Below the pieces are notes generated by a model. It saw nothing but the letters and a program-made list of their open reading frames with translations, was not told where the DNA came from and made no database searches. A stretch of DNA of 64,000 bases, from positions 744,001-808,000 of the forward strand of contig NZ_CP090976.1 of NCBI RefSeq assembly GCF_021513235.1. The letters run 5' to 3'. Positions 1-64,000 of the stretch are shown one piece after another (the stretch's first letter is position 1; each line of letters opens with the position of its first letter). A program made the translations under genes and the position numbers. Source of the stretch: Kaistella sp. 97-N-M2. Its GTDB lineage: Bacteria > Bacteroidota > Bacteroidia > Flavobacteriales > Weeksellaceae.

Positions 1-305
1 AATCCAGTTTTGATGATTCTTGTGTAACCGCCTGGTCTGTCTGCAATTTTAGGAGCAACTGTTCTGAATAATTCAGTAACTGCTTCTTTGCTTTGCAGGT
101 AAGAGAAAACTGTTCTTCTGTTATGGGTAGTATCATCTTTCGCTTTTGTAAGGATAGGTTCAACATACACTCTCAAAGCTTTTGCTTTGGCAACAGTAGT
201 GTTGATTCTTTTATGCTCAATAAGAGAACAAGCCATATTAGAAAGCATTGCACTTCTGTGCGAAGTCGTTCTAGATAGGTGATTGAATTTTTTACCGTGT
301 CTCAT
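1..305 (-). CDS. rplQ: 50S ribosomal protein L17, C-terminus outside window
   Basis: L17 is a structural protein of the large ribosomal subunit. The visible 101 codons begin [17 protein letters not shown], the usual L17 start, and continue with the typical [11 protein letters not shown] and PGGYTRI segments. The reading frame runs off the left edge of the window, so the C-terminus is missing here. It lies 6 nt downstream of rpoA on the same strand, the normal last position of the alpha operon. No stop codon or frameshift interrupts the visible part. The identification is sure; only the 3' end is unknown. Confidence 0.97.
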
Positions 306-311
306 TGTTTT

Positions 312-1307
312 TTATTTGTCAGCGTCTAATTTATATTTAGCAACGTCGAAACCGAAGTTCAGACCTTTTGCATGCACTAATTCTTCTAATTCTGTTAAAG
401 ATTTTTTACCGAAATTTCTGAATTTCATCAAATCAGACTTGGTATAAGAAACCAGTTCTCCCAAAGTTTCCACTTCGGCAGCTTTCAAGCAGTTTAGTGC
501 TCTTACAGAAAGATCCATATCCGTTAATTTAGATTTAAGGAGCTGTCTTGTATGTAATGTTTCTTCGTCGTATTGAATGGAGGCTTTTACGGCTTCAGTT
601 TCCAAAGTAATTCTCTCGTCGGAGAACAACATGAAATGATAAATTAATATCTTGGAAGCTTCAGTTAAAGCATTTTGAGGGCTGATGGAGCCATCGGTCT
701 CAATATCCAAAACGAGTTTTTCGTAGTCTGTTTTTTGCTCTACACGATAATTCTCAACACTGTACTGCACTTTTTTGATCGGAGTAAAGATAGAGTCGAT
801 GGCGATGGTACCGATGGCAGCATTGCTCGATTTGTTTTGATCCGATGGAACATAACCTCTTCCTTGATCTACGTTGAATGTAATTTCAAATTTCACATCC
901 TTGTTAAGATTACAGATCACCAAATCGGGGTTCAAAATTTCGAAACCCTGAATTGTTTTTCCTAAATCTCCTGCAGTTACTGTAGTTTGACCGGAAACTT
1001 TAGCGGTTACAACCTCTGCCGCAGCAGATTCTGTTTTTGCTTTAAGTCTCAGTTGTTTTAAGTTCAGAATGATTTCTGTAACATCTTCAATAACACCTGG
1101 AATTGTTGAAAACTCGTGCTCTACGCCTTCTATTTTGATAGAGGAAATAGCATATCCTTCAAGAGAAGAAAGCAATACTCTTCTCAAAGCATTACCGATG
1201 GTCAATCCAAAACCTGGCTCCAAGGGTCTGAATTCAAATTGACCTTTGAAATCATCGGAGTTAAGAAGGATTACTTTATCGGGTTTAATAAATGTTAAAA
1301 TTGCCAT
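312..1307 (-). CDS. rpoA: DNA-directed RNA polymerase subunit alpha
   Basis: The alpha subunit dimerises to nucleate RNA polymerase assembly, and its C-terminal domain contacts DNA and activators. The 331-residue protein starts [12 protein letters not shown]. The N-terminal domain carries the conserved [20 protein letters not shown] segment. The C-terminal domain, near residues 255-315, carries [14 protein letters not shown] and [11 protein letters not shown], the helix-hairpin-helix region. An in-frame ATG six codons upstream (1325) would add MLNPNY; I prefer 1307 because the usual family N-terminus begins there. It sits between rpsD and rplQ as in most bacterial alpha operons. Length is close to the usual 329-331 residues. 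Confidence 0.97.
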
Positions 1308-1341
1308 ATAATTTGGGTTGAGCAAAAATTTGAAAAAATTA

Positions 1342-1950
1342 TTATTTAGAGTAAAGTTCGACGATCAGTTGCTCTCTAAGATCTTCCGGGATTTGGATTC
1401 TTTCTGGAGCAGATACGAATGTACCTTGTTTTGTTTCGTCGTTGAATTGTAACCACTCGTAATTAGACTTATAAGCTAACGAGTCGGCAATAACTTCCAA
1501 AGATTTGGATTTTTCTCTGATTGCGATAACGTCTCCTGCTTTAAGGGTGTACGATGCGATGTTTACCAATTCTCCATTTACTGTGATGTGTCTGTGAGAA
1601 ACCAATTGTCTTGCACCGGCTCTGGTTTTTGCAAACCCAAGTCTGTACACTACATTGTCTAATCTACTTTCACACAATTGCAATAGAACTTCCCCTGTAA
1701 CGCCTTTTGCTCTGTTGGCTTTTTCGTAGAGGTTCGCAAATTGTTTTTCCAAAATACCATAGGTGTATTTTGCTTTTTGTTTTTCCATTAACTGAACAGC
1801 GTATTCGGATTTTTTCGATCCTCTTCTTTTGTTCACACCGTGTTGTCCCGGCGGTTGGTTTTTTCTTTTCTCGAAGTTCTTATCGTCTCCGTAGATTGCA
1901 GCGCCAAACTTTCTGGCAATCTTCGTTTTAGGTCCAATATATCTAGCCAT
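1342..1950 (-). CDS. rpsD: 30S ribosomal protein S4
   Basis: S4 binds 16S rRNA early in small-subunit assembly and takes part in decoding accuracy. The 202-residue protein begins [16 protein letters not shown] and lacks the Cys-X2-Cys zinc motif seen in some S4 proteins. The S4 RNA-binding fold is at about residues 93-150 ([15 protein letters not shown], then [14 protein letters not shown]). It precedes rpoA by 34 nt. The 84-nt gap on its upstream side holds a simple-sequence tract instead of a gene. In some bacteria S4 represses its own operon; nothing here shows this directly. Confidence 0.97.
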
Positions 1951-1976
1951 ATTTCTTTGTTATTTGAGGTTCTGGG

Positions 1977-2030
1977 TTTAATGCTTAATGTTGAAAAAAA
2001 ACTTTAAACATTAAACACGAAACATTGAAC
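1977..2030. repeat. simple-sequence tract between rpsK and rpsD
   Basis: The gap between rpsK and rpsD holds irregular repeats of a TTAATG/AACATTAA theme. Two 8-nt arms, 1985-1992 (TTAATGTT) and 2007-2014 (AACATTAA), are perfect complements and could form a hairpin with a 14-nt loop. There is no T-run on the transcribed strand that would make it a good terminator. Similar tracts occur at other gene junctions of this window. Confidence 0.5.
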
Positions 2031-2034
2031 TGTA

Positions 2035-2424
2035 TTATACTCTTCTTCTTTTTGGTGGTCTACATCCGTTGTGCGGCATAGGCGTCACATCAACGATTTC
2101 GCTAACTTCAATCCCTGAATTGTGAATAGTTCTGATGGCAGATTCTCTACCTGCACCAGGACCTTTCACGTAAACCTTTACTCTGCGCAGTCCCGCATCG
2201 TGGGCTACTGTTGAGCAATTTTCTGCAGCCATTTGCGCAGCAAAAGGAGTATTCTTTTTAGAACCTCTGAATCCCATTTTTCCGGCAGATGCCCAAGAGA
2301 TTACTTCTCCGTTTTTATTCGTTAAAGAAATGATGATGTTGTTGAAGGTAGCCTGGATATGTGCCTCGCCAATTGCTTCAACTTTAACTTTTCTTTTCTT
2401 TACTGTTTTAGTCTGTTTTGCCAT
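2035..2424 (-). CDS. rpsK: 30S ribosomal protein S11
   Basis: S11 lies on the platform of the small subunit near the mRNA and the E site. The 129-residue protein has the basic N-terminus [16 protein letters not shown], the central [19 protein letters not shown] segment, and the conserved C-terminal [15 protein letters not shown]. It follows rpsM by 12 nt and precedes rpsD, the standard alpha-operon order. Length and motifs are normal and no anomaly was seen. Confidence 0.97.
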
Positions 2425-2436
2425 AATTCTTACCGA

Positions 2437-2814
2437 TTATTTACTTGCTTTTTTCTTGTTAGCAACAGTTTTTCGTTTTCCTTTTCGGGTTCTAGAATTA
2501 TTTTTAGTTCTTTGTCCTCTTAAAGGTAATCCAAGTCTGTGACGTATTCCTCGTTGGCATCCAATATCCATCAATCGCTTGATGTTTGTGGAAGTTTCAG
2601 AACGCAATTCTCCTTCCACTTTTACGCTTTCGGTGATGTAGTTTCTGATTAATGCCAATTCATCGTCATTCCATTCGTTGACTTTCTTGTCTTCGCTGAT
2701 ACCGGCAGCTTTCAGGATTTTTGAAGAAGTGCTTCTTCCAATTCCGAAAATGTATGTAAGGCCGATAACGCCTCTTTTGTTCTTTGGTAAATCAATACCG
2801 GAAATTCTCGCCAT
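2437..2814 (-). CDS. rpsM: 30S ribosomal protein S13
   Basis: S13 sits at the head of the small subunit and contacts the large subunit and the P-site tRNA. The 125-residue protein begins [26 protein letters not shown] and carries the signature [18 protein letters not shown] followed by [15 protein letters not shown] and a Lys-rich tail. It lies between rpmJ (9 nt upstream) and rpsK. The standard start is supported by the near-invariant MARIxGIDLP N-terminus. Confidence 0.97.
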
Positions 2815-2823
2815 AATTTAATT

Positions 2824-2940
2824 TTAGCCTTGTCTTTGTTTAAATTTTGGGTTCTTTTTGTTGATCACAAACAGAACGCCTTTACGACGAACGATTTTGC
2901 AATCAGCACTTCTTTTTTTGATAGATGCTCTAACTTTCAT
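2824..2940 (-). CDS. rpmJ: 50S ribosomal protein L36
   Basis: L36 is the smallest protein of the large subunit. The 38-codon frame encodes [19 protein letters not shown] followed by a short basic stretch ending KFKQRQG, the typical L36 layout. Only one Cys is evident at the position of the first Cys pair, so the four-ligand zinc ribbon of some L36 proteins is not complete. It lies between infA and rpsM, its usual place. The 141-nt gap to infA holds no gene; it contains a GTTTAAA palindrome at 3006-3020 of unknown meaning. Confidence 0.93.
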
Positions 2941-3081
2941 TTTGTTTCTTTTCTTTTCTAATTTTGCAACGGTTAAATGAGATCTTACGGAATCATTCCC
3001 ATTTTGTTTAAATTTTAAACTCTTTTAAATCGTGAGATTCTGAAAGTTTCCTTTTATAGTAATCTTCAGTTTTGGCTGAAA

Positions 3082-3297
3082 TTAGTATCTAAATGTTATT
3101 CTGCCTTTTGATAAATCGTAAGGAGACAGCTCCAGTTTTACCTTGTCGCCAGGTAAAAGTTTAATGTAATGCATTCTCATTTTACCCGAGATGTGCGCAA
3201 TAAGGATGTGCCCATTCTCAAGCTCAACACGGAACTGAGCGTTCGAAAGTGCTTCGGTAATAACGCCGTCTTGTTCTATATGTTTTTGTTTTGCCAT
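3082..3297 (-). CDS. infA: translation initiation factor IF-1
   Basis: IF-1 binds the A site of the small subunit during initiation and supports IF-2 and IF-3. The 71-residue protein begins [22 protein letters not shown] and contains the OB-fold (S1-like) residues [20 protein letters not shown] and the C-terminal [14 protein letters not shown] signature. It starts 7 nt after the end of secY. The genes adk and map, which often lie between secY and infA in other bacteria, are absent here. Length is exactly the family norm. Confidence 0.97.
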
Positions 3298-3304
3298 TTA
3301 TTCT

Positions 3305-4687
3305 TTACAGATTGTTGTTTGTTCTGGATAATTTCGACTGCATTAAGCCATCGTAATGATGATTTAATAAATACGTATTGATCTGCTGAACTGTGTCCAG
3401 TATCACACCAACCATGATTAATAGTGATGTTCCACCGAAGAACAGGGCAAATCTATCCGTTTGAACAAACGCTCCGTGCACTATTGCCGGAAGGATTGCA
3501 AAGATAGCTAAAAAGATTGAGCCCGGCAAAGTTATTTTTGATAATATATCATCCAGATAATCAGACGTTTCTTTCCCCGGTCTAACCTTAGGAATGAGGC
3601 CGCCATTTCTCTTTAAATCATCTGCCATCTGATTCACAGGAATCGTAATTGCAGTATAGAAGAAGGAGAAAATAATGATTAATAAGGCAAACAGTACATT
3701 GTATTGCCAACTGAAGACATTTTTGAATCCTGCCAAAAAGGTATTGGATTCGTCAACTTTGGTTAACAGTCCCGGTACAAACATTAAGGCCTGAGCAAAA
3801 ATGATCGGCATAACTCCGGCAGCGTTCACCTTTAAAGGAATCCACTGTCTTGCACCCTGCATCAAATTTTTAGTAACTCCGCCTCTGGCCTGTGCTCTGC
3901 TTACATACTGAATAGGAATTTTTCTAACGGCTACCGATAAAATGATTGCCAAAAGTACAACTACCATCCAGAATAAAATTTCAATCAGGATCATAATCGT
4001 TCCGAAACCACCTTTACCGGTCTGCGTAGCAACTTCCTGAATAAATGCGCCCGGAAAATCTGCCAGGATACCTACCATAATTAAGATGGAGATCCCGTTC
4101 CCGATACCTTTATCTGTAATTTTTTCTCCTAACCACATGGCGAATACGGAGCCTGCAACCAGGATTACGATACTCGGCAACCAAAACATAATTGATTCCG
4201 GATGCACAAAGTATGCAGAAGCAAACTGGGCATGCGGCAAAAACATTTGCGTGATCGAAGTAAGGTAAGAAGGTGCCTGAACCAAACAAACTGCAATAGT
4301 TAACCATCTTGTAATTTGGTTCAAAGTATTTCTACCACTTTCGCCGTCTTTCTGCAATTTCTGAAGGTATGGTATTGCCATACCCATTAACTGCACAATA
4401 ATGGAAGCAGAAATATAAGGCATGATGCCGAGTGCCATAATGGAGGCTCTACTGAATGCACCACCTGTAAACGAAGAAAGCAACCCAAGAAGTCCTGCTC
4501 CTTGCTTGTTGCCTCCCTGATCTTTGTAAATATCCAAAAGATTCCCTACCTCTGCCATGTTAATGGCCGGTAAGGAAATATAAGATGCGAATCTATACAC
4601 GAGGATGATCCCAAGGGTAAACAAAATTTTATCCCTTAGTTCCTTAAGACTCCAAATGTTTTTTAGTGTTTGTATAAATTCTTTCAT
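3305..4687 (-). CDS. secY: preprotein translocase subunit SecY
   Basis: SecY is the channel-forming subunit of the Sec translocon in the inner membrane. The 460-residue protein is strongly hydrophobic with about ten predicted membrane segments. Conserved features include the N-terminal SLKELRDKILFTLGIILVYR, the PYISASIIVQLMGMAIPYLQ plug/helix region near residues 89-108, and RIPIQYVSRAQARGG-like sequence (here KIPIQYVSRAQARGG) in the cytoplasmic loop. It follows rplO by 8 nt and precedes infA, as in the spc operon. Start MKEFIQTLKNIWS fits the family. Confidence 0.97.
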   Translation of the reverse strand: MKEFIQTLKNIWSLKELRDKILFTLGIILVYRFASYISLPAINMAEVGNLLDIYKDQGGNKQGAGLLGLLSSFTGGAFSRASIMALGIMPYISASIIVQLMGMAIPYLQKLQKDGESGRNTLNQITRWLTIAVCLVQAPSYLTSITQMFLPHAQFASAYFVHPESIMFWLPSIVILVAGSVFAMWLGEKITDKGIGNGISILIMVGILADFPGAFIQEVATQTGKGGFGTIMILIEILFWMVVVLLAIILSVAVRKIPIQYVSRAQARGGVTKNLMQGARQWIPLKVNAAGVMPIIFAQALMFVPGLLTKVDESNTFLAGFKNVFSWQYNVLFALLIIIFSFFYTAITIPVNQMADDLKRNGGLIPKVRPGKETSDYLDDILSKITLPGSIFLAIFAILPAIVHGAFVQTDRFALFFGGTSLLIMVGVILDTVQQINTYLLNHHYDGLMQSKLSRTNNNL

Positions 4688-4695
4688 TGTCTTAG

Positions 4696-5142
4696 TTATA
4701 GAGTAATTGCTTTACCGCCTGCTTTAGCAATTGCTTCTTCAGCAGATTTAGTGAATTTGTGTGCAGAAACTGAAACACCTGTTTTCAATTCTCCTCTTCC
4801 CATAATCTTTACGATTTCGCTTTTCTTCGCTAATCCGTTCTGTACCAAAACGTCCTGAGTAATTTCGGTGATGTTTTGCGCATCTGCCAAAATTTGAAGC
4901 GTATCGATATTGATTGCTCTATACTCTTTTCTGTTGATGTTGGTAAAACCAAATTTCGGCAGACGTCTTTGCAAAGGCATTTGACCCCCTTCGAAACCGA
5001 TTTTTCTTGAATAACCCGCTCTTGCCTGCTGGCCATTGTGACCTTTCCCAGCTGTACCCCCTTTACCACTACCTTGTCCTCTTCCGATTCTTTTTGTACT
5101 GTGCGTAGAACCTGCTGCAGGTCTAATATTATTTAAATTCAT
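4696..5142 (-). CDS. rplO: 50S ribosomal protein L15
   Basis: L15 is a late-assembling large-subunit protein. The 148-residue product has the Gly-rich basic N-terminal extension (IGRGQGSGKGGTAGKGHNGQ, residues about 19-38) that threads into 23S rRNA and a globular C-terminal half ending SAEEAIAKAGGKAITL. It lies 8 nt upstream of secY. The 78-nt gap to rpmD contains a simple-sequence tract. No unusual residue was noted. Confidence 0.96.
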   Translation of the reverse strand: MNLNNIRPAAGSTHSTKRIGRGQGSGKGGTAGKGHNGQQARAGYSRKIGFEGGQMPLQRRLPKFGFTNINRKEYRAINIDTLQILADAQNITEITQDVLVQNGLAKKSEIVKIMGRGELKTGVSVSAHKFTKSAEEAIAKAGGKAITL

Positions 5143-5150
5143 TTTAATTT

Positions 5151-5192
5151 AGATTTGAGATTAAAAGATTGAAGACAAGAGACTTCCGGGGA
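5151..5192. repeat. simple-sequence tract between rpmD and rplO
   Basis: The rpmD-rplO gap holds an imperfect iteration of the theme AGATTTGAGATT / AAAGATTGAAGA. It has no open frame and no clear hairpin, and a pyrimidine-rich stretch follows on the plus strand. It resembles the other short iterated tracts at gene junctions in this window. Confidence 0.45.
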
Positions 5193-5220
5193 AATCTCTT
5201 CTCTCTCTTCTATTTTTCTT

Positions 5221-5397
5221 TTATTTTTGAACTTCTACGAGGTGACTTACCGCTCTTACCATCCCAAGGATTGCAGGAGAGTCGTCATGTTCTACGATTT
5301 GGTGAAGTTTTTTTAATCCTAATGCTTCCAGCGTTCTTTTTTGGGTTTTTGTTCTACCAATAGCGCTTTTTACTTGTTTTACTTGAATTTTTGCCAT
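5221..5397 (-). CDS. rpmD: 50S ribosomal protein L30
   Basis: L30 is a small structural protein of the large subunit. The 58-residue frame reads MAKIQVKQVKSAIGRTKTQK and continues through LEALGLKKLHQIVEHDDSPA to MVRAVSHLVEVQK, which matches the L30 pattern of a conserved GLxKxxxxVxxxDxPxxxGMxxxVxHLV. It lies between rpsE (9 nt upstream) and rplO, the standard spc-operon order. L30 is absent from some bacteria but is present and intact here. Confidence 0.95.
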   Translation of the reverse strand: MAKIQVKQVKSAIGRTKTQKRTLEALGLKKLHQIVEHDDSPAILGMVRAVSHLVEVQK

Positions 5398-5406
5398 TGT
5401 TTTAAA

Positions 5407-5928
5407 TTAACCGTTAAACACTTTATTTAATGAAATACCTCTCAATTTTGCAATTTCCTCAGGTCTTCTGATGTCCAATAATGCTTTGAAAGTAGCTTTC
5501 ACAACGTTATGTGGGTTAGATGATCCTTTGGATTTTGAAAGAATATCTTTAATCCCGGCAGCCTCTACCACCATACGAACTGTACCACCTGCGATTACAC
5601 CGGTACCGTGCGTTGCAGGTCTTAAAAAGATGTCTGCACCACCGTAACGCGCGGAAGTCTGGTGAGGAATGGTATGATTAACAACAGGAACTTTTACTAA
5701 ATTTTTCTTCGCATCTTCTACTGCCTTTGCAATAGCGGAAGCTACTTCTTTAGATTTTCCTAATCCGAAACCTACGGTTCCAGCTTCATCACCAACAACC
5801 ACGATTGCAGAAAACCCGAAAGCTCTACCTCCTTTGGTTACTTTGGTAACTCTGTTTACTGAAACGAGACGATCTTTAAGTTCTAATCCTCCCGGTTTTA
5901 CTTTTTCTATATTATCTAGTCCTAACAT
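5407..5928 (-). CDS. rpsE: 30S ribosomal protein S5
   Basis: S5 lies at the mRNA entrance of the small subunit and affects decoding fidelity. The 173-residue protein has the double-stranded-RNA-binding-like S5 N-terminal domain at about residues 18-82 ([20 protein letters not shown], then [13 protein letters not shown]) and the C-terminal domain with [21 protein letters not shown]. It is followed by rpmD and preceded by rplR (18-nt gap). Length and motifs are normal. Confidence 0.97.
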
Positions 5929-5946
5929 ATTTCCGAAATTTAATGA

Positions 5947-6294
5947 TTAGAATTTTAGTCCGCCTTCTCTTGCACCGTCTGCTAAAGCTTTCACTCTACC
6001 ATGGTATACAAATCCGTTTCTGTCGAACACTATTTTTTCAATTCCAGCAGCTTTGGCTTTTTCAGCAATTGCTTTACCAACTTCTGCAGAGATTTCTACT
6101 TTGTTTCCTTTAGCAGACAACGCTCGGGAAGAGGCTGAGGCTAAGGTTTTACCGTCTTTATCGTCGATTAATTGCGCGTAAATTTCTTTATTGCTTTTGT
6201 AAACAGATAATCTTGGTAATTCAGCAGAGCCGGAGATTTTTCCTCTAACTCTTCTTTTAATTCTATTTCTTTTTTGTACTTTGCTTAGTGCCAT
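5947..6294 (-). CDS. rplR: 50S ribosomal protein L18
   Basis: L18 binds 5S rRNA in the central protuberance. The 115-residue protein has the basic N-terminus [20 protein letters not shown], the [19 protein letters not shown] strand and the C-terminal signature [20 protein letters not shown] with the ending EGGLKF. It lies between rplF and rpsE. The gene is intact and in normal context. Confidence 0.97.
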
Positions 6295-6311
6295 GTTCTT
6301 AAGTTTAAAAA

Positions 6312-6857
6312 TTAAGCAGATTTACCAGCTTTACGTCTTACAATTTCTCCAACGAATCTTACTCCTTTTCCTTTATACGGCTCCGGTTTTCTGAAAGATC
6401 TGATCTTTGCAGCTACCATTCCTAATAATTGCTTGTCGAAAGATGTTAAGGTAATGATTGGGTTTTTACCTTTTTCAGATAAAGTTTCTACCGTAATTTC
6501 TTTGGGCAGATCCAATACAATACCGTGGGAGAATCCCAAAGCCAATTCTAACTTGTTCCCTTGGTTAGATGCTCTGTATCCTACTCCTACAAGTTCCAGT
6601 TTTTTGGTCCACCCTTCGGCAGTACCCTGAACCATGTTATTGATTAACGCTCTGTAAAGACCGTGTAATGCTTTGTGCGATTTCGATTCAGAAGGGCGGT
6701 CTAAAGTTAAGATTCCGTCTTCCTGTTTAAGAGTGATTCCCTCCTGCAATTGCTGTGTAAGTTCGCCTTTCGGCCCTTTCACTGTTACCAAACCGTCTTT
6801 CTCGGTTACGGTCACATTAGCGGGAATTTCTATAATTGCTTTACCAATTCTTGACAT
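6312..6857 (-). CDS. rplF: 50S ribosomal protein L6
   Basis: L6 lies near the sarcin-ricin loop and the factor-binding site. The 181-residue protein starts [17 protein letters not shown], contains the two homologous L6 domains, and ends with the signature [19 protein letters not shown]. It sits between rpsH (17 nt upstream) and rplR. The N-terminus and length agree with the family. Confidence 0.97.
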
Positions 6858-6874
6858 TTTCCTTTGATTATTTA

Positions 6875-7273
6875 TTAATAAACATAGCAGATTACTTCTC
6901 CACCAACTTTTTCCTGACGTGCTTTTTTATCGGTCATTACCCCTCTTGAAGTGGAGATAATGGCGATTCCCAAACCGTTCAATACTCTTGGTAGCTCACC
7001 GCTGCCTTTGTATTGTCTTAAACCTGGTCTTGAAGCTCTTTGAATGCTCTTGATTGCGGCTTTGTTTGTTGTTTTGTCGTACTTTAAAGCGATTTTGATG
7101 TTTCCCTGAACAGCGTTATCTTCGAACTTGTAGTTCAAAATATACCCTTGATCAAACAAAATTTTTGTAATCTCCTTTTTAATTTTCGATGCAGGAATAT
7201 CCACCACTTTGTGGCCTGCGCTTTGTGCGTTCCTTACTCTGGTTAGGAAATCTGAAATTGGATCTGTTACCAT
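6875..7273 (-). CDS. rpsH: 30S ribosomal protein S8
   Basis: S8 organises the central domain of 16S rRNA; in some bacteria it also represses the spc operon. The 132-residue protein begins MVTDPISDFLTRVRNAQSAG and ends with the signature TSRGVMTDKKARQEKVGGE followed by VICYVY. The gap to the upstream rpsN is 156 nt, unusually long for the middle of the spc operon, and contains a short tandem repeat instead of a gene. Confidence 0.97.
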   Translation of the reverse strand: MVTDPISDFLTRVRNAQSAGHKVVDIPASKIKKEITKILFDQGYILNYKFEDNAVQGNIKIALKYDKTTNKAAIKSIQRASRPGLRQYKGSGELPRVLNGLGIAIISTSRGVMTDKKARQEKVGGEVICYVY

Positions 7274-7318
7274 TTTTCTATTTTAAATTATTGGTTTGTG
7301 ATGAGCAGTTTTGACAAT

Positions 7319-7351
7319 TAGATAATAGATTTTCAGATAATAGATAATAGA
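7319..7351. repeat. TAGATAATAGA tandem tract between rpsN and rpsH
   Basis: Inside the 156-nt rpsN-rpsH gap the unit AGATAATAGA occurs three times, two copies overlapping (7335-7351) and one separate (7319-7329). The flanking sequence is AT-rich with no open frame of note. No promoter box or convincing hairpin was found, so the role is unknown. Confidence 0.6.
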
Positions 7352-7429
7352 CTTTGAAATCTTTTATATATCCGTGTATCCGTCTATAATCTAGAAGATC
7401 AACTTGCGCATCCCGATTGTTCTAAATTA

Positions 7430-7699
7430 TTACCAACTTGCTTTTTTCACTCCCGGGATCAGACCATTGTTGGCCATCTCTCTGAAAGTTACTCTGGAAA
7501 GACCGAATGTTCTCATGTAACCTCTTGGTCTTCCTGTTAATTTACATCTGTTGTGTAGTCTTACTGGTGAAGCGTCTTTCGGCAATTTTTGTAAACCAAG
7601 ATAATCATTCGCTTCTTTCAAAGCTTTTCTTTTCTCAGCATATTTTGCTACCGTTGCTTCTCTCTTGCGCTCGCGCGCTTTCATTGATTCTTTAGCCAT
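7430..7699 (-). CDS. rpsN: 30S ribosomal protein S14 (zinc-independent form)
   Basis: S14 is a head protein of the small subunit. The 89-residue protein begins [20 protein letters not shown] and ends with [19 protein letters not shown] and [11 protein letters not shown]. It lacks the two Cys-X2-Cys pairs of the short zinc-binding S14, so it is the longer zinc-independent type. It starts 3 nt after rplE and is followed by the long gap before rpsH. Confidence 0.97.
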
Positions 7700-7702
7700 C
7701 TT

Positions 7703-8254
7703 TTAGTTCTTTTTGAAGGGTAAACCGAAGTGAGTTAATAATGATTTCGCTTCTTTATCTGTTTTGGCAGAAGTTACGAAAGTAATGTCCATCCCCTGGA
7801 TTTTCTTTACTTTGTCGATTACGATTTCCGGGAAAATGATTTGCTCAGTGATTCCTAAATTGTAATTTCCTCTTCCGTCGAAACCATCAGCTTTGATTCC
7901 GTTAAAATCCCGGATTCTGGGTAAAGCTGAAGAAGCCAAACGATCCAAGAACTCATACATATGGTTTGCTCTTAAAGTTACTCTTGCTCCAATCGGCATT
8001 CCTTTTCTTAATTTAAAAGCAGCTTCATCTTTCTTCGAAATAGTTCCTACCGCTTTTTGGCCGGTGATCGCTGTTAATTCTTCGATTGCATAGTCAACAA
8101 TTTTTTTGTCGGCTGAAGCAGCTCCTAAACCTTGTGATACAACAATTTTTAATAATTTGGGAACCTGCATAACAGATTTGTACCCAAACTCTTCCATCAT
8201 TGCAGGAACAATTTTCTCTTTATATTGTTGTTTTGGTCTTACTATATATTCCAT
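7703..8254 (-). CDS. rplE: 50S ribosomal protein L5
   Basis: L5 binds 5S rRNA and contacts P-site tRNA. The 183-residue protein contains [20 protein letters not shown], the [20 protein letters not shown] segment and the C-terminal [20 protein letters not shown]. It lies between rplX (12 nt upstream) and rpsN (3 nt downstream). Length is slightly above the E. coli protein and typical of Bacteroidota. Confidence 0.97.
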
Positions 8255-8266
8255 CGTCTTTTATAA

Positions 8267-8593
8267 TTATAAAGTTTCGCCGGTTGATTTCGCAACTCTT
8301 ACTTTTTTATCACCATCAACCTTAGATCCTGTTTTCGTTGGTTTACCGTCTTTATCGACAAGCATAACGTTGGAAATATGGATGGATGCTTCTTTTTCTA
8401 CAATTCCGCCTTGTGGGTTACCAGCTGAGGGTTTGGTATGTTTTTTAACAATATTTAAACCTGCAACAACCACACGCGCGTCTTTGCCTTCTTTTCTGAT
8501 CACTTCTATAACCTCCCCTTTTTTACCTTTAATTTCTTTCTTTCCGGTGGTGATGATTACGTTATCTCCTCTTTTGATTTTAACTTTTGTCAT
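8267..8593 (-). CDS. rplX: 50S ribosomal protein L24
   Basis: L24 is an assembly initiator of the large subunit. The 108-residue protein starts with a KOW-type segment, [20 protein letters not shown] then GEVIEV, and includes [20 protein letters not shown], the conserved L24 core, followed by [16 protein letters not shown]. It lies between rplN and rplE in the standard order. Confidence 0.97.
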
Positions 8594-8611
8594 TTTTTGT
8601 AAATTTTAAAA

Positions 8612-8980
8612 TTAAAGTACTTCAGGAGCTAATGAAATGACTTTCATATATTCTTTATCTCTAAGTTCACGGGCAACCGGTCCGAAAACGCGGGTTCCTC
8701 TCATTTCTCCGGTAGCGTTTAAAAGAACGCAGGCGTTATCGTCGAATTTGATGTATGATCCATCTTTTCTACGTACGGCTTTTTTGGTTCTTACAACAAC
8801 TGCTTTGGAAACGGTTCCTTTTTTTGCAGTTCCCTGTGGTGTAGAATCTTTGATAGTAACTACGACTTTATCACCAACGGAAGCATATCTTCTTCTGGTT
8901 CCTCCCAGAACTCTAATAACGAGTACTTCTTTTGCACCTGTGTTATCAGCAACTTTTAATCTTGATTCTGTTTGTAACAT
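8612..8980 (-). CDS. rplN: 50S ribosomal protein L14
   Basis: L14 lies at the subunit interface and forms intersubunit bridges. The 122-residue protein begins [20 protein letters not shown] and contains [20 protein letters not shown] and the C-terminal [20 protein letters not shown] signature. Its start codon overlaps the stop codon of rpsQ by one base (TAATG on the coding strand), pointing to coupled translation. Confidence 0.97.
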
Positions 8981-9234
8981 TACTTAGCTTTTTCAATAAT
9001 TCGTACTAATCTCCATCTCTTACTTTTACTTAAAGGTCTTGTTTCTGTAATCAATACAGTATCGCCTTCAGTACACTCGTTGTTCTCATCGTGAGCAGTA
9101 TATTTTTTCGTTTTCAAAACGAATTTACCATACATCGGGTGTTTTACTCTCGTGGTTTCACTTACAACAATGGTCTTTTCCATTTTATTGCTGGAAACAA
9201 TTCCGATTCTTTCTTTTCTTAAATTTCTATCCAT
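8980..9234 (-). CDS. rpsQ: 30S ribosomal protein S17
   Basis: S17 is a primary 16S rRNA-binding protein with an OB fold. The 84-residue protein begins [20 protein letters not shown] and contains [20 protein letters not shown] and [20 protein letters not shown], the family signature. It follows rpmC by 14 nt and overlaps rplN by one base. Confidence 0.97.
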
Positions 9235-9248
9235 GATAAAATGAAATT

Positions 9249-9437
9249 CTATTGTTGTTTTAGTGTTAGTTCAGTTTCCAGACGAGCGATTGTTTTTCTC
9301 ATGTCTCTGATCTGAATAGGATTTTCAATGGGACTGATGCTGTGAGACATTTTCATTTTATTGAAATCTGCTCTTACTTCAGTTAATTTATTTTGAATGT
9401 CTCCCGCGCTTAGATTTTTGATGTCAGCTTTTTTCAT
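9249..9437 (-). CDS. rpmC: 50S ribosomal protein L29
   Basis: L29 lies near the peptide exit tunnel, where targeting factors dock. The 62-residue helical protein begins [20 protein letters not shown] and contains the conserved [20 protein letters not shown]. It lies between rplP and rpsQ as usual. Confidence 0.96.
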
Positions 9438-9448
9438 ACTAATTCAGA

Positions 9449-9874
9449 TTATTGAGGTTGAACAAAATCATTCGCCACTACAAATTTTGTAGTTACAGGA
9501 AGCTTCTGGGCAGCAAGACGCAATGCTTCTTTTGCTACTTCGTAAGGTACACCTCCTACTTCGAACATTATTTTACCAGGTTTCACTACAGATACCCAAT
9601 ATTCTACGGCACCTTTCCCTTTCCCCATCCTTACTTCGGCTGGTTTTTTGGTAATCGGCTTGTCCGGAAAAATTTTGATCCATAACTGACCTTCTCTTTT
9701 CATATATCTTGTAGCGGCGATACGCGCGGCTTCAATTTGTCTTGCAGTGATCCAAGCGCCTTCGTTGGCTTTGATCCCGAAAGTTCCGTAAGCAAGTTGA
9801 CTGCCTCTGTGTGCAATCCCCTTCATTTTCATCTTATGAACTTTACGAAATTTGGTTCTTTTTGGTTGTAACAT
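9449..9874 (-). CDS. rplP: 50S ribosomal protein L16
   Basis: L16 supports the A-site tRNA elbow and large-subunit maturation. The 141-residue protein begins [19 protein letters not shown] and carries [40 protein letters not shown] and [13 protein letters not shown], all hallmark segments. The 81-nt gap to the upstream rpsC is occupied by a simple-sequence tract. Confidence 0.97.
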
Positions 9875-9882
9875 AATTTCTT

Positions 9883-9913
9883 AAATTTTAGATTTTAGAA
9901 TTTAGATTTTAAA
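9883..9913. repeat. TTTAGATTTTAGA tract between rpsC and rplP
   Basis: The intergenic gap holds an iterated theme of TTTTAGATTTTAGAATTTAG with a period of roughly 7-9 nt. It has no open frame. It is the same kind of short AT-rich iterated tract as those at about 1977, 5151 and 7319. Confidence 0.5.
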
Positions 9914-9955
9914 AAAGTAACGGTCATTTAAAACTGTCCTCTAAAATTTTTATAA

Positions 9956-10702
9956 TTATTTTCTATCTCTTGGTCTTCTGTCCTGTCTGTCGCCACGATC
10001 ATTTCTGTCGTTACGGTCTCCTCTTCCGGCAGGTGCTCCTTTTTTCTGTTGTCCTACCAAAGGTGTAAGATCTCTGCGACCATATACTTCCCCTTTCATA
10101 ATCCAAACTTTCACCCCTAATTTACCGTATTGAGTTAAAGCTTCACCAATATGGTAATCGATATCTGCTCTAAATGTAGACAAAGGAATACGACCGTCTT
10201 TGAAAGATTCGCTTCTTGCCATCTCCGCTCCGTTTAATCTACCTGAGATCTGAACTTTGATTCCCTCTGCGCCCATTCTCATGGTGCTTTGGATGGACAT
10301 TTTTACCGCTCTTCTGTAAGATATTCTGTTCTCGATTTGTTTTGCGATGCTGTCTGCAACTAAAACGGCGTCGAGTTCAGGTCTTTTGATTTCGAAAATA
10401 TTGATCTGGATATCTTTATCCGTCAATTTTTTCAATTCTTCTTTCAGTTTATCAACTTCCTGCCCACCTTTACCGATGATTAATCCCGGTCTGGCTGTAG
10501 TAATTGTAATTGTAACCAGTTTTAAAGTTCTTTCAATATAAATTCTTGAAATTCCTCCTTTGGATAAACGAGCTTCAAGGTATCTTCGGATTTTATAGTC
10601 TTCAGCAAGTCTGTCGCCATAATCTTTTCCGCCGTACCAGTTAGAATCCCATCCTCTGATGATTCCTAATCTGTTGCCTATTGGATTTGTCTTTTGTCCC
10701 AT
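9956..10702 (-). CDS. rpsC: 30S ribosomal protein S3 with Asp/Arg-rich tail
   Basis: S3 lies at the mRNA entry and has RNA helicase-associated activity with S4 and S5. The 248-residue protein has a KH type 2 domain at about residues 38-107 with the loop [18 protein letters not shown], and the C-terminal S3 domain ([37 protein letters not shown]). Beyond about residue 225 it has a low-complexity tail built of [15 protein letters not shown]. Such charged tails vary among species. It lies between rplV and rplP. Confidence 0.97.
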
Positions 10703-10709
10703 ACCTTGA

Positions 10710-11111
10710 TTATTTAGTTTCTTTGTTACCCAAAATTAATGTGATGTGGTTTGATCTTTTTCGGATTCTGTGACCTCTTCCCTGCGGAGCCGGTCTCAGT
10801 CTCTTCAATTGTCTTGCACTGTCCACCATAATTTCTTTTACGATTAAATTGGCTTCTTCAATATCCGCACCTTCATTTTTCAACTGCCAGTTGGCCATTG
10901 CAGAAAGTAAAACTTTTTCTAACTTGTTAGAAGCGTCTTTTTTGGAGAATTTAAGTATTGCCAAAGCTTTATCCACTTCAACACCTCTGATGATATCAGC
11001 AACTAATCTCATCTTTCTTGGGGACGACGGGCAATCGTTATGTAAAGCTTTTGCCACATCCTGGTTTGCTATTTTACGTGCCAAAGCACTTTCTCTTTTT
11101 CTTGATCCCAT
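10710..11111 (-). CDS. rplV: 50S ribosomal protein L22
   Basis: L22 lines the polypeptide exit tunnel with its long beta-hairpin. The 133-residue protein carries [20 protein letters not shown] near the N-terminus and the hairpin/signature [20 protein letters not shown] near the C-terminus, where macrolide-resistance changes arise in other species. It lies between rpsS (2-nt gap) and rpsC (7-nt gap). Confidence 0.97.
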
Positions 11112-11113
11112 GA

Positions 11114-11392
11114 TTATCTTCCGCCTTTATTTTTGTTACCACCGTGACCTCTGAAAGATCTTGTCGGAGAAAATTCGCCTAATTTATGACCTACCATGTT
11201 TTCCGTAACATAAACCGGGATAAAGGATTTCCCGTTGTGTACTGCGATGGTTTGTCCTACGAAGTCCGGAGAGATCATTGATGCTCTGGACCAAGTTTTT
11301 ATTACTGTCTTTTTACTGGACTCTATATTTGCCTGAACCTTCTTATCTAAAGTATGATGGATGAAAGGTCCTTTTTTAAGTGATCTTGCCAT
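11114..11392 (-). CDS. rpsS: 30S ribosomal protein S19
   Basis: S19 pairs with S13 in the head of the small subunit. The 92-residue protein begins [20 protein letters not shown] and ends with [19 protein letters not shown], the family signature, followed by NKNKGGR. It follows rplB with a 2-nt gap, suggesting translational coupling. Confidence 0.97.
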
Positions 11393-11394
11393 AA

Positions 11395-12216
11395 TTATTT
11401 TCTTTTAGATACGATAAATCGGTTAGACGCTTTGTTTTTAGTTCTTGTTTTGAAACCTTTGGACGGTTGTCCGTTTCTAGATCTTGGGTGACCTCCGGAA
11501 GATTTACCTTCACCACCTCCCATTGGGTGATCTACAGGGTTCATTACTACCGGTCTTGTTCTAGGTCTTCTTCCTAACCATCTGCTTCTACCTGCTTTAC
11601 CGGAAACGGTAAGCTGGTGATCAGAGTTAGAAACAGATCCAATCATTGCCATACATTCAGTAAGGATCATTCTGGATTCTCCTGAAGGTAATTTAACGAT
11701 GGCATATTTACCGTCTCTTGAAGTTAACTGTGCCGATGAGCCTGCACTTCTTGCCATTACTGCACCTTGACCAGGGCGTAATTCGATACAGGAAACAACA
11801 GTTCCCAAAGGAATGTTTTTCAACTTCATGGCATTACCAACATTTGGTTCTGCGGATTCTGCAGCAATTACCGTCATATCTACTTTAATACCGTTCGGAG
11901 CGATGATGTATCGTTTCTCTCCGTCTGCGTACTCTAATAGAGCGATGAAAGCAGTTCTGTTCGGATCGTACTCTACAGATTTTACCGTGGCTTCAACATC
12001 GAATTTATTTCGTTTGAAGTCGATAATTCTGTATTTCTTTTTGTGTCCACCTCCGGTGTAACGCATGGTCATTTTACCAGTGTTGTTACGACCACCTGAC
12101 TTACTAATACCAACGGTTAGAGATTTCTCTGGTTTGTTGGTAGTAATTTCCTCAAAGTTGTTTACAACTCTGAATCTCTGTCCCGGGGTGATAGGTTTTA
12201 ATTTTCTAACAGACAT
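11395..12216 (-). CDS. rplB: 50S ribosomal protein L2
   Basis: L2 supports subunit association and the peptidyl transferase centre. The 273-residue protein contains the N-terminal OB/SH3 region ([20 protein letters not shown]) and the C-terminal signature [13 protein letters not shown]. The His corresponding to E. coli His229 is kept, while the second His of the DHPH motif is Met, which is common in Bacteroidota. It lies between rplW and rpsS in standard order. Confidence 0.97.
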
Positions 12217-12267
12217 TACAATTATTTATAATTAATAAAATATTATTTTTATAGCAAAGGCAAAAAC

Positions 12268-12558
12268 CTAAGCTGTTGCGAAAATATCGATCACTTCGCC
12301 TTCTGCAAGGGTAACGATCGCTTTTTTCAATTTGCTGGTTTTACCAACCTGCAATCCTTTTTTGGTATTTTTCGAAGAAACTTTCGGCGCGTAAATCATT
12401 GTTCTAACGTCCGAAACTTTCACACCGTAAAGTACTTCTATCGCTTTTCTAACCTGGATTTTATTCGCCTTAGGACTAACCAAGAAAGAATAAGCACCTC
12501 TTAGATCCGTAAGATAGTTTGCTTTCTCTGAGATGATGGGTTTAATAATAATAGACAT
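12268..12558 (-). CDS. rplW: 50S ribosomal protein L23
   Basis: L23 lies at the tunnel exit and is the docking site for trigger factor and SRP. The 96-residue protein begins MSIIIKPIISEKANYLTDLR and contains FLVSPKANKIQVRKAIEVLY, the conserved core. It follows rplD with a 3-nt gap and precedes rplB. Confidence 0.96.
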   Translation of the reverse strand: MSIIIKPIISEKANYLTDLRGAYSFLVSPKANKIQVRKAIEVLYGVKVSDVRTMIYAPKVSSKNTKKGLQVGKTSKLKKAIVTLAEGEVIDIFATA

Positions 12559-12561
12559 GAT

Positions 12562-13191
12562 TTATTTCTTTAAATTTTCTTGAAATTTCTCGATAGCACC
12601 TTCTAAGAATACAATCTCGCCTGCATGAACCAGGTCATAAGAACTGATTTCATTATAAGTCAAAACTTTAGTTTTTGCTAAGTTTCTGGAAGACAAATAA
12701 GCATTCTTGTTCGCTTCTGGCAAGATGTATAAGGCTTTTTTACCTTCAAAACCCAGTGCGTTATTCAAATTGATGAATTCTTTGGTTTTAGGCGCATCGA
12801 AATTGAAGCTTTCCAATACCATGATAGAATTGTCTCTCATTTTTTGAGAAAGCACCGATTTTTTCGCTAATCTTTTCAAAGCTTTGTTCAGTTTGAAACG
12901 GTAATCTCTTGGTTTTGGACCGAAGATACGACCTCCACCTCTGAAGATTGGGGATTTAATATCACCATATCTTGCAGAACCTGAACCTTTTTGTTTTTTC
13001 AACTTTTTGGTTGAACCAACGATTTCGCTTCTTTCTTTTGATTTATGTGTACCCTGACGCTGAGCGGCAAGATATTGCTTTACTTCTAAGTAAACCGCGT
13101 GCTGATTTGGCTCGATTCCGAAGATTGCTTCGTCCAGAGTTACTTTTCTTCCGGTTTCTTTTCCTGATGTATTAAGTACTACTAATTCCAT
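12562..13191 (-). CDS. rplD: 50S ribosomal protein L4
   Basis: L4 reaches into the exit tunnel; in E. coli it also represses the S10 operon. The 209-residue protein has the loop [20 protein letters not shown] and [20 protein letters not shown], where macrolide-resistance changes occur elsewhere, and a Rossmann-like C-terminal part. Its first 10 nt overlap the end of rplC, suggesting coupled translation. Confidence 0.97.
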
Positions 13192-13808
13192 TTTCTAATA
13201 ATTACATAAGAATTTTTTGCTCCCGGAACAGCTCCTTTTACTACTAAAAGATTTTGTTCTTGATCCACTCTTAACACTTGAAGGTTTTGTACGGTAACTT
13301 GTTTACCACCCATTCTACCAGCCATGCGCATTCCTTTGAATACACGGGAAGGATCGGAACCTGCACCAATAGAACCCGGGGCTCTTAATCGGTTGTGCTG
13401 TCCGTGAGTTGCCTGCATTACCCCCGCAAAGTTGTGTCTTTTTACAACCCCTTGGAAACCTTTACCTTTTGAAGTTCCGGTAACATCAACGAATTCGCCC
13501 TGAGCAAATAAGTCTACTTTCACTTCATCTCCTACGCTTAATTTTTCTACGAATTCATGGTAGAATTCTACTAATTTAGCTTTTGGAGCTGAACCTGCCT
13601 TTTTAAAATGGCCGGCTAACGCTTTACCAACGTTCTTTTCACTCTTGTCATCGAAACCAAGTTGAGCAGCTTTGTACCCATCTTTTTCTATGGTTCTGAC
13701 CTGTAAAACCGAGCAAGGACCTGCTTGAATAACGGTACACGGCATATTTTTGCCGTTTTCGTCAAACAGAGAAGTCATCCCGATTTTTTTTCCAATAATA
13801 CCTGACAT
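13182..13808 (-). CDS. rplC: 50S ribosomal protein L3
   Basis: L3 is an early assembly protein reaching the peptidyl transferase centre. The 208-residue protein begins [20 protein letters not shown] and contains [20 protein letters not shown] and the [20 protein letters not shown] signature. It is the first gene of this transcription unit: its upstream neighbour is not rpsJ but a divergent lipoprotein gene, and a strong promoter lies about 100 nt upstream at 13906-13935. Confidence 0.97.
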
Positions 13809-13905
13809 TGTTTATATATATTATTTATATTCTCCGAAGAATCAATTGAGGCTTTCGCGATTTCTACGTTTGAAATAGGCACACTTCTTCCCTAAATTGA
13901 GTGTG

Positions 13906-13935
13906 CAAATGTATGAAGTTTTTTTGAATTGGCAA
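13906..13935 (-). promoter_or_regulatory. promoter of the rplC-rplQ supercluster
   Basis: On the minus strand a TTG (13933-13935) is followed after 19 nt by TACATTTG (13906-13913), matching the Bacteroidota TTTG-N19/20-TAnnTTTG promoter. Just downstream, 13900-13906 and 13879-13885 are 7-nt complementary arms (AGTGTGC/GCACACT) that could form a hairpin at the 5' end of the leader. The leader to rplC is about 95 nt. Confidence 0.75.
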
Positions 13936-13994
13936 TATAACATCTAAAAATATTTTGATTTTTAACACATTACAAATTTTTATACTTTTATCGA

Positions 13995-14963
13995 ATGAAA
14001 TCATTCACTTTAATCTTTCTTTTCGCATTTCTTTCCTCCTGCACCAATCCTGACGAGCATTCTTACACCTACTACTACTGGCGAACTCACCTTTCCTTAA
14101 ACACAGCAGAAAAAGCGGCATTAAAAAGTGCCACCATTCCCTATTTATATACCCGCTTTTTCGATATCGAAAAGGTGAACGGCAAATTTCAACCCGTCGC
14201 AGCCATCACAAAAGATGAAAGTTTTCAGACCGATAAAGAAATTGTGCCCGTGGTTTTTATTAAAAATGACGTCTTTTATGACATTACGCTGGAGGAGATT
14301 AACTTCCTCGCCAAAAACGTAAATTCCCTCCTCAAAAAGAAACAAAGCGAATTTGGCTTTAAGGTGTCCGACGAGATCCAGATCGACTGCGACTGGACGG
14401 CCGGCACGAACAAAGAATATTTTGCCTTTCTGGAAAAGCTGAAAGAGTTCTCCGGAAAAAACATCACCTGCACTTTGAGGCTGCATCAGGTGAAAGACCG
14501 AACGCTTTCCGGCGTGCCACCGGTGGATAAAGTTTACCTTATGTGCTACTCCACGTCCTCGCCGCTGGAAAATTCCACCCGAAATTCGATTCTCGATTTG
14601 CCTACGCTCAAAAATTACCTTGCCTACGTTCACCGTTATCCTTTAGATATCGATGTAGCGTTACCTATTTATTCCTGGGGCATCGTAACGAACCATTTGG
14701 GAAAACATAAACTCATCAATGCGCTTTCTACCGAAGATCTGCAAAATCCAAACTTTAAGAAGCTAAGCGAAGATCAGGTAGAAGTTTTAAAAGACGGTTT
14801 TTATTTCGGAAATTATCTGAACAAAGGTTTCACCATTAAAGTTGAAGAAATCGACGACGATCAGCTGACGGAAACAAAAAAGTATCTCACCCAAAAATTG
14901 GGAAACTATCATATTGTCTATTATCATTTAGATCGTAAATTTGTCTCGAAGCACCATTTATAG
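13995..14963 (+). CDS. putative lipoprotein, possible TIM-barrel hydrolase-like
   Basis: The 322-residue product has a lipoprotein signal (MKSFTLIFLFAFLSSC, Cys16 as the lipidation site), so it is probably anchored to the outer or inner membrane facing the periplasm. I cannot name the family with certainty. The segment QIDCDWTAGTNKEYFAFLEK at about 129-148 followed by a strand resembles the barrel strand of GH18-like or DUF3142-type proteins (QxDxD...YxxFLxxL). It is divergent from rplC and is followed after 2 nt by the next gene, so the two are probably co-translated. It belongs to the block that separates rplC from rpsJ. Confidence 0.7.
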   Translation: MKSFTLIFLFAFLSSCTNPDEHSYTYYYWRTHLSLNTAEKAALKSATIPYLYTRFFDIEKVNGKFQPVAAITKDESFQTDKEIVPVVFIKNDVFYDITLEEINFLAKNVNSLLKKKQSEFGFKVSDEIQIDCDWTAGTNKEYFAFLEKLKEFSGKNITCTLRLHQVKDRTLSGVPPVDKVYLMCYSTSSPLENSTRNSILDLPTLKNYLAYVHRYPLDIDVALPIYSWGIVTNHLGKHKLINALSTEDLQNPNFKKLSEDQVEVLKDGFYFGNYLNKGFTIKVEEIDDDQLTETKKYLTQKLGNYHIVYYHLDRKFVSKHHL

Positions 14964-14965
14964 TT

Positions 14966-17647
14966 ATGAAAAAAGTTATTCTTTCTGCTGCCTTATTTTT
15001 TTTGATGATTCCGAAAGCCGAAGCCTGCGCGTGGTACGATCCGGACTACGATTATTTCAATCTCTTCACGCAAAGCATCATCAAAGACAAAACGTATCTG
15101 CCTTTTCTGCATACTTTTTCGAACCGTTTTTACGGCCACGAACATTTCGAAATCCCCGATGAAAATATAGAAAACTGGCAAAAATTCTTCGGAAATTCGC
15201 TCAATTACGCCGAGACGAAAAATTTGGTGGAGAAAATGCCGATGTCTGAACTGAATTCTTTTAAGAAAGGAAATCCGCCAAATCAGATATTATCCAAATT
15301 AGGTTCTTACCAAAAATTCGCAGAAGGATTCGACTATCTCATCGAAGCTAAATATCTGGAACCTTTCATGCGCATCAATTATGTTGAAAGTCCCGACTCT
15401 TTTTATTACACCGGCGACGAAAATGCAAAAAACGCGACGCAACTCGATTACCAAAAAACCGTCGCGGCCTTAACCTCGCTTTACAACGCTGCCAATAATC
15501 CGGAGATTAAACTGCGCTACGGGTATCAGCTCGTCCGGTTTAATCACTATACGAGAAATTATGAGGCTTCCACTTTAGCGTTTAAAAAGTTTGTAGCACC
15601 TTTAAAATTAAAATCCGCGCCGTACTTTTTGGCGTTGGATCAGCTTGCGGGCGCACAGCGCGGCCTGCAAAAGGGCGGCGAAGCGAACTGGAATTTCTTT
15701 CAGGTTTTTATTAAAAGCAAAAGCCGAAAAGAAAGCGCCTTCATCTCCATGAAACTTTCGGATTCGGCTTCTTTTAACAACATCATGAAAAGAGCGCAAA
15801 CTCCCGAAGAAAAAAACATGGCCTATTTTCTTTTAGCTTACGAAGACTTCAGCAACCCGCTGCCGATGATGGAAAAAATGTACGACATCGATCCTAATTC
15901 GGAGATCCTGAAAGTTCTTGCTGCCCGAAGCATCAACGAACTGGAACGGAATTATCTGCCCGTCTATTTCAGTGCAAATGTCGACGGCGATGCGTCAGCG
16001 AATACACCGAATGTGAAGGCCAGTACAGAACATAAAAAGGTTGAACATTCTACCAAAGAAAGTTTCTGGCAGAAAATAAAAAATTTTTTTAAAAATCTTT
16101 TCAGTTCCGATAAAAATTCAGCGCCGAAAAAAGAAGCGGACCAAAGCGAAAATGATCTGCTGAACAATCCGAACCGAATTCCATTTTACACCAAAAACTC
16201 AAATGCAGAGACTGATAAAAGCTCAGATAATTTTTTGGCAGATTTTGAAAAATTCACTTCAAAAATTAAAGAAAAGTCGAATGATGAGTTTTGGCAAATT
16301 GCAGATGCTTATTGTTCTTTTCTAAAAAAGGATTACGAAGAAAGCGCGGAAACATTAAACCAGATCAAAACCGCAAACCCGGAATATCTTGCGCAGATCG
16401 ACCGCATGAAAATGCTGAACGATATCGTTTCGGAACCGAAAATTACGCCAGAATACGAAAATTATTTAATGAAAACCTATCCGAAAATTTTCGCGGAAAA
16501 TATGGCTATGCTCGATGATGAAAATAATTTCTACGGAGAAGACCAACCCTCCACGCGGGAATTTGTGCGGGACATTTTAGCAAACCGGTATTTCATTCAG
16601 GGAGAAAAAGGCAAATCGTTTTTGATGAGTAATAAACTGTCGGATTTACAATACAATCCCAATTCAGAACTCGTAAAAAGTGTGGAAGATTTTTACAAAA
16701 AACCGGACAAAACGATTTTGGAAGAAAAAATCATCGCAAAAAATATCGATGATGTCGGCAACATCGACGCGTTCTTTAATGTAATTTACGGCGACCGCGA
16801 AATGCGTTTGGCCAATTTCGAAAAAGCGAAAAAGTATTATGAGGTGGCAAAAGGTTTCAGCGGGATTCCGAGAACGGAATACGACTGGGGCAACGGCGAA
16901 AAACCGACGGTCCGAAAAATCGATTATGGAAATTCCTACAATGGGTACGCACCTATTTCTTCCCTCATTTTCGGCCATAATATTTGGGAGAGTTTCGATA
17001 GTCCCGAACACGAAAGCATGAGGGCGGAAAACTTTGCGGCATTTCCCTTTATTAAAAATGATATGAATAAGCTGGATCTTGCAAATGCATTACTTCAGCT
17101 GAAGAAAGCGGGCAGCGGAACCGGCGAAAAAGCCGCGCAAGCCAATCAACTTATCGGAAATTTACTGTACAATACTTCGAAACTTGGTTATTACCGTCAG
17201 GTTTTTGTGATGGACGTAAATAATGCTAACGGCGGCAAGTATCATTTTCAAAATACGAAAAAGCCGGCCTTTCAATATTACTACAAGAATTTTACGTGGG
17301 ACATCGCCACCGAACCGGACAATTTCGATCTGGCACTGAATTATTACCAAAAAGCGTTAGACCAAAGCCGGAACCCGGAAGAGAAAGCCCGGATTCTCTT
17401 CCAAATGGCAAGCGCCGAACAGGGAAAATATTACCAGTATGAAGCGAACAATAATCCGGACGTAGATTACTCCGATCCAAACTGGCAGCAGAAGCAAGAG
17501 GATCAAATGCAGGTTTTAGCACAAACGAAAAACCAAAAATACCGGAAGTATTTTGCAACATTGAAAAAGAACTACGCAGACACGCAAACCGCAAGAAATC
17601 TGCAAACCAGCTGTTCTTATTTCGATTATTTTATGAAGCGGAATTAA
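14966..17647 (+). CDS. large secreted protein of unknown function
   Basis: The 893-residue protein has a signal peptide (MKKVILSAALFFLMIPKAEA) followed by CAWYDPDYDYFNLF. The residues before the Cys (AEAC) are a poor lipobox, so I favour cleavage by signal peptidase I. The rest is rich in Asn, Lys and aromatic residues with helical, TPR-like spacing (for example NYYQKALDQSRNPEEKARIL near the C-terminus). A Lys/Ser/Glu-rich linker lies around residues 345-400. It starts 2 nt after the putative lipoprotein gene and probably works with it. No catalytic motif was recognised. Confidence 0.75.
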   Translation: MKKVILSAALFFLMIPKAEACAWYDPDYDYFNLFTQSIIKDKTYLPFLHTFSNRFYGHEHFEIPDENIENWQKFFGNSLNYAETKNLVEKMPMSELNSFKKGNPPNQILSKLGSYQKFAEGFDYLIEAKYLEPFMRINYVESPDSFYYTGDENAKNATQLDYQKTVAALTSLYNAANNPEIKLRYGYQLVRFNHYTRNYEASTLAFKKFVAPLKLKSAPYFLALDQLAGAQRGLQKGGEANWNFFQVFIKSKSRKESAFISMKLSDSASFNNIMKRAQTPEEKNMAYFLLAYEDFSNPLPMMEKMYDIDPNSEILKVLAARSINELERNYLPVYFSANVDGDASANTPNVKASTEHKKVEHSTKESFWQKIKNFFKNLFSSDKNSAPKKEADQSENDLLNNPNRIPFYTKNSNAETDKSSDNFLADFEKFTSKIKEKSNDEFWQIADAYCSFLKKDYEESAETLNQIKTANPEYLAQIDRMKMLNDIVSEPKITPEYENYLMKTYPKIFAENMAMLDDENNFYGEDQPSTREFVRDILANRYFIQGEKGKSFLMSNKLSDLQYNPNSELVKSVEDFYKKPDKTILEEKIIAKNIDDVGNIDAFFNVIYGDREMRLANFEKAKKYYEVAKGFSGIPRTEYDWGNGEKPTVRKIDYGNSYNGYAPISSLIFGHNIWESFDSPEHESMRAENFAAFPFIKNDMNKLDLANALLQLKKAGSGTGEKAAQANQLIGNLLYNTSKLGYYRQVFVMDVNNANGGKYHFQNTKKPAFQYYYKNFTWDIATEPDNFDLALNYYQKALDQSRNPEEKARILFQMASAEQGKYYQYEANNNPDVDYSDPNWQQKQEDQMQVLAQTKNQKYRKYFATLKKNYADTQTARNLQTSCSYFDYFMKRN

Positions 17648-17651
17648 ATTT

Positions 17652-17678
17652 AAAAAGGAATCAGTGTGATTCCTTTTT
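17652..17678. terminator. bidirectional terminator hairpin
   Basis: A 12-bp stem (17652-17663 with 17667-17678) with a GTG loop carries an A-run on the left arm and a T-run on the right arm, so it can end transcription from both sides. It separates the 893-aa gene from the convergent iron-permease-family gene and contains the stop codon of the latter. Confidence 0.8.
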
Positions 17679-18161
17679 TTCGTTTTGCTTTTGAAGCCAT
17701 TCTTCGTGGCGTTTTTTAAATCTTTCGTTTTTTAAATCCTGGTTGCGGGCCGCGGCGTCGATGGAGTGCGAGGAATGAATATCGCCGTCGTCTTCCGCAA
17801 AATCGGCAAGTTTCTCGTAATACATATGAAGTTGATCGAGTTCTTTCTCCGAAAGATCTTCAATGTCCACAATACGGTTGCTGGCTTTTTCATTTGCTGC
17901 GATGAGTTCGTTCAGTTTGATTTGGATGGCTTTGCCGTCTTTGTTCTGGGCTTTTTGAATGAGGAAAACCATCAAAAAAGTAATAATCGTAGTTCCTGTG
18001 TTGATCACGAGTTGCCACGTTTCGGAATACTGAAAAATAGGTCCCGAGATTCCCCACACCAATACGATGGTGACCGCACCGATAAAGGTCGCGGAACTTC
18101 CAGTGAACGTGGTTGCCCAATTGGAAAATTTTTCGAAAAAGGACTTGTTCGGCTTTGCCAT
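17661..18161 (-). CDS. low-affinity iron permease family protein
   Basis: The 166-residue protein has two membrane segments in its N-terminal half (ATFIGAVTIVLVWGISGPIF and the segment around TIITFLMVFLIQKAQ) joined by the conserved SETWQLVINTGTT, which is the signature of the low-affinity iron permease family (PF04120). The C-terminal half is hydrophilic and helical and contains SEKELDQLHMYYEKLADFAE. Transport of iron by bacterial members is not well established, so the name describes the family only. It is convergent with the 893-aa gene and follows the GLPGLI gene by 21 nt. Confidence 0.85.
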   Translation of the reverse strand: MAKPNKSFFEKFSNWATTFTGSSATFIGAVTIVLVWGISGPIFQYSETWQLVINTGTTIITFLMVFLIQKAQNKDGKAIQIKLNELIAANEKASNRIVDIEDLSEKELDQLHMYYEKLADFAEDDGDIHSSHSIDAAARNQDLKNERFKKRHEEWLQKQNEKKESH

Positions 18162-18182
18162 TTTACGTGTATTTAAAAAAGT

Positions 18183-19016
18183 TTATTTTTCGGGATAATG
18201 CACGGCTTTATCGATTTCGAGGGGATTATTTGTTTTACGGATGTTCGCCTGAACCATATCCGAAAGTTCTTTCAGCTGTTCGGGCCGCTTCACTTCGATG
18301 CCCATCACCATAAATCTGGCGCTGGGATCCGTATTGTTTTTATAATGTTCTTTAAACTCATGCAGCGGATCGTTGTAATTCTCCAGCATCAACTTTTTCA
18401 ATCGCTCCCCGGAAATTTTAACCGGTTTCTGTCCGGCAAAGTTCTCAATAATTCCTGAGGTATCATATGTTTTGGGCAATTTATAACTCTTCAGAAGCGT
18501 AAATTTAAAATTGTCTTTATCGTCATAAATTTCAAATATCAAACCGGGCAACCCTCTGAATTTATAGGGTCCTTCGCTGAGGGCGATATCCTTGGTGAAC
18601 CAGGCGGTCCAGTGTCTTCCGCCAAACTTCGCAGTTGCTTTCTGCAGATTGTAGCCGCCGAAGGTCCGTGTGTCGTCAGCAAGCTTCCAGTCTATCCGAT
18701 CTTCGGTATCAACAATAAACATATTCTGCACATGGATATAACTGGAGTTGCTAAAGGAATTCTTCTTGCGGATGACCGCCGGCGTGTCGTCCCATACGAC
18801 GTTATTCTGTCCCTTTGTGATGTTGAGGGAATCAGTCTGCACAAAATCGTAGTTGTAAAATTTAACGTCATCTGGATTAACATCTAAAACCATATTTACC
18901 TTACGGTTATCTGTAGCGGTGGAATCGGTTTTAAAAGTATATTCATAAATAAAGCGGTGTGTTTGCGCCAGCAATGATGCACTTATCATTACGAAGCTTA
19001 AAAATAAAATTTTCAT
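18183..19016 (-). CDS. GLPGLI family protein, secreted
   Basis: The 277-residue product has a signal peptide (MKILFLSFVMISASLLAQ) and the family motif GLPGLIFEIYD near the middle, in the context WTAWFTKDIALSEGPYKFRG. GLPGLI proteins are exported proteins of Bacteroidota with no known biochemical role. I chose the ATG at 19016 because it begins a clean signal peptide; an in-frame ATG six codons upstream is also possible. It is transcribed towards the iron-permease-family gene. Confidence 0.85.
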   Translation of the reverse strand: MKILFLSFVMISASLLAQTHRFIYEYTFKTDSTATDNRKVNMVLDVNPDDVKFYNYDFVQTDSLNITKGQNNVVWDDTPAVIRKKNSFSNSSYIHVQNMFIVDTEDRIDWKLADDTRTFGGYNLQKATAKFGGRHWTAWFTKDIALSEGPYKFRGLPGLIFEIYDDKDNFKFTLLKSYKLPKTYDTSGIIENFAGQKPVKISGERLKKLMLENYNDPLHEFKEHYKNNTDPSARFMVMGIEVKRPEQLKELSDMVQANIRKTNNPLEIDKAVHYPEK

Positions 19017-19085
19017 GGTTAGAATTTTAAACAAATATAAAACACATTATAGAACCTTGCAATACCTAATAGTTCAAATTTGATC

Positions 19086-19117
19086 AAAAAAATCCCTTTT
19101 CTTTCGAAAAGGGATTT
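19086..19117 (-). terminator. terminator of the rpsL-rpsG-fusA-rpsJ unit
   Basis: A 12-bp perfect stem (19090-19101 with 19106-19117) and a 4-nt loop is followed on the minus strand by a run of seven T. It lies about 60 nt after rpsJ, so this transcript ends here and does not continue into rplC. Confidence 0.88.
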
Positions 19118-19180
19118 GCTATCATGGCAAAGTGCTTTGCTTGGAAAAACTTCAATCTTACGATTTTGGTTTTTCTTTTA

Positions 19181-19486
19181 TCACACTTTAATTTCTACGT
19201 CTACTCCGGAAGGCAACTCTAATTTCATTAGGGCGTCTACCGTTTTGGAAGAAGAAGAATAGATGTCCATCAATCGCTTGTGTGCAGAAAGCTGGAACTG
19301 TTCTCTTGCTTTTTTGTTTACGTGCGGAGATCTTAGTACAGTAAAGATTCTCTTGTTCGTTGGCAAAGGAATTGGGCCGTTTACAATGGCACCGGTTGCT
19401 TTTACCGTTCTTACGATTTTCTCAGCAGATTTGTCTACTAAATTGTAATCGTAAGATTTTAATTTTATTCTGATTCTTTGTGACAT
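19181..19486 (-). CDS. rpsJ: 30S ribosomal protein S10
   Basis: S10 is a head protein of the small subunit and in other bacteria also the NusE antitermination factor. The 101-residue protein begins [20 protein letters not shown] and contains [20 protein letters not shown], the family signature. It follows fusA by 18 nt. Usually rpsJ leads directly into rplC; here a terminator follows and more than 5 kb separates the two genes. Confidence 0.97.
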
Positions 19487-19504
19487 TTTAATCTAATTTA
19501 AATA

Positions 19505-21622
19505 TTAACCTCTTGCTTTTTCGATTACTTTTTCAGCGACGTTTGATGGTGCTGCTTCGTATTTTTCGAATTCCATAGAAGATGTTGCTCTACCTGAAGA
19601 AAGGGTTCTCAACGTGGTAACATAACCGAACATTTCGGAAAGTGGAACGAATCCTTTGATTACTTTCGCGTTGTTACGGTCGTCCATTCCGTTTACAGTA
19701 CCTCTTCTTTTGTTAAGGTCACCTACGATATCACCCATGTATTCTTCCGGCGTTACCACTTCAATTTTCATGATTGGTTCCATAATTACCGGTTTGGCTT
19801 TTCTACCCGCTTCTTTGAAGCCCATTTTAGCAGCAAGTTCGAAAGAAAGTGCATCGGAATCCACCGGGTGGAAAGATCCGTCTTTCAAGGTTACTTTGAT
19901 GCCTTCGATTTCGAAACCAGCTAAAGGACCATTTTTCATGGCTTCTTTGAAACCTTTTTCTACGGAAGGAATAAATTCTTTTGGAATGTTACCGCCTTTG
20001 ATTTCATTGATGAATTCAAGACCTGGTTTGTTGTCATCAGCCGGAGCCAATTCAAACACGATATCAGCAAATTTACCACGTCCACCGGATTGTTTTTTGT
20101 AAACTTCTCTGTGGGGAGCAACTTGTGTAAGGTTTTCTTTGTATTCTACCTGTGGTTCACCCTGGTTAACCTCAACTTTAAATTCTCTTCTCATACGGTC
20201 AACAATAATGTCGAGGTGAAGTTCACCCATACCGGAGATGATCGTCTGTCCTGAAGCTTCGTCAGTTTTAACCTGGAAAGTAGGATCTTCTTCAGCTAAT
20301 TTGGCTAAAGCGTTACCCATTTTATCCTGGTCAGCTTTAGTCTTAGGTTCTACCGCGATACCGATTACGGGATCAGGGAATACCATAGATTCAAGTACGA
20401 TAGGGTGTTTCTCATCGCAAAGCGTATCACCAGTTTTGATGGATTTAAATCCTACTGCTGCACCAATATCACCCGCCTCGATAAATTCAATAGGCTCTTG
20501 TTTATTAGCATGCATCTGGAAAATACGGGAGATTCTTTCTTTGTTACCGGATCTTGTGTTCAGTACATAAGAACCTGCATCAAGTCTTCCGGAATAGGCT
20601 CTGAAGAATGCCAGTCTACCTACGAAAGGATCGGTTGCAATCTTAAAGGCCAGGGCCGCGAAAGGCTCGGATACTGAAGGTTTTCTGGAGATAGGCTCAT
20701 CTGTTCTTGGGTCTGTACCGTCGATCGCTTCTTTATCCATTGGAGAAGGAAGGTATCTACAAACAGCATCAAGCATGAACTGTACTCCTTTATTTTTAAA
20801 TGATGATCCACATGTCATCGGGATGATACTCATATCAAGCGTTGCAGCTCTAAGTGCTCTGTGAATTTCTTCTTCGGTAATGGAATTTTCGTCTTCCATA
20901 AATTTCTCCAAAAGATCTTCATCATAAGCAGCAATTTCTTCAATCAGCTGTGCTCTGAACTGTTTCACTTCGTCCACCATATCAGCCGGGATTTCTACGA
21001 TATCAAAGGTAGAACCGTGGTTTTCATCATGCCATACAATCGCACGGTTTTTTACCAAGTCTACAACACCTTTGAAATCAGCTTCGTCGCCGATTGGCAA
21101 TACGATTGGAACTGCGTTAGAACCAAGCATTTCTTTCACTTGCTTGCAAACCATAAGGAAGTCAGCTCCCTGTCTGTCCATTTTGTTTACGAAGCCCATA
21201 CGTGCAACTTTGTAGTTGTCTGCAAGTCTCCAGTTGGTTTCAGACTGTGGCTCTACTCCATCTACTGCGGAGAAAAGAAATACAAGTCCGTCAAGTACAC
21301 GAAGGGAACGGTTTACCTCTACGGTAAAATCTACGTGTCCCGGTGTATCGATAATGTTGAAATGATAATCTTTCGCTTCCGGAAGAGGTTTTCCCTGTTC
21401 AGTTGGAAATTTCCAGTCTACAGTTACTGCAGCAGAGGTAATGGTAATTCCTCTTTCCGCTTCCTGCTCCATCCAGTCGGTAGTAGCACCACCTTCATGG
21501 GTTTCACCGATTTTATGGTTTTTTCCGGAATAAAATAAAATTCTTTCTGTTGTGGTAGTTTTCCCTGCATCAATGTGCGCAGCGATACCAATATTTCTTG
21601 TAAGTAATAGGTCTCTTGCCAT
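19505..21622 (-). CDS. fusA: elongation factor G
   Basis: EF-G is the GTPase that drives translocation of tRNA and mRNA. The 705-residue protein has the P-loop AHIDAGKT at residues 15-22, the switch-[24 protein letters not shown], and [10 protein letters not shown] for guanine recognition, then domains II-V including [10 protein letters not shown] and [20 protein letters not shown]. It lies between rpsG (6 nt upstream) and rpsJ. A segment with [17 protein letters not shown] in the G' region is usual. Confidence 0.97.
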
Positions 21623-21628
21623 TTCAGA

Positions 21629-22105
21629 TTAGAATTTAAAGTGTGAAAATGCTTTGTTTGCTTCAGCCATTCTGTGAGTGTCTGTTTTCTTTTTGTACGC
21701 AGCACCTTCTTCTTTTGCAGCAGCGATTACTTCAGAGGCTAATTTCTGAGCCATTGATTTGTCGTTTCTTGCTTTAGAATATTTGATTAACCATTTCATT
21801 GCCATAGAAATTTTTCTGTCGGCACGAATTGGCATTGGAATTTGGAAGTTTGCACCACCGATTCTGCGTGAACGTACTTCTACGTGCGGCATTACGTTAG
21901 TTAAAGCATCTTTCCAGATCTCCAAAGATTCTTTTTCGTTTTCTCCTTTTTTTGCTTCTACGATATCCATTGCATCATAGAATATTTTGAAGGCGATGGA
22001 TTTTTTACCGTCGTACATCAAATTGTTTACAAATCTTGTTACCAGTTGATCATTAAATTTTGGATCCGGTAACAACGGTCTTTTTTTCGCTTTTGTCTTT
22101 CTCAT
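21629..22105 (-). CDS. rpsG: 30S ribosomal protein S7
   Basis: S7 nucleates the head of the small subunit; in E. coli it represses the str operon. The 158-residue protein begins [20 protein letters not shown] and contains [16 protein letters not shown] sequence (here [20 protein letters not shown]) and [20 protein letters not shown]. It lies between rpsL and fusA. Confidence 0.97.
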
Positions 22106-22130
22106 TGTTTCGTTTCTTAAAATTTAAAGA

Positions 22131-22544
22131 TTACTTTTTCTTACCTTTTGCTGGTGCTGCAGCAGCCTGACCAGGTTTTGGTCTTTTAGCTCCGTACTTA
22201 GATCTTCTTTGAGTTCTTCCAGCTACACCTGCGGTGTCCAAAGCTCCACGAACAATGTGATAACGTACTCCCGGTAGGTCTTTCACCCTTCCTCCGCGTA
22301 CCAATACTATCGAGTGCTCTTGAAGATTATGTCCTTCGCCGGGAATATAGGCGTTGATCTCTTTACCGTTTGAAAGTCTTACCCTTGCAACTTTTCTAAG
22401 TGCAGAGTTAGGTTTCTTAGGAGTGGTAGTATATACTCTTGTACATACACCTCGTCTTTGTGGACATGAATCAAGGGCAGCCGATTTACTCTTCTTGGTA
22501 AGTGCGACTCTTCCTTTTCTAACTAGTTGTTGAATAGTAGGCAT
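22131..22544 (-). CDS. rpsL: 30S ribosomal protein S12
   Basis: S12 lies in the decoding centre. The 137-residue protein contains [20 protein letters not shown] and [20 protein letters not shown], so the Lys residues equivalent to E. coli Lys42/43 and Lys87/88, where streptomycin-resistance changes arise, are unchanged. The C-terminus is an Ala/Lys-rich tail ([14 protein letters not shown]). It is the first gene of the str-type unit and has its own strong promoter. Confidence 0.97.
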
Positions 22545-22567
22545 TAATTGCTTTTTATTTTAGGGTG

Positions 22568-22599
22568 CAAAAGTAATAATTATTTTTTTATCCCACAAA
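22568..22599 (-). promoter_or_regulatory. promoter of rpsL-rpsG-fusA-rpsJ
   Basis: On the minus strand TTTG (22596-22599) is followed after exactly 20 nt by TACTTTTG (22568-22575), an almost ideal Bacteroidota promoter. The leader to rpsL is about 20 nt. Confidence 0.82.
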
Positions 22600-22603
22600 C
22601 TCA

Positions 22604-22620
22604 AATCATTAATAATGATT
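22604..22620. promoter_or_regulatory. palindrome upstream of the rpsL promoter
   Basis: An 8-nt perfect inverted repeat (AATCATTA, one base, TAATGATT) lies 4 nt upstream of the TTTG box of the rpsL promoter. It could be an operator or upstream element. It could also be part of the 3' end of the preceding gene's transcript, although it has no good loop for a terminator. Confidence 0.4.
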
Positions 22621-22658
22621 TTCCAAATTAGCAACTCCTATATATAAAGAACGTAAAA

Positions 22659-24029
22659 TTATTTGAGACGAAGTTGCGAGGTGTATAGAACCTGGGATTT
22701 GTCGGGAATGGTATCGTATTTTAGCCACTTAATCTCAGGATTTACCGTGCTCGCAATACTTTGCTTAATGTTGCCCTGCTGTGCATTTGTATGGGAATAC
22801 TGAAAGGAGGTCTTCAACATTGGAATCTCGTACGTCGTTACCAATTTACGCTCCTTTTCATCATCGAAGATAAATTTTTTAGATTTAAATTTTGGCATCT
22901 GCGTCGCAATCTCTTTTTTATTTTCCAAATAGTTCTCCGGCATTTTCAGGCTGTATGCCGTTAGGAAAATCAGAAAAAAACAACCGACCCTAAAAATAAT
23001 TTTATCGGAGTTTAAATCCTTAAAATAAATAAGGAGGAAAGAGAAAAACAAACAGAAGTTTGCCGCCGCCAACATTCGGACGTTCATTTCTTCGATCTGT
23101 TGAAAAAGACCGGAAATAAATAAAGTCACCGTATAAAAGCCTCCTATAATCCAAAGCAGGTGATGAAAATCCAGCGCAAGCGAAGCTTTTTTTCTGTTAT
23201 ACAGTTTGATGAAGTAAATCAATAATCCTACATCCAGCGTCATAACCAAAACCTGAAAAGTCATACTTCCGATACTGTTCGAAGCCGGTTTCAAACCGAT
23301 AAACGGATCAACCACATTGGTCATTCCCAAAAAATCGCGGAAGAGATAAATGAACTGGTATTGCGCCGGCGCGCCACGGAGGTTTTCTCCGGTGAAACTG
23401 CCGAATGTCATATAATTAAATCCTAAATAGCCCGCAATCCCCGCTCCGGAAACTAGTAAAAATTTAAACAGATCATTTTTGTAAGGAGTGTAATTTCCCT
23501 TCATCATCTTAACCATCCAAAAAACACCAATTCCTAAATAAATGTAAATGGCAGAATACCGCACGCTAAACATAGCGATCATAACCAGGGACGAACCTAT
23601 GATAAAAGTCTCGGCTTTTATTTTGTCCCGAAACCTTTCATGAAGAAAATAAAGAAGAAAATAGAGCAGAAAGATAAATGGCCCTTCCGAGTTAACGATA
23701 TTTAGTACAAAAAAAACAGTTTTTCCCGTAAACAAAAGCACCGTTTCTTTAAAGTAAAACCGTTTGAACCAGGAGAAGACTAAAATTCCTATAACCATGG
23801 AAATATTCAGCAATTTTGCTGCCCAGAAATAATCCTGGAAAATCCAATGAAAAAGCTGCACCAGCACGGGAAAACCCAGAGGAAAAAGATTGGTCTCCGG
23901 CCGCGGCAGATCCGACGCAATGCCGAAGTAGGACAAGCTGTCTGCGCCAATACCGCCGGCAGCGAGAAAAAAAGACTGAAAAAAATAAATTAAGACGATT
24001 ACAACCGCCAGTACAACATACTTCTTCAT
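22659..24029 (-). CDS. polytopic membrane protein, GT-C glycosyltransferase-like
   Basis: The 456-residue product has about 10-12 hydrophobic segments starting with MKKYVVLAVVIVLIYFFQS. After the first segment comes GIGADSLSYFGIASDLPRPE then LFPLGFPVLVQLF, an acidic first periplasmic loop similar to that of GT-C enzymes of the PMT/ArnT type, which use polyprenyl-phosphate sugars. This is a resemblance, not an identification. The C-terminal soluble part has no recognised domain. I chose the ATG at 24029 rather than 24062, since the extra residues MPCNEKFWIQF spoil the membrane start. The gene is followed on the minus strand by the rpsL promoter. Confidence 0.72.
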   Translation of the reverse strand: MKKYVVLAVVIVLIYFFQSFFLAAGGIGADSLSYFGIASDLPRPETNLFPLGFPVLVQLFHWIFQDYFWAAKLLNISMVIGILVFSWFKRFYFKETVLLFTGKTVFFVLNIVNSEGPFIFLLYFLLYFLHERFRDKIKAETFIIGSSLVMIAMFSVRYSAIYIYLGIGVFWMVKMMKGNYTPYKNDLFKFLLVSGAGIAGYLGFNYMTFGSFTGENLRGAPAQYQFIYLFRDFLGMTNVVDPFIGLKPASNSIGSMTFQVLVMTLDVGLLIYFIKLYNRKKASLALDFHHLLWIIGGFYTVTLFISGLFQQIEEMNVRMLAAANFCLFFSFLLIYFKDLNSDKIIFRVGCFFLIFLTAYSLKMPENYLENKKEIATQMPKFKSKKFIFDDEKERKLVTTYEIPMLKTSFQYSHTNAQQGNIKQSIASTVNPEIKWLKYDTIPDKSQVLYTSQLRLK

Positions 24030-24107
24030 AAACTGAATCCAAAATTTTTCGTTACACGGCAAATATGCGAAATTTTAAAAAATTATTCTGAATATGAAGT
24101 TTTAATA

Positions 24108-24115
24108 TATATTTG
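24108..24115 (+). promoter_or_regulatory. -7 box of the LRR protein gene
   Basis: TATATTTG matches TAnnTTTG. It contains the TTG that would otherwise be read as a start codon at 24113. No good -33 box is seen at the right distance. Confidence 0.55.
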
Positions 24116-24139
24116 TACCTCATAAATAAACACAAATCG

Positions 24140-25771
24140 GTGAAAAAATTTCTCCTTTTTTTATTCTTTTCGCAGCTTTACTTTGCCCAGCAGTACAGTA
24201 TTTCCTTTGCAGAAAGAACCGCACTCGTCAACCTATATTTGGCCACGTCTGGCGAGGAATGGAGTCAGAAATGGGACTTTGAAAAGGATCCGAAATATTG
24301 GTATGGCGTAAAAATAAAAAACGGCAGTGTTACCGAGATCAATCTGCGTGGCAATGCTTTAAAAGGAAATTTCCCACCCTCTGTTTCAGGTTTTTCCAAA
24401 CTCCAAAAACTCGATTTGAGTTCCAACCAATTAATGGGCGAAGTTGCGCCGGCGCTTTCCTCCCTCAATAATCTGGTGCGTTTAGATATCAGCAACAACC
24501 GTTTAAGCGGTGATCCGGCGGCGGTGATTATACCGCTCTTCAATCTTAAAGAAATTTCAGTCGGCAACAACAATTTTGCCTTTGCGGATCTCAATACCTT
24601 TCTTCAGAATTTTCCGACACTGCAGGTTTTAGATTTGTCACAGCTTGGTTTAACAGCTGTTCCGTCGAACATCTCCACCTTAACAAGTCTGGAATCGCTT
24701 AATATAAGCAACAATACAATTTCTCAAAATTTCGGCGCTTTATCTGCTCTTGCCAATTTAAAGGAACTCAATTTTTCCGGCAATCAGCTCACCCAAATTC
24801 CGTCCCAACTTTCAAGCTTGACCGGACTGACTTCTCTGGATTTAAGCCGTAATTTATTCGCCACCAATTATTCCGCGGCGTTAGCCAGTTTAAAAAATCT
24901 CGAGTGGCTTTCCCTGGCAGATAACCAGATTACTGCCTTCCCAACGGAACTTTCTCAGCTAAAAAAGTTGGTCCATTTTAATATTTCAGATAATAAAATC
25001 TCCGGTGGCTTCGGAAGTTTATTGGTTTTGAAGGATTTGGAACAGCTGTATCTTGATAAAAATTTAATTTCCGGAATTTTCCCCGCCGAGCTTCTGCAGC
25101 TCTCCCAATTACAAATGATTTCTTTAACGGGTAATCAGCTTTCCGGCGAGATCCCCAATAACATTCCCGCGCTGACTTTTCTCGAAAACAACCGATACAC
25201 CCGACAGGATATTAAAAACTTCATCAGTAAAGATAAAATTCTGGCTGATTTTACGTATTCGCCCCAAAGATATGATGAAGAGAAAACGGTTTTCGCCGCT
25301 TTAGGAACTTCAGCCACGTTGCCGCAATCTCTTTCAGGCGAGGATTATCAATTCACCTGGTTTAAAAATTTGGATCAAAAAACCGCTGTAACCGCAGAAA
25401 GTTACTATATCAGCAAAGTTGAAGACGACGATTTTACCGATTATACCTGCGAAGCTTATACTTTCGAAAAACTGCCAGAAGCCTTGCTGGAGATTTCCTT
25501 CTTTCGCGAGCCTGTTACTTTAGGAAAGGATTTAGGAACAGCGGAAGTAAAAACCGATTTGGTGGTCTATCCCAATCCAGCCACCGATTTCATCCACATC
25601 AAAACCATCAGACAGCATATCGAAAAAGTGTTTATTTTCGATTTAAGTGGGAAACTGATCCTGACGGACGATAAAAAAGACATCAATATCAGTCATCTGC
25701 CTGCTGCCAATTATATTATTTCCATTAAAACTGACGAAGGAATAAAATCATTTAAAATGATCAAAAAGTAA
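24140..25771 (+). CDS. leucine-rich repeat protein with T9SS C-terminal sorting domain
   Basis: The 543-residue protein has a signal peptide (VKKFLLFLFFSQLYFAQ), then LRR units of the plant-type/SDS22 mix (for example LQKLDLSSNQLMGEVAPALS, LTSLDLSRNLF, LVHFNISDNKISG) over about residues 55-350, an Ig-like segment (FTWFKNLDQKTAV...YTCEAYTF), and a C-terminal type-A sorting domain (VYPNPATDFIHI ... SFKMIKK). It is therefore expected to be exported by the type IX system and attached to the cell surface. The start is a GTG at 24140; the upstream in-frame TTG lies within the promoter box. Confidence 0.85.
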   Translation: MKKFLLFLFFSQLYFAQQYSISFAERTALVNLYLATSGEEWSQKWDFEKDPKYWYGVKIKNGSVTEINLRGNALKGNFPPSVSGFSKLQKLDLSSNQLMGEVAPALSSLNNLVRLDISNNRLSGDPAAVIIPLFNLKEISVGNNNFAFADLNTFLQNFPTLQVLDLSQLGLTAVPSNISTLTSLESLNISNNTISQNFGALSALANLKELNFSGNQLTQIPSQLSSLTGLTSLDLSRNLFATNYSAALASLKNLEWLSLADNQITAFPTELSQLKKLVHFNISDNKISGGFGSLLVLKDLEQLYLDKNLISGIFPAELLQLSQLQMISLTGNQLSGEIPNNIPALTFLENNRYTRQDIKNFISKDKILADFTYSPQRYDEEKTVFAALGTSATLPQSLSGEDYQFTWFKNLDQKTAVTAESYYISKVEDDDFTDYTCEAYTFEKLPEALLEISFFREPVTLGKDLGTAEVKTDLVVYPNPATDFIHIKTIRQHIEKVFIFDLSGKLILTDDKKDINISHLPAANYIISIKTDEGIKSFKMIKK

Positions 25772-25866
25772 CGCGCTTCCGTTCATAATCGGTCATATCG
25801 CTTTCTTCAATCGTGGAATGTTGGAAAACCATAATAACTTTCCTAAATTAGCTTCAAATAAAATTT

Positions 25867-26343
25867 ATGAAAAATCCTACTATTATTGGGCTCAGCGAAG
25901 TCGACTGTCTGAACATTTCTGAAAAACTAAATATACTTTTAGCGAATTATTCTGTCTTCTATCAAAACACGAGAGGGGCGCACTGGAACATCAAAGGTGA
26001 TCAGTTTTTTACGCTGCACCCAAAATTTGAGGAATTGTACAACAGTTTGGTGTTGAAAATCGACGAGATTGCCGAGAGAATTCTTACACTGGACTCTACA
26101 CCCAACCACAACTATACGGACTATTTAACCCTTTCTACCATCAAAGAAAGCAAAGAAGTTTCCGATGCTACGAAAGCTGTAGAGAATATTTTGGCTTCTT
26201 TTAAAGTCGTGATCGATCTGCAGAGAGACCTTCTCGAAATTACCGAAAGAGCCGGCGACGAGGGCACCAATTCTCAAATGAGCGACTACATTACAGAGCA
26301 GGAAAAAGAAGTCTGGATGTACAATTCGTATCTCGGTAAATAA
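25867..26343 (+). CDS. dps: Dps family ferritin-like DNA-protection protein
   Basis: The 158-residue protein has the Dps pattern: NYSVFYQNTRGAHWNIKGDQ with the ferroxidase His, followed by FFTLHPKFEELYN and VLKIDEIAERILTLD carrying the acidic ligands, and a C-terminal helix with YITEQEKEVWMYNSYLGK. Dps proteins form 12-subunit shells that oxidise and store iron and protect DNA from peroxide. There is no basic N-terminal tail, so DNA binding is uncertain. It is a single gene between an LRR protein gene and pncB, and a terminator follows. Confidence 0.92.
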   Translation: MKNPTIIGLSEVDCLNISEKLNILLANYSVFYQNTRGAHWNIKGDQFFTLHPKFEELYNSLVLKIDEIAERILTLDSTPNHNYTDYLTLSTIKESKEVSDATKAVENILASFKVVIDLQRDLLEITERAGDEGTNSQMSDYITEQEKEVWMYNSYLGK

Positions 26344-26367
26344 AAAATATTTAAATATTTCAGCATT

Positions 26368-26395
26368 AAATCGTCTTTCTGAGGCGATTTTTGTT
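26368..26395 (+). terminator. terminator after dps
   Basis: An 8-bp stem (26368-26375 with 26383-26390, one G-T pair), a 7-nt loop and a following T-rich stretch form a plausible rho-independent terminator for dps. Confidence 0.65.
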
Positions 26396-26404
26396 TTGAA
26401 TATT

Positions 26405-26412
26405 TACATTTG
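26405..26412 (+). promoter_or_regulatory. -7 box of pncB
   Basis: TACATTTG matches TAnnTTTG and lies 20 nt before the ATG of pncB. A second match, TACTTTTG at 26421-26428, lies 3 nt before the ATG and contains the TTG that could be mistaken for a start. Confidence 0.5.
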
Positions 26413-26431
26413 TTAAAATATACTTTTGAAG

Positions 26432-27613
26432 ATGAATGACGTTCGTTTAAAATCGATCCTCGACAACGATTTTTATAAAATCACCATGCAAAATGCCGTG
26501 GTAAAACTTTTTCCGAACGAAAAGGTGAAATATCAGTTTATCAATCGCGGAAAACATCATTTCCCGCCAGGTTTCGACACCGAGCTTCGAAAAGCAGTTA
26601 ACGCGATGGCCGAACTGAAACTTACGAAAGAAGAAAAGGAATACCTGCGGATTACGTGTCCTTATATGGATTTGCCCTATCTGGATTTCCTCGCAGGCTA
26701 CCATTACGATCCGTCCGAAGTGGATATCGTTCAGACGGGAACCGATCTCGAAGTTACCGTAGAAGGCGAATGGTACCGCACCATTTTGTGGGAAGTTCCG
26801 CTTTTGGCGTTGATCTCAGAACTTTATTACGAAACCAATTCTTTGGAGAGAGAACCTAACGAAACCGTCCGGGCGAAAACGCTGGAAAAAGCCAATCAAC
26901 TCAACGCGCTTGGTGTCACTTTTGCGGAATTTGGTACACGCAGACGGCATTCTTATCAGGTTCAGGCTCTGGTCGTCGAAGCTTTAACGCACCATAACGA
27001 TACCAAAAGATTTATTGGTTCTTCGAATGTTCATTTTGCCATGAAATATGGCATCAAACCCATTGGTACGCATGCGCACGAATGGTTTATGTTTCATGCG
27101 GCCGAATATGGTTTTAAAATGGCCAACGCCCTTTCGCTGGAGCATTGGGTAGATGTGTATCGCGGCGATTTGGGGGTTGCACTTTCGGATACTTATACAA
27201 CCGAAGTTTTTTTTCAGCAGTTCGATAAAAAGTTTGCGAAGCTTTTCGACGGCGTCCGTCACGACAGCGGCGATCCGATCGAATTTGCCAATAAAACCAT
27301 TGCGCACTACGTTAAAAACGGCATCGATCCTTTGTTTAAATACATTATTTTTTCTGATGGTTTAAATCTGGAAAAAGTGGCAGAGATAACTGCGGCCTGC
27401 AAAGGAAGAATCGGCATCTCATTCGGCATTGGAACGAACTTGACCAATGATGTTGGATTAAAACCCATGAACATCGTCATGAAACTCGTCGGCGTACAAT
27501 CCATGAACGGTGAGTGGATTCCAACTGTAAAACTTTCCGATGAACACGGCAAATATACCGGCGATCCCAAAATGATCGAGCTCGCGAAAGAATTTTTGAG
27601 AATTAAAGAGTAG
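26432..27613 (+). CDS. pncB: nicotinate phosphoribosyltransferase
   Basis: PncB converts nicotinate and PRPP to nicotinate mononucleotide in NAD salvage. The 393-residue protein begins MNDVRLKSILDNDFYKITMQ, the typical PncB N-terminus, and carries FGTRRRHSYQVQ, THAHEWFMFHAAEYGFKMAN, the catalytic-region RHDSGDPIEFANK and FGIGTNLTND. The ATG at 26432 is preferred over the TTG two codons upstream, which belongs to a TAnnTTTG box. The protein is of usual length and intact. Confidence 0.95.
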   Translation: MNDVRLKSILDNDFYKITMQNAVVKLFPNEKVKYQFINRGKHHFPPGFDTELRKAVNAMAELKLTKEEKEYLRITCPYMDLPYLDFLAGYHYDPSEVDIVQTGTDLEVTVEGEWYRTILWEVPLLALISELYYETNSLEREPNETVRAKTLEKANQLNALGVTFAEFGTRRRHSYQVQALVVEALTHHNDTKRFIGSSNVHFAMKYGIKPIGTHAHEWFMFHAAEYGFKMANALSLEHWVDVYRGDLGVALSDTYTTEVFFQQFDKKFAKLFDGVRHDSGDPIEFANKTIAHYVKNGIDPLFKYIIFSDGLNLEKVAEITAACKGRIGISFGIGTNLTNDVGLKPMNIVMKLVGVQSMNGEWIPTVKLSDEHGKYTGDPKMIELAKEFLRIKE

Positions 27614-27649
27614 TAAAATGCACGTTAAATAACGGTAAAAATTTCACTG

Positions 27650-28138
27650 ATGAAAAAATATTTTTATTTAATGGTTCTGTCCGTACTTCCGCTCGCTGGT
27701 AAAGCTCAAAATACCGTGCAAGCTGCGGAATCGCCGCATAAAAAGTACAACCGTCAGCTCGCGGACTCTCTTGGAGCCGATGAAAGAGGCATGAAAAACT
27801 ATATGCTCGTCATTTTGAAAACGGGACCGAAAGACTCTGTAATTACAGACAAAAAGGAACGCGAGGAGCTTTTCAAAGGTCATTTTTCGAACATGACGGC
27901 CATGGAAAAAGCCGGAAAACTAAAACTCGCCGGACCTTTTGCCACGAAGAATAATTTAGGTTATCGCGGAATTTTCCTGCTGGATGTTGCTACGGAAGCC
28001 GAAGCGCGATCGCTTTTACAGAACGACCCAACAGTAAAAGCCGGCATTTTCAGCGTGGAAATCCTGCCTTTCTACGGTTCCGCAGCCATCCCCATGCATT
28101 TAAAATATCACCACCAAATATCGCAAGATGCGCTCTGA
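27650..28138 (+). CDS. secreted YciI-like (YCII-related domain) protein
   Basis: The 162-residue product has a signal peptide (MKKYFYLMVLSVLPLAGKAQ) and, from about residue 48, a YCII-like domain: MKNYMLVILKTGPKDS, FKGHFSNMTAMEKAGKLKLAGPF with the usual His/Asp-type arrangement, then GIFLLDVATEAEARSLLQND and VEILPFYG. YciI-like domains have a dimeric ferredoxin-like fold and mostly unknown functions. Export of such a domain to the periplasm is seen in some Bacteroidota. It follows pncB by 36 nt. Confidence 0.8.
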   Translation: MKKYFYLMVLSVLPLAGKAQNTVQAAESPHKKYNRQLADSLGADERGMKNYMLVILKTGPKDSVITDKKEREELFKGHFSNMTAMEKAGKLKLAGPFATKNNLGYRGIFLLDVATEAEARSLLQNDPTVKAGIFSVEILPFYGSAAIPMHLKYHHQISQDAL

Positions 28139-28231
28139 TCTTCAGAACAAAACGTTTTCAAAAAACAAAGGAATCTGTGATTTAATATTGCAGAAAATGG
28201 TAATTTTACTTTAAACTAAAAACCATTACCG

Positions 28232-28993
28232 ATGAAAACCCTAACCACTATTGAAGAAGTTATTCAAAAGTTAGACGAGATCATCGCCTGGAGCACCACG
28301 AATAACAGTCCGCTTGGCTATTTTGCCTGCACGTATCGCAGCATGACCGTGGCTGTTTTAAATGGCGTAAAGCAAAATAAATTCGAGGACGGAAAAAGAA
28401 TGATTGCTTTGGATCTCGCCTTTGCCAACCGCTATTTCGAGGCTTTAGACAACTTTCAAAACAACCGAAAATGCACGAACGCCTGGTTTACCGCTTTCGA
28501 AGCTTCTAAAAATAAAGAGCTGTTGATCATGCAGCATATTCTGCTCGGCATCAACGCCCATATCAATCTGGATCTTGGTGTTTCTGCCGCGTCGATCATG
28601 CCGTACCGCAAAATAAATCCGCTGAAAAAAGATTTTAATAAAATAAATGAAGTAATTGCCGCCATCAACCAAAATGTTCAGAATGCATTAAGTAAAATAT
28701 GCTATCCAATCGAACTGGTAGATGAGATTTCGAACGGTGAAGATAATGTGATGCTGGATTTCGCGATTTCCAAAGCGCGCCAGACTTCCTGGGCCAGCGC
28801 CTTTGTCCTTTCGAACGCTGTTTCGTTTATTCGGCCTTCTTTAATTAATATGATCGATAACGCCGCAACCTTAGTTGGCAGAAACATTATCCTCTCAACC
28901 AAAACACCGCCGCAGCTTCTGAAAAAACTTAAAGTCTGCGAAAGCAGCGATGTTGCAAAAAACATTGGAATTCTTTCCGCTACCAAAGTCTAA
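28232..28993 (+). CDS. DUF5995 family protein
   Basis: The 253-residue protein has no signal peptide. The segment MQHILLGINAHINLDLGVSA, preceded by NAWFTAFEASKNKELLI, is the hallmark of the DUF5995 family, whose function is unknown. The repeated His/Asp in GINAHINLDLG suggests a metal or active site, but this is inference. A near-consensus box TAATATTG lies about 50 nt upstream. The neighbours give no clue to its job. Confidence 0.8.
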   Translation: MKTLTTIEEVIQKLDEIIAWSTTNNSPLGYFACTYRSMTVAVLNGVKQNKFEDGKRMIALDLAFANRYFEALDNFQNNRKCTNAWFTAFEASKNKELLIMQHILLGINAHINLDLGVSAASIMPYRKINPLKKDFNKINEVIAAINQNVQNALSKICYPIELVDEISNGEDNVMLDFAISKARQTSWASAFVLSNAVSFIRPSLINMIDNAATLVGRNIILSTKTPPQLLKKLKVCESSDVAKNIGILSATKV

Positions 28994-29061
28994 AAGTACA
29001 GTTTAACGAAGAACTTTTTCAAAATGCAAAAAAATCATTTCTTTCTTCTTATTTTTGAAAG

Positions 29062-30573
29062 ATGGAAATCACAACTTTACTTATTGGAATTATTTTAGGC
29101 GCAGTTCTTGGCGCCGTTGTTTTATATTTTGTCTTAAAATCTACGCATGTTCAACGAAAATCTTTCGATGAAATGAATCACGATTTTATCCGAACTCACT
29201 CAGACCTGGAAAATTCACTTACGAAAAGGAGCGAAATTGAAGCTTTTCTTCAGACGGAAAAACTCACCAATATTCAGCAGACGGAAATTTTAAACCAACT
29301 TAAAAATGAGATGGCCACCATTTCTGCGGTGAACAGTTCTCAGAATCAAAAGATTTCAGAATTGACTGAAGTTAATACCCTGCAAACGGCGGATCTGAAA
29401 AATTTACAGGAAGAAAAACAAGCGCTAATCGCTTTCAAAGCACAGCTTTCTGCCCAAAACGAACACCTTCAAAAACTCCTCGAAAATCAAAAAGAAGAAA
29501 TATCGAAAATGCAGGAGTTGGCAAAAAGTGAATTTCAAAATTTAGCCAATAAAATTCTGGAAGAAAAGACTGAAAAGTTTACGACTTTAAATCAACTGAA
29601 TCTCAAAAACATTTTAGAACCTTTTCAGGAAAAAATCGTAGAACTGCGGAATAAAGTCGGCGAAACTTATGACAAAGAATCGAAAGAGCGGTTTTCTTTG
29701 GGCGAAAAAGTAAAGGAATTGGCGCTGCTGAACCAGCAAATCTCCGAAGACGCAAAAAAATTAACGCGCGCTTTGAAAGGCGAAAGCAAGACACAGGGAA
29801 ACTGGGGCGAAATGATTTTGGAAAGTATTCTGGAGAAATCGGGTCTGGTGAAAGGCCGCGAATACTTTCTGGAACACGAACTTCGGGACGAAGATAACAA
29901 AGCTCTTTTCTCCGAATTTTCCGGAAAAAAAATGCGTCCGGACGCGGTGGTGAAATATCCCGACGAACGGAACGTCATCATCGACTCAAAAGTTTCGTTG
30001 ACCGCTTTTGTTGAACTGGTTGATGAAACTGATCCCGAGATTTATCAGGTGAAATTAAATCAGCACTTGAATTCTATTAAAAATCACATTAAGCAACTGA
30101 GCGAAAAAGCCTACGACGACTACGACAAATCTCTGGATTTTGTTATGATGTTTATTCCCAGCGAATCCGCTTACATCGCTGCAATGCAGGCCGATCCTGC
30201 TTTATGGAATTTTGCTTACGACCGGCGAATTCTTCTTTTAAATCCAAGCAATTTAATTACTTCACTAAAACTGGTTTCTGATCTTTGGAAAAGAGAATAT
30301 CAAAATAAAAATGCCGCCGAGATTGCGGAAAGAGGCGCAAAACTGTACGATAAGTTCGTGGGATTTGTAGAAAACCTGGAGAAGGTGGGAAAAAATATCG
30401 ATCAGGCAAAAAATGTGTATAACGATGCTTTCAAACAGCTTTCAACAGGCAACGACAATCTTATTACGCAAACCATTAAACTGAAAGGTCTGGGCATTAA
30501 AAACAAGAAAAACATCCCACAGAGTTTGGAAGAGTCTGCGGAGAATCTATTGGGTTTCGACGAGAATAATTAG
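29062..30573 (+). CDS. rmuC: DNA recombination protein RmuC
   Basis: RmuC limits inversions and rearrangements in E. coli and contains a predicted nuclease domain. The 503-residue protein begins with one membrane segment (LLIGIILGAVLGAVVLYFVL), followed by a long coiled coil to about residue 190, then the RmuC domain with QGNWGEMILESILEKSGLVK, MRPDAVVKYPDERNVIIDSK, and FVMMFIPSESAYIAAMQADP. A TATTTTTG box lies only 4 nt before the ATG. The next gene follows after its stop, whose codon is part of a promoter box. Confidence 0.93.
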   Translation: MEITTLLIGIILGAVLGAVVLYFVLKSTHVQRKSFDEMNHDFIRTHSDLENSLTKRSEIEAFLQTEKLTNIQQTEILNQLKNEMATISAVNSSQNQKISELTEVNTLQTADLKNLQEEKQALIAFKAQLSAQNEHLQKLLENQKEEISKMQELAKSEFQNLANKILEEKTEKFTTLNQLNLKNILEPFQEKIVELRNKVGETYDKESKERFSLGEKVKELALLNQQISEDAKKLTRALKGESKTQGNWGEMILESILEKSGLVKGREYFLEHELRDEDNKALFSEFSGKKMRPDAVVKYPDERNVIIDSKVSLTAFVELVDETDPEIYQVKLNQHLNSIKNHIKQLSEKAYDDYDKSLDFVMMFIPSESAYIAAMQADPALWNFAYDRRILLLNPSNLITSLKLVSDLWKREYQNKNAAEIAERGAKLYDKFVGFVENLEKVGKNIDQAKNVYNDAFKQLSTGNDNLITQTIKLKGLGIKNKKNIPQSLEESAENLLGFDENN

Positions 30574-30578
30574 ATTTG
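30550..30578 (+). promoter_or_regulatory. promoter of the RNA methyltransferase gene
   Basis: TTG (30550-30552), an 18-nt spacer and TAGATTTG (30571-30578) fit the Bacteroidota promoter. The TAG is at once the stop codon of rmuC. The TTG within the -7 box is not a start codon. Confidence 0.6.
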
Positions 30579-30599
30579 CACCTTGAAGTCACAAAAAAT

Positions 30600-31370
30600 A
30601 TGCTAATTGAAAGCCTGCACAACGAAAAAGTAAAAAACCTCACCCGCCTGATTACGGATAACAGATTCCGAAAAAAGTCCGGCTTTTTTGTGGTCGAAGG
30701 CCAACAGGAAAATGAAAGGGCACTTACTTTCGGCTATCAAAGCGAGGAGTTTTTTATTTGCGAAAGCATTTATGAGGGAGATTCTCCGAAAGGAAAAATC
30801 ACTTTAGTATCCGGAAAAGTTTACGAAAAATTAGCGTATCGCGGAAGTTCGGAAGGAATTATCGGCGTTTATCACACAAAAAATACGGGTCTGGACCAAT
30901 TTAAACCGAAGGAAAACGCCGCAATCATTATTTTAGAAAGCGTTGAAAAGCCCGGAAACCTTGGAGCTATTTTACGAAGTTGTGAAGCCTTTGGCATCGA
31001 TGCCATTATTGTTACCGATCCCAAGACCGATTTTTATAATCCGAACGTCATCCGCTCCAGCGTCGGCTGTTTATTTGGGATGAACTTCTTTCAGTCGGAC
31101 AACGTGAAACTTCTCGAGTTTTTGAAAAGCAATCACTTTAAGATATTCACCACTTTGATGGACGAGAGCGCAGAAGATCTTTATAAAAAGAATTTTACAG
31201 AAAGAACGGCCCTACTTTTCGGCACGGAACATTCGGGGTTAAGCCACTTTTGGGTGGGCAAAGGCGAAAATACATTAATTCCTATGGCCGGAAGTATCGA
31301 TTCCTTGAATATAAGCAATGCCGTTGCGATAAGCTGTTATGAGATTTTGCGCCAGAAACTTCAGCGTTAA
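30600..31370 (+). CDS. TrmH/SpoU-family RNA 2'-O-methyltransferase
   Basis: The 256-residue protein has the substrate-binding N-terminal part (LHNEKVKNLTRLI ... KSGFFVVEGQQE, the SpoU_sub_bind pattern) and the SPOUT methyltransferase domain with motif 1 ESVEKPGNLGAILRSCEAFG, motif 2 LLFGTEHSGLS, and motif 3 IPMAGSIDSLNISNAVAIS. Such enzymes methylate ribose 2'-OH of rRNA or tRNA; the target cannot be told from sequence. I placed the start at the ATG 30600 because the TTG eight codons upstream lies inside a promoter box. The gene lies directly after rmuC. Confidence 0.92.
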   Translation: MLIESLHNEKVKNLTRLITDNRFRKKSGFFVVEGQQENERALTFGYQSEEFFICESIYEGDSPKGKITLVSGKVYEKLAYRGSSEGIIGVYHTKNTGLDQFKPKENAAIIILESVEKPGNLGAILRSCEAFGIDAIIVTDPKTDFYNPNVIRSSVGCLFGMNFFQSDNVKLLEFLKSNHFKIFTTLMDESAEDLYKKNFTERTALLFGTEHSGLSHFWVGKGENTLIPMAGSIDSLNISNAVAISCYEILRQKLQR

Positions 31371-31371
31371 G

Positions 31372-31404
31372 CAAAAAAAAACCGCTTCTCGAAGAGAAAC
31401 GGTT
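31372..31404 (-). terminator. terminator of the Ala-rich lipoprotein gene
   Basis: Stems AACCG/CGGTT and TTCTC/GAGAA with one mismatch and a GAA loop (31380-31404) are followed on the minus strand by eight T. It ends the minus-strand lipoprotein transcript and may also serve the convergent methyltransferase gene. Confidence 0.75.
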
Positions 31405-31424
31405 AATTTGTAAGTAATTACTAA

Positions 31425-31751
31425 TTATTTAGTAGATTCTTTTACATCGTTAGCAGCACCAGCAGCAGCATCAGCAGCACCTTTAGCAGCATCAGCAGCA
31501 CCTTTGGCAGCATCTTTAGCTACGTCAGCACCAGCAGCAGTAGTTGCAGAAGCAGCATCTTTAGCAGCATCAACTGTTACAGAAGCAGCAGAATCAACAA
31601 CCATAGCAGCAGAATCAGCTACAACAGCAGCAGAATCAGCTAAAGAAGCAGTAGCAGAATCAGCAGCGTTAGCAGTTTCTACAGTTTCAGTTTTTTTACA
31701 AGCTACAAGAGCTAAAGCAGCGAAAGCAGCTACGAATAATGACTTTTTCAT
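31425..31751 (-). CDS. small Ala-rich lipoprotein with heptad repeats
   Basis: The 108-residue product has a clear lipoprotein signal (MKKSLFVAAFAALALVAC, Cys18). The mature part is more than half Ala and shows a seven-residue period: ADSAAVV, ADSAAMV, VDSAASV, then AKDAAKG, AADAAKG, AADAAAG. It should form long helices, possibly a coiled coil, and it ends with Lys. I know no assigned family. The design recalls small periplasmic coiled-coil lipoproteins such as Lpp or the stress-related Ala-rich LEA-like proteins, but this is inference. It has its own TACCTTTG box and terminator, so it is a single-gene unit. Confidence 0.8.
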   Translation of the reverse strand: MKKSLFVAAFAALALVACKKTETVETANAADSATASLADSAAVVADSAAMVVDSAASVTVDAAKDAASATTAAGADVAKDAAKGAADAAKGAADAAAGAANDVKESTK

Positions 31752-31808
31752 AATAAATTAAATTTAATTGTTTTGTTGTAATAATAATGTTCAGCGATAT
31801 GAACAGGA

Positions 31809-31816
31809 CAAAGGTA
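31809..31816 (-). promoter_or_regulatory. -7 box of the Ala-rich lipoprotein gene
   Basis: TACCTTTG on the minus strand matches TAnnTTTG and lies about 58 nt upstream of the ATG. A TTTG at the expected -33 distance was not seen. Confidence 0.5.
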
Positions 31817-31830
31817 TACTGAGTTTTAAA

Positions 31831-31862
31831 TTTGTTTTAGAAAATTAATTGTAATATATTTG
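31831..31862 (+). promoter_or_regulatory. promoter of the membrane protein/lipoprotein pair
   Basis: TTTG (31831-31834), a 20-nt spacer and TATATTTG (31855-31862) form a full Bacteroidota promoter. The leader to the TTG start at 31922 is about 55 nt. Confidence 0.75.
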
Positions 31863-31921
31863 TAAAATCGTTTTACAAAATAAACATCCTGATAATCAAA
31901 TTCTTACATAATTTTTAGCCA

Positions 31922-33088
31922 TTGAGCGATTTAGATTTATTACACTTTGAACAGCTAAAAAGCGAGGTACAAACTCAATATTTAGAAAATCACACGCCTT
32001 CCTTCGATGATATTTCGAAGTGGAAGGGCATAGATATCATTTACTTTCAGGAAGATTTACGAAAAATAGCGAAAGGAAACATCAGCGAAAAATCGTTTTA
32101 CACCTACTTTAAAACTTCTCCGGTAACCAAGCTTCCGCGCATTGATATGTTGAATATTCTCAGTATTTACGCGGGTTACGTATCGTGGTACGACTTCAAA
32201 AAAAATCATTTGTTTACAGATGAAATTTTAAAAGAGTTTGAAGATTTAGAACAAACTGAGATCAATCAACTGGAAAAAGAAGTCGAAAATTCAGAAGATT
32301 TAGGTACCGAGGAGAAAACTACGGAAAATTTAGTAAAATCACCCGAAGAGCTTTCAACAATTCGCTTCGAAAACACTGATTTACAAAATACAAATACTGA
32401 AAATCAATCTGTTAGTAAAATATCAGAGAAATTTGAGACTGATAAAAATAAGGATATCCGCTCCACCGTTTCTCTTGTAAAAAAATATCTGTGGTTGGGA
32501 ATTTCGGCAATTCTTGCCGTTTTGGTTGGCATCTTAGGTTTCAAGGACGAACTTTTCAGTAAAAAATTCTATTACAGTTTTATTGATGCCGATCGAAACT
32601 CAAAAATCAATGCCGAACTTCAGGTTCAGATTATAAAAGAAAACGAATCGCCCATCCTCTACGTGGCGAAACCGAACGAACCTTTTGTATACACTACGAA
32701 ATCCAAGACCTTAACGATGGTGGTGTCGTCGCCTTATTACAGGACCGACACGATTCAAAGAAATCTCGAAAGCGCGCCGGAAGCGGAAAATATAGAGCTG
32801 AAGCCAAACGATTATGCAATCATGCTGTTTTACTACTCCAAATCGCTAAAAGATTTAAAAAAGAAACGGGAAAGTTTAAACTACTTGATCAACGACAACG
32901 CTTTAATCTATCAGGTTTTCGACAATCAGTTTTACGGCGTGGAAACGATGAATAAGCAGCGGTATATCAATCTCGTCACGCTTCCCTCGGCTTCTCTGGA
33001 AAATCTCGACGTGATTGATACGCAAACAGACAAAGCCGGGAAAATTGTTATGATTAAATTTAAAATTGACACTGATGAAGAAAAATAA
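31922..33088 (+). CDS. membrane-anchored protein with putative cytosolic regulatory domain
   Basis: The 388-residue protein has a cytosolic N-terminal domain (about residues 5-96) ending in IDMLNILSIYAGYVSWYDFK, a pattern seen at the N-terminus of various Bacteroidota proteins and possibly helix-turn-helix-like. An acidic linker (100-180), one membrane segment at about 187-207 (KKYLWLGISAILAVLVGILG) and a 180-residue outside domain follow. I do not recognise the family. The start is a TTG, because no ATG occurs before residue 76 and a full promoter lies upstream. Its end overlaps the following lipoprotein gene by 14 nt, so the two products probably act together. Confidence 0.75.
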   Translation: MSDLDLLHFEQLKSEVQTQYLENHTPSFDDISKWKGIDIIYFQEDLRKIAKGNISEKSFYTYFKTSPVTKLPRIDMLNILSIYAGYVSWYDFKKNHLFTDEILKEFEDLEQTEINQLEKEVENSEDLGTEEKTTENLVKSPEELSTIRFENTDLQNTNTENQSVSKISEKFETDKNKDIRSTVSLVKKYLWLGISAILAVLVGILGFKDELFSKKFYYSFIDADRNSKINAELQVQIIKENESPILYVAKPNEPFVYTTKSKTLTMVVSSPYYRTDTIQRNLESAPEAENIELKPNDYAIMLFYYSKSLKDLKKKRESLNYLINDNALIYQVFDNQFYGVETMNKQRYINLVTLPSASLENLDVIDTQTDKAGKIVMIKFKIDTDEEK

Positions 33089-33659
33089 TAAATTGATCCT
33101 TATTTTATCGACCTTTCTTTTGATGATTCTCGCTTGCACAAAAGAAAATACGCAAATATCCGATCTTCAAAAAGTTAGAAATAATACGAACGAAAAATTT
33201 TACCCGGCCACAAAAATGGACAGTGCGCAGGCGATTTCGTTTATTACAAAGCAGAAAATTCAGGAACTCCTGGATCTTTCCACGCTTTACACTTCGGGAA
33301 ACCGCGATACGGAAATCGATTCCGTGATCTATGCCCAAATGAAAAGTTATTTCGCTGAAAGCGATTCTAACAAACTTCAGCCTATTTTGAAACAGCTCGA
33401 CAGTTTTAAAGTCAAAAACGTAAAAGTGGGAAATATCGAAGTGACGAAAAAAATCACCGATAAAGACACTTTGGATTTTGCCAAATTTGACGTGGAGTAC
33501 TTCGATTCGCGAGACCGGCTTATCGGAAAGTTTGAGAAAAATGCGCAGTATATGCTGAAACTTTCGCCCGTGAAATTTAAAAAAGAATTTAAATTTTATT
33601 TTGTGGATTTCGACATTCAGCCGCGGAAAGACAGCACTTCAGTAGGCGTTACCAAATAA
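33075..33659 (+). CDS. lipoprotein of unknown function
   Basis: The 194-residue product has a lipoprotein signal (KLILILSTFLLMILAC) followed by TKENTQISDLQKV. The mature part is charged, mixed alpha/beta, with VKNVKVGNIEVTKKITDKDT and no catalytic motif. The ATG at 33075 overlaps the preceding gene by 14 nt, which indicates translational coupling. Its 3' end overlaps the convergent cyclo-ligase gene by 43 nt. Function unknown; a partner of the preceding membrane protein is the best guess. Confidence 0.75.
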   Translation: MKKNNKLILILSTFLLMILACTKENTQISDLQKVRNNTNEKFYPATKMDSAQAISFITKQKIQELLDLSTLYTSGNRDTEIDSVIYAQMKSYFAESDSNKLQPILKQLDSFKVKNVKVGNIEVTKKITDKDTLDFAKFDVEYFDSRDRLIGKFEKNAQYMLKLSPVKFKKEFKFYFVDFDIQPRKDSTSVGVTK

Positions 33660-34183
33660 TCTAGGGGAATATCACCTTCGAAAACATCATCAATTTTTTC
33701 TGCCGGCGGAAAGATGCTGACGCCTATTTTCAAAGCTTTTGAACTGATGTTCCCGAAAAATTCATCGTAAAATCCCTTTCCGTAACCCACGCGATTACCC
33801 TTGTCATCGCAATAAAGTAAAGGCGTGATGACAAAATCAAAATCTTTTTCTTCCGAATCGATGTTGCTTTCGGGTTCCAGAATATTCCAGAAACTTTTAA
33901 TATAAGCGGTTTCGCGCGTAATCTCAACAGAAATTAATTTCCCATGGGAAATTTTCGGAACATATACCCTAATTTGATGATCAAAAAAATACTGGATAAA
34001 AATCCGCGTATTGATCTCTTTTTTCTCCGTAATAGGCAAAAAACAGTGTATTTTTTGAGAGGGCACCGGTTTAAATTGTACTAAAAAATTTTCAAATATT
34101 TTCTCGGATAAAGACAAAACCTCATCTTGCGATAAGGTTTGCCGTTTTTCAGTATATCGTATTCTTAAATCAGATTTTGTCAT
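33617..34183 (-). CDS. fthC: 5-formyltetrahydrofolate cyclo-ligase
   Basis: The enzyme converts 5-formyl-THF to 5,10-methenyl-THF with ATP, returning stored folate to the one-carbon pool. The 188-residue protein contains DKGNRVGYGKGFYDEFF, the typical ATP-binding/active-site loop of the MTHFS family, and LPITEKKEINTR near the N-terminus. Its C-terminal codons overlap the convergent lipoprotein gene by 43 nt. It follows trhO in the opposite-side arrangement without shared promoter evidence. The symbol fthC is the E. coli name (ygfA). Confidence 0.92.
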   Translation of the reverse strand: MTKSDLRIRYTEKRQTLSQDEVLSLSEKIFENFLVQFKPVPSQKIHCFLPITEKKEINTRIFIQYFFDHQIRVYVPKISHGKLISVEITRETAYIKSFWNILEPESNIDSEEKDFDFVITPLLYCDDKGNRVGYGKGFYDEFFGNISSKALKIGVSIFPPAEKIDDVFEGDIPLDYLVTPTEVLSFRG

Positions 34184-34223
34184 GGAGCAGTCTTTAGGTA
34201 TCTAAGTTACGCCAAAGTTTAAA

Positions 34224-35577
34224 TTACGCCTCCAAAATTTTGTATAATTTATCGGACAACCGGATTCTAAAGGGCGTTTCGAAGGTGATCTGATCGCCGG
34301 ACTGTGCGGTTTCGCAAGCTTTCCCGTTAGCGAATAGTTTTGTCACTGTCATTTTCTGCTCACCAGTCGTGGGACCCGAGATTAAAATTTCATCGCCAAG
34401 CGAAAGTTCTTTGTTTTCGAGAAGAAACTGCGCAATTTTCGATTTGGTATAATAATGTTCGGCTTTTCCGAGCAACACTTTTTTAACTGCAATTTTCTGC
34501 CGGATATTTTTTGCTTTCGCCAAAGGTTTCTGTGGCAGATCTCCGGAATTTTTAAACTTCAAAGCTTCCGATTTTCCTTTTTTGAAAATTTTATTTCCAA
34601 CTTGTTTTCCGCGTCGCAGTTTAATCTGTTCAGCTTCCGGCAAATGTGTTATTTGCAAACATTCTACAGAGCAACAGTTCTCCATGGCGGCCTGACAGTC
34701 ATCGCACTGGATAAAAAGCAGATGGCACGCATCATTGGCGCAATTGGTATGGTTATCACACGGCTTGCCGCACTGGTGACACTGCGAAACAATATCATCG
34801 GTAATCCGTTCTCCCAACCGATGATCGAAAACAAAGTTTTTCCCGATGAATTTACTCTCGATCTGTTCTTCTTTAATCTGGCGCGTGTATTCAATGATTC
34901 CACCTTCCAGCTGATAAACGTTTTTAAAACCCTGATGTTTGAAATAAGCACTGGCTTTTTCACACCGGATTCCGCCTGTACAATACATTAAAAGGTTTTT
35001 ATCTTCCTTAAAATCCTGTAACTGCTCGTTGATAATAGGTAAACTTTCTCTAAAAGTTTCCACATCGGGCGTGATCGCACCTTCAAAATGCCCGACTTCA
35101 CTTTCGTAATGATTTCTGAAATCGACAACAATTGTGTTTGGATCTTCGAGCAAACTATTAAATTCCTGTGCTTTGAGATGAATGCCTTTGTTGGTAACAT
35201 CAAAAGTTTCATCATTCAAACCATCGGCGACAATTTTGTGCCGAACTTTTATGGTCAACTTTAAAAAGGAATGGTCGTCCTGCTCTACGGCAACATTCAG
35301 GCGAATGCCCTTCATAAAATCATACCCTTCCAGCGTTTCGCGGAAAGCATCGATGTTTTCGGCGGGAATACTCATCTGAGCATTGATGCCTTCGTGAGCG
35401 ACATAAATACGCCCAAGCGCATCCAGGGCGTTCCAGGCTATAAATAATTCGTCGCGAAATTTTTTTGGGATCCAGGATTTTGGCGTACGCATAGAAAGAC
35501 AAAGTAAGACGTTGCTTACCGGCTTCATCAATAAGTTGAGCTCTTTCTTCTGCGCTTAAGGTGTTGTACAGTTGCAT
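34224..35577 (-). CDS. trhO: tRNA uridine(34) hydroxylase TrhO, interrupted by a one-base frameshift
   Basis: TrhO makes 5-hydroxyuridine at tRNA position 34. The N-terminus MQLYNTLSAEERAQLIDE ... LTLSFYAYAKILDPKK is read from 35577, but then the frame leaves the gene; the remainder FRDELFIAWNALDALGRIYV to LYKILEA continues in another frame down to 34224. The two parts join at a run of seven A (coding strand; 35460-35466) and one A fewer would restore a 450-residue protein. The rhodanese domain has the catalytic-type loop YCTGGIRCEKA, followed by a Cys-rich region (CHQCGKPCDNHTNC) and a C-terminal extension. It is either a sequencing error, a real mutation, or a slippage site. Confidence 0.88.
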
Positions 35578-35612
35578 GCTATAAACGGTTTAAGGGTAGA
35601 AAATTGTGAGCG

Positions 35613-35620
35613 CAAAGATA
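35613..35620 (-). promoter_or_regulatory. -7 box of trhO
   Basis: TATCTTTG on the minus strand matches TAnnTTTG and lies about 36 nt upstream of the ATG at 35577, supporting that start rather than the internal one at 35531. Confidence 0.5.
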
Positions 35621-35666
35621 AGAAAATAGATTTGAAAATTGAATAAGTGCGTATGCAGCGACTTTT

Positions 35667-35786
35667 GGGCAGCTTTATCCGCCCTCCGTTCCCGCTTTTT
35701 TTGGTTTTGCGGCCAGAGCAGAGCACTCCATCAAAATCTTCCGAAGCCGCAAAACCAAAAAAGAGCTCCACTCAGGTCGGGCTGCG
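35667..35786. repeat. structured dispersed element, copy A1
   Basis: The left flank (35667-35695, starting GGGCAGCTTTATCCGCC) matches copy A2 in 27 of 29 positions and the right flank (35757-35786, AAAAAAGAGCTCCACTCA then GTCGGGCTGCG) in 29 of 30. Between them a perfect 17-bp stem (35697-35713 with 35746-35762) has a sequence quite unlike that of A2. An outer GCAGC/GCTGC pairing is possible. The T-run lies in the 5' arm on both strands, so this is not a classical terminator. It fills the gap between the GlmU-like gene and trhO. Confidence 0.8.
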
Positions 35787-35831
35787 ACACGAGCGGTCTT
35801 CTGTTGAAACTTACTTTTAGGTAAAAAAAAA

Positions 35832-36992
35832 TTAGAATTCTGTATAAATATGTTTCAGCATATTTCTGTCGGCTTCTGTAAACTCAACTTTCCGTCTCGC
35901 CATCGCTAATTTTGCAACTTCGTAGGCTTTTTCCAAATTGAATTTTTCATCACCTTTCATGCCACCCCAGGAAAAACTTTCGATCAGATTGGGCGGAAAT
36001 CCACTTTTAAAAATATTCGCCGCCACGCCCACCACAGTTCCTGTATTTAATTGTGTATTGATCGCGGTTTTCGAATGATCGCCCATAATTAATCCCGCAA
36101 ACTGAAGTCCGGTGTTCGCGAAACGCTTCGTTCTGTAATTCCACATTTTCACTTCAGCGTAATTATTTTTTAGATTTGAGGAATTGGTGTCTGCACCAAT
36201 ATTGCACCATTCGCCTATCACCGAATTCCCGACAAAGCCGTCGTGCCCTTTATTCGAATAGCCAAAGATCACGATGTTATTAACTTCGCCACCAACTTTA
36301 CAGTGCGGACCAATGGTGGTCGCGCCATAAATTTTCGCGCCCAAATTGAACTTAGATTCTTCGCAAAGCGCAATCGGGCCGCGCAGGTTACAGCCTTCCA
36401 TCACTTCGGCGTTTTTACCAATATAAATTTTACCCGTTTTTGCATTTAACGTCGAAAATTCTATCGTTGCGCCTTCTTCGATAAACAAATCGGCGGGTTC
36501 ACCCAGAAATCCGTTCGTCGCCGAAAGTTCTGCCGAATTTCTGCCTTTCGTCAACAGTTCGAAATCAAAATTAATGGCTTTTTCATTATAAGAAAATAGA
36601 TCGGTTGGCTGCTTGAAAAACAGAAGTTCCTCATGAATGTCCGTCATTTTTTCGATCTGATTCAGGGAGAAATTTTCGATGTTGATTTTCGCCGCAAGCA
36701 GTTCGTTTTCATAAACGAGCGCTTCGCCTTTTTGCAGCTCTTTTATCTGCTGCAAAACGTTTTCACTCGGCAGAAAATTCGGAACAAGCAAAAGACTTTC
36801 TGTGTTTGCAGGCTTGGGAAATTTTTCCTGCAGATAATCTTCCGTGAGGTACGAAATCTCCTCTGTATTCAGCAATTTCTGCCATCTTTCCGAGAAAGTT
36901 AACATTCCGCACCGCATTTCTGCAACTGGTCTTGTAAAAGTAAGCGGTAAAAAATCTTCCCAAAACTGGGCATCAGAAAAAGCAATTTGCAT
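35832..36992 (-). CDS. GlmU-like putative sugar nucleotidyltransferase with left-handed beta-helix
   Basis: The 386-residue protein starts with a shortened nucleotidyltransferase-like domain: MQIAFSDAQFWEDFLPLTFT then RPVAEMRCGMLTFSERW. The C-terminal half, from about residue 185, has hexapeptide repeats (FSTLNAKTGKIYIGKNAEVM, CNLRGPIALCEESKFNLGAK, VVGVAANIFKSGFP). This is the GlmU-family protein common in Flavobacteriia (PF13562 type), which lacks the complete GlmU active-site set, so its substrate is unknown. A TAAATTTG box lies at 37068-37075. Element A1 separates it from trhO. Confidence 0.85.
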   Translation of the reverse strand: MQIAFSDAQFWEDFLPLTFTRPVAEMRCGMLTFSERWQKLLNTEEISYLTEDYLQEKFPKPANTESLLLVPNFLPSENVLQQIKELQKGEALVYENELLAAKINIENFSLNQIEKMTDIHEELLFFKQPTDLFSYNEKAINFDFELLTKGRNSAELSATNGFLGEPADLFIEEGATIEFSTLNAKTGKIYIGKNAEVMEGCNLRGPIALCEESKFNLGAKIYGATTIGPHCKVGGEVNNIVIFGYSNKGHDGFVGNSVIGEWCNIGADTNSSNLKNNYAEVKMWNYRTKRFANTGLQFAGLIMGDHSKTAINTQLNTGTVVGVAANIFKSGFPPNLIESFSWGGMKGDEKFNLEKAYEVAKLAMARRKVEFTEADRNMLKHIYTEF

Positions 36993-37067
36993 AGAATAAA
37001 TTTGATGATGGATAAATGGTAATCGCTGACAGACAATAAATTCCTGGATGCCAGCGCGAACTTCTTA

Positions 37068-37075
37068 CAAATTTA
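37068..37075 (-). promoter_or_regulatory. -7 box of the GlmU-like gene
   Basis: TAAATTTG on the minus strand lies about 75 nt upstream of the start, directly after the rpmE2 terminator. No TTTG was found at the matching -33 position. Confidence 0.45.
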
Positions 37076-37080
37076 CAATA

Positions 37081-37108
37081 AAAAAAATCTCTCAGAAAAA
37101 CTGAGAGA
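37081..37108 (-). terminator. terminator of rpmE2
   Basis: An 8-bp stem (37088-37095 with 37101-37108), an A5 loop and seven T on the minus strand after the stem. It lies 27 nt after the rpmE2 stop. Confidence 0.85.
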
Positions 37109-37134
37109 CCTTAATATCTTTATGGACGCAAGAA

Positions 37135-37386
37135 TTACTTTGCGTATTTTTTGTATTTGTTCATAAATTTATCAACTCTACCGGCAGTGTCGACTAATTT
37201 TACTTTCCCTGTGTAAAAAGGGTGAGAAGTTGAAGAGATCTCCATTTTGATCAATGGGTAAGTTTCTCCTTCGTACTCTATAGTGTCTTTTGTATCTGAT
37301 GTAGATTTGCAAAGAAACATTTCGTCGTTACTCATATCTTTGAAAACAACAAGTCTATAATTTTCCGGGTGGATTCCGTTTTTCAT
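37135..37386 (-). CDS. rpmE2: 50S ribosomal protein L31 type B
   Basis: L31 bridges the large-subunit central protuberance and the small-subunit head. The 83-residue protein begins [20 protein letters not shown] and contains [20 protein letters not shown] then [10 protein letters not shown], the type B pattern. It lacks the zinc Cys set of type A L31. Type B L31 replaces type A under zinc limitation in some bacteria; whether that happens here cannot be seen. It has its own promoter and terminator. Confidence 0.96.
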
Positions 37387-37459
37387 AATAAAAAGTTTAA
37401 TAAATTAAAGTTTTGCTTCAGAAATAGTAATGGACATTCCTCTGCTAATTTTTAGACCG

Positions 37460-37490
37460 CAAAAGTACGAATATTATTTTAATCTGCAAA
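37460..37490 (-). promoter_or_regulatory. promoter of rpmE2
   Basis: TTTG (37487-37490), a 19-nt spacer and TACTTTTG (37460-37467) on the minus strand. The leader is about 70 nt. This promoter occupies the stretch where an upstream start of the divergent lipoprotein gene could be drawn. Confidence 0.78.
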
Positions 37491-37536
37491 CACCGACAAA
37501 GATAAATTATAAATTTTTATGTTCAACAATTTTAAT

Positions 37537-37544
37537 TAAATTTG
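37537..37544 (+). promoter_or_regulatory. -7 box of the beta-helix lipoprotein gene
   Basis: TAAATTTG lies 23 nt before the ATG at 37568, supporting this start. Confidence 0.5.
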
Positions 37545-37567
37545 AAACCACATCCTATTTTAATGTA

Positions 37568-38953
37568 ATGAATAAATTTAAGATTTTTCTCGGCCTTGCC
37601 TTTTGGGCGCTTTTAACGGCAGTCAGCTGCAACAGAGACGACATCAGTTTCGACGGTCCTTCCCAACTGCTGCGTTTTTCCGCGGATACCGTTTTTTGCG
37701 ATACCGTTTATAATCAGGTTCGGTCCGAAACGTATGCCGTTAAAATTTACAATAATGAAGATAAAGATGTGCTGATTCCGAAAATTTCGCTTGGTAACGG
37801 AAATGCTTCTCTGTATCGGATTAATGTGGATGGCAAAGCCGGAACCGATTTCACCGATATTCCGCTGCGAAAAAAAGACAGTTTATATATTTTTGTAGAA
37901 ATCGCGCCTGTTGCCAACGCGCCCGAAGCGATCGCAGAAGATCAAATTAATTTCGAAACTCCCGCCGGTACGCAACACGTCACCTTATTTTCCGTGGTGC
38001 AGGACGCCGAATTTTATATTGAAAGCGACACCAATCCAAACATTTTAGCAAATAATACCACCTGGACGAACGATAAAGCCAAAATCATTTTCGGTGATTT
38101 AACACTGGATGCAGGTAAAACTTTAGACATTCAAAAAGGAACGAAAGTCTATTTTTTTAAAAACAGTGGTTTAAAAATCTCCAAAAACGCCAAGTTGAAT
38201 GTCATGGGCGATCTGGACGAGGAAGTTATTTTCCGCGGCGACCGCAACGATACAAAATACGACACCATTCCGAAAAACTGGAAGGGAATTTCTTTCGCTG
38301 CCGGCGCTCAGCTGGATATGAATTATGCCAGAATTTTCGGCGGCACAAGAGGTTTGGAAATGATGGAAACCACAGCAGTCATTAACAATTCAATTATTCA
38401 TACACACCAGGAATACGGAATTTATGCGGTAAAATCGACCCTCACTGCGAAGAATCTCGTCATGAATAATTGTGGTGAAGCCGATCTCGGAATTTTCAAA
38501 GGTGGAACGTACAACATAACGCATTCCACCCTGGCCAACTATTGGGATTTTAACACCTCCCTTCCTTCGTTAGGAATTTTCGCGACGAACGACTATCAAA
38601 ACGATGCCAATTTAGAAACAGGACCGCTTACTTTAAATATCAGCAATTCTATTATTTACGGCATCAAGGATAATGCAATTGAATTTAAACCAACCGCGGG
38701 ACAAATTTTCACCACGGTATTTCAAAACAATTTGTTGAAATACGGAGCAGACGCAGGTTACAATGTTGATCCTTCCAATATCAAAAATGAAGATCCCAAA
38801 TTCCAGAATTACTTCACCCAGAAAATGAATTTGAGGCTAAAAGATGATTCGCCGGCAAAAGGCAAAGGAAATGTAGCCGTGGCAGCCAGCGTCCCTTTGG
38901 ATATCGTGAAGGTTTCGAGAACTGTTTCACCCACCCTTGGTGCTTACCAATAA
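37568..38953 (+). CDS. right-handed beta-helix repeat lipoprotein
   Basis: The 461-residue protein starts with a lipoprotein signal (MNKFKIFLGLAFWALLTAVS then CNRDD) and is probably membrane anchored. From about residue 200 it has short beta-strand turns with Asn/Gly-rich repeats (LKISKNAKLNVMGDLDEEVI, TAVINNSIIHTHQEYGIYAV, LNISNSIIYGIKDN), typical of a right-handed parallel beta-helix. Its ligand is unknown. An ATG 46 codons upstream gives a non-signal-like N-terminus that overlaps the rpmE2 promoter, so I rejected it. The esterase gene follows after 21 nt. Confidence 0.82.
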   Translation: MNKFKIFLGLAFWALLTAVSCNRDDISFDGPSQLLRFSADTVFCDTVYNQVRSETYAVKIYNNEDKDVLIPKISLGNGNASLYRINVDGKAGTDFTDIPLRKKDSLYIFVEIAPVANAPEAIAEDQINFETPAGTQHVTLFSVVQDAEFYIESDTNPNILANNTTWTNDKAKIIFGDLTLDAGKTLDIQKGTKVYFFKNSGLKISKNAKLNVMGDLDEEVIFRGDRNDTKYDTIPKNWKGISFAAGAQLDMNYARIFGGTRGLEMMETTAVINNSIIHTHQEYGIYAVKSTLTAKNLVMNNCGEADLGIFKGGTYNITHSTLANYWDFNTSLPSLGIFATNDYQNDANLETGPLTLNISNSIIYGIKDNAIEFKPTAGQIFTTVFQNNLLKYGADAGYNVDPSNIKNEDPKFQNYFTQKMNLRLKDDSPAKGKGNVAVAASVPLDIVKVSRTVSPTLGAYQ

Positions 38954-38974
38954 GCAGTTTTATAAACTTCGCGC

Positions 38975-39787
38975 ATGAAACTGATCAGCTGTCTTACCTT
39001 ATTTTTTTTGATTCTAACCGGTTGCAAAAGTTCAAAACCCCTTCAGGATCCGATTCCTGCGCATGAAACTTTTTCGATAGACTCTAAATTTCTGGGGGAA
39101 ACAAGAACTGTTAATGTTTGGAAACCTTCTAATTACGCCAGCTCCTCCGAAAAATTTCCGGTACTTTATATGGCAGATGGTGGCATTAAAGAAGATTTTC
39201 CGCACATTGCCAATACGCTTTCAGACCTCATCAAATCTAAAAAAATTCCGCCCATCATACTGGTCGGGATTGAAAACACGCAACGGAGACGAGATTTAAC
39301 GGGCCCAACTCAGGTTGAAGAAGACAAAAAAATTGCGCCTGTTGTTGGTGGTTCGAAGGCGTTTCGCGCATTTATTGGCGAAGAACTTTTTCCTTTTATC
39401 GAAAAAAAATACAGAACTTCACCAAAGAAAGGAATAATAGGCGAATCGCTTTCCGGACTTTTTGTGATGGAAACTTTTCTGCACGATCCCGAAATGTTCG
39501 ATGATTACATCGCTTTCGATCCCTCGCTGTGGTGGAATGATCATGATTTAGTAAAAAATGCAGCTGAAGAGTTAGCAGATTTTTCCGGAGCGGAAAAAAC
39601 ATTGTGGTTTGCAGGTTCGGGCACGGAAGGTATTTCAGAATATACGGTTGAAATGGAGAAAATTTTAAAATCTGCCAATCTTCCGCACGTCAAATGGCAT
39701 TATTCACCCGAACTGAAAGAGGACCACGGCACCATATTTCGGGCGACCAAAGAGAAAGCTTTAATCTGGACCTTTGGACAGAAATAA
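38975..39787 (+). CDS. lipoprotein esterase of the esterase D/PF00756 type
   Basis: The 270-residue alpha/beta-hydrolase has a lipoprotein signal (MKLISCLTLFFLILTGC). The nucleophile motif GESLSG is at about residues 155-160; PVLYMADGGIKEDFPHIANT forms the first strand and oxyanion region; the acid/His region is KWHYSPELKEDHGTIF. PF00756 enzymes include S-formylglutathione hydrolase, enterochelin esterase and feruloyl esterases; the substrate here is unknown. It forms a likely operon with the preceding beta-helix gene and the following MazG-like gene (start codon directly after its stop). Confidence 0.85.
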   Translation: MKLISCLTLFFLILTGCKSSKPLQDPIPAHETFSIDSKFLGETRTVNVWKPSNYASSSEKFPVLYMADGGIKEDFPHIANTLSDLIKSKKIPPIILVGIENTQRRRDLTGPTQVEEDKKIAPVVGGSKAFRAFIGEELFPFIEKKYRTSPKKGIIGESLSGLFVMETFLHDPEMFDDYIAFDPSLWWNDHDLVKNAAEELADFSGAEKTLWFAGSGTEGISEYTVEMEKILKSANLPHVKWHYSPELKEDHGTIFRATKEKALIWTFGQK

Positions 39788-40123
39788 ATGATAAACATGG
39801 AAATTACAACGCTTCAAAAAGAAGTAGACGACTGGATAAAAACCGTCGGTGTCCGCTATTTTAACGAGCTCACCAATATGGCGATGCTCACGGAAGAAGT
39901 GGGAGAAGTTGCACGAATTATTGCCCGACGATATGGCGAACAAAGCGAGAAAGAAAGCGATAAAAATAAAGATCTGGGCGAAGAATTAGCCGATGTTTTG
40001 TTTGTAACTTTGTGCCTTGCCAATCAAACGGGTACCAATCTGCAGGAAGCTTTCGACAGAAAAATGAAAGTTAAAACCCGGCGAGACGCAGAAAGGCACC
40101 AGAATAACGAAAAACTCAAATAA
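39788..40123 (+). CDS. MazG-like nucleotide pyrophosphohydrolase
   Basis: The 111-residue protein has the all-alpha NTP-PPase motifs: MLTEEVGEVARIIARRYGEQ with the EExxE metal-binding part and LGEELADVLFVTLCLANQTG with the second ExxD. Such enzymes hydrolyse nucleoside triphosphates to monophosphates and clear non-canonical nucleotides. The ATG directly after the esterase stop (39788) or the one three codons later could be used. It is followed by aroA after 15 nt. Confidence 0.9.
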   Translation: MINMEITTLQKEVDDWIKTVGVRYFNELTNMAMLTEEVGEVARIIARRYGEQSEKESDKNKDLGEELADVLFVTLCLANQTGTNLQEAFDRKMKVKTRRDAERHQNNEKLK

Positions 40124-40138
40124 ATTCGACAGAAATAA

Positions 40139-41371
40139 ATGCTTTTAGAAAAATCTAAATTAATTGGCAACAAAACCATAGAAATCAGCGGTTCGAAAAG
40201 CATTTCGAATCGTTTGTTGATTCTGCATCAGCTTTTTGAAAATTTCAGTATTGAAAATTTGTCCAATTCTCAGGACACTCAACTTTTGGCGGCGGCTTTA
40301 CAAAGCACTTCCGAAGTTATCGACATTCATCACGCCGGAACTGCCATGCGATTTCTGACTTCTTACTACGCAATTCAGGACGGTAAAACAGTTATTTTAA
40401 CAGGTTCCGACCGCATGAAACAAAGACCGATTAAATTTTTGGTTGAGGCTTTGCGCGATCTGGGTGCCGAAATTACCTATCTCGAAAATGAGGGATTTCC
40501 ACCGCTGAAAATCACGGGTAAAAAATTAGCAAAACGCTCCGTTACAATTCCCGCAAACATTTCCAGCCAGTTTATTTCCTCGCTGATGCTGATCGGTGGC
40601 AAACTTGAAAACGGTCTGGAAATAAATCTGGCAGGAAAAATTACCTCAAAACCTTATCTTGAGATGACTTTGAAAATCTTGAGAACGCTCGATATTGCTT
40701 ATGAATGGGAAGAAAATACAATCAACATATTTCCCACAACCGAATTTCTAAAAAACACTCATAACATTCCATTTGTCGTAGAAAGTGACTGGAGCTCGGC
40801 CTCCTATTTTTACTCCCTTGCCGCGATCTCACGCGAAACGGTAAATTTAAAAAGCTTCAAACCTTATTCGCTACAGGGTGACTCGGTTTTAAAGGAAATC
40901 TACTGGCAATACTTTGGCGTTAACACGATTTCCGAAGGTGCAGAGTCCCGCATTTCGCTCTTACCAGACAACTTTTTTAATTTTCCGGATAAAATTAATT
41001 TAGATATGAATGACTGTCCGGATATCGCGCAGACGCTTTGTGTAACAGCAACGGCACTAAAAATTCCCTTTGAGATCACGGGTTTATCTACCTTAAAAGT
41101 AAAAGAAACAGATCGGCTTTTGGCTTTGAGAAATGAACTATTTAAAATCGGCTGTATATCGGAAATTACGGAGGATTCGATTTCTTCTCTCAAATTTTTC
41201 GAACCGAACGAAAATATCTCCATCCAAACGTACAACGACCACCGAATGGCCATGAGTTTTGCGCCGTTTTGTTTAGTAAAAAAACTCAACATCGAAGACG
41301 ACGCAGTGGTAGAGAAATCCTATCCCGATTTCTGGGCTAACTTTAACCAAGTCATCGAAAAAACAGATTAA
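40139..41371 (+). CDS. aroA: 3-phosphoshikimate 1-carboxyvinyltransferase (EPSP synthase)
   Basis: AroA transfers the enolpyruvyl group of PEP to shikimate-3-phosphate, the sixth step of the shikimate pathway. The 410-residue protein has SGSKSISNRLLILHQL at the N-terminus, HAGTAMRFLTSYYA, and SDRMKQRP, SSQFISSLMLIGG and LKVKETDRLLALRNELFKIG, the two family signatures. The product is slightly shorter than the E. coli enzyme, as in other Bacteroidota. It is followed by an SDR gene after 3 nt, so they are probably co-transcribed. Confidence 0.95.
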   Translation: MLLEKSKLIGNKTIEISGSKSISNRLLILHQLFENFSIENLSNSQDTQLLAAALQSTSEVIDIHHAGTAMRFLTSYYAIQDGKTVILTGSDRMKQRPIKFLVEALRDLGAEITYLENEGFPPLKITGKKLAKRSVTIPANISSQFISSLMLIGGKLENGLEINLAGKITSKPYLEMTLKILRTLDIAYEWEENTINIFPTTEFLKNTHNIPFVVESDWSSASYFYSLAAISRETVNLKSFKPYSLQGDSVLKEIYWQYFGVNTISEGAESRISLLPDNFFNFPDKINLDMNDCPDIAQTLCVTATALKIPFEITGLSTLKVKETDRLLALRNELFKIGCISEITEDSISSLKFFEPNENISIQTYNDHRMAMSFAPFCLVKKLNIEDDAVVEKSYPDFWANFNQVIEKTD

Positions 41372-41374
41372 AAA

Positions 41375-42166
41375 ATGACCATTATCATTACAGGAGCTTC
41401 AGCAGGAATTGGTTTCGCTTTGGCTGAATTTTTCGGGAAAAAAGGACATCAGGTCTTTGGATTGAGCAGAAAACCTGCAAATTCTGACCTTTTTAAAACC
41501 ATTCTCACCGATATTACGGATAATCAACAGGTTCAAGCCGCCGTTTCAAAAATTTTAGAAACGGAGAAGCAGATCGATGTCCTCATCAATAACGCCGGAA
41601 TGGGCATGGTTGGCGCGGTGGAAGACTCAACACAAGACGAAATCCTAAGATTATTCAATTTAAATTTGGTGGGTTCTGTGCAAATGATGACCGCCGTTTT
41701 ACCGACAATGCGAAAACAAAACGCCGGAAAAATCATCAATATCTCTAGCATTGGGTCGGAGATGGGTTTGCCTTTCCGGGGGTTTTATTCGGCCTCGAAA
41801 TCGGCGCTGGATAAAGTAACGGAAGCCATCCGTTACGAAGTTGCTCCCTGGAACATCGAGGTTTGTACCCTTCATTTAGGCGACATTAAAACAAAAATCG
41901 CGGAGAATAGGGTAAAAACAAAGGTTTCCGAACCTTACCAAAAAACATTTTCAAAAGTTTACGAATTGATGAATGCGCACGTGGAAGACGGAACGGAGCC
42001 TGCGGAAGTCGCCATTTACATCGAAAAACTTCTGAATAAAAAATCGTGGAAGGCCCATTATTACTTCGGAAAATTCGGACAAAAAATTGGAGTGCCGTTG
42101 AAATGGGTACTGCCGCAGAATGTGTACGAAAAGCTGATGAAGAAATACAACAATCTGGACTCATAA
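41375..42166 (+). CDS. SDR family oxidoreductase
   Basis: The 263-residue protein has the NAD(P)-binding TIIITGASAGIGFALAEFFG, the NNAG motif (VLINNAGMGMVG) and the catalytic YSASKSALDK (Tyr-X3-Lys), with the Ser in NISSIGSEMG. It is a classical short-chain dehydrogenase; the substrate is unknown. It starts 3 nt after aroA and may be an operon partner without being part of the shikimate pathway. Confidence 0.9.
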   Translation: MTIIITGASAGIGFALAEFFGKKGHQVFGLSRKPANSDLFKTILTDITDNQQVQAAVSKILETEKQIDVLINNAGMGMVGAVEDSTQDEILRLFNLNLVGSVQMMTAVLPTMRKQNAGKIINISSIGSEMGLPFRGFYSASKSALDKVTEAIRYEVAPWNIEVCTLHLGDIKTKIAENRVKTKVSEPYQKTFSKVYELMNAHVEDGTEPAEVAIYIEKLLNKKSWKAHYYFGKFGQKIGVPLKWVLPQNVYEKLMKKYNNLDS

Positions 42167-42208
42167 ACGATTCTATATTTTGTACTTAGGTAAAAAAAGA
42201 AGTTATCT

Positions 42209-42236
42209 CCTGGGGAATCCAGGTATTATTTTTTAT
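42209..42236 (+). terminator. weak terminator after the SDR gene
   Basis: A 5-bp stem CCTGG/CCAGG with a GGAAT loop (42209-42223) is followed by a T-rich stretch. The stem is short, so this is a weak call. Confidence 0.4.
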
Positions 42237-42257
42237 CTTTAATAAAACTTTAAAATG

Positions 42258-42932
42258 ATGAAAATATTTTTCACATTGGCGTTAAGTATCTTAACATTTT
42301 ATAGTGCGGCGGCACAGATCAGTTACAACGAAGCGTACCGCTTCAATAAATTTATGGATCGGGTAAATTCACCGCAGGGCCAACAGCTTACATACGGCGA
42401 TATCGACGGGACCGCGTATTTTACAAAAACTTTTGTGCCCGCGACAATCGAAAACGCCACGAGTTCGATTAAGGCACGATACAATATGTACACGGATACT
42501 GTGGAATTGCTTCAGGATGAGAACATTTTTGAATTGCCAAAATCTGCGAAATATTCCCGGATTGTATTTCAAAAGCCCACTTCTACGCTGCTTTTCATCA
42601 ATGAAGCATCTCTACCTGCGGGCTATTATTTCGAACTTTTAAAAGGAAAATTCACTTTGTTGAAAAAGACGAAAACGGAATTTCGGGAAGGTTCCAAGGC
42701 GGTTAATTCGTTCACTCCGGCAATTTCCCCGAGTTTCGTCGCGACCAATCCAATTTACTATATCAAAAATGAATCGGGATACATTGAAGTACCAAAAAAA
42801 ATAAAAGATCTCGCAAACCTTTTGCCCGATCAAAAAGATGCAATCGCCAATTTCGACAAAAAAAGTAAGATAAAACTGAACGTGGAAAGCGACCTGATCA
42901 AATTGACGCAGTTTTTAAATACCTCAAAGTAA
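42258..42932 (+). CDS. secreted protein of unknown function
   Basis: The product is 224 residues (225 if the ATG at 42255 is used) with a signal peptide (MKIFFTLALSILTFYSAAAQ). The mature protein contains FMDRVNSPQGQQLTYGDIDG, a strand-rich middle (SRIVFQKPTSTLLFINEASL) and a Lys-rich end. No known domain was recognised. It is alone between a weak terminator and the convergent metF, from which it is separated by a bidirectional hairpin. Confidence 0.7.
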   Translation: MKIFFTLALSILTFYSAAAQISYNEAYRFNKFMDRVNSPQGQQLTYGDIDGTAYFTKTFVPATIENATSSIKARYNMYTDTVELLQDENIFELPKSAKYSRIVFQKPTSTLLFINEASLPAGYYFELLKGKFTLLKKTKTEFREGSKAVNSFTPAISPSFVATNPIYYIKNESGYIEVPKKIKDLANLLPDQKDAIANFDKKSKIKLNVESDLIKLTQFLNTSK

Positions 42933-42983
42933 AGTGAAATTTTTTCAACGGAAATAGTATAAAGTTCTTTAGTAATTGAACGA

Positions 42984-43015
42984 AAAATCAAAACCATATT
43001 TCCTTGTGGTTTTTA
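42984..43015. terminator. bidirectional terminator between the secreted protein gene and metF
   Basis: A 7-bp stem AAAACCA/TGGTTTT (42990-42996 with 43007-43013) with A/T-rich flanks on both sides serves the two convergent genes. Confidence 0.6.
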
Positions 43016-43025
43016 AATATTCTTT

Positions 43026-43982
43026 CTAAAAAAGTTCTCCAGCGATCTTCTTAATGTTATCGCTTTTTCCCATAGAATAGAAATGCAGCACAGGAACACC
43101 GAAATCTAACAGTTCCCGACACTGATTGATGGTCCACTCGATTCCAATCTGTTTAACCGCAGCGTTGTCTTTTGCTTTTTCTACCGCCGAAATCAAATCT
43201 TCCGGCAGATCGATTTTGAAAACTTTCGGCAGCATTTGCAGATGACCTTTTGTGGCAATCGGTTTGATGCCGGGGATAATCGGCACGTCGATTCCAATTT
43301 CCCGCGCCTGTGTCACGAAATCAATGAACTTTTTATTCTCGAAAAACATCTGCGTCACTACGTAATCTGCACCGGCATCCACTTTTTCTTTCAACCATTT
43401 CAGGTCGTAATTCATGGACGGTGCCTCAATGTGTTTCTCCGGATAACCCGCCACACCAATACAGAATTTATTGCTTTCCTCGCAAATTCTGTCGTCGTGA
43501 AGGTATTTTCCGCGGCCGAGATCATTCATTTGGCGCACAAGATCCATAGCGTTTTTGTGCCCACCAACGGTCGGCTCAAAATATTGCTGACCTTTCATCG
43601 CATCACCACGCAACGCCATTACATTTTCGATGCCCAGATACATACAGTCTACCAAAAGATATTCGGTTTCCTCCTGCGAAAAACCGCCACACAAAACGTG
43701 CGGAACAGTATCTACATTATATTTATGCTGAATCGCGGAACAAATCCCCAAGGTTCCAGGCCGCATCCGGGTGACTTTGCGCTCCATTAAACCATTACCT
43801 TTATCCAGATAAATATATTCCTCGCGCGACGTCGTGACATCGATGAACGGCGGTTTAAATTCCATAAGCGGATCGATGTTTTTGTAGAGATCTTCGATTC
43901 CGATTCCTTTTTGTGGCGGTACAACCTCGAGGGAAAATAAGGTTTTTCCGTTGGCGTTTTTTATGTGTTCTGTGATTTTCAT
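43026..43982 (-). CDS. metF: methylenetetrahydrofolate reductase
   Basis: MetF reduces 5,10-methylene-THF to 5-methyl-THF, the methyl donor for MetH. The 318-residue protein carries FSLEVVPPQKGIGIEDLY, the typical start with the catalytic Glu, DYVVTQMFFENKKFIDFVTQ, and PIIPGIKPIATKGHLQMLPK, all in family order. It is the last gene of the methionine cluster and is separated from metH(C) by a 372-nt gap that holds element A2. Confidence 0.95.
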   Translation of the reverse strand: MKITEHIKNANGKTLFSLEVVPPQKGIGIEDLYKNIDPLMEFKPPFIDVTTSREEYIYLDKGNGLMERKVTRMRPGTLGICSAIQHKYNVDTVPHVLCGGFSQEETEYLLVDCMYLGIENVMALRGDAMKGQQYFEPTVGGHKNAMDLVRQMNDLGRGKYLHDDRICEESNKFCIGVAGYPEKHIEAPSMNYDLKWLKEKVDAGADYVVTQMFFENKKFIDFVTQAREIGIDVPIIPGIKPIATKGHLQMLPKVFKIDLPEDLISAVEKAKDNAAVKQIGIEWTINQCRELLDFGVPVLHFYSMGKSDNIKKIAGELF

Positions 43983-44354
43983 GTTGGCGTTGCGAGTACG
44001 TGAAGTATTTTTTATGGTTTGTTTTTTAATATTATAATTGCCCTGACTAAGTAAAATGTTTTTTTGGGCAGCTTTTTCCGCCTTCCGTTCCCGCTTTTTT
44101 TCTTAAAATTTCTCCGACATCCTTTCCCCTGCAAAAATTTTAAGAAAAAAGAGCTCCACTCAAGTCGGGCTGCGGATTGTGCGTACAATTAATCTTTTCA
44201 ATTATTTAGAAAATTTCCATTCTCTTTTTGATATCGCTTTTTCAAAGTTTGTCGGAATATTACCCTAATTGCAACGGGCTTCGCTCCTTGCTTTTGATCG
44301 CGCCCTTTCAGGGCTTTGTCCGTGCTAATTAATTACACCTCGTGGCGGCTTTTC
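43983..44354. other. 372-nt gap between metH(C) and metF
   Basis: The gap contains element A2 (44066-44174). The rest has no gene or recognised promoter box. Nearer metH(C), a small hairpin GCCCT/AGGGC with a TTC loop lies at about 44304-44316 and a GGGCTTCGCTCC stretch lies next to it. I see nothing else. Confidence 0.6.
44066..44174. repeat. structured dispersed element, copy A2
   Basis: The left flank 44066-44094 and right flank 44145-44174 are almost identical to those of copy A1. The central stem, 44096-44111 with 44135-44150, is a perfect 16 bp built on CTTAAAATTT, whereas A1 has GGTTTTGCGGC at this place. The pairing is kept while the sequence is replaced. As in A1, the T-run is on the 5' arm of either strand, so a terminator role is unlikely. 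Confidence 0.8.
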
Positions 44355-47015
44355 TTAATCCGCCAGATTGGGACTCAGCCATTTTCTGGCGTATTCTAAA
44401 TCGACACCTTTCCTTTCTGCGTAATCTTTCAATTGATCTTCTTTAATTTTTCCAACACCGAAATATTTTGCTTTCGGATTTCCAAAATAATAGCCGGACA
44501 CTGCGGCAGTGGGAAACATGGCCAAACTTTCCGTTAACTCTAAACCAATATTTTCTTGAACTTTTAAAAGTTCCCAAATCGTTTTCTTTTCCAGATGATC
44601 GGGACACGCCGGGTAACCGGGCGCCGGACGAATTCCGGAATATTTCTCCGCGATCAGATCTTCGTTTTCTAAATTTTCATTTTCCGCGTAACCCCAAAAA
44701 TCCGTTCGGATTTTATGATGCAGAAATTCCGCAAAGGCTTCTGCGAGCCGATCTGCCAAAGCTTTTACAATAATTGCGTTGTAATCATCGCCCTCATCGT
44801 AATATTTTTGTGCGAGTTCTTCCGTTCCGAAACCTGTCGTTACGGCAAAAGCTCCCATATAATCTTCTTTTCCGGTAGTTTTTGGGGCGATAAAATCGCT
44901 TAACGCAATATATTCTTTTCCGGCAGATTTTTTTAGCTGTTGTCTTAGAGTATGGAATTTCGCCACTTCGTTTCCTTCTCCATTTAAAACCAAAACATCA
45001 TCTTGCTCGTTTGAATTTGCGGGGAAAATTCCGAAAATTCCCTTTGCTGTAAAGAGCTTTTCGTCCAGAATTTTGTCGAGTAAAACTTTGGCTTCTTTAA
45101 ATAATTCCGTCGCCTGTGCGCCAACAACCTCATCGGTTAAAATCTGTGGAAATTTTCCGTGCAGTTCCCAACTTCGGAAAAACGGTGACCAATCCATAAA
45201 ATCTAATAATTCCCGTAAATCCTGATTTTCAATAACTTTAATTCCTAAAAATTTCGGTTTACTTATTTGCCCATTTTCCCAATCGATGGAAAATTTCTGC
45301 TTTCTGGCTTCTTCAATCGGAACGTAAACTTTCTCAATCTGTCGATCCAAAAATTTCTGACGGAAATCTTCATAATCAATTTTGAGATCTGCTTTGTACT
45401 TTTCGTTATTATGATCCAACAACTGCGAAACAACGCCAACTGCTCTGGAAGCATCATTCACGTGAACAACGGTGTGTCCATATTTCGGAAAAATCTTAAC
45501 GGCAGTATGCGCTTTAGAAGTCGTTGCTCCACCAATTAATAGAGGAAAACTGAGGTTTTTTCTTTGTAATTCATCAGCAACATGAACCATTTCATCTAAG
45601 CTCGGCGTGATCAAGCCGCTCAGACCAATCACATCAACCTGGTGTTCAATGGCTGCAGCAATTATTTTTTCAGCCGGAACCATTACTCCCAAATCGATGA
45701 TTTCATAATTATTGCAACCCAAAACCACGCTCACAATATTTTTTCCAATGTCGTGAACGTCGCCTTTCACAGTTGCGATGAGAATTTTTCCGTTGGCTTT
45801 TTGTTTTTCATCTTTTTCAGCCTCGATGAAAGGTTGCAGATAAGCGACGGCTTTTTTCATGACCCTCGCCGATTTTACAACTTGTGGCAAAAACATTTTT
45901 CCGCTGCCAAATAAATCACCTACAACGCCCATTCCGGTCATTAAATTTACTTCAATCACATCCAAAGGTCTTTTAGAATTCACCCTGACTTCTTCCACAT
46001 CTTCGATGACAAACCGATCAATTCCTTTCACCAAAGCGTGAGTAATTCTTTCCTGCAAAGAATCTTTTCGCCATTCCAGTTCTTCTACAAATTCTTTTTT
46101 GGTGGATTTCACCCTTTCTGAATAATCCAAAAGCCGTTCTGTAGCATCTTCTCGTCGGTCGAGCATGACATCTTCCACCAGCTCCAGCAAATCTTTTGGA
46201 ATTTCGTCGTAAACTTCCAGCATCATTGGATTTACAATTCCCATATTCATTCCCGTTTTTATGGCATGATAAAGAAAAACGGAATGCATCGCTTCTCTCA
46301 CATTATCGTTCCCTCGAAAAGAGAAAGAAACATTGGAAACTCCGCCGCTTACAGAAACATTTGGGAGATTTTCTCTGACCCATTTTGTCGCCTCAATAAA
46401 ATCAATGGCGTTTCTGCGATGTTCGTCCATTCCTGTTGCAACGGGGAAAATATTAAGATCGAAAATAATATCTTCAGCAGGAAAACCGACTTCGTTCACC
46501 AAAATATCATAGGATCTTGAGCAAATTTCTAATCTTCTTTCGTAATTATCAGCTTGTCCGTTTTCGTCAAAAGCCATGACAATTACGGCTGCACCATATC
46601 TTTTGATGGTTTTTGCATGAGAAATAAATTCTTCCTCGCCTTCTTTTAAACTGATGGAATTCACGACACATTTTCCCTGAACGACCTGTAAACCTGCTTC
46701 CAAAATCTCCCATTTCGAAGAATCGATCATAATTGGAATACGGGAAATATCGGGTTCTGAAGCAATTAAATTAAGAAATTTCACCATCGCGAATTTCCCG
46801 TCAAGCAAACCATCATCAAAATTGACGTCCAGAATTTGCGCACCTCCATCCACTTGATTTCTTGCAATATCGAGTGCTTCTGTATAATTTCCTTCTTTAA
46901 TCAAACGCAGAAATTTCTTGGAACCCGCAACATTGGTTCTCTCTCCAACATTGATGAAATTGGATTCGGGAGTGATGATTAATGGTTCTAAACCTGATAA
47001 TTTTAAGTATTTCAT
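44355..47015 (-). CDS. metH: methionine synthase, folate-, cobalamin- and activation-domain part
   Basis: The 886-residue protein holds the pterin-binding domain ([20 protein letters not shown] near residue 20, then [17 protein letters not shown]), the B12 domains ([20 protein letters not shown] with the cobalt-ligand His, near residue 410), and the SAM-binding reactivation domain ([20 protein letters not shown] near residue 800). The homocysteine-binding domain is encoded separately, upstream. The gene product therefore needs MetH(N) for a complete enzyme. It starts 59 nt after metH(N). Confidence 0.94.
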
Positions 47016-47055
47016 TTTTTAATGTAGCAATTTATCAGTGTAATAAGCTAACGAT

Positions 47056-47103
47056 GATAAATATTGGTAAATTGTTAAACTGATAAATTGGTAAATTGAT
47101 TAA
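47056..47103. repeat. GATAAATTGGTAAATTG tract at the metH(N)/metH(C) junction
   Basis: The unit ATAAATTGGTAAATTG is iterated about three times with changes. It covers the gap between the two metH genes and the last codons of metH(N), so the C-terminal residues NQFTNLSV are encoded by the tract. No promoter box or terminator hairpin was seen. Confidence 0.55.
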
Positions 47104-48097
47104 TCTTTCTCGGTTCATAATTCTTCACCAAATCTGCAATCGCTTTAATGTGAGGCGGCGTTGTTCCGCAGCAACCTCCAATGATATTGATGAGACCTTT
47201 TTCCGCATATTCCCGGATTTGTTCTGCCATAAATTCTGGTGTTTCGTCGTATTGCCCAAAAGCGTTCGGAAGTCCTGCATTTGGATAAGCAGAAATATAA
47301 AATTCAGAATTTTTGGATAAAGTTTCCAAATAAGGCGTTAATTGCTCCGCTCCTAAAGCGCAGTTTAATCCGACACTCAATAAATTAAGATGCGAAACGG
47401 AGATTAAAAAAGCTTCGGCGGTTTGTCCGCTCAAAGTTCTTCCGGAAGCATCGGTAATTGTTCCGGAAACCATGATTGGAATTTGGATATTTCTTTCTTC
47501 CTGGATTTCATCAATGGCAAAAAGCGCGGCTTTTGCATTTAAAGTATCGAAAATTGTTTCAACGAGAAGAATATCTGAACCGCCATCTAACAATGCTTCT
47601 GCCTGTTGTTTGTAAGCAATTCGCAATTCATCAAAAGTAATGGCGCGAAATCCCGGATCATTTACATCCGGACTTAAACTTGCGGTTCTGTTGGTTGGTC
47701 CGATAGATCCTGCCACAAATCTTGGTTTTTCTGGATTTTTCGCGGTAAATTCGTCACAAACTTTTCTGGCAATTTTTGCCGATTCGAAATTGAGTTCGTA
47801 AACCAGATCTTCCATGTGATAATCAGCCATTGCGATGGTTGTTCCGGAAAAAGTGTTGGTCTCGATAATATCCGCGTCGGCTTCTAAATATTTTCGGTGA
47901 ACTTCTTCAATCGCCTTTGGTTGCGTTAATGAAAGAAGATCGTTGTTTCCTTTTAAGGGATGTTCCCAATCTTTAAATCTTTCGCCTCTGTAATCTTCTT
48001 CGGTAAAATTGTAGCGTTGCAGCATGGTTCCCATCGCTCCATCGAGGATGAGGATTCTTTCGGATAATGCTTTATGTAATTTTTCGGTGTTTTTCAT
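47075..48097 (-). CDS. metH: methionine synthase, homocysteine S-methyltransferase part
   Basis: The 340-residue protein is the zinc-dependent homocysteine-binding domain: [20 protein letters not shown] at the N-terminus, [31 protein letters not shown] (zinc Cys) and [14 protein letters not shown] (two zinc Cys). In E. coli this is the first domain of MetH. It is a complete domain with its own start and stop, so the split is genuine and is seen in other Flavobacteriia. Upstream, element B separates it from metZ. Confidence 0.94.
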
Positions 48098-48132
48098 TTT
48101 TTTCTTTTAATTCGAAGAACAAATTTTTATTT

Positions 48133-48230
48133 TAGCCCCGATTGCAGCGACATCCTTTTTTGCATATTCCATAATTTTCTTATTGATTACAAAATTTTCC
48201 AGCAAAAAAGATATAGCGGAAAGCGGGACG
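48133..48230. repeat. structured element B, possibly related to A1/A2 in reverse
   Basis: The sequence starts TAGCCCCGATTGCAGCGAC and ends AGATATAGCGGAAAGCGGGA, around a stem CTTTTTTGC/GCAAAAAAG (48155-48163 with 48202-48210) and an inner AATTTT/AAAATT pairing. The layout (conserved-looking flank, T-run, paired centre, A-run, conserved-looking flank) equals that of A1/A2. The reverse complement of its left flank shares the pattern AAAAAAG...CAA-TCGGG-CT with the right flank of A1/A2. It fills most of the metZ-metH(N) gap. Confidence 0.6.
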
Positions 48231-48279
48231 GGTTTTGTTTTGAAGCGAAATTTTCCTGCTCCTTATTTCTAAAATTTTG

Positions 48280-49479
48280 CTACTCCAATGCTTGTTTTAG
48301 ATCGTTAGTAATATCTTCAAAATGCTCTAAACCTACGGAACAACGCACCAAACCATCGGTGATTCCGACGGCATTCCGTTCTTCAACAGATAGCTTGGAA
48401 TGTGTTGTGGAAGCGGGATGCGTGACAATTGTTCGGGTGTCTCCGAGATTTGCAGAAAGGGAACACATTTTTATTTTGTTAAGGAAATTCCGACCCGCTT
48501 CGATTCCGCCTTTTATTTCAAAAGCCACGATATTTCCGCCTAATTTCATTTGTTTTTTTGCGATTTCGTAACTTGGATGCGATTCTAAAAAAGGATATTT
48601 CACCAAAGAAACATTTCTTTGGGTTTCTAAAAATCTTGCCACTTTCAAGGCATTTTCGCAATGTTTCTCTACACGAACTGCTAAAGTTTCTAAACTTTTA
48701 CTCAAAACCCAGGCGTTGAAAGGCGACATTGCGGGACCAGTATTTCTGGAAAATAAATAAATTTCTCGAATCAATTCTTTTTTTCCAACGGTGACTCCGC
48801 CCAAAACGCGACCTTGTCCATCAATTAATTTGGTGGCGGAATGTACGACTAAATCGGCTCCATATTTTATGGGTTGTTGCAAATAAGGCGTTGAAAAACA
48901 GTTATCTACAATAAAAAGCAAGTTGTGTTTTTTTGCGAATTTTCCTAAAAATTCTAAATCGAGAACTTCAATCGCTGGATTTGTAGGCGTTTCGATGTAG
49001 AGAATTTTTGTATTTGGCGTCAAGTATTTTTCCAGATCAGTTTCGTCGGCTTCAAAGTATGTGGTTTCGATATTCCATTTTGGGAAATATTTGGTAAAAA
49101 GCGTGTGTGTAGAACCGAAAACGGAACGACAACTTAAAATATGATCTGACGAATTTAGAAGCGCTCCAAAAGTTGAAAAAATTGCAGCCATTCCAGTTGC
49201 GAAAGAATATCCACCTTCTGCACCTTCCAATTGCACCATTTTTTCGGTAAATTCATTCACATTTGGATTGGAAAATCGGCTGTAAAGATTTTTCTCTTTT
49301 TCTTCGGCAAAACTTGCGCGCATATCTTCAGCATCCTGAAAAACAAAACTTGAGGTCAAATATAATGGTGTAGAATGTTCATCGAAATGTGAGCGCTCTG
49401 ACTGGATTCGAACTGCTTGAGTTTCGAAATTGGTTGTTAATTGTTGGTTGTCGGTTGTCGGTTTATCTATATTCATCAT
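48280..49479 (-). CDS. metZ: O-acyl-homoserine sulfhydrylase / Cys/Met-metabolism PLP enzyme
   Basis: The 399-residue PLP enzyme has the Lys motif VVHSATKLIDGQGRVLGG, PTNPAIEVLDLEFLGKFAKK, and the N-terminal SRFSNPNVNEFTEKMVQLEG, so it belongs to the cystathionine gamma-synthase superfamily. Its place after metX and hom suggests it makes homocysteine from an acylated homoserine and sulfide. The exact acyl group and sulfur donor cannot be read from the sequence. The first 16 residues (PTTDNQQLTTN) come from a simple-sequence tract and look like an added extension. Confidence 0.88.
   Translation of the reverse strand: MMNIDKPTTDNQQLTTNFETQAVRIQSERSHFDEHSTPLYLTSSFVFQDAEDMRASFAEEKEKNLYSRFSNPNVNEFTEKMVQLEGAEGGYSFATGMAAIFSTFGALLNSSDHILSCRSVFGSTHTLFTKYFPKWNIETTYFEADETDLEKYLTPNTKILYIETPTNPAIEVLDLEFLGKFAKKHNLLFIVDNCFSTPYLQQPIKYGADLVVHSATKLIDGQGRVLGGVTVGKKELIREIYLFSRNTGPAMSPFNAWVLSKSLETLAVRVEKHCENALKVARFLETQRNVSLVKYPFLESHPSYEIAKKQMKLGGNIVAFEIKGGIEAGRNFLNKIKMCSLSANLGDTRTIVTHPASTTHSKLSVEERNAVGITDGLVRCSVGLEHFEDITNDLKQALE
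49430..49463. repeat. GGTTGTCGGTTG tract encoding the MetZ N-terminus
   Basis: The unit TTGGTTGT/TCGGTTGT is iterated about five times on the plus strand. On the coding strand it provides the codons of PTTDNQQLTTN. No alternative start lies downstream of it before the conserved domain. Confidence 0.55.
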
Positions 49480-49511
49480 CTTTTATCTTGATTCTTTTCT
49501 CTTCTTCTTTA

Positions 49512-51050
49512 CTATTTATTTTCTGAAAGTCTTAAAATATCTCCGAAAACGCCTCTTGCAGTTACTTTTGCTCCAGCTCCAGCTCCCATTATTACGAGTG
49601 GATTTTCGCCGTAACTTTCGGTATATATTTCGAAAATGGAGTCGGAACCTTTTAATTGTCCGAGTGCGGAATTCGCAGGAACGGAAATTAATTTCACATC
49701 CAGCTCGCCTTTTTCCTGTTGGAGATCGCCGTGTAAATCTCCGACGAAGCGCAGAACGTGATCTTCTTTTTGATTTTTTTTAACCGCGTCAAAATGTTCA
49801 TCTAAATGAGCTAAATTTTTAATAAATTCATCTTTATTCAATTTTGACAAATCGTCTGTAATTAAATTTTCAATTTTTATGTCACTAAATTCATTACTCA
49901 AATCCAGTTCTCTTGCTAAGATCAGCAGTTTTCGGGCGACATCATTTCCGGAAAGATCTTCGCGCGGATCGGGTTCTGTAAACCCTTTTTCCATGGCTTC
50001 TTTTAAAATCGTTGAAAATTTCTCGTCGCGCACCGAAAAATTATTAAAAATATAACTGAGCGAGCCCGAAAAAACGCCTTTAATCCTGGTGATATTTTCG
50101 CCGGAAAGATGTAATAGTTTGATGGTGTCGATTAAAGGTAAGCCGGCTCCTACATTGGTTTCGTAGAGGTATTTTTTATTTCTCTTTGCCAAAATATGCC
50201 GAAAATCGCGGTACTCTAAAATGGGCAGCGTATTAAAAATTTTATTGGAGGAAACCAGATCAAAACCGTTTTCTGCAAGACGTGAATAATTTTTAACAAA
50301 ATCTGTACTGGCGGTATTATCAACAACAATCAAATTTTCCAGTTGGTGAATTTGGGAAAACTGAATCAAGGAATCCACACTGGATTTTTCTTCTGCAACC
50401 AAAACATCATCTTCCCAGCTTTTATTAAAACCGCTTTTATTAAAGGCAATTTTTCGGGAATTAGCAACGGCAACTATTTTTAGATCCAGTTTTTTTCGGT
50501 TTCTGATATCGTTAGATTTTTGAAGAACTTGCTCAATTAAAGTAGAACCTACTTTTCCGTGACCAATAATGGCTAAATGAACTATTTTCGGTCTTGCGAA
50601 AATTTCTGCTTCAATGATATTTTTAGCTTTTTCATCCTGGGTAGAAGTCACAACCAGATTGATTCTATTCTCGGCGGAAACTTGATTCAAAATCAAAGGG
50701 AACACATTATTTCTACCCAATTCTGACAAAATTCTATTGAAATCATTGGCTTTAAATCCTAAGACTGAAACATTATTGATGCTGTAGATCTGATTTACTT
50801 TTCCGGACTTCCTTTCGTTTTCAAATTCATCAATCAAACAATTTACTGCATTTTCAGAATCACTTTCATTGACTAAAACAGAAATTCCATTTTCTACGGC
50901 TTGTTGAGAAATTACGCCTACGCTGATTCTTGCGTAGGTCAATGCTTTAAAGATTCTGCCGTCGATTCCAACTTCTCCCAGAAAATCTTTTCCTTCGAAT
51001 TTAATGATGGATTTATTTTTTAAAATCTTTATTTCTTCTTTATTTTTCAT
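49512..51050 (-). CDS. homoserine dehydrogenase with N-terminal ACT region (no kinase domain)
   Basis: The 512-residue protein begins with a double ACT-like region (GEVGIDGRIFKALTYARISV, VISQQAVENGISVLV, then VSVLGFKANDFNRIL) that matches the regulatory segment of bifunctional aspartokinase/homoserine dehydrogenase. From about residue 165 it has the NAD-binding LAIIGHGKVGSTLIEQV and the signature AGLPLIDTIKLLHLSGENIT followed by KGVFSGSLSYIFN. The kinase domain is absent, so it looks like the ThrA type with the kinase lost. It overlaps metX by 11 nt and precedes metZ by 32 nt. ACT domains usually bind an amino acid, but the effector here is unknown. Confidence 0.9.
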   Translation of the reverse strand: MKNKEEIKILKNKSIIKFEGKDFLGEVGIDGRIFKALTYARISVGVISQQAVENGISVLVNESDSENAVNCLIDEFENERKSGKVNQIYSINNVSVLGFKANDFNRILSELGRNNVFPLILNQVSAENRINLVVTSTQDEKAKNIIEAEIFARPKIVHLAIIGHGKVGSTLIEQVLQKSNDIRNRKKLDLKIVAVANSRKIAFNKSGFNKSWEDDVLVAEEKSSVDSLIQFSQIHQLENLIVVDNTASTDFVKNYSRLAENGFDLVSSNKIFNTLPILEYRDFRHILAKRNKKYLYETNVGAGLPLIDTIKLLHLSGENITRIKGVFSGSLSYIFNNFSVRDEKFSTILKEAMEKGFTEPDPREDLSGNDVARKLLILARELDLSNEFSDIKIENLITDDLSKLNKDEFIKNLAHLDEHFDAVKKNQKEDHVLRFVGDLHGDLQQEKGELDVKLISVPANSALGQLKGSDSIFEIYTESYGENPLVIMGAGAGAKVTARGVFGDILRLSENK

Positions 51051-51990
51051 GGAGGACCCTGTTTAATATTTGATTGAGTTGCGCATATTCCATTAAGAAA
51101 GCATCGTGACCATGAATGGATTTTATCTCGTGGTAAAAGACGATTGCCTTGGTTTTGTTTAAAAATTCATAACACTCCTTGATTTCGCGAGCCGGAAAAA
51201 ACTGGTCCGAATCGACCGCAACTAAATGGATTTTTGCCTTAATCTTTTTTATGGCTTCTTGATCAACATTTATCGACATTAACAATTGATTCATAAAACG
51301 ATATGCTTTTAGACTAAACCTTGCGCCGAGCTTTTTTCCATGAAAGTTGAGCCAGTCGTGCGACCTTCGAATCTTTGCTTGCGGATGAATTTCATTTTTA
51401 AAGCGATGATTTAAAGATTCCGGCGTTCGATAACATAACATCGCGTGGAGCCGCGCCTTTTCTAAGGGTTCGTGGGAATGATCTAAAAGAAATTGCTGAA
51501 CAAGACATTGAGAATGCAGCCAATCGGAGGTTTTGTAGTGACAGGCTGCGGGCACGAAATTTTCTGCCAAATCACTTTTCAGGGCGAGCATTTCCCAACC
51601 GATGGCGCCGCCCAGGGAACCGCCGATAAGGATTTCAACCGTAGAAATTTTTAAAATGGAAAGTCCTGCAAGAAAAATCTGTGCAATGTCGCGGGTCCCG
51701 AAATCTTCGTAATTCTCCAGTATATTCCCATCAAAACCATTCCCCGGAATATTAAAACAGATCACAGAATACTGGCGCGTGTCTAAAATTTTATTTTCGC
51801 CGATTAAAGAATTCCACCATCCACGGTTTCCGGAAACATTAGAATTTCCCGTTAAGGCATGATTTACGAGGATGATCGGGGCTGAATGTAAATCCGGCCC
51901 GAATATCTGATACGACAAATGGACATCCAGAATTTTTCCTGATGCTAAAATTTGATTTTTGAGCGTGATATGTTGTAGCGGATTTTCCAA
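51040..51990 (-). CDS. metX: homoserine O-acyltransferase MetX-like
   Basis: The 316-residue alpha/beta-hydrolase fold enzyme has IILVNHALTGNSNVSG, the nucleophile motif IGGSLGGAIGWEM, the acid VDSDQFFPAREI and the His motif IHGHDAFLMEY, the MetX pattern. It activates homoserine, probably by acetylation, for sulfhydrylation. The start is a TTG at 51990; an in-frame TAA lies 6 nt upstream and there is no ATG in the early part. A SAM-I riboswitch lies 56 nt upstream, making it the first gene of the cluster. Acetyl or succinyl specificity cannot be told. Confidence 0.88.
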   Translation of the reverse strand: MENPLQHITLKNQILASGKILDVHLSYQIFGPDLHSAPIILVNHALTGNSNVSGNRGWWNSLIGENKILDTRQYSVICFNIPGNGFDGNILENYEDFGTRDIAQIFLAGLSILKISTVEILIGGSLGGAIGWEMLALKSDLAENFVPAACHYKTSDWLHSQCLVQQFLLDHSHEPLEKARLHAMLCYRTPESLNHRFKNEIHPQAKIRRSHDWLNFHGKKLGARFSLKAYRFMNQLLMSINVDQEAIKKIKAKIHLVAVDSDQFFPAREIKECYEFLNKTKAIVFYHEIKSIHGHDAFLMEYAQLNQILNRVLHEK

Positions 51991-52017
51991 TTTTTATGTA
52001 AAAATTAAAATTGAAAA

Positions 52018-52033
52018 TGCTACCGAGAAAGGT
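52018..52033 (-). promoter_or_regulatory. putative anti-aptamer segment of the SAM-I riboswitch
   Basis: Between aptamer and metX, the minus strand carries ACCTTTCT (52026-52033), exactly complementary to the aptamer's AGAAAGGT (52132-52139), and GTAGCA (52018-52023), exactly complementary to the aptamer's TGCTAC (52075-52080). Both aptamer segments are core parts of the SAM-I fold. Pairing would exclude the ligand-bound fold. No terminator stem with a T-run follows, so control could act on the ribosome or by another route. Confidence 0.5.
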
Positions 52034-52046
52034 AAAAAAAGTATAT

Positions 52047-52146
52047 GTTATCTTCACCCATATTGGGTAAGAATGTAGCACCTTCTCCGTTTCCGAAGGG
52101 TTGCCAAGGTTTCATAGAGTCTTATCTCTCCACCTTTCTTAATAAC
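52047..52146 (-). promoter_or_regulatory. SAM-I (S-box) riboswitch aptamer
   Basis: Read on the minus strand the segment carries the S-box features in order: P1 5' strand GTTATT, AAGAAAGGTGGAGAGA, CTCTATGAAACC, TTGGCAACC, GGTGCTACATTCTTACC, and the P1 3' strand GATAAC. P1 pairs 52141-52146 with 52047-52052, with one G-T pair. The aptamer precedes the metX-hom-metZ-metH-metF cluster, the expected regulon. SAM binding is expected to lower expression. Confidence 0.9.
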
Positions 52147-52232
52147 ATTTTCAATATGTAAATGAACTGAATCTGGTGCAAAGGAAAGAATTATAATAAG
52201 AACACACAAACTTTAATAAAATTTTTATTCCC

Positions 52233-52240
52233 TAATTTTG
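52233..52240 (+). promoter_or_regulatory. -7 box of the MGH1-like hydrolase gene
   Basis: TAATTTTG matches TAnnTTTG and contains the TTG (52238) that would otherwise be taken as a start. Confidence 0.55.
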
Positions 52241-52264
52241 CGCAAGAATAATTTTTTTTCAACA

Positions 52265-54886
52265 ATGACTGAAAGACAAAGAATGCAGGATGACCAGTGG
52301 AAAACATGGGGTCCGTATGTTAGCAATAGACAGTGGGGAACGGTGCGCGAAGATTACAGCCACAACGGAAATGCCTGGGGACATACTACTTACAATGAAG
52401 CCATCAGCAGAACGTACCGGTGGAGCGAAGATGGCATTGCCGGCATTTGCGACACAAAACAGCGCCTGTGTTTCGCCCTTTCGTTCTGGAATCGTAAAGA
52501 TAAAATGATCAAAGAACGTTTTTTTGGTCTGAGTAATCACGAAGGAAACCATGGCGAAGACCTCAAAGAAATTTACTACTATTTAGACAATACGCCCACG
52601 CATTCCTATATGAAAATGGTGTATAAATATCCAATCGGTGAATTTCCTTATGACAGACTGATCGCAGAAAATGCGAGACGAAATAAACAGGAGGAAGAAT
52701 ATGAACTGGTAGACACCGGCATCTTTGAGGAGAACAATTACTTCGATATTTTTATCGAGTACGCCAAAATAAATCACGACGATATTCTGGTTCGTGTTAC
52801 CGTTTCCAACAGAAGTGCAGAAAAAGCCCCTTTGGTCCTGTTGCCAACTCTTTGGTTTCGAAACAACTGGAGTTGGGGTTACGGCGATTACATTCCTCAA
52901 CTAAAATCTTCGGCCAGTGGCGAAATTGAGATTCATCACGAATCCTTACCCATCATAAAATTATATTCGCGCCAGGAAAACACCGAGGCAATTTTTTGCA
53001 ACAACGAAAGCAATCCCGCCGTAGTGAAGGGGGCGAACCCCGACGCAAAATATTTTAAGGACGGAGTTAACAATTTTGTTGTTCATGGCAATGAAAACAG
53101 CGTAAATCCCGAAAAGGTCGGAACGAAAGCCAGCTTCATGCTGGAAGCAGAAATTGGAGCCGGCGAAACAAAAACCTTCGATTTTCGTTTGAGTCCGCAC
53201 GACATGGAGAACGCCTTTTTTGACTTCGACGAAATTATTCAGCTTAGAAAAGAAGAGGCTGAAGATTTTTACGCCGATATCCAAGAAGGACTCACCGATC
53301 CGGAAGAAAAAAACATTCAGCGACAGGCTTTTGCAGGCCTGCTGTGGAACAAACAGTTTTACCATTATAACGTTTCGAAATGGCTGAACGGCGACCCCAA
53401 ACTGGATATCGACCGAGATCCCACTTTGTTTGCGCGCAACGCAGAGTGGGAGCACATGCAAAATAAGGATGTGATATCGATGCCCGACAAGTGGGAATAT
53501 CCGTGGTTTGCGACGTGGGATCTGGCCTTCCACTGTGTTCCCTTTGCCATTTTAGATGCTGGTTTTGCGAAGCACCAGCTCAAATTGCTAACCAAAGAAT
53601 GGTACATTCACCCAAACGGTCAGCTGCCTGCTTACGAATGGGATTTCAGCGACGTTAATCCGCCTGTTCATGCATGGTCCACGTTTCGCGTTTTTAAAAT
53701 TGATGAAAGGCTCAACGGAAAAGCCGATGTGCCTTTCCTGGAAAGTGTTTTTCAAAAATTACTTTTGAATTTTACGTGGTGGGTCAACCGAAAAGACAAG
53801 AACGGAAACAACGTTTTCGGCGGGGGCTTTTTGGGCTTAGACAACATCGGCGCATTTGACCGGAATATGGAGTTTAAAAACGGTGATCACTTGGAACAGG
53901 CCGACGGAACCAGTTGGATGGCCATGTTTGCTTTAAATATGATGCGCATCTCTATGGAATTGGCCCTTTATAATCCGATTTATGAAGATATGGCAATCAA
54001 ATTCTTCGAGCACTATCTTTATATCGCCGAAGCAATGGAAAATTTAGGCGATGCCAAAAACGGTTTGTGGAATGAAGATGACGGTTTTTTCTATGATGTT
54101 CTGCAATTGAATGACGGTGATTCAAAATCATTGAAATTGAGGAGTATCGTGGGCTTAATTCCACTTTTCGCGGTAGAAATTGTAGAACACAGTTTGCTGC
54201 AAAAATTACCCAACTTTCTGGAAAGAATGGAATGGATCCTTCGGAACAAACCACGACTGGCAGAACTGGTCTCGCATTGGGAAGTAGAAGGACAAGGCGG
54301 AAAACATTTAATGAGTATCCTCCGCAAAACACGATTGAAAAGGGTTTTATGCAGAATGGTAGATGAAAAAGAATTTTTGTCCGACTACGGTATTCGCTCT
54401 TTGTCGAAAGTGTACGAAAATGAGCCCTATGAATTTAATGTGGATGGGAAAAACTTTACGGTAAAATATACGCCGGCGGAAAGCGACAGCAGCATGTTCG
54501 GTGGGAACAGCAATTGGCGCGGGCCCATTTGGTTCCCCATCAATTTTCTTATTGTCGAAAGTCTGCAGCGATTTCACTATTATTATGGCGATAACCTGCA
54601 GGTGGAATATCCCTCGAACAGCGGCGAAATGCGAAATCTCGACTTTGTGGCGACCGATTTAAGCAAAAGACTCTACTCCATTTTTAAAGAAGACGAAAAC
54701 GGAAACCGCGCCTTCAACGGTGGAAATGACCTGCTGAATCACAACGAGTTTTTCAAAAATTACATTATGTTTCACGAATACTTTAACGGTGATACAGGAA
54801 AAGGAATTGGTGCCTCACACCAAACCGGCTGGACGGCGACGATTGCAAAACTCATTCAACCGAGAATGGGATCGCGACCACGATAA
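52265..54886 (+). CDS. MGH1-like / GH63-type glycoside hydrolase
   Basis: The 873-residue protein begins MTERQRMQDDQWKTWGPYVS and has no signal peptide. Its C-terminal two-thirds carry a (alpha/alpha)6 barrel pattern with WDLAFHCVPFAILDAGFAKH, QLPAYEWDFSDVNPPVHAWS and WRGPIWFPINFLIVESLQRF, which is typical of GH63 and the mannosylglycerate-hydrolase-like (MGH1) group. The Asp/Glu in AYEWDFSD and the carboxylates near ATWD are the likely active site. The substrate is probably a glucosyl- or mannosyl-glycerate-type compound or another alpha-glucoside, which is inference. It is divergent from the methionine cluster and followed by a terminator. Confidence 0.85.
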   Translation: MTERQRMQDDQWKTWGPYVSNRQWGTVREDYSHNGNAWGHTTYNEAISRTYRWSEDGIAGICDTKQRLCFALSFWNRKDKMIKERFFGLSNHEGNHGEDLKEIYYYLDNTPTHSYMKMVYKYPIGEFPYDRLIAENARRNKQEEEYELVDTGIFEENNYFDIFIEYAKINHDDILVRVTVSNRSAEKAPLVLLPTLWFRNNWSWGYGDYIPQLKSSASGEIEIHHESLPIIKLYSRQENTEAIFCNNESNPAVVKGANPDAKYFKDGVNNFVVHGNENSVNPEKVGTKASFMLEAEIGAGETKTFDFRLSPHDMENAFFDFDEIIQLRKEEAEDFYADIQEGLTDPEEKNIQRQAFAGLLWNKQFYHYNVSKWLNGDPKLDIDRDPTLFARNAEWEHMQNKDVISMPDKWEYPWFATWDLAFHCVPFAILDAGFAKHQLKLLTKEWYIHPNGQLPAYEWDFSDVNPPVHAWSTFRVFKIDERLNGKADVPFLESVFQKLLLNFTWWVNRKDKNGNNVFGGGFLGLDNIGAFDRNMEFKNGDHLEQADGTSWMAMFALNMMRISMELALYNPIYEDMAIKFFEHYLYIAEAMENLGDAKNGLWNEDDGFFYDVLQLNDGDSKSLKLRSIVGLIPLFAVEIVEHSLLQKLPNFLERMEWILRNKPRLAELVSHWEVEGQGGKHLMSILRKTRLKRVLCRMVDEKEFLSDYGIRSLSKVYENEPYEFNVDGKNFTVKYTPAESDSSMFGGNSNWRGPIWFPINFLIVESLQRFHYYYGDNLQVEYPSNSGEMRNLDFVATDLSKRLYSIFKEDENGNRAFNGGNDLLNHNEFFKNYIMFHEYFNGDTGKGIGASHQTGWTATIAKLIQPRMGSRPR

Positions 54887-54893
54887 AAAAATA

Positions 54894-54923
54894 AAAAAGC
54901 AGTGTTTTTAAACGCTGCTTTTT
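54894..54923. terminator. bidirectional terminator after the hydrolase gene
   Basis: A 9-bp stem AAAAAGCAG/CTGCTTTTT (54894-54902 with 54915-54923), extended inward by GTTT/AAAC, lies between the convergent hydrolase and OsmC genes. The A-run left and T-run right allow termination from both sides. Confidence 0.8.
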
Positions 54924-54942
54924 AGTTTTCCGATGAATCTGT

Positions 54943-55371
54943 TTAAGATTCCACTTTCTCCCCATTCACAAAAACCTCATAACTTACTGAGACATTAGGA
55001 TCCAAAGTTTTGGAAACCGAACAGTACTTCTCAAAGGAAAGTTCCGCCGCTTTTTGGGCTTTTTTTGGATTGATTTTTCCTTCCAGAAAGAACTTCACCA
55101 TAATATTTTTAAAGGGTTTTGCTTCATCTTTTTGAATTCTTTCGCCTTCAACTTCTGCGGAGAACCGGGTTAAATCCTGACGTTGCTTTTTCATAATGGA
55201 AACCATATCGATTCCGCTGCAGCCTGCAACTGCCATTAATAAACTTTCCATCGGCGACACGGCTTTTGTTCCTGCCGACTCCGAAATATTATCTAAAAGG
55301 ATCGAATTACCGATTGAGTTTTTGCATTCAAATAGATAATCGTCGTTAATTCTGTTCAGTGTAATTTTCAT
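54943..55371 (-). CDS. OsmC family protein
   Basis: The 142-residue protein has the OsmC pattern SPMESLLMAVAGCSGIDMVS with one catalytic Cys and KYCSVSKTLDPNVSVSYEV with the second Cys, the pair used for organic-peroxide reduction. The first Arg-type region of Ohr is not clear, so it belongs to the wider OsmC group rather than to Ohr. The gene is the last of the minus-strand set after the DUF58 gene (21-nt gap), so read-through from that cluster is possible. Confidence 0.9.
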   Translation of the reverse strand: MKITLNRINDDYLFECKNSIGNSILLDNISESAGTKAVSPMESLLMAVAGCSGIDMVSIMKKQRQDLTRFSAEVEGERIQKDEAKPFKNIMVKFFLEGKINPKKAQKAAELSFEKYCSVSKTLDPNVSVSYEVFVNGEKVES

Positions 55372-55392
55372 CTTTCAAATGTATCAAAATAA

Positions 55393-56715
55393 TTATAAAA
55401 TTCCTCTTGCTTTAATTTCCAAATAGGTATTTATGACTTCGATATTCAGGTTTTCGGGCAAGGTGTAAACCGTGTGAATCCCGTATTTTTTAAGTTCCTG
55501 AATAATCAGTTTTTTTTCATACTCAAATTTCTCGGCTATAATTTGGTCATAAATCTCCTGCATATTTCCCGGCTTTTTTTGAATTAAATGTTGAAGTTCG
55601 GTATTTTTAAAGAAAATAATCACGAGTAAATGATTTTTCGCTATACCGCGCAAATATTTCATTTGCCGGTTCACGGCATCCAGCGTTTCAAAATTGGTAA
55701 AAAGTAAAATTAAACTGCGCTGGCCGACTGTAAATTTCACTTCCTGATACAATCTGCTGAAATCACTTTCGAAAAAATTGGTCTGAATATTATACAACGC
55801 CTGGGAAATTTTCTTCAGCTGTCCCGATTTGTTATCCGCCGCCACTTTGTTCTCCGCTGTTTTAGAAAAAGTCATCATTCCGGCGCGATCGCTTTTTTTG
55901 AGGATAATGTGACTGAGAGCCAGCGTAGCATTAATGGAATAATCGAGCAAACTTAACCCGTTGAAGGGCATTTGCATGGTTCGTCCCTTATCAATAATCA
56001 TAAAAATTCTTTGTGATTTTTCATCCTGAAACTGGTTGACCATCAATTGATTTCGTTTTCCGGTCGCCTTCCAGTTGATTGTTCGCACATCGTCGCCGGG
56101 AACATATTCTTTAATCTGTTCAAATTCAATTGTGTGTCCGAGTTTGCGGATCTTTTTAATTCCACCCAAAAGAAATTCATTCTGAAGCGCCATCAATTCG
56201 TATTTCCGTAAATGGATAAAGGACGGGTAGCTTGGTAACAAAGCATCTTTTTGAAAAGTAAACCGCCGCGAAACCAAGTTGAGGGGAGAATTTGCGAAAA
56301 TATTAAGGCTTCCGAAACGGTATTCACCGCGTTGTTTCGGTTCTAAAATATATTCAAAAAGGATATTTTTCTTCGGCTGAATGGTCCGTAAGATTAAAAA
56401 ATCCCGCTTTTGAAACTGAAAGGGAATTTCATCAATAATCTTCGTTGTAATGGTAAAAGGATAATTGATTTTAAGATCGATCTTTATGGAGTTTTGGTCG
56501 CCATTCGATAATTTTTCGGGTAAAATTCTCTGGGCCTGAACCGCATTTTTCTGGTTGAATAAAAGCAGAAAATCAATCATAAACAAAAGGAAAAGTACAA
56601 TCAACAATCCATGCGCCACGACCATTAAAAAGGCAAAGAAAAACGCCAGAACATACGCGATTCCCACGCCGAAAAGCGCGAAGAAAAAATGGTTATTGAT
56701 GTATAAGTTTTTCAT
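55393..56715 (-). CDS. DUF58 domain-containing protein
   Basis: The 440-residue protein has an N-terminal membrane hairpin (FFALFGVGIAYVLAFFFAFL, then a second segment) and the DUF58/vWA-like domain with EQIKEYVPGDDVRTINWKAT then GKRNQLMVNQFQ, and the MIDAS-like DKGRTM. DUF58 proteins accompany MoxR ATPases in many genomes and are thought to act as their substrate-binding partners. It follows the MoxR gene by 117 nt and belongs to the cluster with DUF4350, DUF4129, SpoIIM and RDD. Confidence 0.9.
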   Translation of the reverse strand: MKNLYINNHFFFALFGVGIAYVLAFFFAFLMVVAHGLLIVLFLLFMIDFLLLFNQKNAVQAQRILPEKLSNGDQNSIKIDLKINYPFTITTKIIDEIPFQFQKRDFLILRTIQPKKNILFEYILEPKQRGEYRFGSLNIFANSPLNLVSRRFTFQKDALLPSYPSFIHLRKYELMALQNEFLLGGIKKIRKLGHTIEFEQIKEYVPGDDVRTINWKATGKRNQLMVNQFQDEKSQRIFMIIDKGRTMQMPFNGLSLLDYSINATLALSHIILKKSDRAGMMTFSKTAENKVAADNKSGQLKKISQALYNIQTNFFESDFSRLYQEVKFTVGQRSLILLFTNFETLDAVNRQMKYLRGIAKNHLLVIIFFKNTELQHLIQKKPGNMQEIYDQIIAEKFEYEKKLIIQELKKYGIHTVYTLPENLNIEVINTYLEIKARGIL

Positions 56716-56832
56716 TTATTTTTTCCTTTACCACAAAAGACAAAATGTTTATTACCTTTTATGTCGCATTAAAATTATAAGAGCAATCTTGTTTTATAGC
56801 TCAAAAGGAAGCGTTCGTTTATCAGTTAAATT

Positions 56833-57840
56833 CTATCTCGGAATTTCGATTGCATCGACAATTTGTCTGATGATTTCGTCGGCGGTCAGGCCTTCCATTT
56901 CGCGCTCCGGCGAAACCATAATTCGATGGCGCAGCACAGCGTAGCTCGCTTCTTTAATATCTTCCGGCGTTACAAAATCTCTTCCACGAATCGCTGCAAA
57001 AGCCTTGGAGGCCGTTAATAAGGCTAAACTGGCCCGCGGCGAAGCACCCAAATAGAGAAATTGATTCTCGCGCGTATTCACAATTATTTTCGCCACATAC
57101 TCCAGCAATTGGGGCTCTACCTGAACATTCCGCACCAAATGCTGGTAGTTTTTCAGCTGAACTCCCGTCATCACTTTCTGAACTGCATCGGTTTTATCTT
57201 CGAGTTTGTTTTGGTGTTGATTTTTTATAATCTGAACTTCCTGTGCTAAATTCGGGTAGCCCACATTTATTTTAAAGAGAAAACGGTCGAGTTGCGCTTC
57301 TGGGAGGCGATATGTTCCTTCATGTTCGATAGGATTTTGCGTCGCCACAACCAAAAAAGGCTCCTGCATTTCATACTGTTTCCCATCCATCGTAATTTGG
57401 CGCTCTTCCATTACTTCAAACAAAGCGGACTGGGTTTTTGCGGGAGAACGGTTGATTTCATCAATCAAAATAAAACTGGAAAATACAGGACCTTTTTTAA
57501 ATTCAAACTCCGAATTTTTTACATTAAAAATAGAGGTTCCTAAAATATCGGACGGCATTAAATCCGGCGTAAACTGAATACGACTGAAATCGACATCGAT
57601 GGTTTTGGCCAACAATTTTGCGGTGATGGTTTTTGCCACACCGGGAACGCCTTCGATTAAAACATGTCCGTTGGATAGCAGCGCTGCCAACAAATGTTCG
57701 ATCATCACCTCCTGTCCGATAATCACTTTGCCAATTTCTGCTTTTACCGCTTCCAGACTTTGTTGAAGTTCAGCCATATCGAGCCGTGAGTGAAATTCCG
57801 GACTGATATTTTCCTGATTTAAATTTTCCATGTTTTCCAT
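56833..57840 (-). CDS. MoxR family AAA+ ATPase
   Basis: The 335-residue protein has the Walker A GVPGVAKT (residues 64-71), Walker B FILIDEINRSPAKTQ, the sensor-1 region VATQNPIEHEGTYRLPEAQL and a C-terminal AAA lid domain. MoxR ATPases are chaperone-like enzymes that mature metalloproteins or membrane complexes. Here it lies between the DUF58 and DUF4350 genes, the usual arrangement in Bacteroidota. A few possible starts exist near the N-terminus; the first ATG is used. Confidence 0.94.
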   Translation of the reverse strand: MENMENLNQENISPEFHSRLDMAELQQSLEAVKAEIGKVIIGQEVMIEHLLAALLSNGHVLIEGVPGVAKTITAKLLAKTIDVDFSRIQFTPDLMPSDILGTSIFNVKNSEFEFKKGPVFSSFILIDEINRSPAKTQSALFEVMEERQITMDGKQYEMQEPFLVVATQNPIEHEGTYRLPEAQLDRFLFKINVGYPNLAQEVQIIKNQHQNKLEDKTDAVQKVMTGVQLKNYQHLVRNVQVEPQLLEYVAKIIVNTRENQFLYLGASPRASLALLTASKAFAAIRGRDFVTPEDIKEASYAVLRHRIMVSPEREMEGLTADEIIRQIVDAIEIPR

Positions 57841-57880
57841 AATTACTATTTTGAGCCTTATTATTTCTACTGTGGTTTTT

Positions 57881-59038
57881 TTATTTTAATATTTTGTCGA
57901 GCAAGGTATTCATTCTTACCAAATCGTCTTTTATTACGCTGGCGTAGGGATCCTGGCCTCTTTTTATAAGATCGATGGCGTCATTTATTTCCTTCAAATC
58001 CGTCCCTGTTTTTAAGTGAAGCAAGTGAGCGAACTTCTCGTCCAGATGCTGCGTATCTATCATTAAATCCATTCGAACGCGGTGAAGAAAAAACTGCGCT
58101 TTTTTTTCCATCATATCGTGAAAATCGCCTTCCTGCAAATAGAGATTTCCGATACTTTTCACAAATTCGACCGATTTATTTTTCAAAGGTTCGATGATGG
58201 GCACAATGCGCTGTTTTCTTTTGGCATTAAAAATAGCGAATAATAAAAGTCCGCCCAGAAAAAGCCACCATGCATATTTTAGGGCGGGTTTCGATAATAT
58301 GAAGCGCAAAGGCGAAGGAGATTCGGCTGTCGGTTTATTGGCGCCGGAAAACCAAACCGTTTCCCGAGCCGGAAGATAAGAAAATACATCCTGTGCATAT
58401 TTTTGGTTGCCCGGTTTCAGCAAGTAATAATTGGTAAGAAATAAAGGTTCTGAATGCAGATAAAAATGACCTTTCCCGTATTTAATCTTGATGAAATTTA
58501 CTTTACCTCCATCCAGAACGGCTTTTCCTAAAATCCCGTGGGATTTTTGAACCGAATAAAATCCCTGTCCGCCGGGCAATTTATCTAAAATGAGAGAATC
58601 TGTCTTCAATTTTTCATCCGTCAGTTTGAGCGTATTTTCTGTTCGTAAACTCACATTTGCAGGCGTAAACCCTAAGGAATCTGCCAGTGACGGAGGAAAA
58701 TCTTCGGAAATCACCAAAGCATCGGAACCGGAATATACACTTCGAAGGATTTTATTCCAGGATTCAGCGTCAATTTTAGATTGTATCAGAAGAATATTAT
58801 GTGGCTTTTTTTGAGAATTTTTGTAAAAATTATAGGGCGACAAATCCGTCTTTGTAACTTCATTTTGAAGCAGTTTGTTAACTTCTTTGTTAAAGACGAA
58901 AAGGCCAAACGGCGTTTTTTTGGTCAGATCGAAATTTTTTCGCCAATCCGTGACTTCCGTTCTGTTCAATTCCAGCACAGCCAAAACCGCCATCACAATG
59001 ATGAAAATAATACCGTATAATTTGAACGTTTTATTCAT
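57881..59038 (-). CDS. DUF4350 domain-containing membrane protein
   Basis: The 385-residue protein has an N-terminal membrane segment (LYGIIFIIVMAVLAVLEL) and a second near the middle-to-end (LKYAWWLFLGGLLLFAIF), with a periplasmic DUF4350 part between them (TPFGLFVFNKEVNKLLQN, DALVISEDFPPSLADSLGF) and a cytosolic tail. It belongs to the MoxR/DUF58/DUF4129 cluster. I use the ATG at 59038; the TTG at 59056 would add six residues before the membrane segment without reason. Confidence 0.85.
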   Translation of the reverse strand: MNKTFKLYGIIFIIVMAVLAVLELNRTEVTDWRKNFDLTKKTPFGLFVFNKEVNKLLQNEVTKTDLSPYNFYKNSQKKPHNILLIQSKIDAESWNKILRSVYSGSDALVISEDFPPSLADSLGFTPANVSLRTENTLKLTDEKLKTDSLILDKLPGGQGFYSVQKSHGILGKAVLDGGKVNFIKIKYGKGHFYLHSEPLFLTNYYLLKPGNQKYAQDVFSYLPARETVWFSGANKPTAESPSPLRFILSKPALKYAWWLFLGGLLLFAIFNAKRKQRIVPIIEPLKNKSVEFVKSIGNLYLQEGDFHDMMEKKAQFFLHRVRMDLMIDTQHLDEKFAHLLHLKTGTDLKEINDAIDLIKRGQDPYASVIKDDLVRMNTLLDKILK

Positions 59039-59076
59039 AGTTCTCTTAATCCCCAATTTTTGCTCCTTGGGATTTT

Positions 59077-59859
59077 TTAAAGCGCTGTTTTAAAATTCAG
59101 AAATTTTTGTTTGTAATAACGGTAATCGGTTTCGTCAACCTCAAATTCGCCATACCAAACATAGTCGAAAATATAAATGAGTTCTTTAAAACTGCTTTGT
59201 AAAGTCGCCTTTCTTAATTCCGCTAAATAATCTTTGTTCGTTTTTTCTGCATTCCAGACGATCAGTTTTTGATCTGCCAAATTCTTTAAAATGAAGAGAA
59301 ACTGATAGCGGATTGCTGCACGATACTCATTTCTCTGTTCGAAATTTTGGATGGTTTCGTTAAAATTTATTTCATGAATATTTTCATTTAAATCCTGATC
59401 GGAAATGGTAATTTTTTTATTCTTTTTACCAAAAAAGTAATTGCCATCTTTATTCAAAAGAAATTTCACCAAAAAATAAAGAACGCCGCCGGTGATTACA
59501 ATCGCGAAAAGCCGCATTATCATTTCGGCATATTTTCCGGTTTTGGTCGGATCTACGTCGCCAAGTATAGATTGAATAAATTTGAAAACGCGCTTTTGAA
59601 TTCTTTGCCAAAGAGATTCTCTAGGTTTTACGGTCGTATAATCAAAGTCTGATCCTTTGTATTTAGATTGAAAATTTTCGTCGAAATTTTTCGGGAAAAT
59701 ACTATTATCAGATAATGGATTTTCGCGAAGCAATGAATCTGCAGGTAATCCCGGAGAAGATAAAGTGAGTGAATCCATAACGCGCGACACCGGCGGAATT
59801 TCCTGCGAAGAACCGAAGACCGAAAACTGCAGAAAGAAAATTAAAATTCTAAATTTCAT
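59077..59859 (-). CDS. DUF4129 domain-containing membrane protein
   Basis: The 260-residue protein has a signal peptide (MKFRILIFFLQFSVFGSS), a periplasmic stretch, one membrane segment (AEMIMRLFAIVITGGVLYFLV) at about residues 115-140 and a C-terminal cytosolic DUF4129 domain (NEYRAAIRYQFLFILKNLAD, LAELRKATLQSSFKELIYIF, DYVWYGEFEVDETDY). The ATG at 59859 overlaps the preceding gene by 11 nt, which suggests coupling. It precedes the DUF4350 gene. Confidence 0.87.
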   Translation of the reverse strand: MKFRILIFFLQFSVFGSSQEIPPVSRVMDSLTLSSPGLPADSLLRENPLSDNSIFPKNFDENFQSKYKGSDFDYTTVKPRESLWQRIQKRVFKFIQSILGDVDPTKTGKYAEMIMRLFAIVITGGVLYFLVKFLLNKDGNYFFGKKNKKITISDQDLNENIHEINFNETIQNFEQRNEYRAAIRYQFLFILKNLADQKLIVWNAEKTNKDYLAELRKATLQSSFKELIYIFDYVWYGEFEVDETDYRYYKQKFLNFKTAL

Positions 59860-60814
59860 GAGTTCCAATCGTGTCGATTTCGGACAGGTCTACATTTCTG
59901 TGAAGGTCGGTTCTGCTGTCGTAATATTGCAGTCCGGCGTTTATAAACACCACATTGATCATTATAAATGAGACTAAAATTGAGATGCCGTAAATGATAA
60001 AAAACAAGACGCCCATGGTTCCCTGAAAAGGATTGTCATCACCGCCATTTTGCGGCACAGTATACATTCCGCCCATCATCAAAAGCAGGGGAATAAACGT
60101 AAAGATGCCGGAGATCATTTGGATCATCAAATAAATGACCGCGGTGGAACCCCAATATTTCCAAAAAGGTGATTTTTCGCGGCCGTGTTTGTAGGAAAAC
60201 TGTGCTCGTACTGCGTAACTCAAAGATTCGAAAAAGCCTTTTTGCGTGTGAAAATAATCAAACATCAAAAAATTAATGACGTTCATCATTGCAGGTCCTA
60301 ATAAAATCAAAAGAAAAAACCCGATCAAAAGGACGATCAACATAAAAGAAATTCCAAAAATAATCATTGCTAAAGGCGCAATAATAAATACCAAACCGAA
60401 GAAAAATTTAACAAATCTGACGGTATTATTTTTTAAGTCGGATAGGATTTCGTCGGCTTTAATATTCTTATTTCCGGTTTCGCTCAATCTTTTCATGTAT
60501 AAAATCGGATAGGAGTAAGAAACCATTGTTACTGCTAGAAACAGGATAAAGGCAATGGTTGAAACCAAAATCAACATGGTACTGTTCTGCTGAAAATAAG
60601 CTTCGAAATAATAATTTTGCCCACCCGTGTTGGAGCCCAACATCTGCGAAAATAATTCGCGGTAGCCGAAAACAAAAATAAAGACCAGAAGAATGAGCAG
60701 TAATCCATTGATCAAAAGATAATTCTTGAAATAATTTCTGCCGTTCTCCTTAAAAAATAGAAAAGTATCGCTGATAAACGCACCGAAATCACGCTTCTTA
60801 TAAAACTGCATCAT
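59849..60814 (-). CDS. polytopic membrane protein of the MoxR/DUF58 cluster
   Basis: The 321-residue product begins MMQFYKKRDFGAFISDTFLF and has about six membrane segments (LLINGLLLILLVFIFVFGYR, TMLILVSTIAFILFLAV, FFGLVFIIAPLAMIIFGIS and others). No known domain was recognised with certainty. I set the start at 60814, which overlaps the upstream SpoIIM-like gene by 17 nt; the longer frame to 60898 would overlap it by 101 nt. It is part of the envelope module around it. Confidence 0.7.
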   Translation of the reverse strand: MMQFYKKRDFGAFISDTFLFFKENGRNYFKNYLLINGLLLILLVFIFVFGYRELFSQMLGSNTGGQNYYFEAYFQQNSTMLILVSTIAFILFLAVTMVSYSYPILYMKRLSETGNKNIKADEILSDLKNNTVRFVKFFFGLVFIIAPLAMIIFGISFMLIVLLIGFFLLILLGPAMMNVINFLMFDYFHTQKGFFESLSYAVRAQFSYKHGREKSPFWKYWGSTAVIYLMIQMISGIFTFIPLLLMMGGMYTVPQNGGDDNPFQGTMGVLFFIIYGISILVSFIMINVVFINAGLQYYDSRTDLHRNVDLSEIDTIGTHEI

Positions 60815-61772
60815 AAGTTTGTCTTTTTGAAATAAAATAAGGGTAAATAAAATAGTAAAAACCAATGAGAGACAGCGTTCCAAAAATAATAAAACCATTT
60901 AGAACTGCAGGCATTGTAAGTGCGTATCTGGTAAAAAAGCCTTCGATGATTCCGGCAAAAATGGTAAAAGGAACGGTGCTGAGAAATATTTTGAAAGCAT
61001 CTTTAAATCCTATTTTAAAAGAATTAAACCGTGAAAAGGTTTTCGGAAAAAGAATAGAAGCGCCCAGAATTAAACCCGCCATCGCTTCGACAACCATACT
61101 GAAAATTTCGAAAATGCCGTGTAGCCAAATCCCTTTCGCACTGTCTTTTAAAGCACCGTGCTCGTGAAAAAAGTACTGAAAAGAACCAAGCATGATGCAG
61201 TTTTGCAAAAGAGCAAATAAAGTTCCGACACCGCCAAAAATTCCGAAAATAAAAAGAACGGCACCCACTTTTAAATTGTTAAAGGTAATGGCAATGGTAC
61301 TTCCCCAATTCGATCCTTGCTGATAAACACCAACTGCGTTGCCTTTTTTAATATTCTCAATGGTCATATTTACGTAATCCTCGCCCAGGATAATTTTAAC
61401 AAATTCTTTATCATAGTACGCAGACATGAAACCGATAAGCGTGAATAAGATGAAAAAACCAAAGGCATAAAACAAATACCTGCGGTACTGATAAATTAAC
61501 AGCGGAACTTCTGTTTTAAAAAAATAAAAGAACCGGTTTTTCTCTACTCTTCTGGTTTTATAAATTTTCTGGAAAACCAGGGCGGAAAGATTGTTCAGGT
61601 AGATGGTGGTTTTGCTTTTCGGGTAGTAGGTTTGGACAAAGGATAAATCATTCACAAGATTGATGTAGAGGGAAGAGAGATCATCTGGATTTTTTTTCAA
61701 TTTTCCCGCGATTACCTGCTCGATTCCCAACCATTTTTCCTTATTTTGTTTGATGAATGCCACCTCTCTCAT
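60798..61772 (-). CDS. SpoIIM-like (stage II sporulation protein M family) membrane protein
   Basis: The 324-residue protein has an N-terminal hydrophilic part (MREVAFIKQNKEKWLGIEQV) and a multi-span C-terminal part with LKVGAVLFIFGIFGGVGTLF, LWLHGIFEIFSMVVEAMAG-like sequence (here IWLHGIFEIFSMVVEAMAGL) typical of the SpoIIM fold. The organism does not sporulate, so the name denotes the family, not the role. It is divergent from the RDD gene with a 21-nt gap, so the two share one promoter region. Confidence 0.88.
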   Translation of the reverse strand: MREVAFIKQNKEKWLGIEQVIAGKLKKNPDDLSSLYINLVNDLSFVQTYYPKSKTTIYLNNLSALVFQKIYKTRRVEKNRFFYFFKTEVPLLIYQYRRYLFYAFGFFILFTLIGFMSAYYDKEFVKIILGEDYVNMTIENIKKGNAVGVYQQGSNWGSTIAITFNNLKVGAVLFIFGIFGGVGTLFALLQNCIMLGSFQYFFHEHGALKDSAKGIWLHGIFEIFSMVVEAMAGLILGASILFPKTFSRFNSFKIGFKDAFKIFLSTVPFTIFAGIIEGFFTRYALTMPAVLNGFIIFGTLSLIGFYYFIYPYFISKRQTYDAVL

Positions 61773-61793
61773 AGGAAGCTAAAATAATGAAAA

Positions 61794-62546
61794 ATGTCGC
61801 AGATCGCCATAAATACTTCCCAAAATGTAAATATTAATTTTAGCGTTGCCAGTATCGGGGAAAGGATTGGCGCATTCGCGATCGACCTCCTGATAAAAGG
61901 CGCTTATATTTTAGTAATTTATTTCCTCTTCTTTCGAATTTTGAATTTAGGTTCAATATTACACGGTCTTGATAATTGGTCGGTGATGGCGGTTTATATC
62001 ATTCTAACCGTTCCAATTCACATTTACACTTTAGTCTCAGAAAGTTTGATGGAAGGCCAAACTTTTGGAAAGAGAATGTTGAAAATAAAAGTGGTGAAAA
62101 TCGATGGCTTTCAGGCGGGTTTCGGTGATTATCTGATGCGCTGGTTTTTTCGGCTGGTCGATGTATTTTCCAATTCCGGCGTTGTGGGCCTGATTAGTAT
62201 GATTGTTTCGAAAAACAATCAGCGGTTGGGCGGAATTGCCTCCGGAACGGCGGTGATTTCGCTGAAAAATCAAGTCAATATTTCACACACTATTTTAGAA
62301 CATCTGAAAGAAGATTATATACCGCGGTTTCCACAGGTTATTGCGCTTTCGGATAACGACGTTAGAATCATCAAAGAAAACTTTCATAAGGCGCTGAAAA
62401 TTGATGACATATCCGTCATCTCCAAACTTTCAAATAAAATAAAGGATATTTTGAATTTGGAGGTTGATCCCACGAAAATGACGGAAAGGCAGTTTATCAG
62501 CGTAATCATAAAAGATTATAATTTCTATACTGGGAAAGACCAGTAA
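61794..62546 (+). CDS. RDD family membrane protein
   Basis: The 250-residue protein has the RDD pattern: SIGERIGAFAIDLLIKGAYI with the Arg/Asp, LMEGQTFGKRMLKIKVVKID, and FGDYLMRWFFRLVDVFSN, within three to four membrane segments. RDD proteins are often placed beside MoxR/DUF58/SpoIIM genes. Members were proposed to transport ions such as Na+/H+, without proof here. The C-terminal 80 residues are hydrophilic and cytosolic. It faces the SpoIIM-like gene head to head. Confidence 0.9.
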   Translation: MSQIAINTSQNVNINFSVASIGERIGAFAIDLLIKGAYILVIYFLFFRILNLGSILHGLDNWSVMAVYIILTVPIHIYTLVSESLMEGQTFGKRMLKIKVVKIDGFQAGFGDYLMRWFFRLVDVFSNSGVVGLISMIVSKNNQRLGGIASGTAVISLKNQVNISHTILEHLKEDYIPRFPQVIALSDNDVRIIKENFHKALKIDDISVISKLSNKIKDILNLEVDPTKMTERQFISVIIKDYNFYTGKDQ

Positions 62547-62628
62547 TGTTTGAAGTAAACAGAGAAAATCCGCAGCAACATTGCGGTTTCATTTTTATTG
62601 GTTAAATTTAATACCTAAAAAATTTAAA

Positions 62629-62919
62629 ATGAGATACGAAAATAACAGATCCGGAAACGGAGGTGTTTTTACCCTAAATAACGAAGAAGAGGAAGTGGGA
62701 CGCTTAACTTACACCATTTTCCCCGACGACAATAAACTTATTATTTCCTTCGTATTAGTTCATCCAAAGTTCGAAGGTCGCGGAATGGGCAAATATTTAG
62801 TAGAAGAAGCCATTAAATTCTCCCGGGACAATAACTGGAAAGTGTACCCCCACTGTTCGTACGCGAGATCTGTAATGAACAGAATGAATGACGTGGAAGA
62901 TATTTTACTGACACGCTAA
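62629..62919 (+). CDS. small GNAT-type N-acetyltransferase-like protein
   Basis: The 96-residue protein begins MRYENNRSGNGGVFTLNNEE and contains VGRLTYTIFPDDNKLIIS and HPKFEGRGMGKYLVEEAIKF, the acetyl-CoA binding segment (Gly-Arg-Gly-X-Gly-Lys), then WKVYPHCSYARSVM. This is the YjdJ/PF14542 type of short GNAT. The ATG at 62629 is used; the TTG at 62581 would add a stretch with no similarity. Substrate unknown. Confidence 0.87.
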   Translation: MRYENNRSGNGGVFTLNNEEEEVGRLTYTIFPDDNKLIISFVLVHPKFEGRGMGKYLVEEAIKFSRDNNWKVYPHCSYARSVMNRMNDVEDILLTR

Positions 62920-63003
62920 AACGGCGGTTCCTAGACCAAATTAAAGCTCCTGCATAAAATATGAAATTTGCAGAAAAATCATTCCGACCTGTATTCTTGC
63001 AAG

Positions 63004-63099
63004 TTGAAGATTAAGACTTATGAGCTTGATAATTCTCGTGTACTTGATGAATTAAAGGCCATGTTATATTCTCGGGTGGAAAATATTTCACCCGGATAA
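63004..63099 (+). pseudogene. possible gene remnant, 31 codons
   Basis: A frame reading KIKTYELDNSRVLDELKAML and then YSRVENISPG looks protein-like in composition but has only a TTG start and is interrupted upstream by stops. The short frame MKFAEKSFRPVFLQVED at 62961 lies just before it in another frame. It may be a decayed gene or chance. The hairpin at 63073-63094 lies within it. Confidence 0.25.
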
Positions 63100-63101
63100 G
63101 G

Positions 63102-63131
63102 AAAAAGCTTTGACTGAACTCAAAGCTTTTT
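63102..63131. terminator. bidirectional terminator hairpin
   Basis: A 12-bp perfect stem AAAAAGCTTTGA/TCAAAGCTTTTT (63102-63113 with 63120-63131) with a 6-nt loop ends the GNAT transcript and the convergent yebC transcript. A second, weaker hairpin (CGGGTG/CACCCG, 63073-63094) lies just before it. Confidence 0.8.
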
Positions 63132-63164
63132 AATATTATGTTATGTGAATGGTGCTGTTTCGTT

Positions 63165-63905
63165 TTATAAGGAATTCATCAGTTCGTCGGTGATCTCCAT
63201 ATTATGATAAACATTTTGCACATCATCGTCTTCTTCAAAACGATCCAACATTTTCATGTTGATTTTGAACTGTTCTTCGGTCACTTCCTTCGTATTGTTG
63301 GGAATTCTCTCTAGTTCTGAACTTTTCGCATCCAATCCCAACTCTTCCAATTTATGAGAGAGCGCTCCGAAATCCTCGAAGGCTGTCGTGATCATTACCT
63401 CTTCGTCATCGCTCTCGACTTCTTCGGCGCCGCCGTCGATCATCTCCATTTCGAAATCGTCCCAATCCATTTTAATTAGTGATTTATCCAGAGAGAAAAT
63501 CCCTTTGCGGTCGAAAATAAAAGCCAGCTCACCGTTTTTACCTAAACTTCCATCAAACTTATTGAATATTGCCCGAACGTTTGCCACGGTTCTCGTAGGA
63601 TTGTTGGTAGTACATTCGATAAAAAATGCCACACCGCCTTGCCCGTAACCTTCGTAGGTAATTTCTTCGTATTGTTCTGCGTCTGCGCCACTCGCCTTCT
63701 TGATGGCCCGTTCCACATTATCTTTCGGCATGTTCGCGCCTTTGGCATTTTGAATACATCTGCGTAAAGATGGGTTAGAATCGGGATCAGGACCGCCGGC
63801 TTTAACCGCCAATGCAATGTCTTTTCCAATTTTCGAGAATGATTTGGCCATCTTATCCCAACGGGCCATTTTTGAAGCTTTTCTATATTCGAATGCGCGT
63901 CCCAT
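63165..63905 (-). CDS. YebC/PmpR family protein
   Basis: YebC proteins are DNA-binding regulators or, as shown for some, ribosome-associated factors for polyproline stalls. The 246-residue protein begins MGRAFEYRKASKMARWDKMA and contains MPKDNVERAIKKASGADAEQ, YEEITYEGYGQGGVAFFIEC and TNNPTRTVANVRAIFNKFDG, the family signature. The ATG at 63905 is used because the usual N-terminus begins there; the frame extends 10 codons further upstream. A TATTTTTG box lies at 63925-63932. Confidence 0.93.
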   Translation of the reverse strand: MGRAFEYRKASKMARWDKMAKSFSKIGKDIALAVKAGGPDPDSNPSLRRCIQNAKGANMPKDNVERAIKKASGADAEQYEEITYEGYGQGGVAFFIECTTNNPTRTVANVRAIFNKFDGSLGKNGELAFIFDRKGIFSLDKSLIKMDWDDFEMEMIDGGAEEVESDDEEVMITTAFEDFGALSHKLEELGLDAKSSELERIPNNTKEVTEEQFKINMKMLDRFEEDDDVQNVYHNMEITDELMNSL

Positions 63906-63924
63906 ATTATATTGTTTTAGAAGG

Positions 63925-63932
63925 CAAAAATA
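63925..63932 (-). promoter_or_regulatory. -7 box of the yebC gene
   Basis: TATTTTTG on the minus strand matches TAnnTTTG and lies 19 nt upstream of the ATG. No -33 box at the right spacing was seen. Confidence 0.45.
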
Positions 63933-63943
63933 CAAATTTGTTC

Positions 63944-63975
63944 ACAAAAAAACACCCTCGTAACCGAGGGTGTTT
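63944..63975 (-). terminator. terminator of a gene lying beyond the right edge
   Basis: An 11-bp stem AAACACCCTCG/CGAGGGTGTTT (63950-63960 with 63965-63975), a 4-nt loop and T-run on the minus strand after the stem. It must serve a minus-strand gene outside the window. Confidence 0.8.
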
Positions 63976-64000
63976 CAGATTTATAAAAATAATTTAATTA

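Follow-up and report, generated by a model that had tools for sequence, protein, structure and literature searches.

A1 and A2, two elements in the window (the whole stretch of 64,000 nucleotides of DNA that was analysed), are best explained as belonging to a type of quasi-palindromic intergenic repeat that resembles Flavo-1, is restricted to one family and would act as a DNA foldback read by a putative protein, a reading to which we give a probability of about 45%. The repeats have conserved arms with asymmetric mismatches and a bulge, show paired changes at orthologous sites, exchange their apical heads freely and vary between species from a low copy number to 53 copies. Because the arms change in matched pairs and the tips are exchanged, it may be the shape of the DNA itself that is kept, and it is in this sense that we infer a DNA-foldback mechanism.

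The element family and its distribution

The first-pass annotation had described A1 and A2 as having near-identical flanks around different yet perfectly paired central stems. Both parts of this description hold: the two elements are 95% identical over 40 nt on the left and 97% over 30 nt on the right, and the central stem is GGTTTTGCGGC/GCCGCAAAACC with a T6/A6 collar (17 bp) in A1 and CTTAAAATTT/AAATTTTAAG with T6/A6 (16 bp) in A2 (Table 1). The top strand of A1 is the + strand of the window, reading TTTTGGGC...GGGCTGC, and the covariance model described below lies on the opposite strand. Each copy is an imperfect foldback that comprises, from the outside inwards, a GCNN/NNGC outer stem, CCG/CGG, a purine mismatch, a 2-bp RY/RY stem, a GGA x GGGA loop, a bulged base, the T/A collar and the variable head.

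Table 1. Foldback elements in the window and their parts
Feature	Position in window	Strand	Remarks
Element A1, whole foldback	35667..35786	- (covariance-model strand)	G000:C1:779667-779786, 85.5 bits
A1 conserved arm GGGCAGC...CCCGC, top strand	35667..35695	.	
A1 T/A collar and variable head (GGTTTTGCGGC stem)	35696..35762	.	
A1 conserved arm GAGCTCC...GGGCTGC, top strand	35763..35785	.	bulged G first
Element A2, whole foldback	44066..44174	- (model strand)	G000:C1:788066-788174, 89.6 bits
A2 conserved arm, top strand	44066..44094	.	
A2 T/A collar and variable head (CTTAAAATTT stem)	44095..44150	.	
A2 conserved arm, top strand	44151..44173	.	bulged G first
Flavo-1 (RF01705) copy	48130..48234	+	sister type to A

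The observation on A1 and A2 is correct and understated, since the whole-genome flank query and covariance model that had been suggested returned further copies and the stem does covary. Allowing up to 3 mismatches, the right-flank pattern occurs at 23 places in the genome of origin (G000; 2.87 Mb) and its reversed form at none. A covariance model derived from 22 of these places gave 46 matches at E ≤ 0.001 in the same genome, 37 of them strong (at least 70 bits), A1 and A2 included; the 9 weaker matches include several Flavo-1 copies. The family is dispersed beyond this genome as well. The motif is present in 80 of the 148 genomes sampled from the taxonomic family, with 2 to 53 copies per genome among 25 genomes of the genus (≤2 mismatches), and in the search made this form, hereafter the A type, was confined to one family. 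L021, whose left arm is unlike the rest, was excluded from the alignments. As to carriage by phages, viral contigs gave one exact match.

Paired change in the arms and exchange of the heads

Pairing is close to complete across the family. In 112 aligned matches 97.1% of 2,544 cells pair, compared with 82.4% in shuffles and 41–59% with slid partners, the alignment having been fitted to the structure and hence favouring high pairing. Of the 910 informative core cells in the 91 copies that could be parsed (21 of the 112 could not), 907 are Watson–Crick; the others, two G.T on the model strand and one A.C, are too few to serve for a choice of strand. Over 20 core pairs in all 112 copies there are 6 one-sided and 255 two-sided cells, against 38 and 85 in our RNA yardstick, the SAM riboswitch as it occurs in this taxonomic family (30 copies), which also has 39 G.U among 760 pairs. 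Seventeen orthologous copies from two species (255 pairs) carry 34 two-sided changes that keep pairing, against one other two-sided change and 5 one-sided changes, and between them the A.G mismatch and its G.A counterpart were swapped 6 times. One or the other mismatch is kept in 91/91 parsed A-type copies and in 38/39 Flavo-1 copies. In the same two genomes, 399 of 405 Flavo-1 cells are Watson–Crick, a count made on 39 of 41 copies (two unparsed) in the best-pairing register, which favours pairing. The compensated replacement claimed for the central stem, which is indeed fully exchanged with its pairing, thus extends to the arms. The Watson–Crick strictness could alternatively stem from block copying between copies, from transcription of both strands or from 2-bp stems that are intolerant of G.U in RNA too.

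The heads are often replaced wholesale as perfect palindromes, with pairing persisting, and within one genome the same head sequence occurs on different arms. Short heads carry GNA triloop motifs in 23 of 29 cases on the model strand (shuffles: mean 7.2, maximum 14) and in 1 of 29 on the other strand, a count that omits 44 of 73 heads as long or as retaining arm letters in the parser. One report (PMC6582339) describes d(GCGAAGC) as a DNA hairpin of extraordinary stability. Folding energy was discarded as a means of choosing between DNA and RNA, as the model strand comes out ahead with the parameters of either.

Gene context, orientation and the nature of the foldback

Of the 51 copies with a sense gene on the left, 34 have their top 5' end within 21 nt of that gene's stop codon; at the other end, a stop codon is this close in 1 of 22. 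Among the 70 copies with both neighbours called, 42 lie between two co-directional sense genes, 13 are antisense between co-directional genes and 8 lie between divergent genes; 5/37 strong G000 copies and 2/43 G007 copies are without gene context. Copies are also oriented along the arms of compositional skew (G007, 35/43; G172, 20/23; G000, 22/28), whose borders were set after the copies had been seen. The G000 count leaves out 9 of 37 copies as ambiguous (zone 1.0–1.75 Mb); with these included, the number that agree with the arms is 27 to 30 of 37 and varies with the position chosen for the switch. Arm-following persists after allowing for gene direction (50/62, 35.1 expected) and where both neighbours are antisense (9/11). 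Arms centred on dnaA give no orientation bias (19/37, 23/43, 12/23), so a link of orientation to replication would require an origin at the skew switch (about 2.2 Mb in G007) rather than at dnaA. The Flavo-1 copies of G007 follow the skew arms weakly (30/49).

We propose that in each copy it would be the DNA that folds back, into a hairpin or cruciform, most likely on the purine-rich model strand. A putative trans-acting protein would recognise the arm mismatches and the bulge, and the copies may serve as docking or processing sites in the manner of REP/BIME. The sole role of the head would be to close the hairpin, and any palindrome could therefore replace it, for example after a template switch at the foldback or when a different palindromic repeat inserts. 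We favour a hairpin at the DNA level because G.U pairs are scarce, the GNA triloops are of DNA type and orientation follows the skew arms beyond gene direction; the stop codons abutting the top 5' end fit a role at the transcript level and count against it. Among the origins listed in the first-pass annotation, a site for a chromosome protein, here a putative one, fits best; a structured RNA is less likely, and mobilisation by an adjacent TnpA-REP gene did not stand up.

An RNA element, that is, a hairpin at the 3' end of the mRNA of the gene ending just upstream, acting in stability, processing or factor-dependent termination, would account for the stop codons and for the many copies between co-directional sense genes, but we regard it as rather unlikely. 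It agrees with the Rfam class of Flavo-1 (sRNA) and with a 2010 table that marks Flavo-1 as likely RNA though not as likely cis-regulatory. The antisense copies and those between divergent genes are hard to reconcile with it, as are the near absence of G.U pairs relative to the SAM yardstick and the lack of a T-tract behind the hairpin. In a published F. psychrophilum transcriptome (PMC9723704), Flavo-1 copies run either with or against transcripts, and many lie outside any transcript. The elements are not intrinsic terminators, as had been concluded from the sequence: the 9 nt that follow the hairpin hold at least 5 T in 7/73 copies on the top strand and 1/73 on the bottom. A T-run precedes the top 5' end in 64/73. 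This T-run, the wide range of copy numbers, the orientation along skew arms and the occurrence of orthologous sites both filled and unfilled would suit a palindrome mobilised as a single strand (REP or IS200/IS605-like) and spread by a putative trans-acting enzyme on the lagging-strand template, its orientation being a fossil of insertion and its paired arms a need of the enzyme. We consider this unlikely, since pairing is kept at sites common to two species, where dead insertions should lose it through one-sided changes, and no link to Y1 transposase genes was found; nor is a target duplication or exact empty site definable, because the intergenic flanks are too diverged. Least probable is that the repeats have no function and that template switching at palindromes during replication copies arm onto arm, keeping pairing without selection. 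The replacement of heads as perfect palindromes and the sharing of one head by different arms accord with such copying; the mismatches and bulge that persist beside changing pairs speak against it, since arm copying would erase them, as does the keeping of arms and position across species.

Around 40 PF01797 (Y1_Tnp) loci of the genus (±2.5 kb; roughly 80 listed), a strong copy was found at 2, against 2.8 expected from own-genome density. These two are one and the same orthologous site, which disposes of the equal geometry in G006 and G024 as a RAYT link. The Y1 genes of the genus that were examined for repeats are adjoined by repeats of other sequence, and a PF01797 search of two copy-rich genomes (G018, G019) gave no matches. 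The 5' GT[AG]G tetranucleotide at the hairpin foot, a feature of REPs with RAYT (PMC6006769), is absent, the element ends being TTTTGGGC and GC[AG]; a REP survey (PMC12306157) includes two Flavobacterium genomes. We therefore reject membership in REP/BIME with RAYT. The A type resembles these as a short intergenic palindrome with mismatches, tens of copies and several types per genome, but it is longer, lacks the foot and does not flank Y1 transposase genes. Integron attC sites are imperfect foldbacks with conserved asymmetry, a freely variable tip and a strand bias along the chromosome, and they carry R'/R'' core boxes (RYYYAAC/GTTRRRY). Our copies share the former properties; unlike attC, they are scattered singly instead of standing in cassette arrays, and the consensus of 22 copies contains no such boxes.

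Kinship with Flavo-1 and a third type

Flavo-1, which to our knowledge has no known function, shares with the A type, in strand and order, the CCG/CGG stem, the A.G mismatch, 2–3 bp, a GA-type loop, the RY/RY 2-bp stem, a GGA-type loop, a 3–4 bp foot, a bulged C and a T/A stem below the variable head. The foot is GCT/AGC in the A type and ATC/GAT in Flavo-1; the A type differs further in its outer GCNN/NNGC stem with a covarying dinucleotide, its 3-bp CYT/ARG stem and its occurrence, as far as searched, in a single family. A1 and A2 score 32.7 and 36.0 bits with the Flavo-1 model, both below the gathering score of 42, which is reached by relatives such as the L113 copy at 6188 (42.2) and G007:1869131 (42.5). 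L019 and L091 have an intermediate, AATC/GATT-type foot (copies read, not counted). Orthologous sites are shared between the two types, with orientation unchanged, and at the site of the window's Flavo-1 copy six of the other genomes examined carry the A type. We tie the A type to Flavo-1 on this architecture, the intermediate variants and the exchange at orthologous sites. Neither this kinship nor the exchange of element types had been foreseen.

It is possible, and we suggest it tentatively, that Flavo-1 and the A type form one superfamily of DNA foldback sites rather than RNAs, with tens to about a hundred copies per genome, each maintained because DNA pairing is selected for and each a target of one putative protein. 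The tip would be an exchangeable cassette, copied from one site to another over arms that remain in place, and element types would replace each other at fixed addresses. Flavo-1 is named in PMC9029176 as one of the sRNA families most abundant in bacteria. If it and its relatives are DNA sites, that sRNA entry would be misfiled, and Bacteroidota would possess a chromosome-wide binding system whose protein is still to be found. Paired arm change at orthologous sites, together with head exchange, offers a direct test, based on counts, of whether DNA secondary structure is under selection in living genomes, and such tests are seldom available.

A third type, T3 (GGGCGTG...GGGATTTCC...CTCACGC), was recognised by eye and with a loose pattern only, which gave 3 occurrences in 400 kb of G000, one of them doubtful, and none in the G007 and G172 samples. 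It starts, as the A type does, with TTTTGGGC, likewise has a GCNN/NNGC-like outer stem and a core of TTTCC type, differs from the A type by an extra inner stem on one side, and occupies the same two orthologous sites as the other element types.

Copies and distribution of the A type

Re-reading of the sequence reproduced both the positions and the make-up that the first-pass annotation had given for A1 and A2, two imperfect foldbacks in which conserved arms enclose a variable head. The window spans positions 744001-808000 of G000:C1, and this contig alone, 2.87 Mb long, makes up the genome. Their description as members of a dispersed family was likewise borne out, as a search with the right flank, allowing at most three mismatches, found 23 places in the genome and a reversed-pattern control found none. 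A covariance model built on 22 of these 23 places gave 46 matches in the same genome at E≤0.001, of which 37 reached at least 70 bits.

Among the matches listed, the exact pattern occurs mainly in Chryseobacterium, Epilithonimonas, Kaistella, Halpernia, Amniculibacterium and Cloacibacterium; a single Flavobacterium record and several Bacteroidota assemblies also carry it. At up to one mismatch it was present in 80 of 148 genomes and 17 of 33 genera of the family; at up to two, each of the 25 genomes examined from the genus had it (2 to 53 places each), and 15 genomes sampled from the order's other families lacked it. When 119 genomes of the order were scanned with the covariance model at E≤1e-12, 10 matched, all from the window's own family. 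In the viral collection the pattern matched exactly once, on a 36.6-kb viral contig (L481).

Coordinates of the features discussed (window positions unless a contig is named)
Feature	Position	Strand	Score (bits)
A1, A type	35667-35786		
A2, A type	44066-44174		
Short REP-like palindromes	44267-44354		
Flavo-1 copy	48130-48234		63.6
SAM riboswitch	52045-52148	-	77.5
Locus of a Y1 transposase gene with its arrays (L209)	G000:C1:551766-557101		

Anatomy of the arms and exchange of heads

Read on the model strand, which at A1 and A2 is complementary to the window's forward strand, the 5' half comprises a GC-NN outer stem, CCG, a purine mismatch, CYT, GA, RY, GGA, GCT, a bulged base, T5 and the head, after which the 3' half returns through A5, AGC, GGGA, RY, GG, ARG, a purine, CGG, 4–7 unpaired bases and NNGC. 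Two-sided change was found in 22 of 23 model pairs. In the 91 of 112 copies that parsed, the outer dinucleotide is AG/CT (63), GC/GC (15), AC/GT (6), AA/TT (4) or GA/TC (3), and the 2-bp stem is GT/AC (55), AC/GT (26), GC/GC (5) or AT/AT (3), being broken in two. The purine mismatch is A.G in 73 of them and G.A in 18, with no other combination.

Among copies that had flanks, 32 of the genome itself (G000) and 41 of a genome of another species, G007, flanking sequence assigned 17 orthologous pairs. Of the 255 base pairs in their arms, 34 differed on both sides yet still paired, one differed on both sides otherwise and five differed on one side. Outer stems were identical in 12 pairs, truly exchanged in two and decayed on one side in three; the purine mismatch was swapped in six. 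Head likeness fell below 0.7 in 12 of the 17 by a crude string measure that overstates difference for short heads, and nine pairs had heads unrelated by eye (L184/L350, L202/L349, L178/L347, L192/L335, L206/L348, L185/L355, L207/L328, L203/L352 and L190/L331). One head sequence recurs in 6 of the 41 G007 copies, combined with three kinds of 2-bp stem and two of outer stem, and two of these six stand where the G000 copy carries another head. Likeness among small heads could be convergence.

The A1 site carries an element in 8 of 30 genomes, always in the same orientation, and in two of the eight both foot and head differ; 14 genomes lack it, and the remaining eight, where the site's second gene was not located next to it, could not be scored. 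The arms and right flank at this site are common to G018 and G019, but the heads are unrelated; that of G019 is itself a dispersed palindrome of another kind, and in G019 an extra piece adjoins the left arm. The dispersed palindrome GTCATTGCGAG...GCAATGAC was seen both adjoining elements and serving as their head (at the A2 site in other genomes and in the heads of other copies).

Nature of the foldback, gene context and orientation

Among 910 informative cells of the parsed A-type copies, G.T occurs in two and A.C in one on the model strand, and in the 20 core pairs of all 112 copies 2,193 cells pair, of which 6 are one-sided and 255 two-sided. Copies of the sister type Flavo-1 (Rfam RF01705) in G000 and G007 are Watson-Crick in 399 of 405 cells. 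The window's SAM riboswitch and its relatives served as the RNA yardstick; 30 SAM riboswitches of the family, folded by RNAalifold, show G.U in 39 of 760 pairing cells (25 of 730 when one mostly-G.U pair is removed), and their one-sided cells number 38, their two-sided cells 85. On the model strand, 23 of 29 short heads contain a GNA triloop motif (shuffles: mean 7.2, maximum 14), and GNRA occurs in none of the 29; an earlier GNA tally from a different set of copies found 15 of 21, compared with 5.9 in shuffles (maximum 12). We take the scarcity of G.U, the few one-sided changes and the GNA triloops to favour DNA. These points fall short of proof: G.U would likewise be excluded if whole blocks were copied or if both strands had to pair.

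What seems to be maintained in each copy is a DNA foldback whose arms pair and whose mismatch set is fixed, the tip being free. The most likely explanation, to which we give a probability of about 0.45, is a putative protein that would recognize the foldback through its fixed mismatches, leaving the tip sequence free to vary. An RNA role at the 3' end ranks second and appears rather unlikely. Neighbouring genes were taken from script-called open reading frames rather than from annotation. Where the left-hand neighbour is a sense gene, its stop codon falls within 21 nt of the top-strand 5' end in 34 of 51 cases; where the right-hand neighbour is antisense, its stop codon comes equally close to the other end in 1 of 22 (Fisher 4e-7). 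Mobilization of the palindrome as a single strand ranks third and is more doubtful still.

Orientation follows the arms of compositional skew in 35 of 43 copies in G007, 20 of 23 in G172 and 22 of 28 in G000; arm borders were set with the copies in view, the G007 and G172 counts being insensitive to their choice. The arm was followed by 50 of 62 copies versus 35.1 expected from gene direction alone (z 3.9), and by 9 of 11 with both neighbours antisense (p 0.0014; G007 7/7, G000 2/4). In all three genomes dnaA lies away from the sign change of the skew, and arms centred on dnaA show no orientation bias (19/37, 23/43 and 12/23 in G000, G007 and G172), which together count against a replication reading of the orientation.

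Kinship with Flavo-1, a third type and neighbouring repeats

Flavo-1 and the A type have their parts in the same order and are bridged by copies with an AAT/ATT foot. A1 and A2 score 32.7 and 36.0 bits against Flavo-1, both below the cut-off of 42. A Flavo-1 search at E≤0.001 gave 61, 65 and 37 matches in G000, G007 and G172, some being A-type copies. Our search of open-licence literature found no paper treating Flavo-1 as DNA.

Across 29 genomes the A2 site holds the A type in six, Flavo-1 in five, a third type, T3, in four (by eye) and no recognized element in 14, one of which has a Flavo-1 remnant (by eye); every recognized element, whatever its type, has the same orientation. The window's Flavo-1 site holds the A type in six genomes, Flavo-1 in at least five including G000, and T3 in two (by eye). 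In three genomes both flanks are present without an element, and the remainder could not be scored or carry other genes at this place. Here too orientation is constant, and opposite to that of the A2 site. T3, with its GCNN/NNGC-like outer stem, was seen about three times in 400 kb of G000 samples by a loose pattern (L251, L253 and L256, one doubtful).

The short REP-like palindromes GCAACGGGCTTCGCTCCTTGC and GATCGCGCCCTTTCAGGGC adjoin A2, and related units surround Y1 transposase genes elsewhere in the genus. At L209, elsewhere in the chromosome, the units enclosing such a gene are GAGTCGCGGAGCGACGA, with 18 direct copies on one side.
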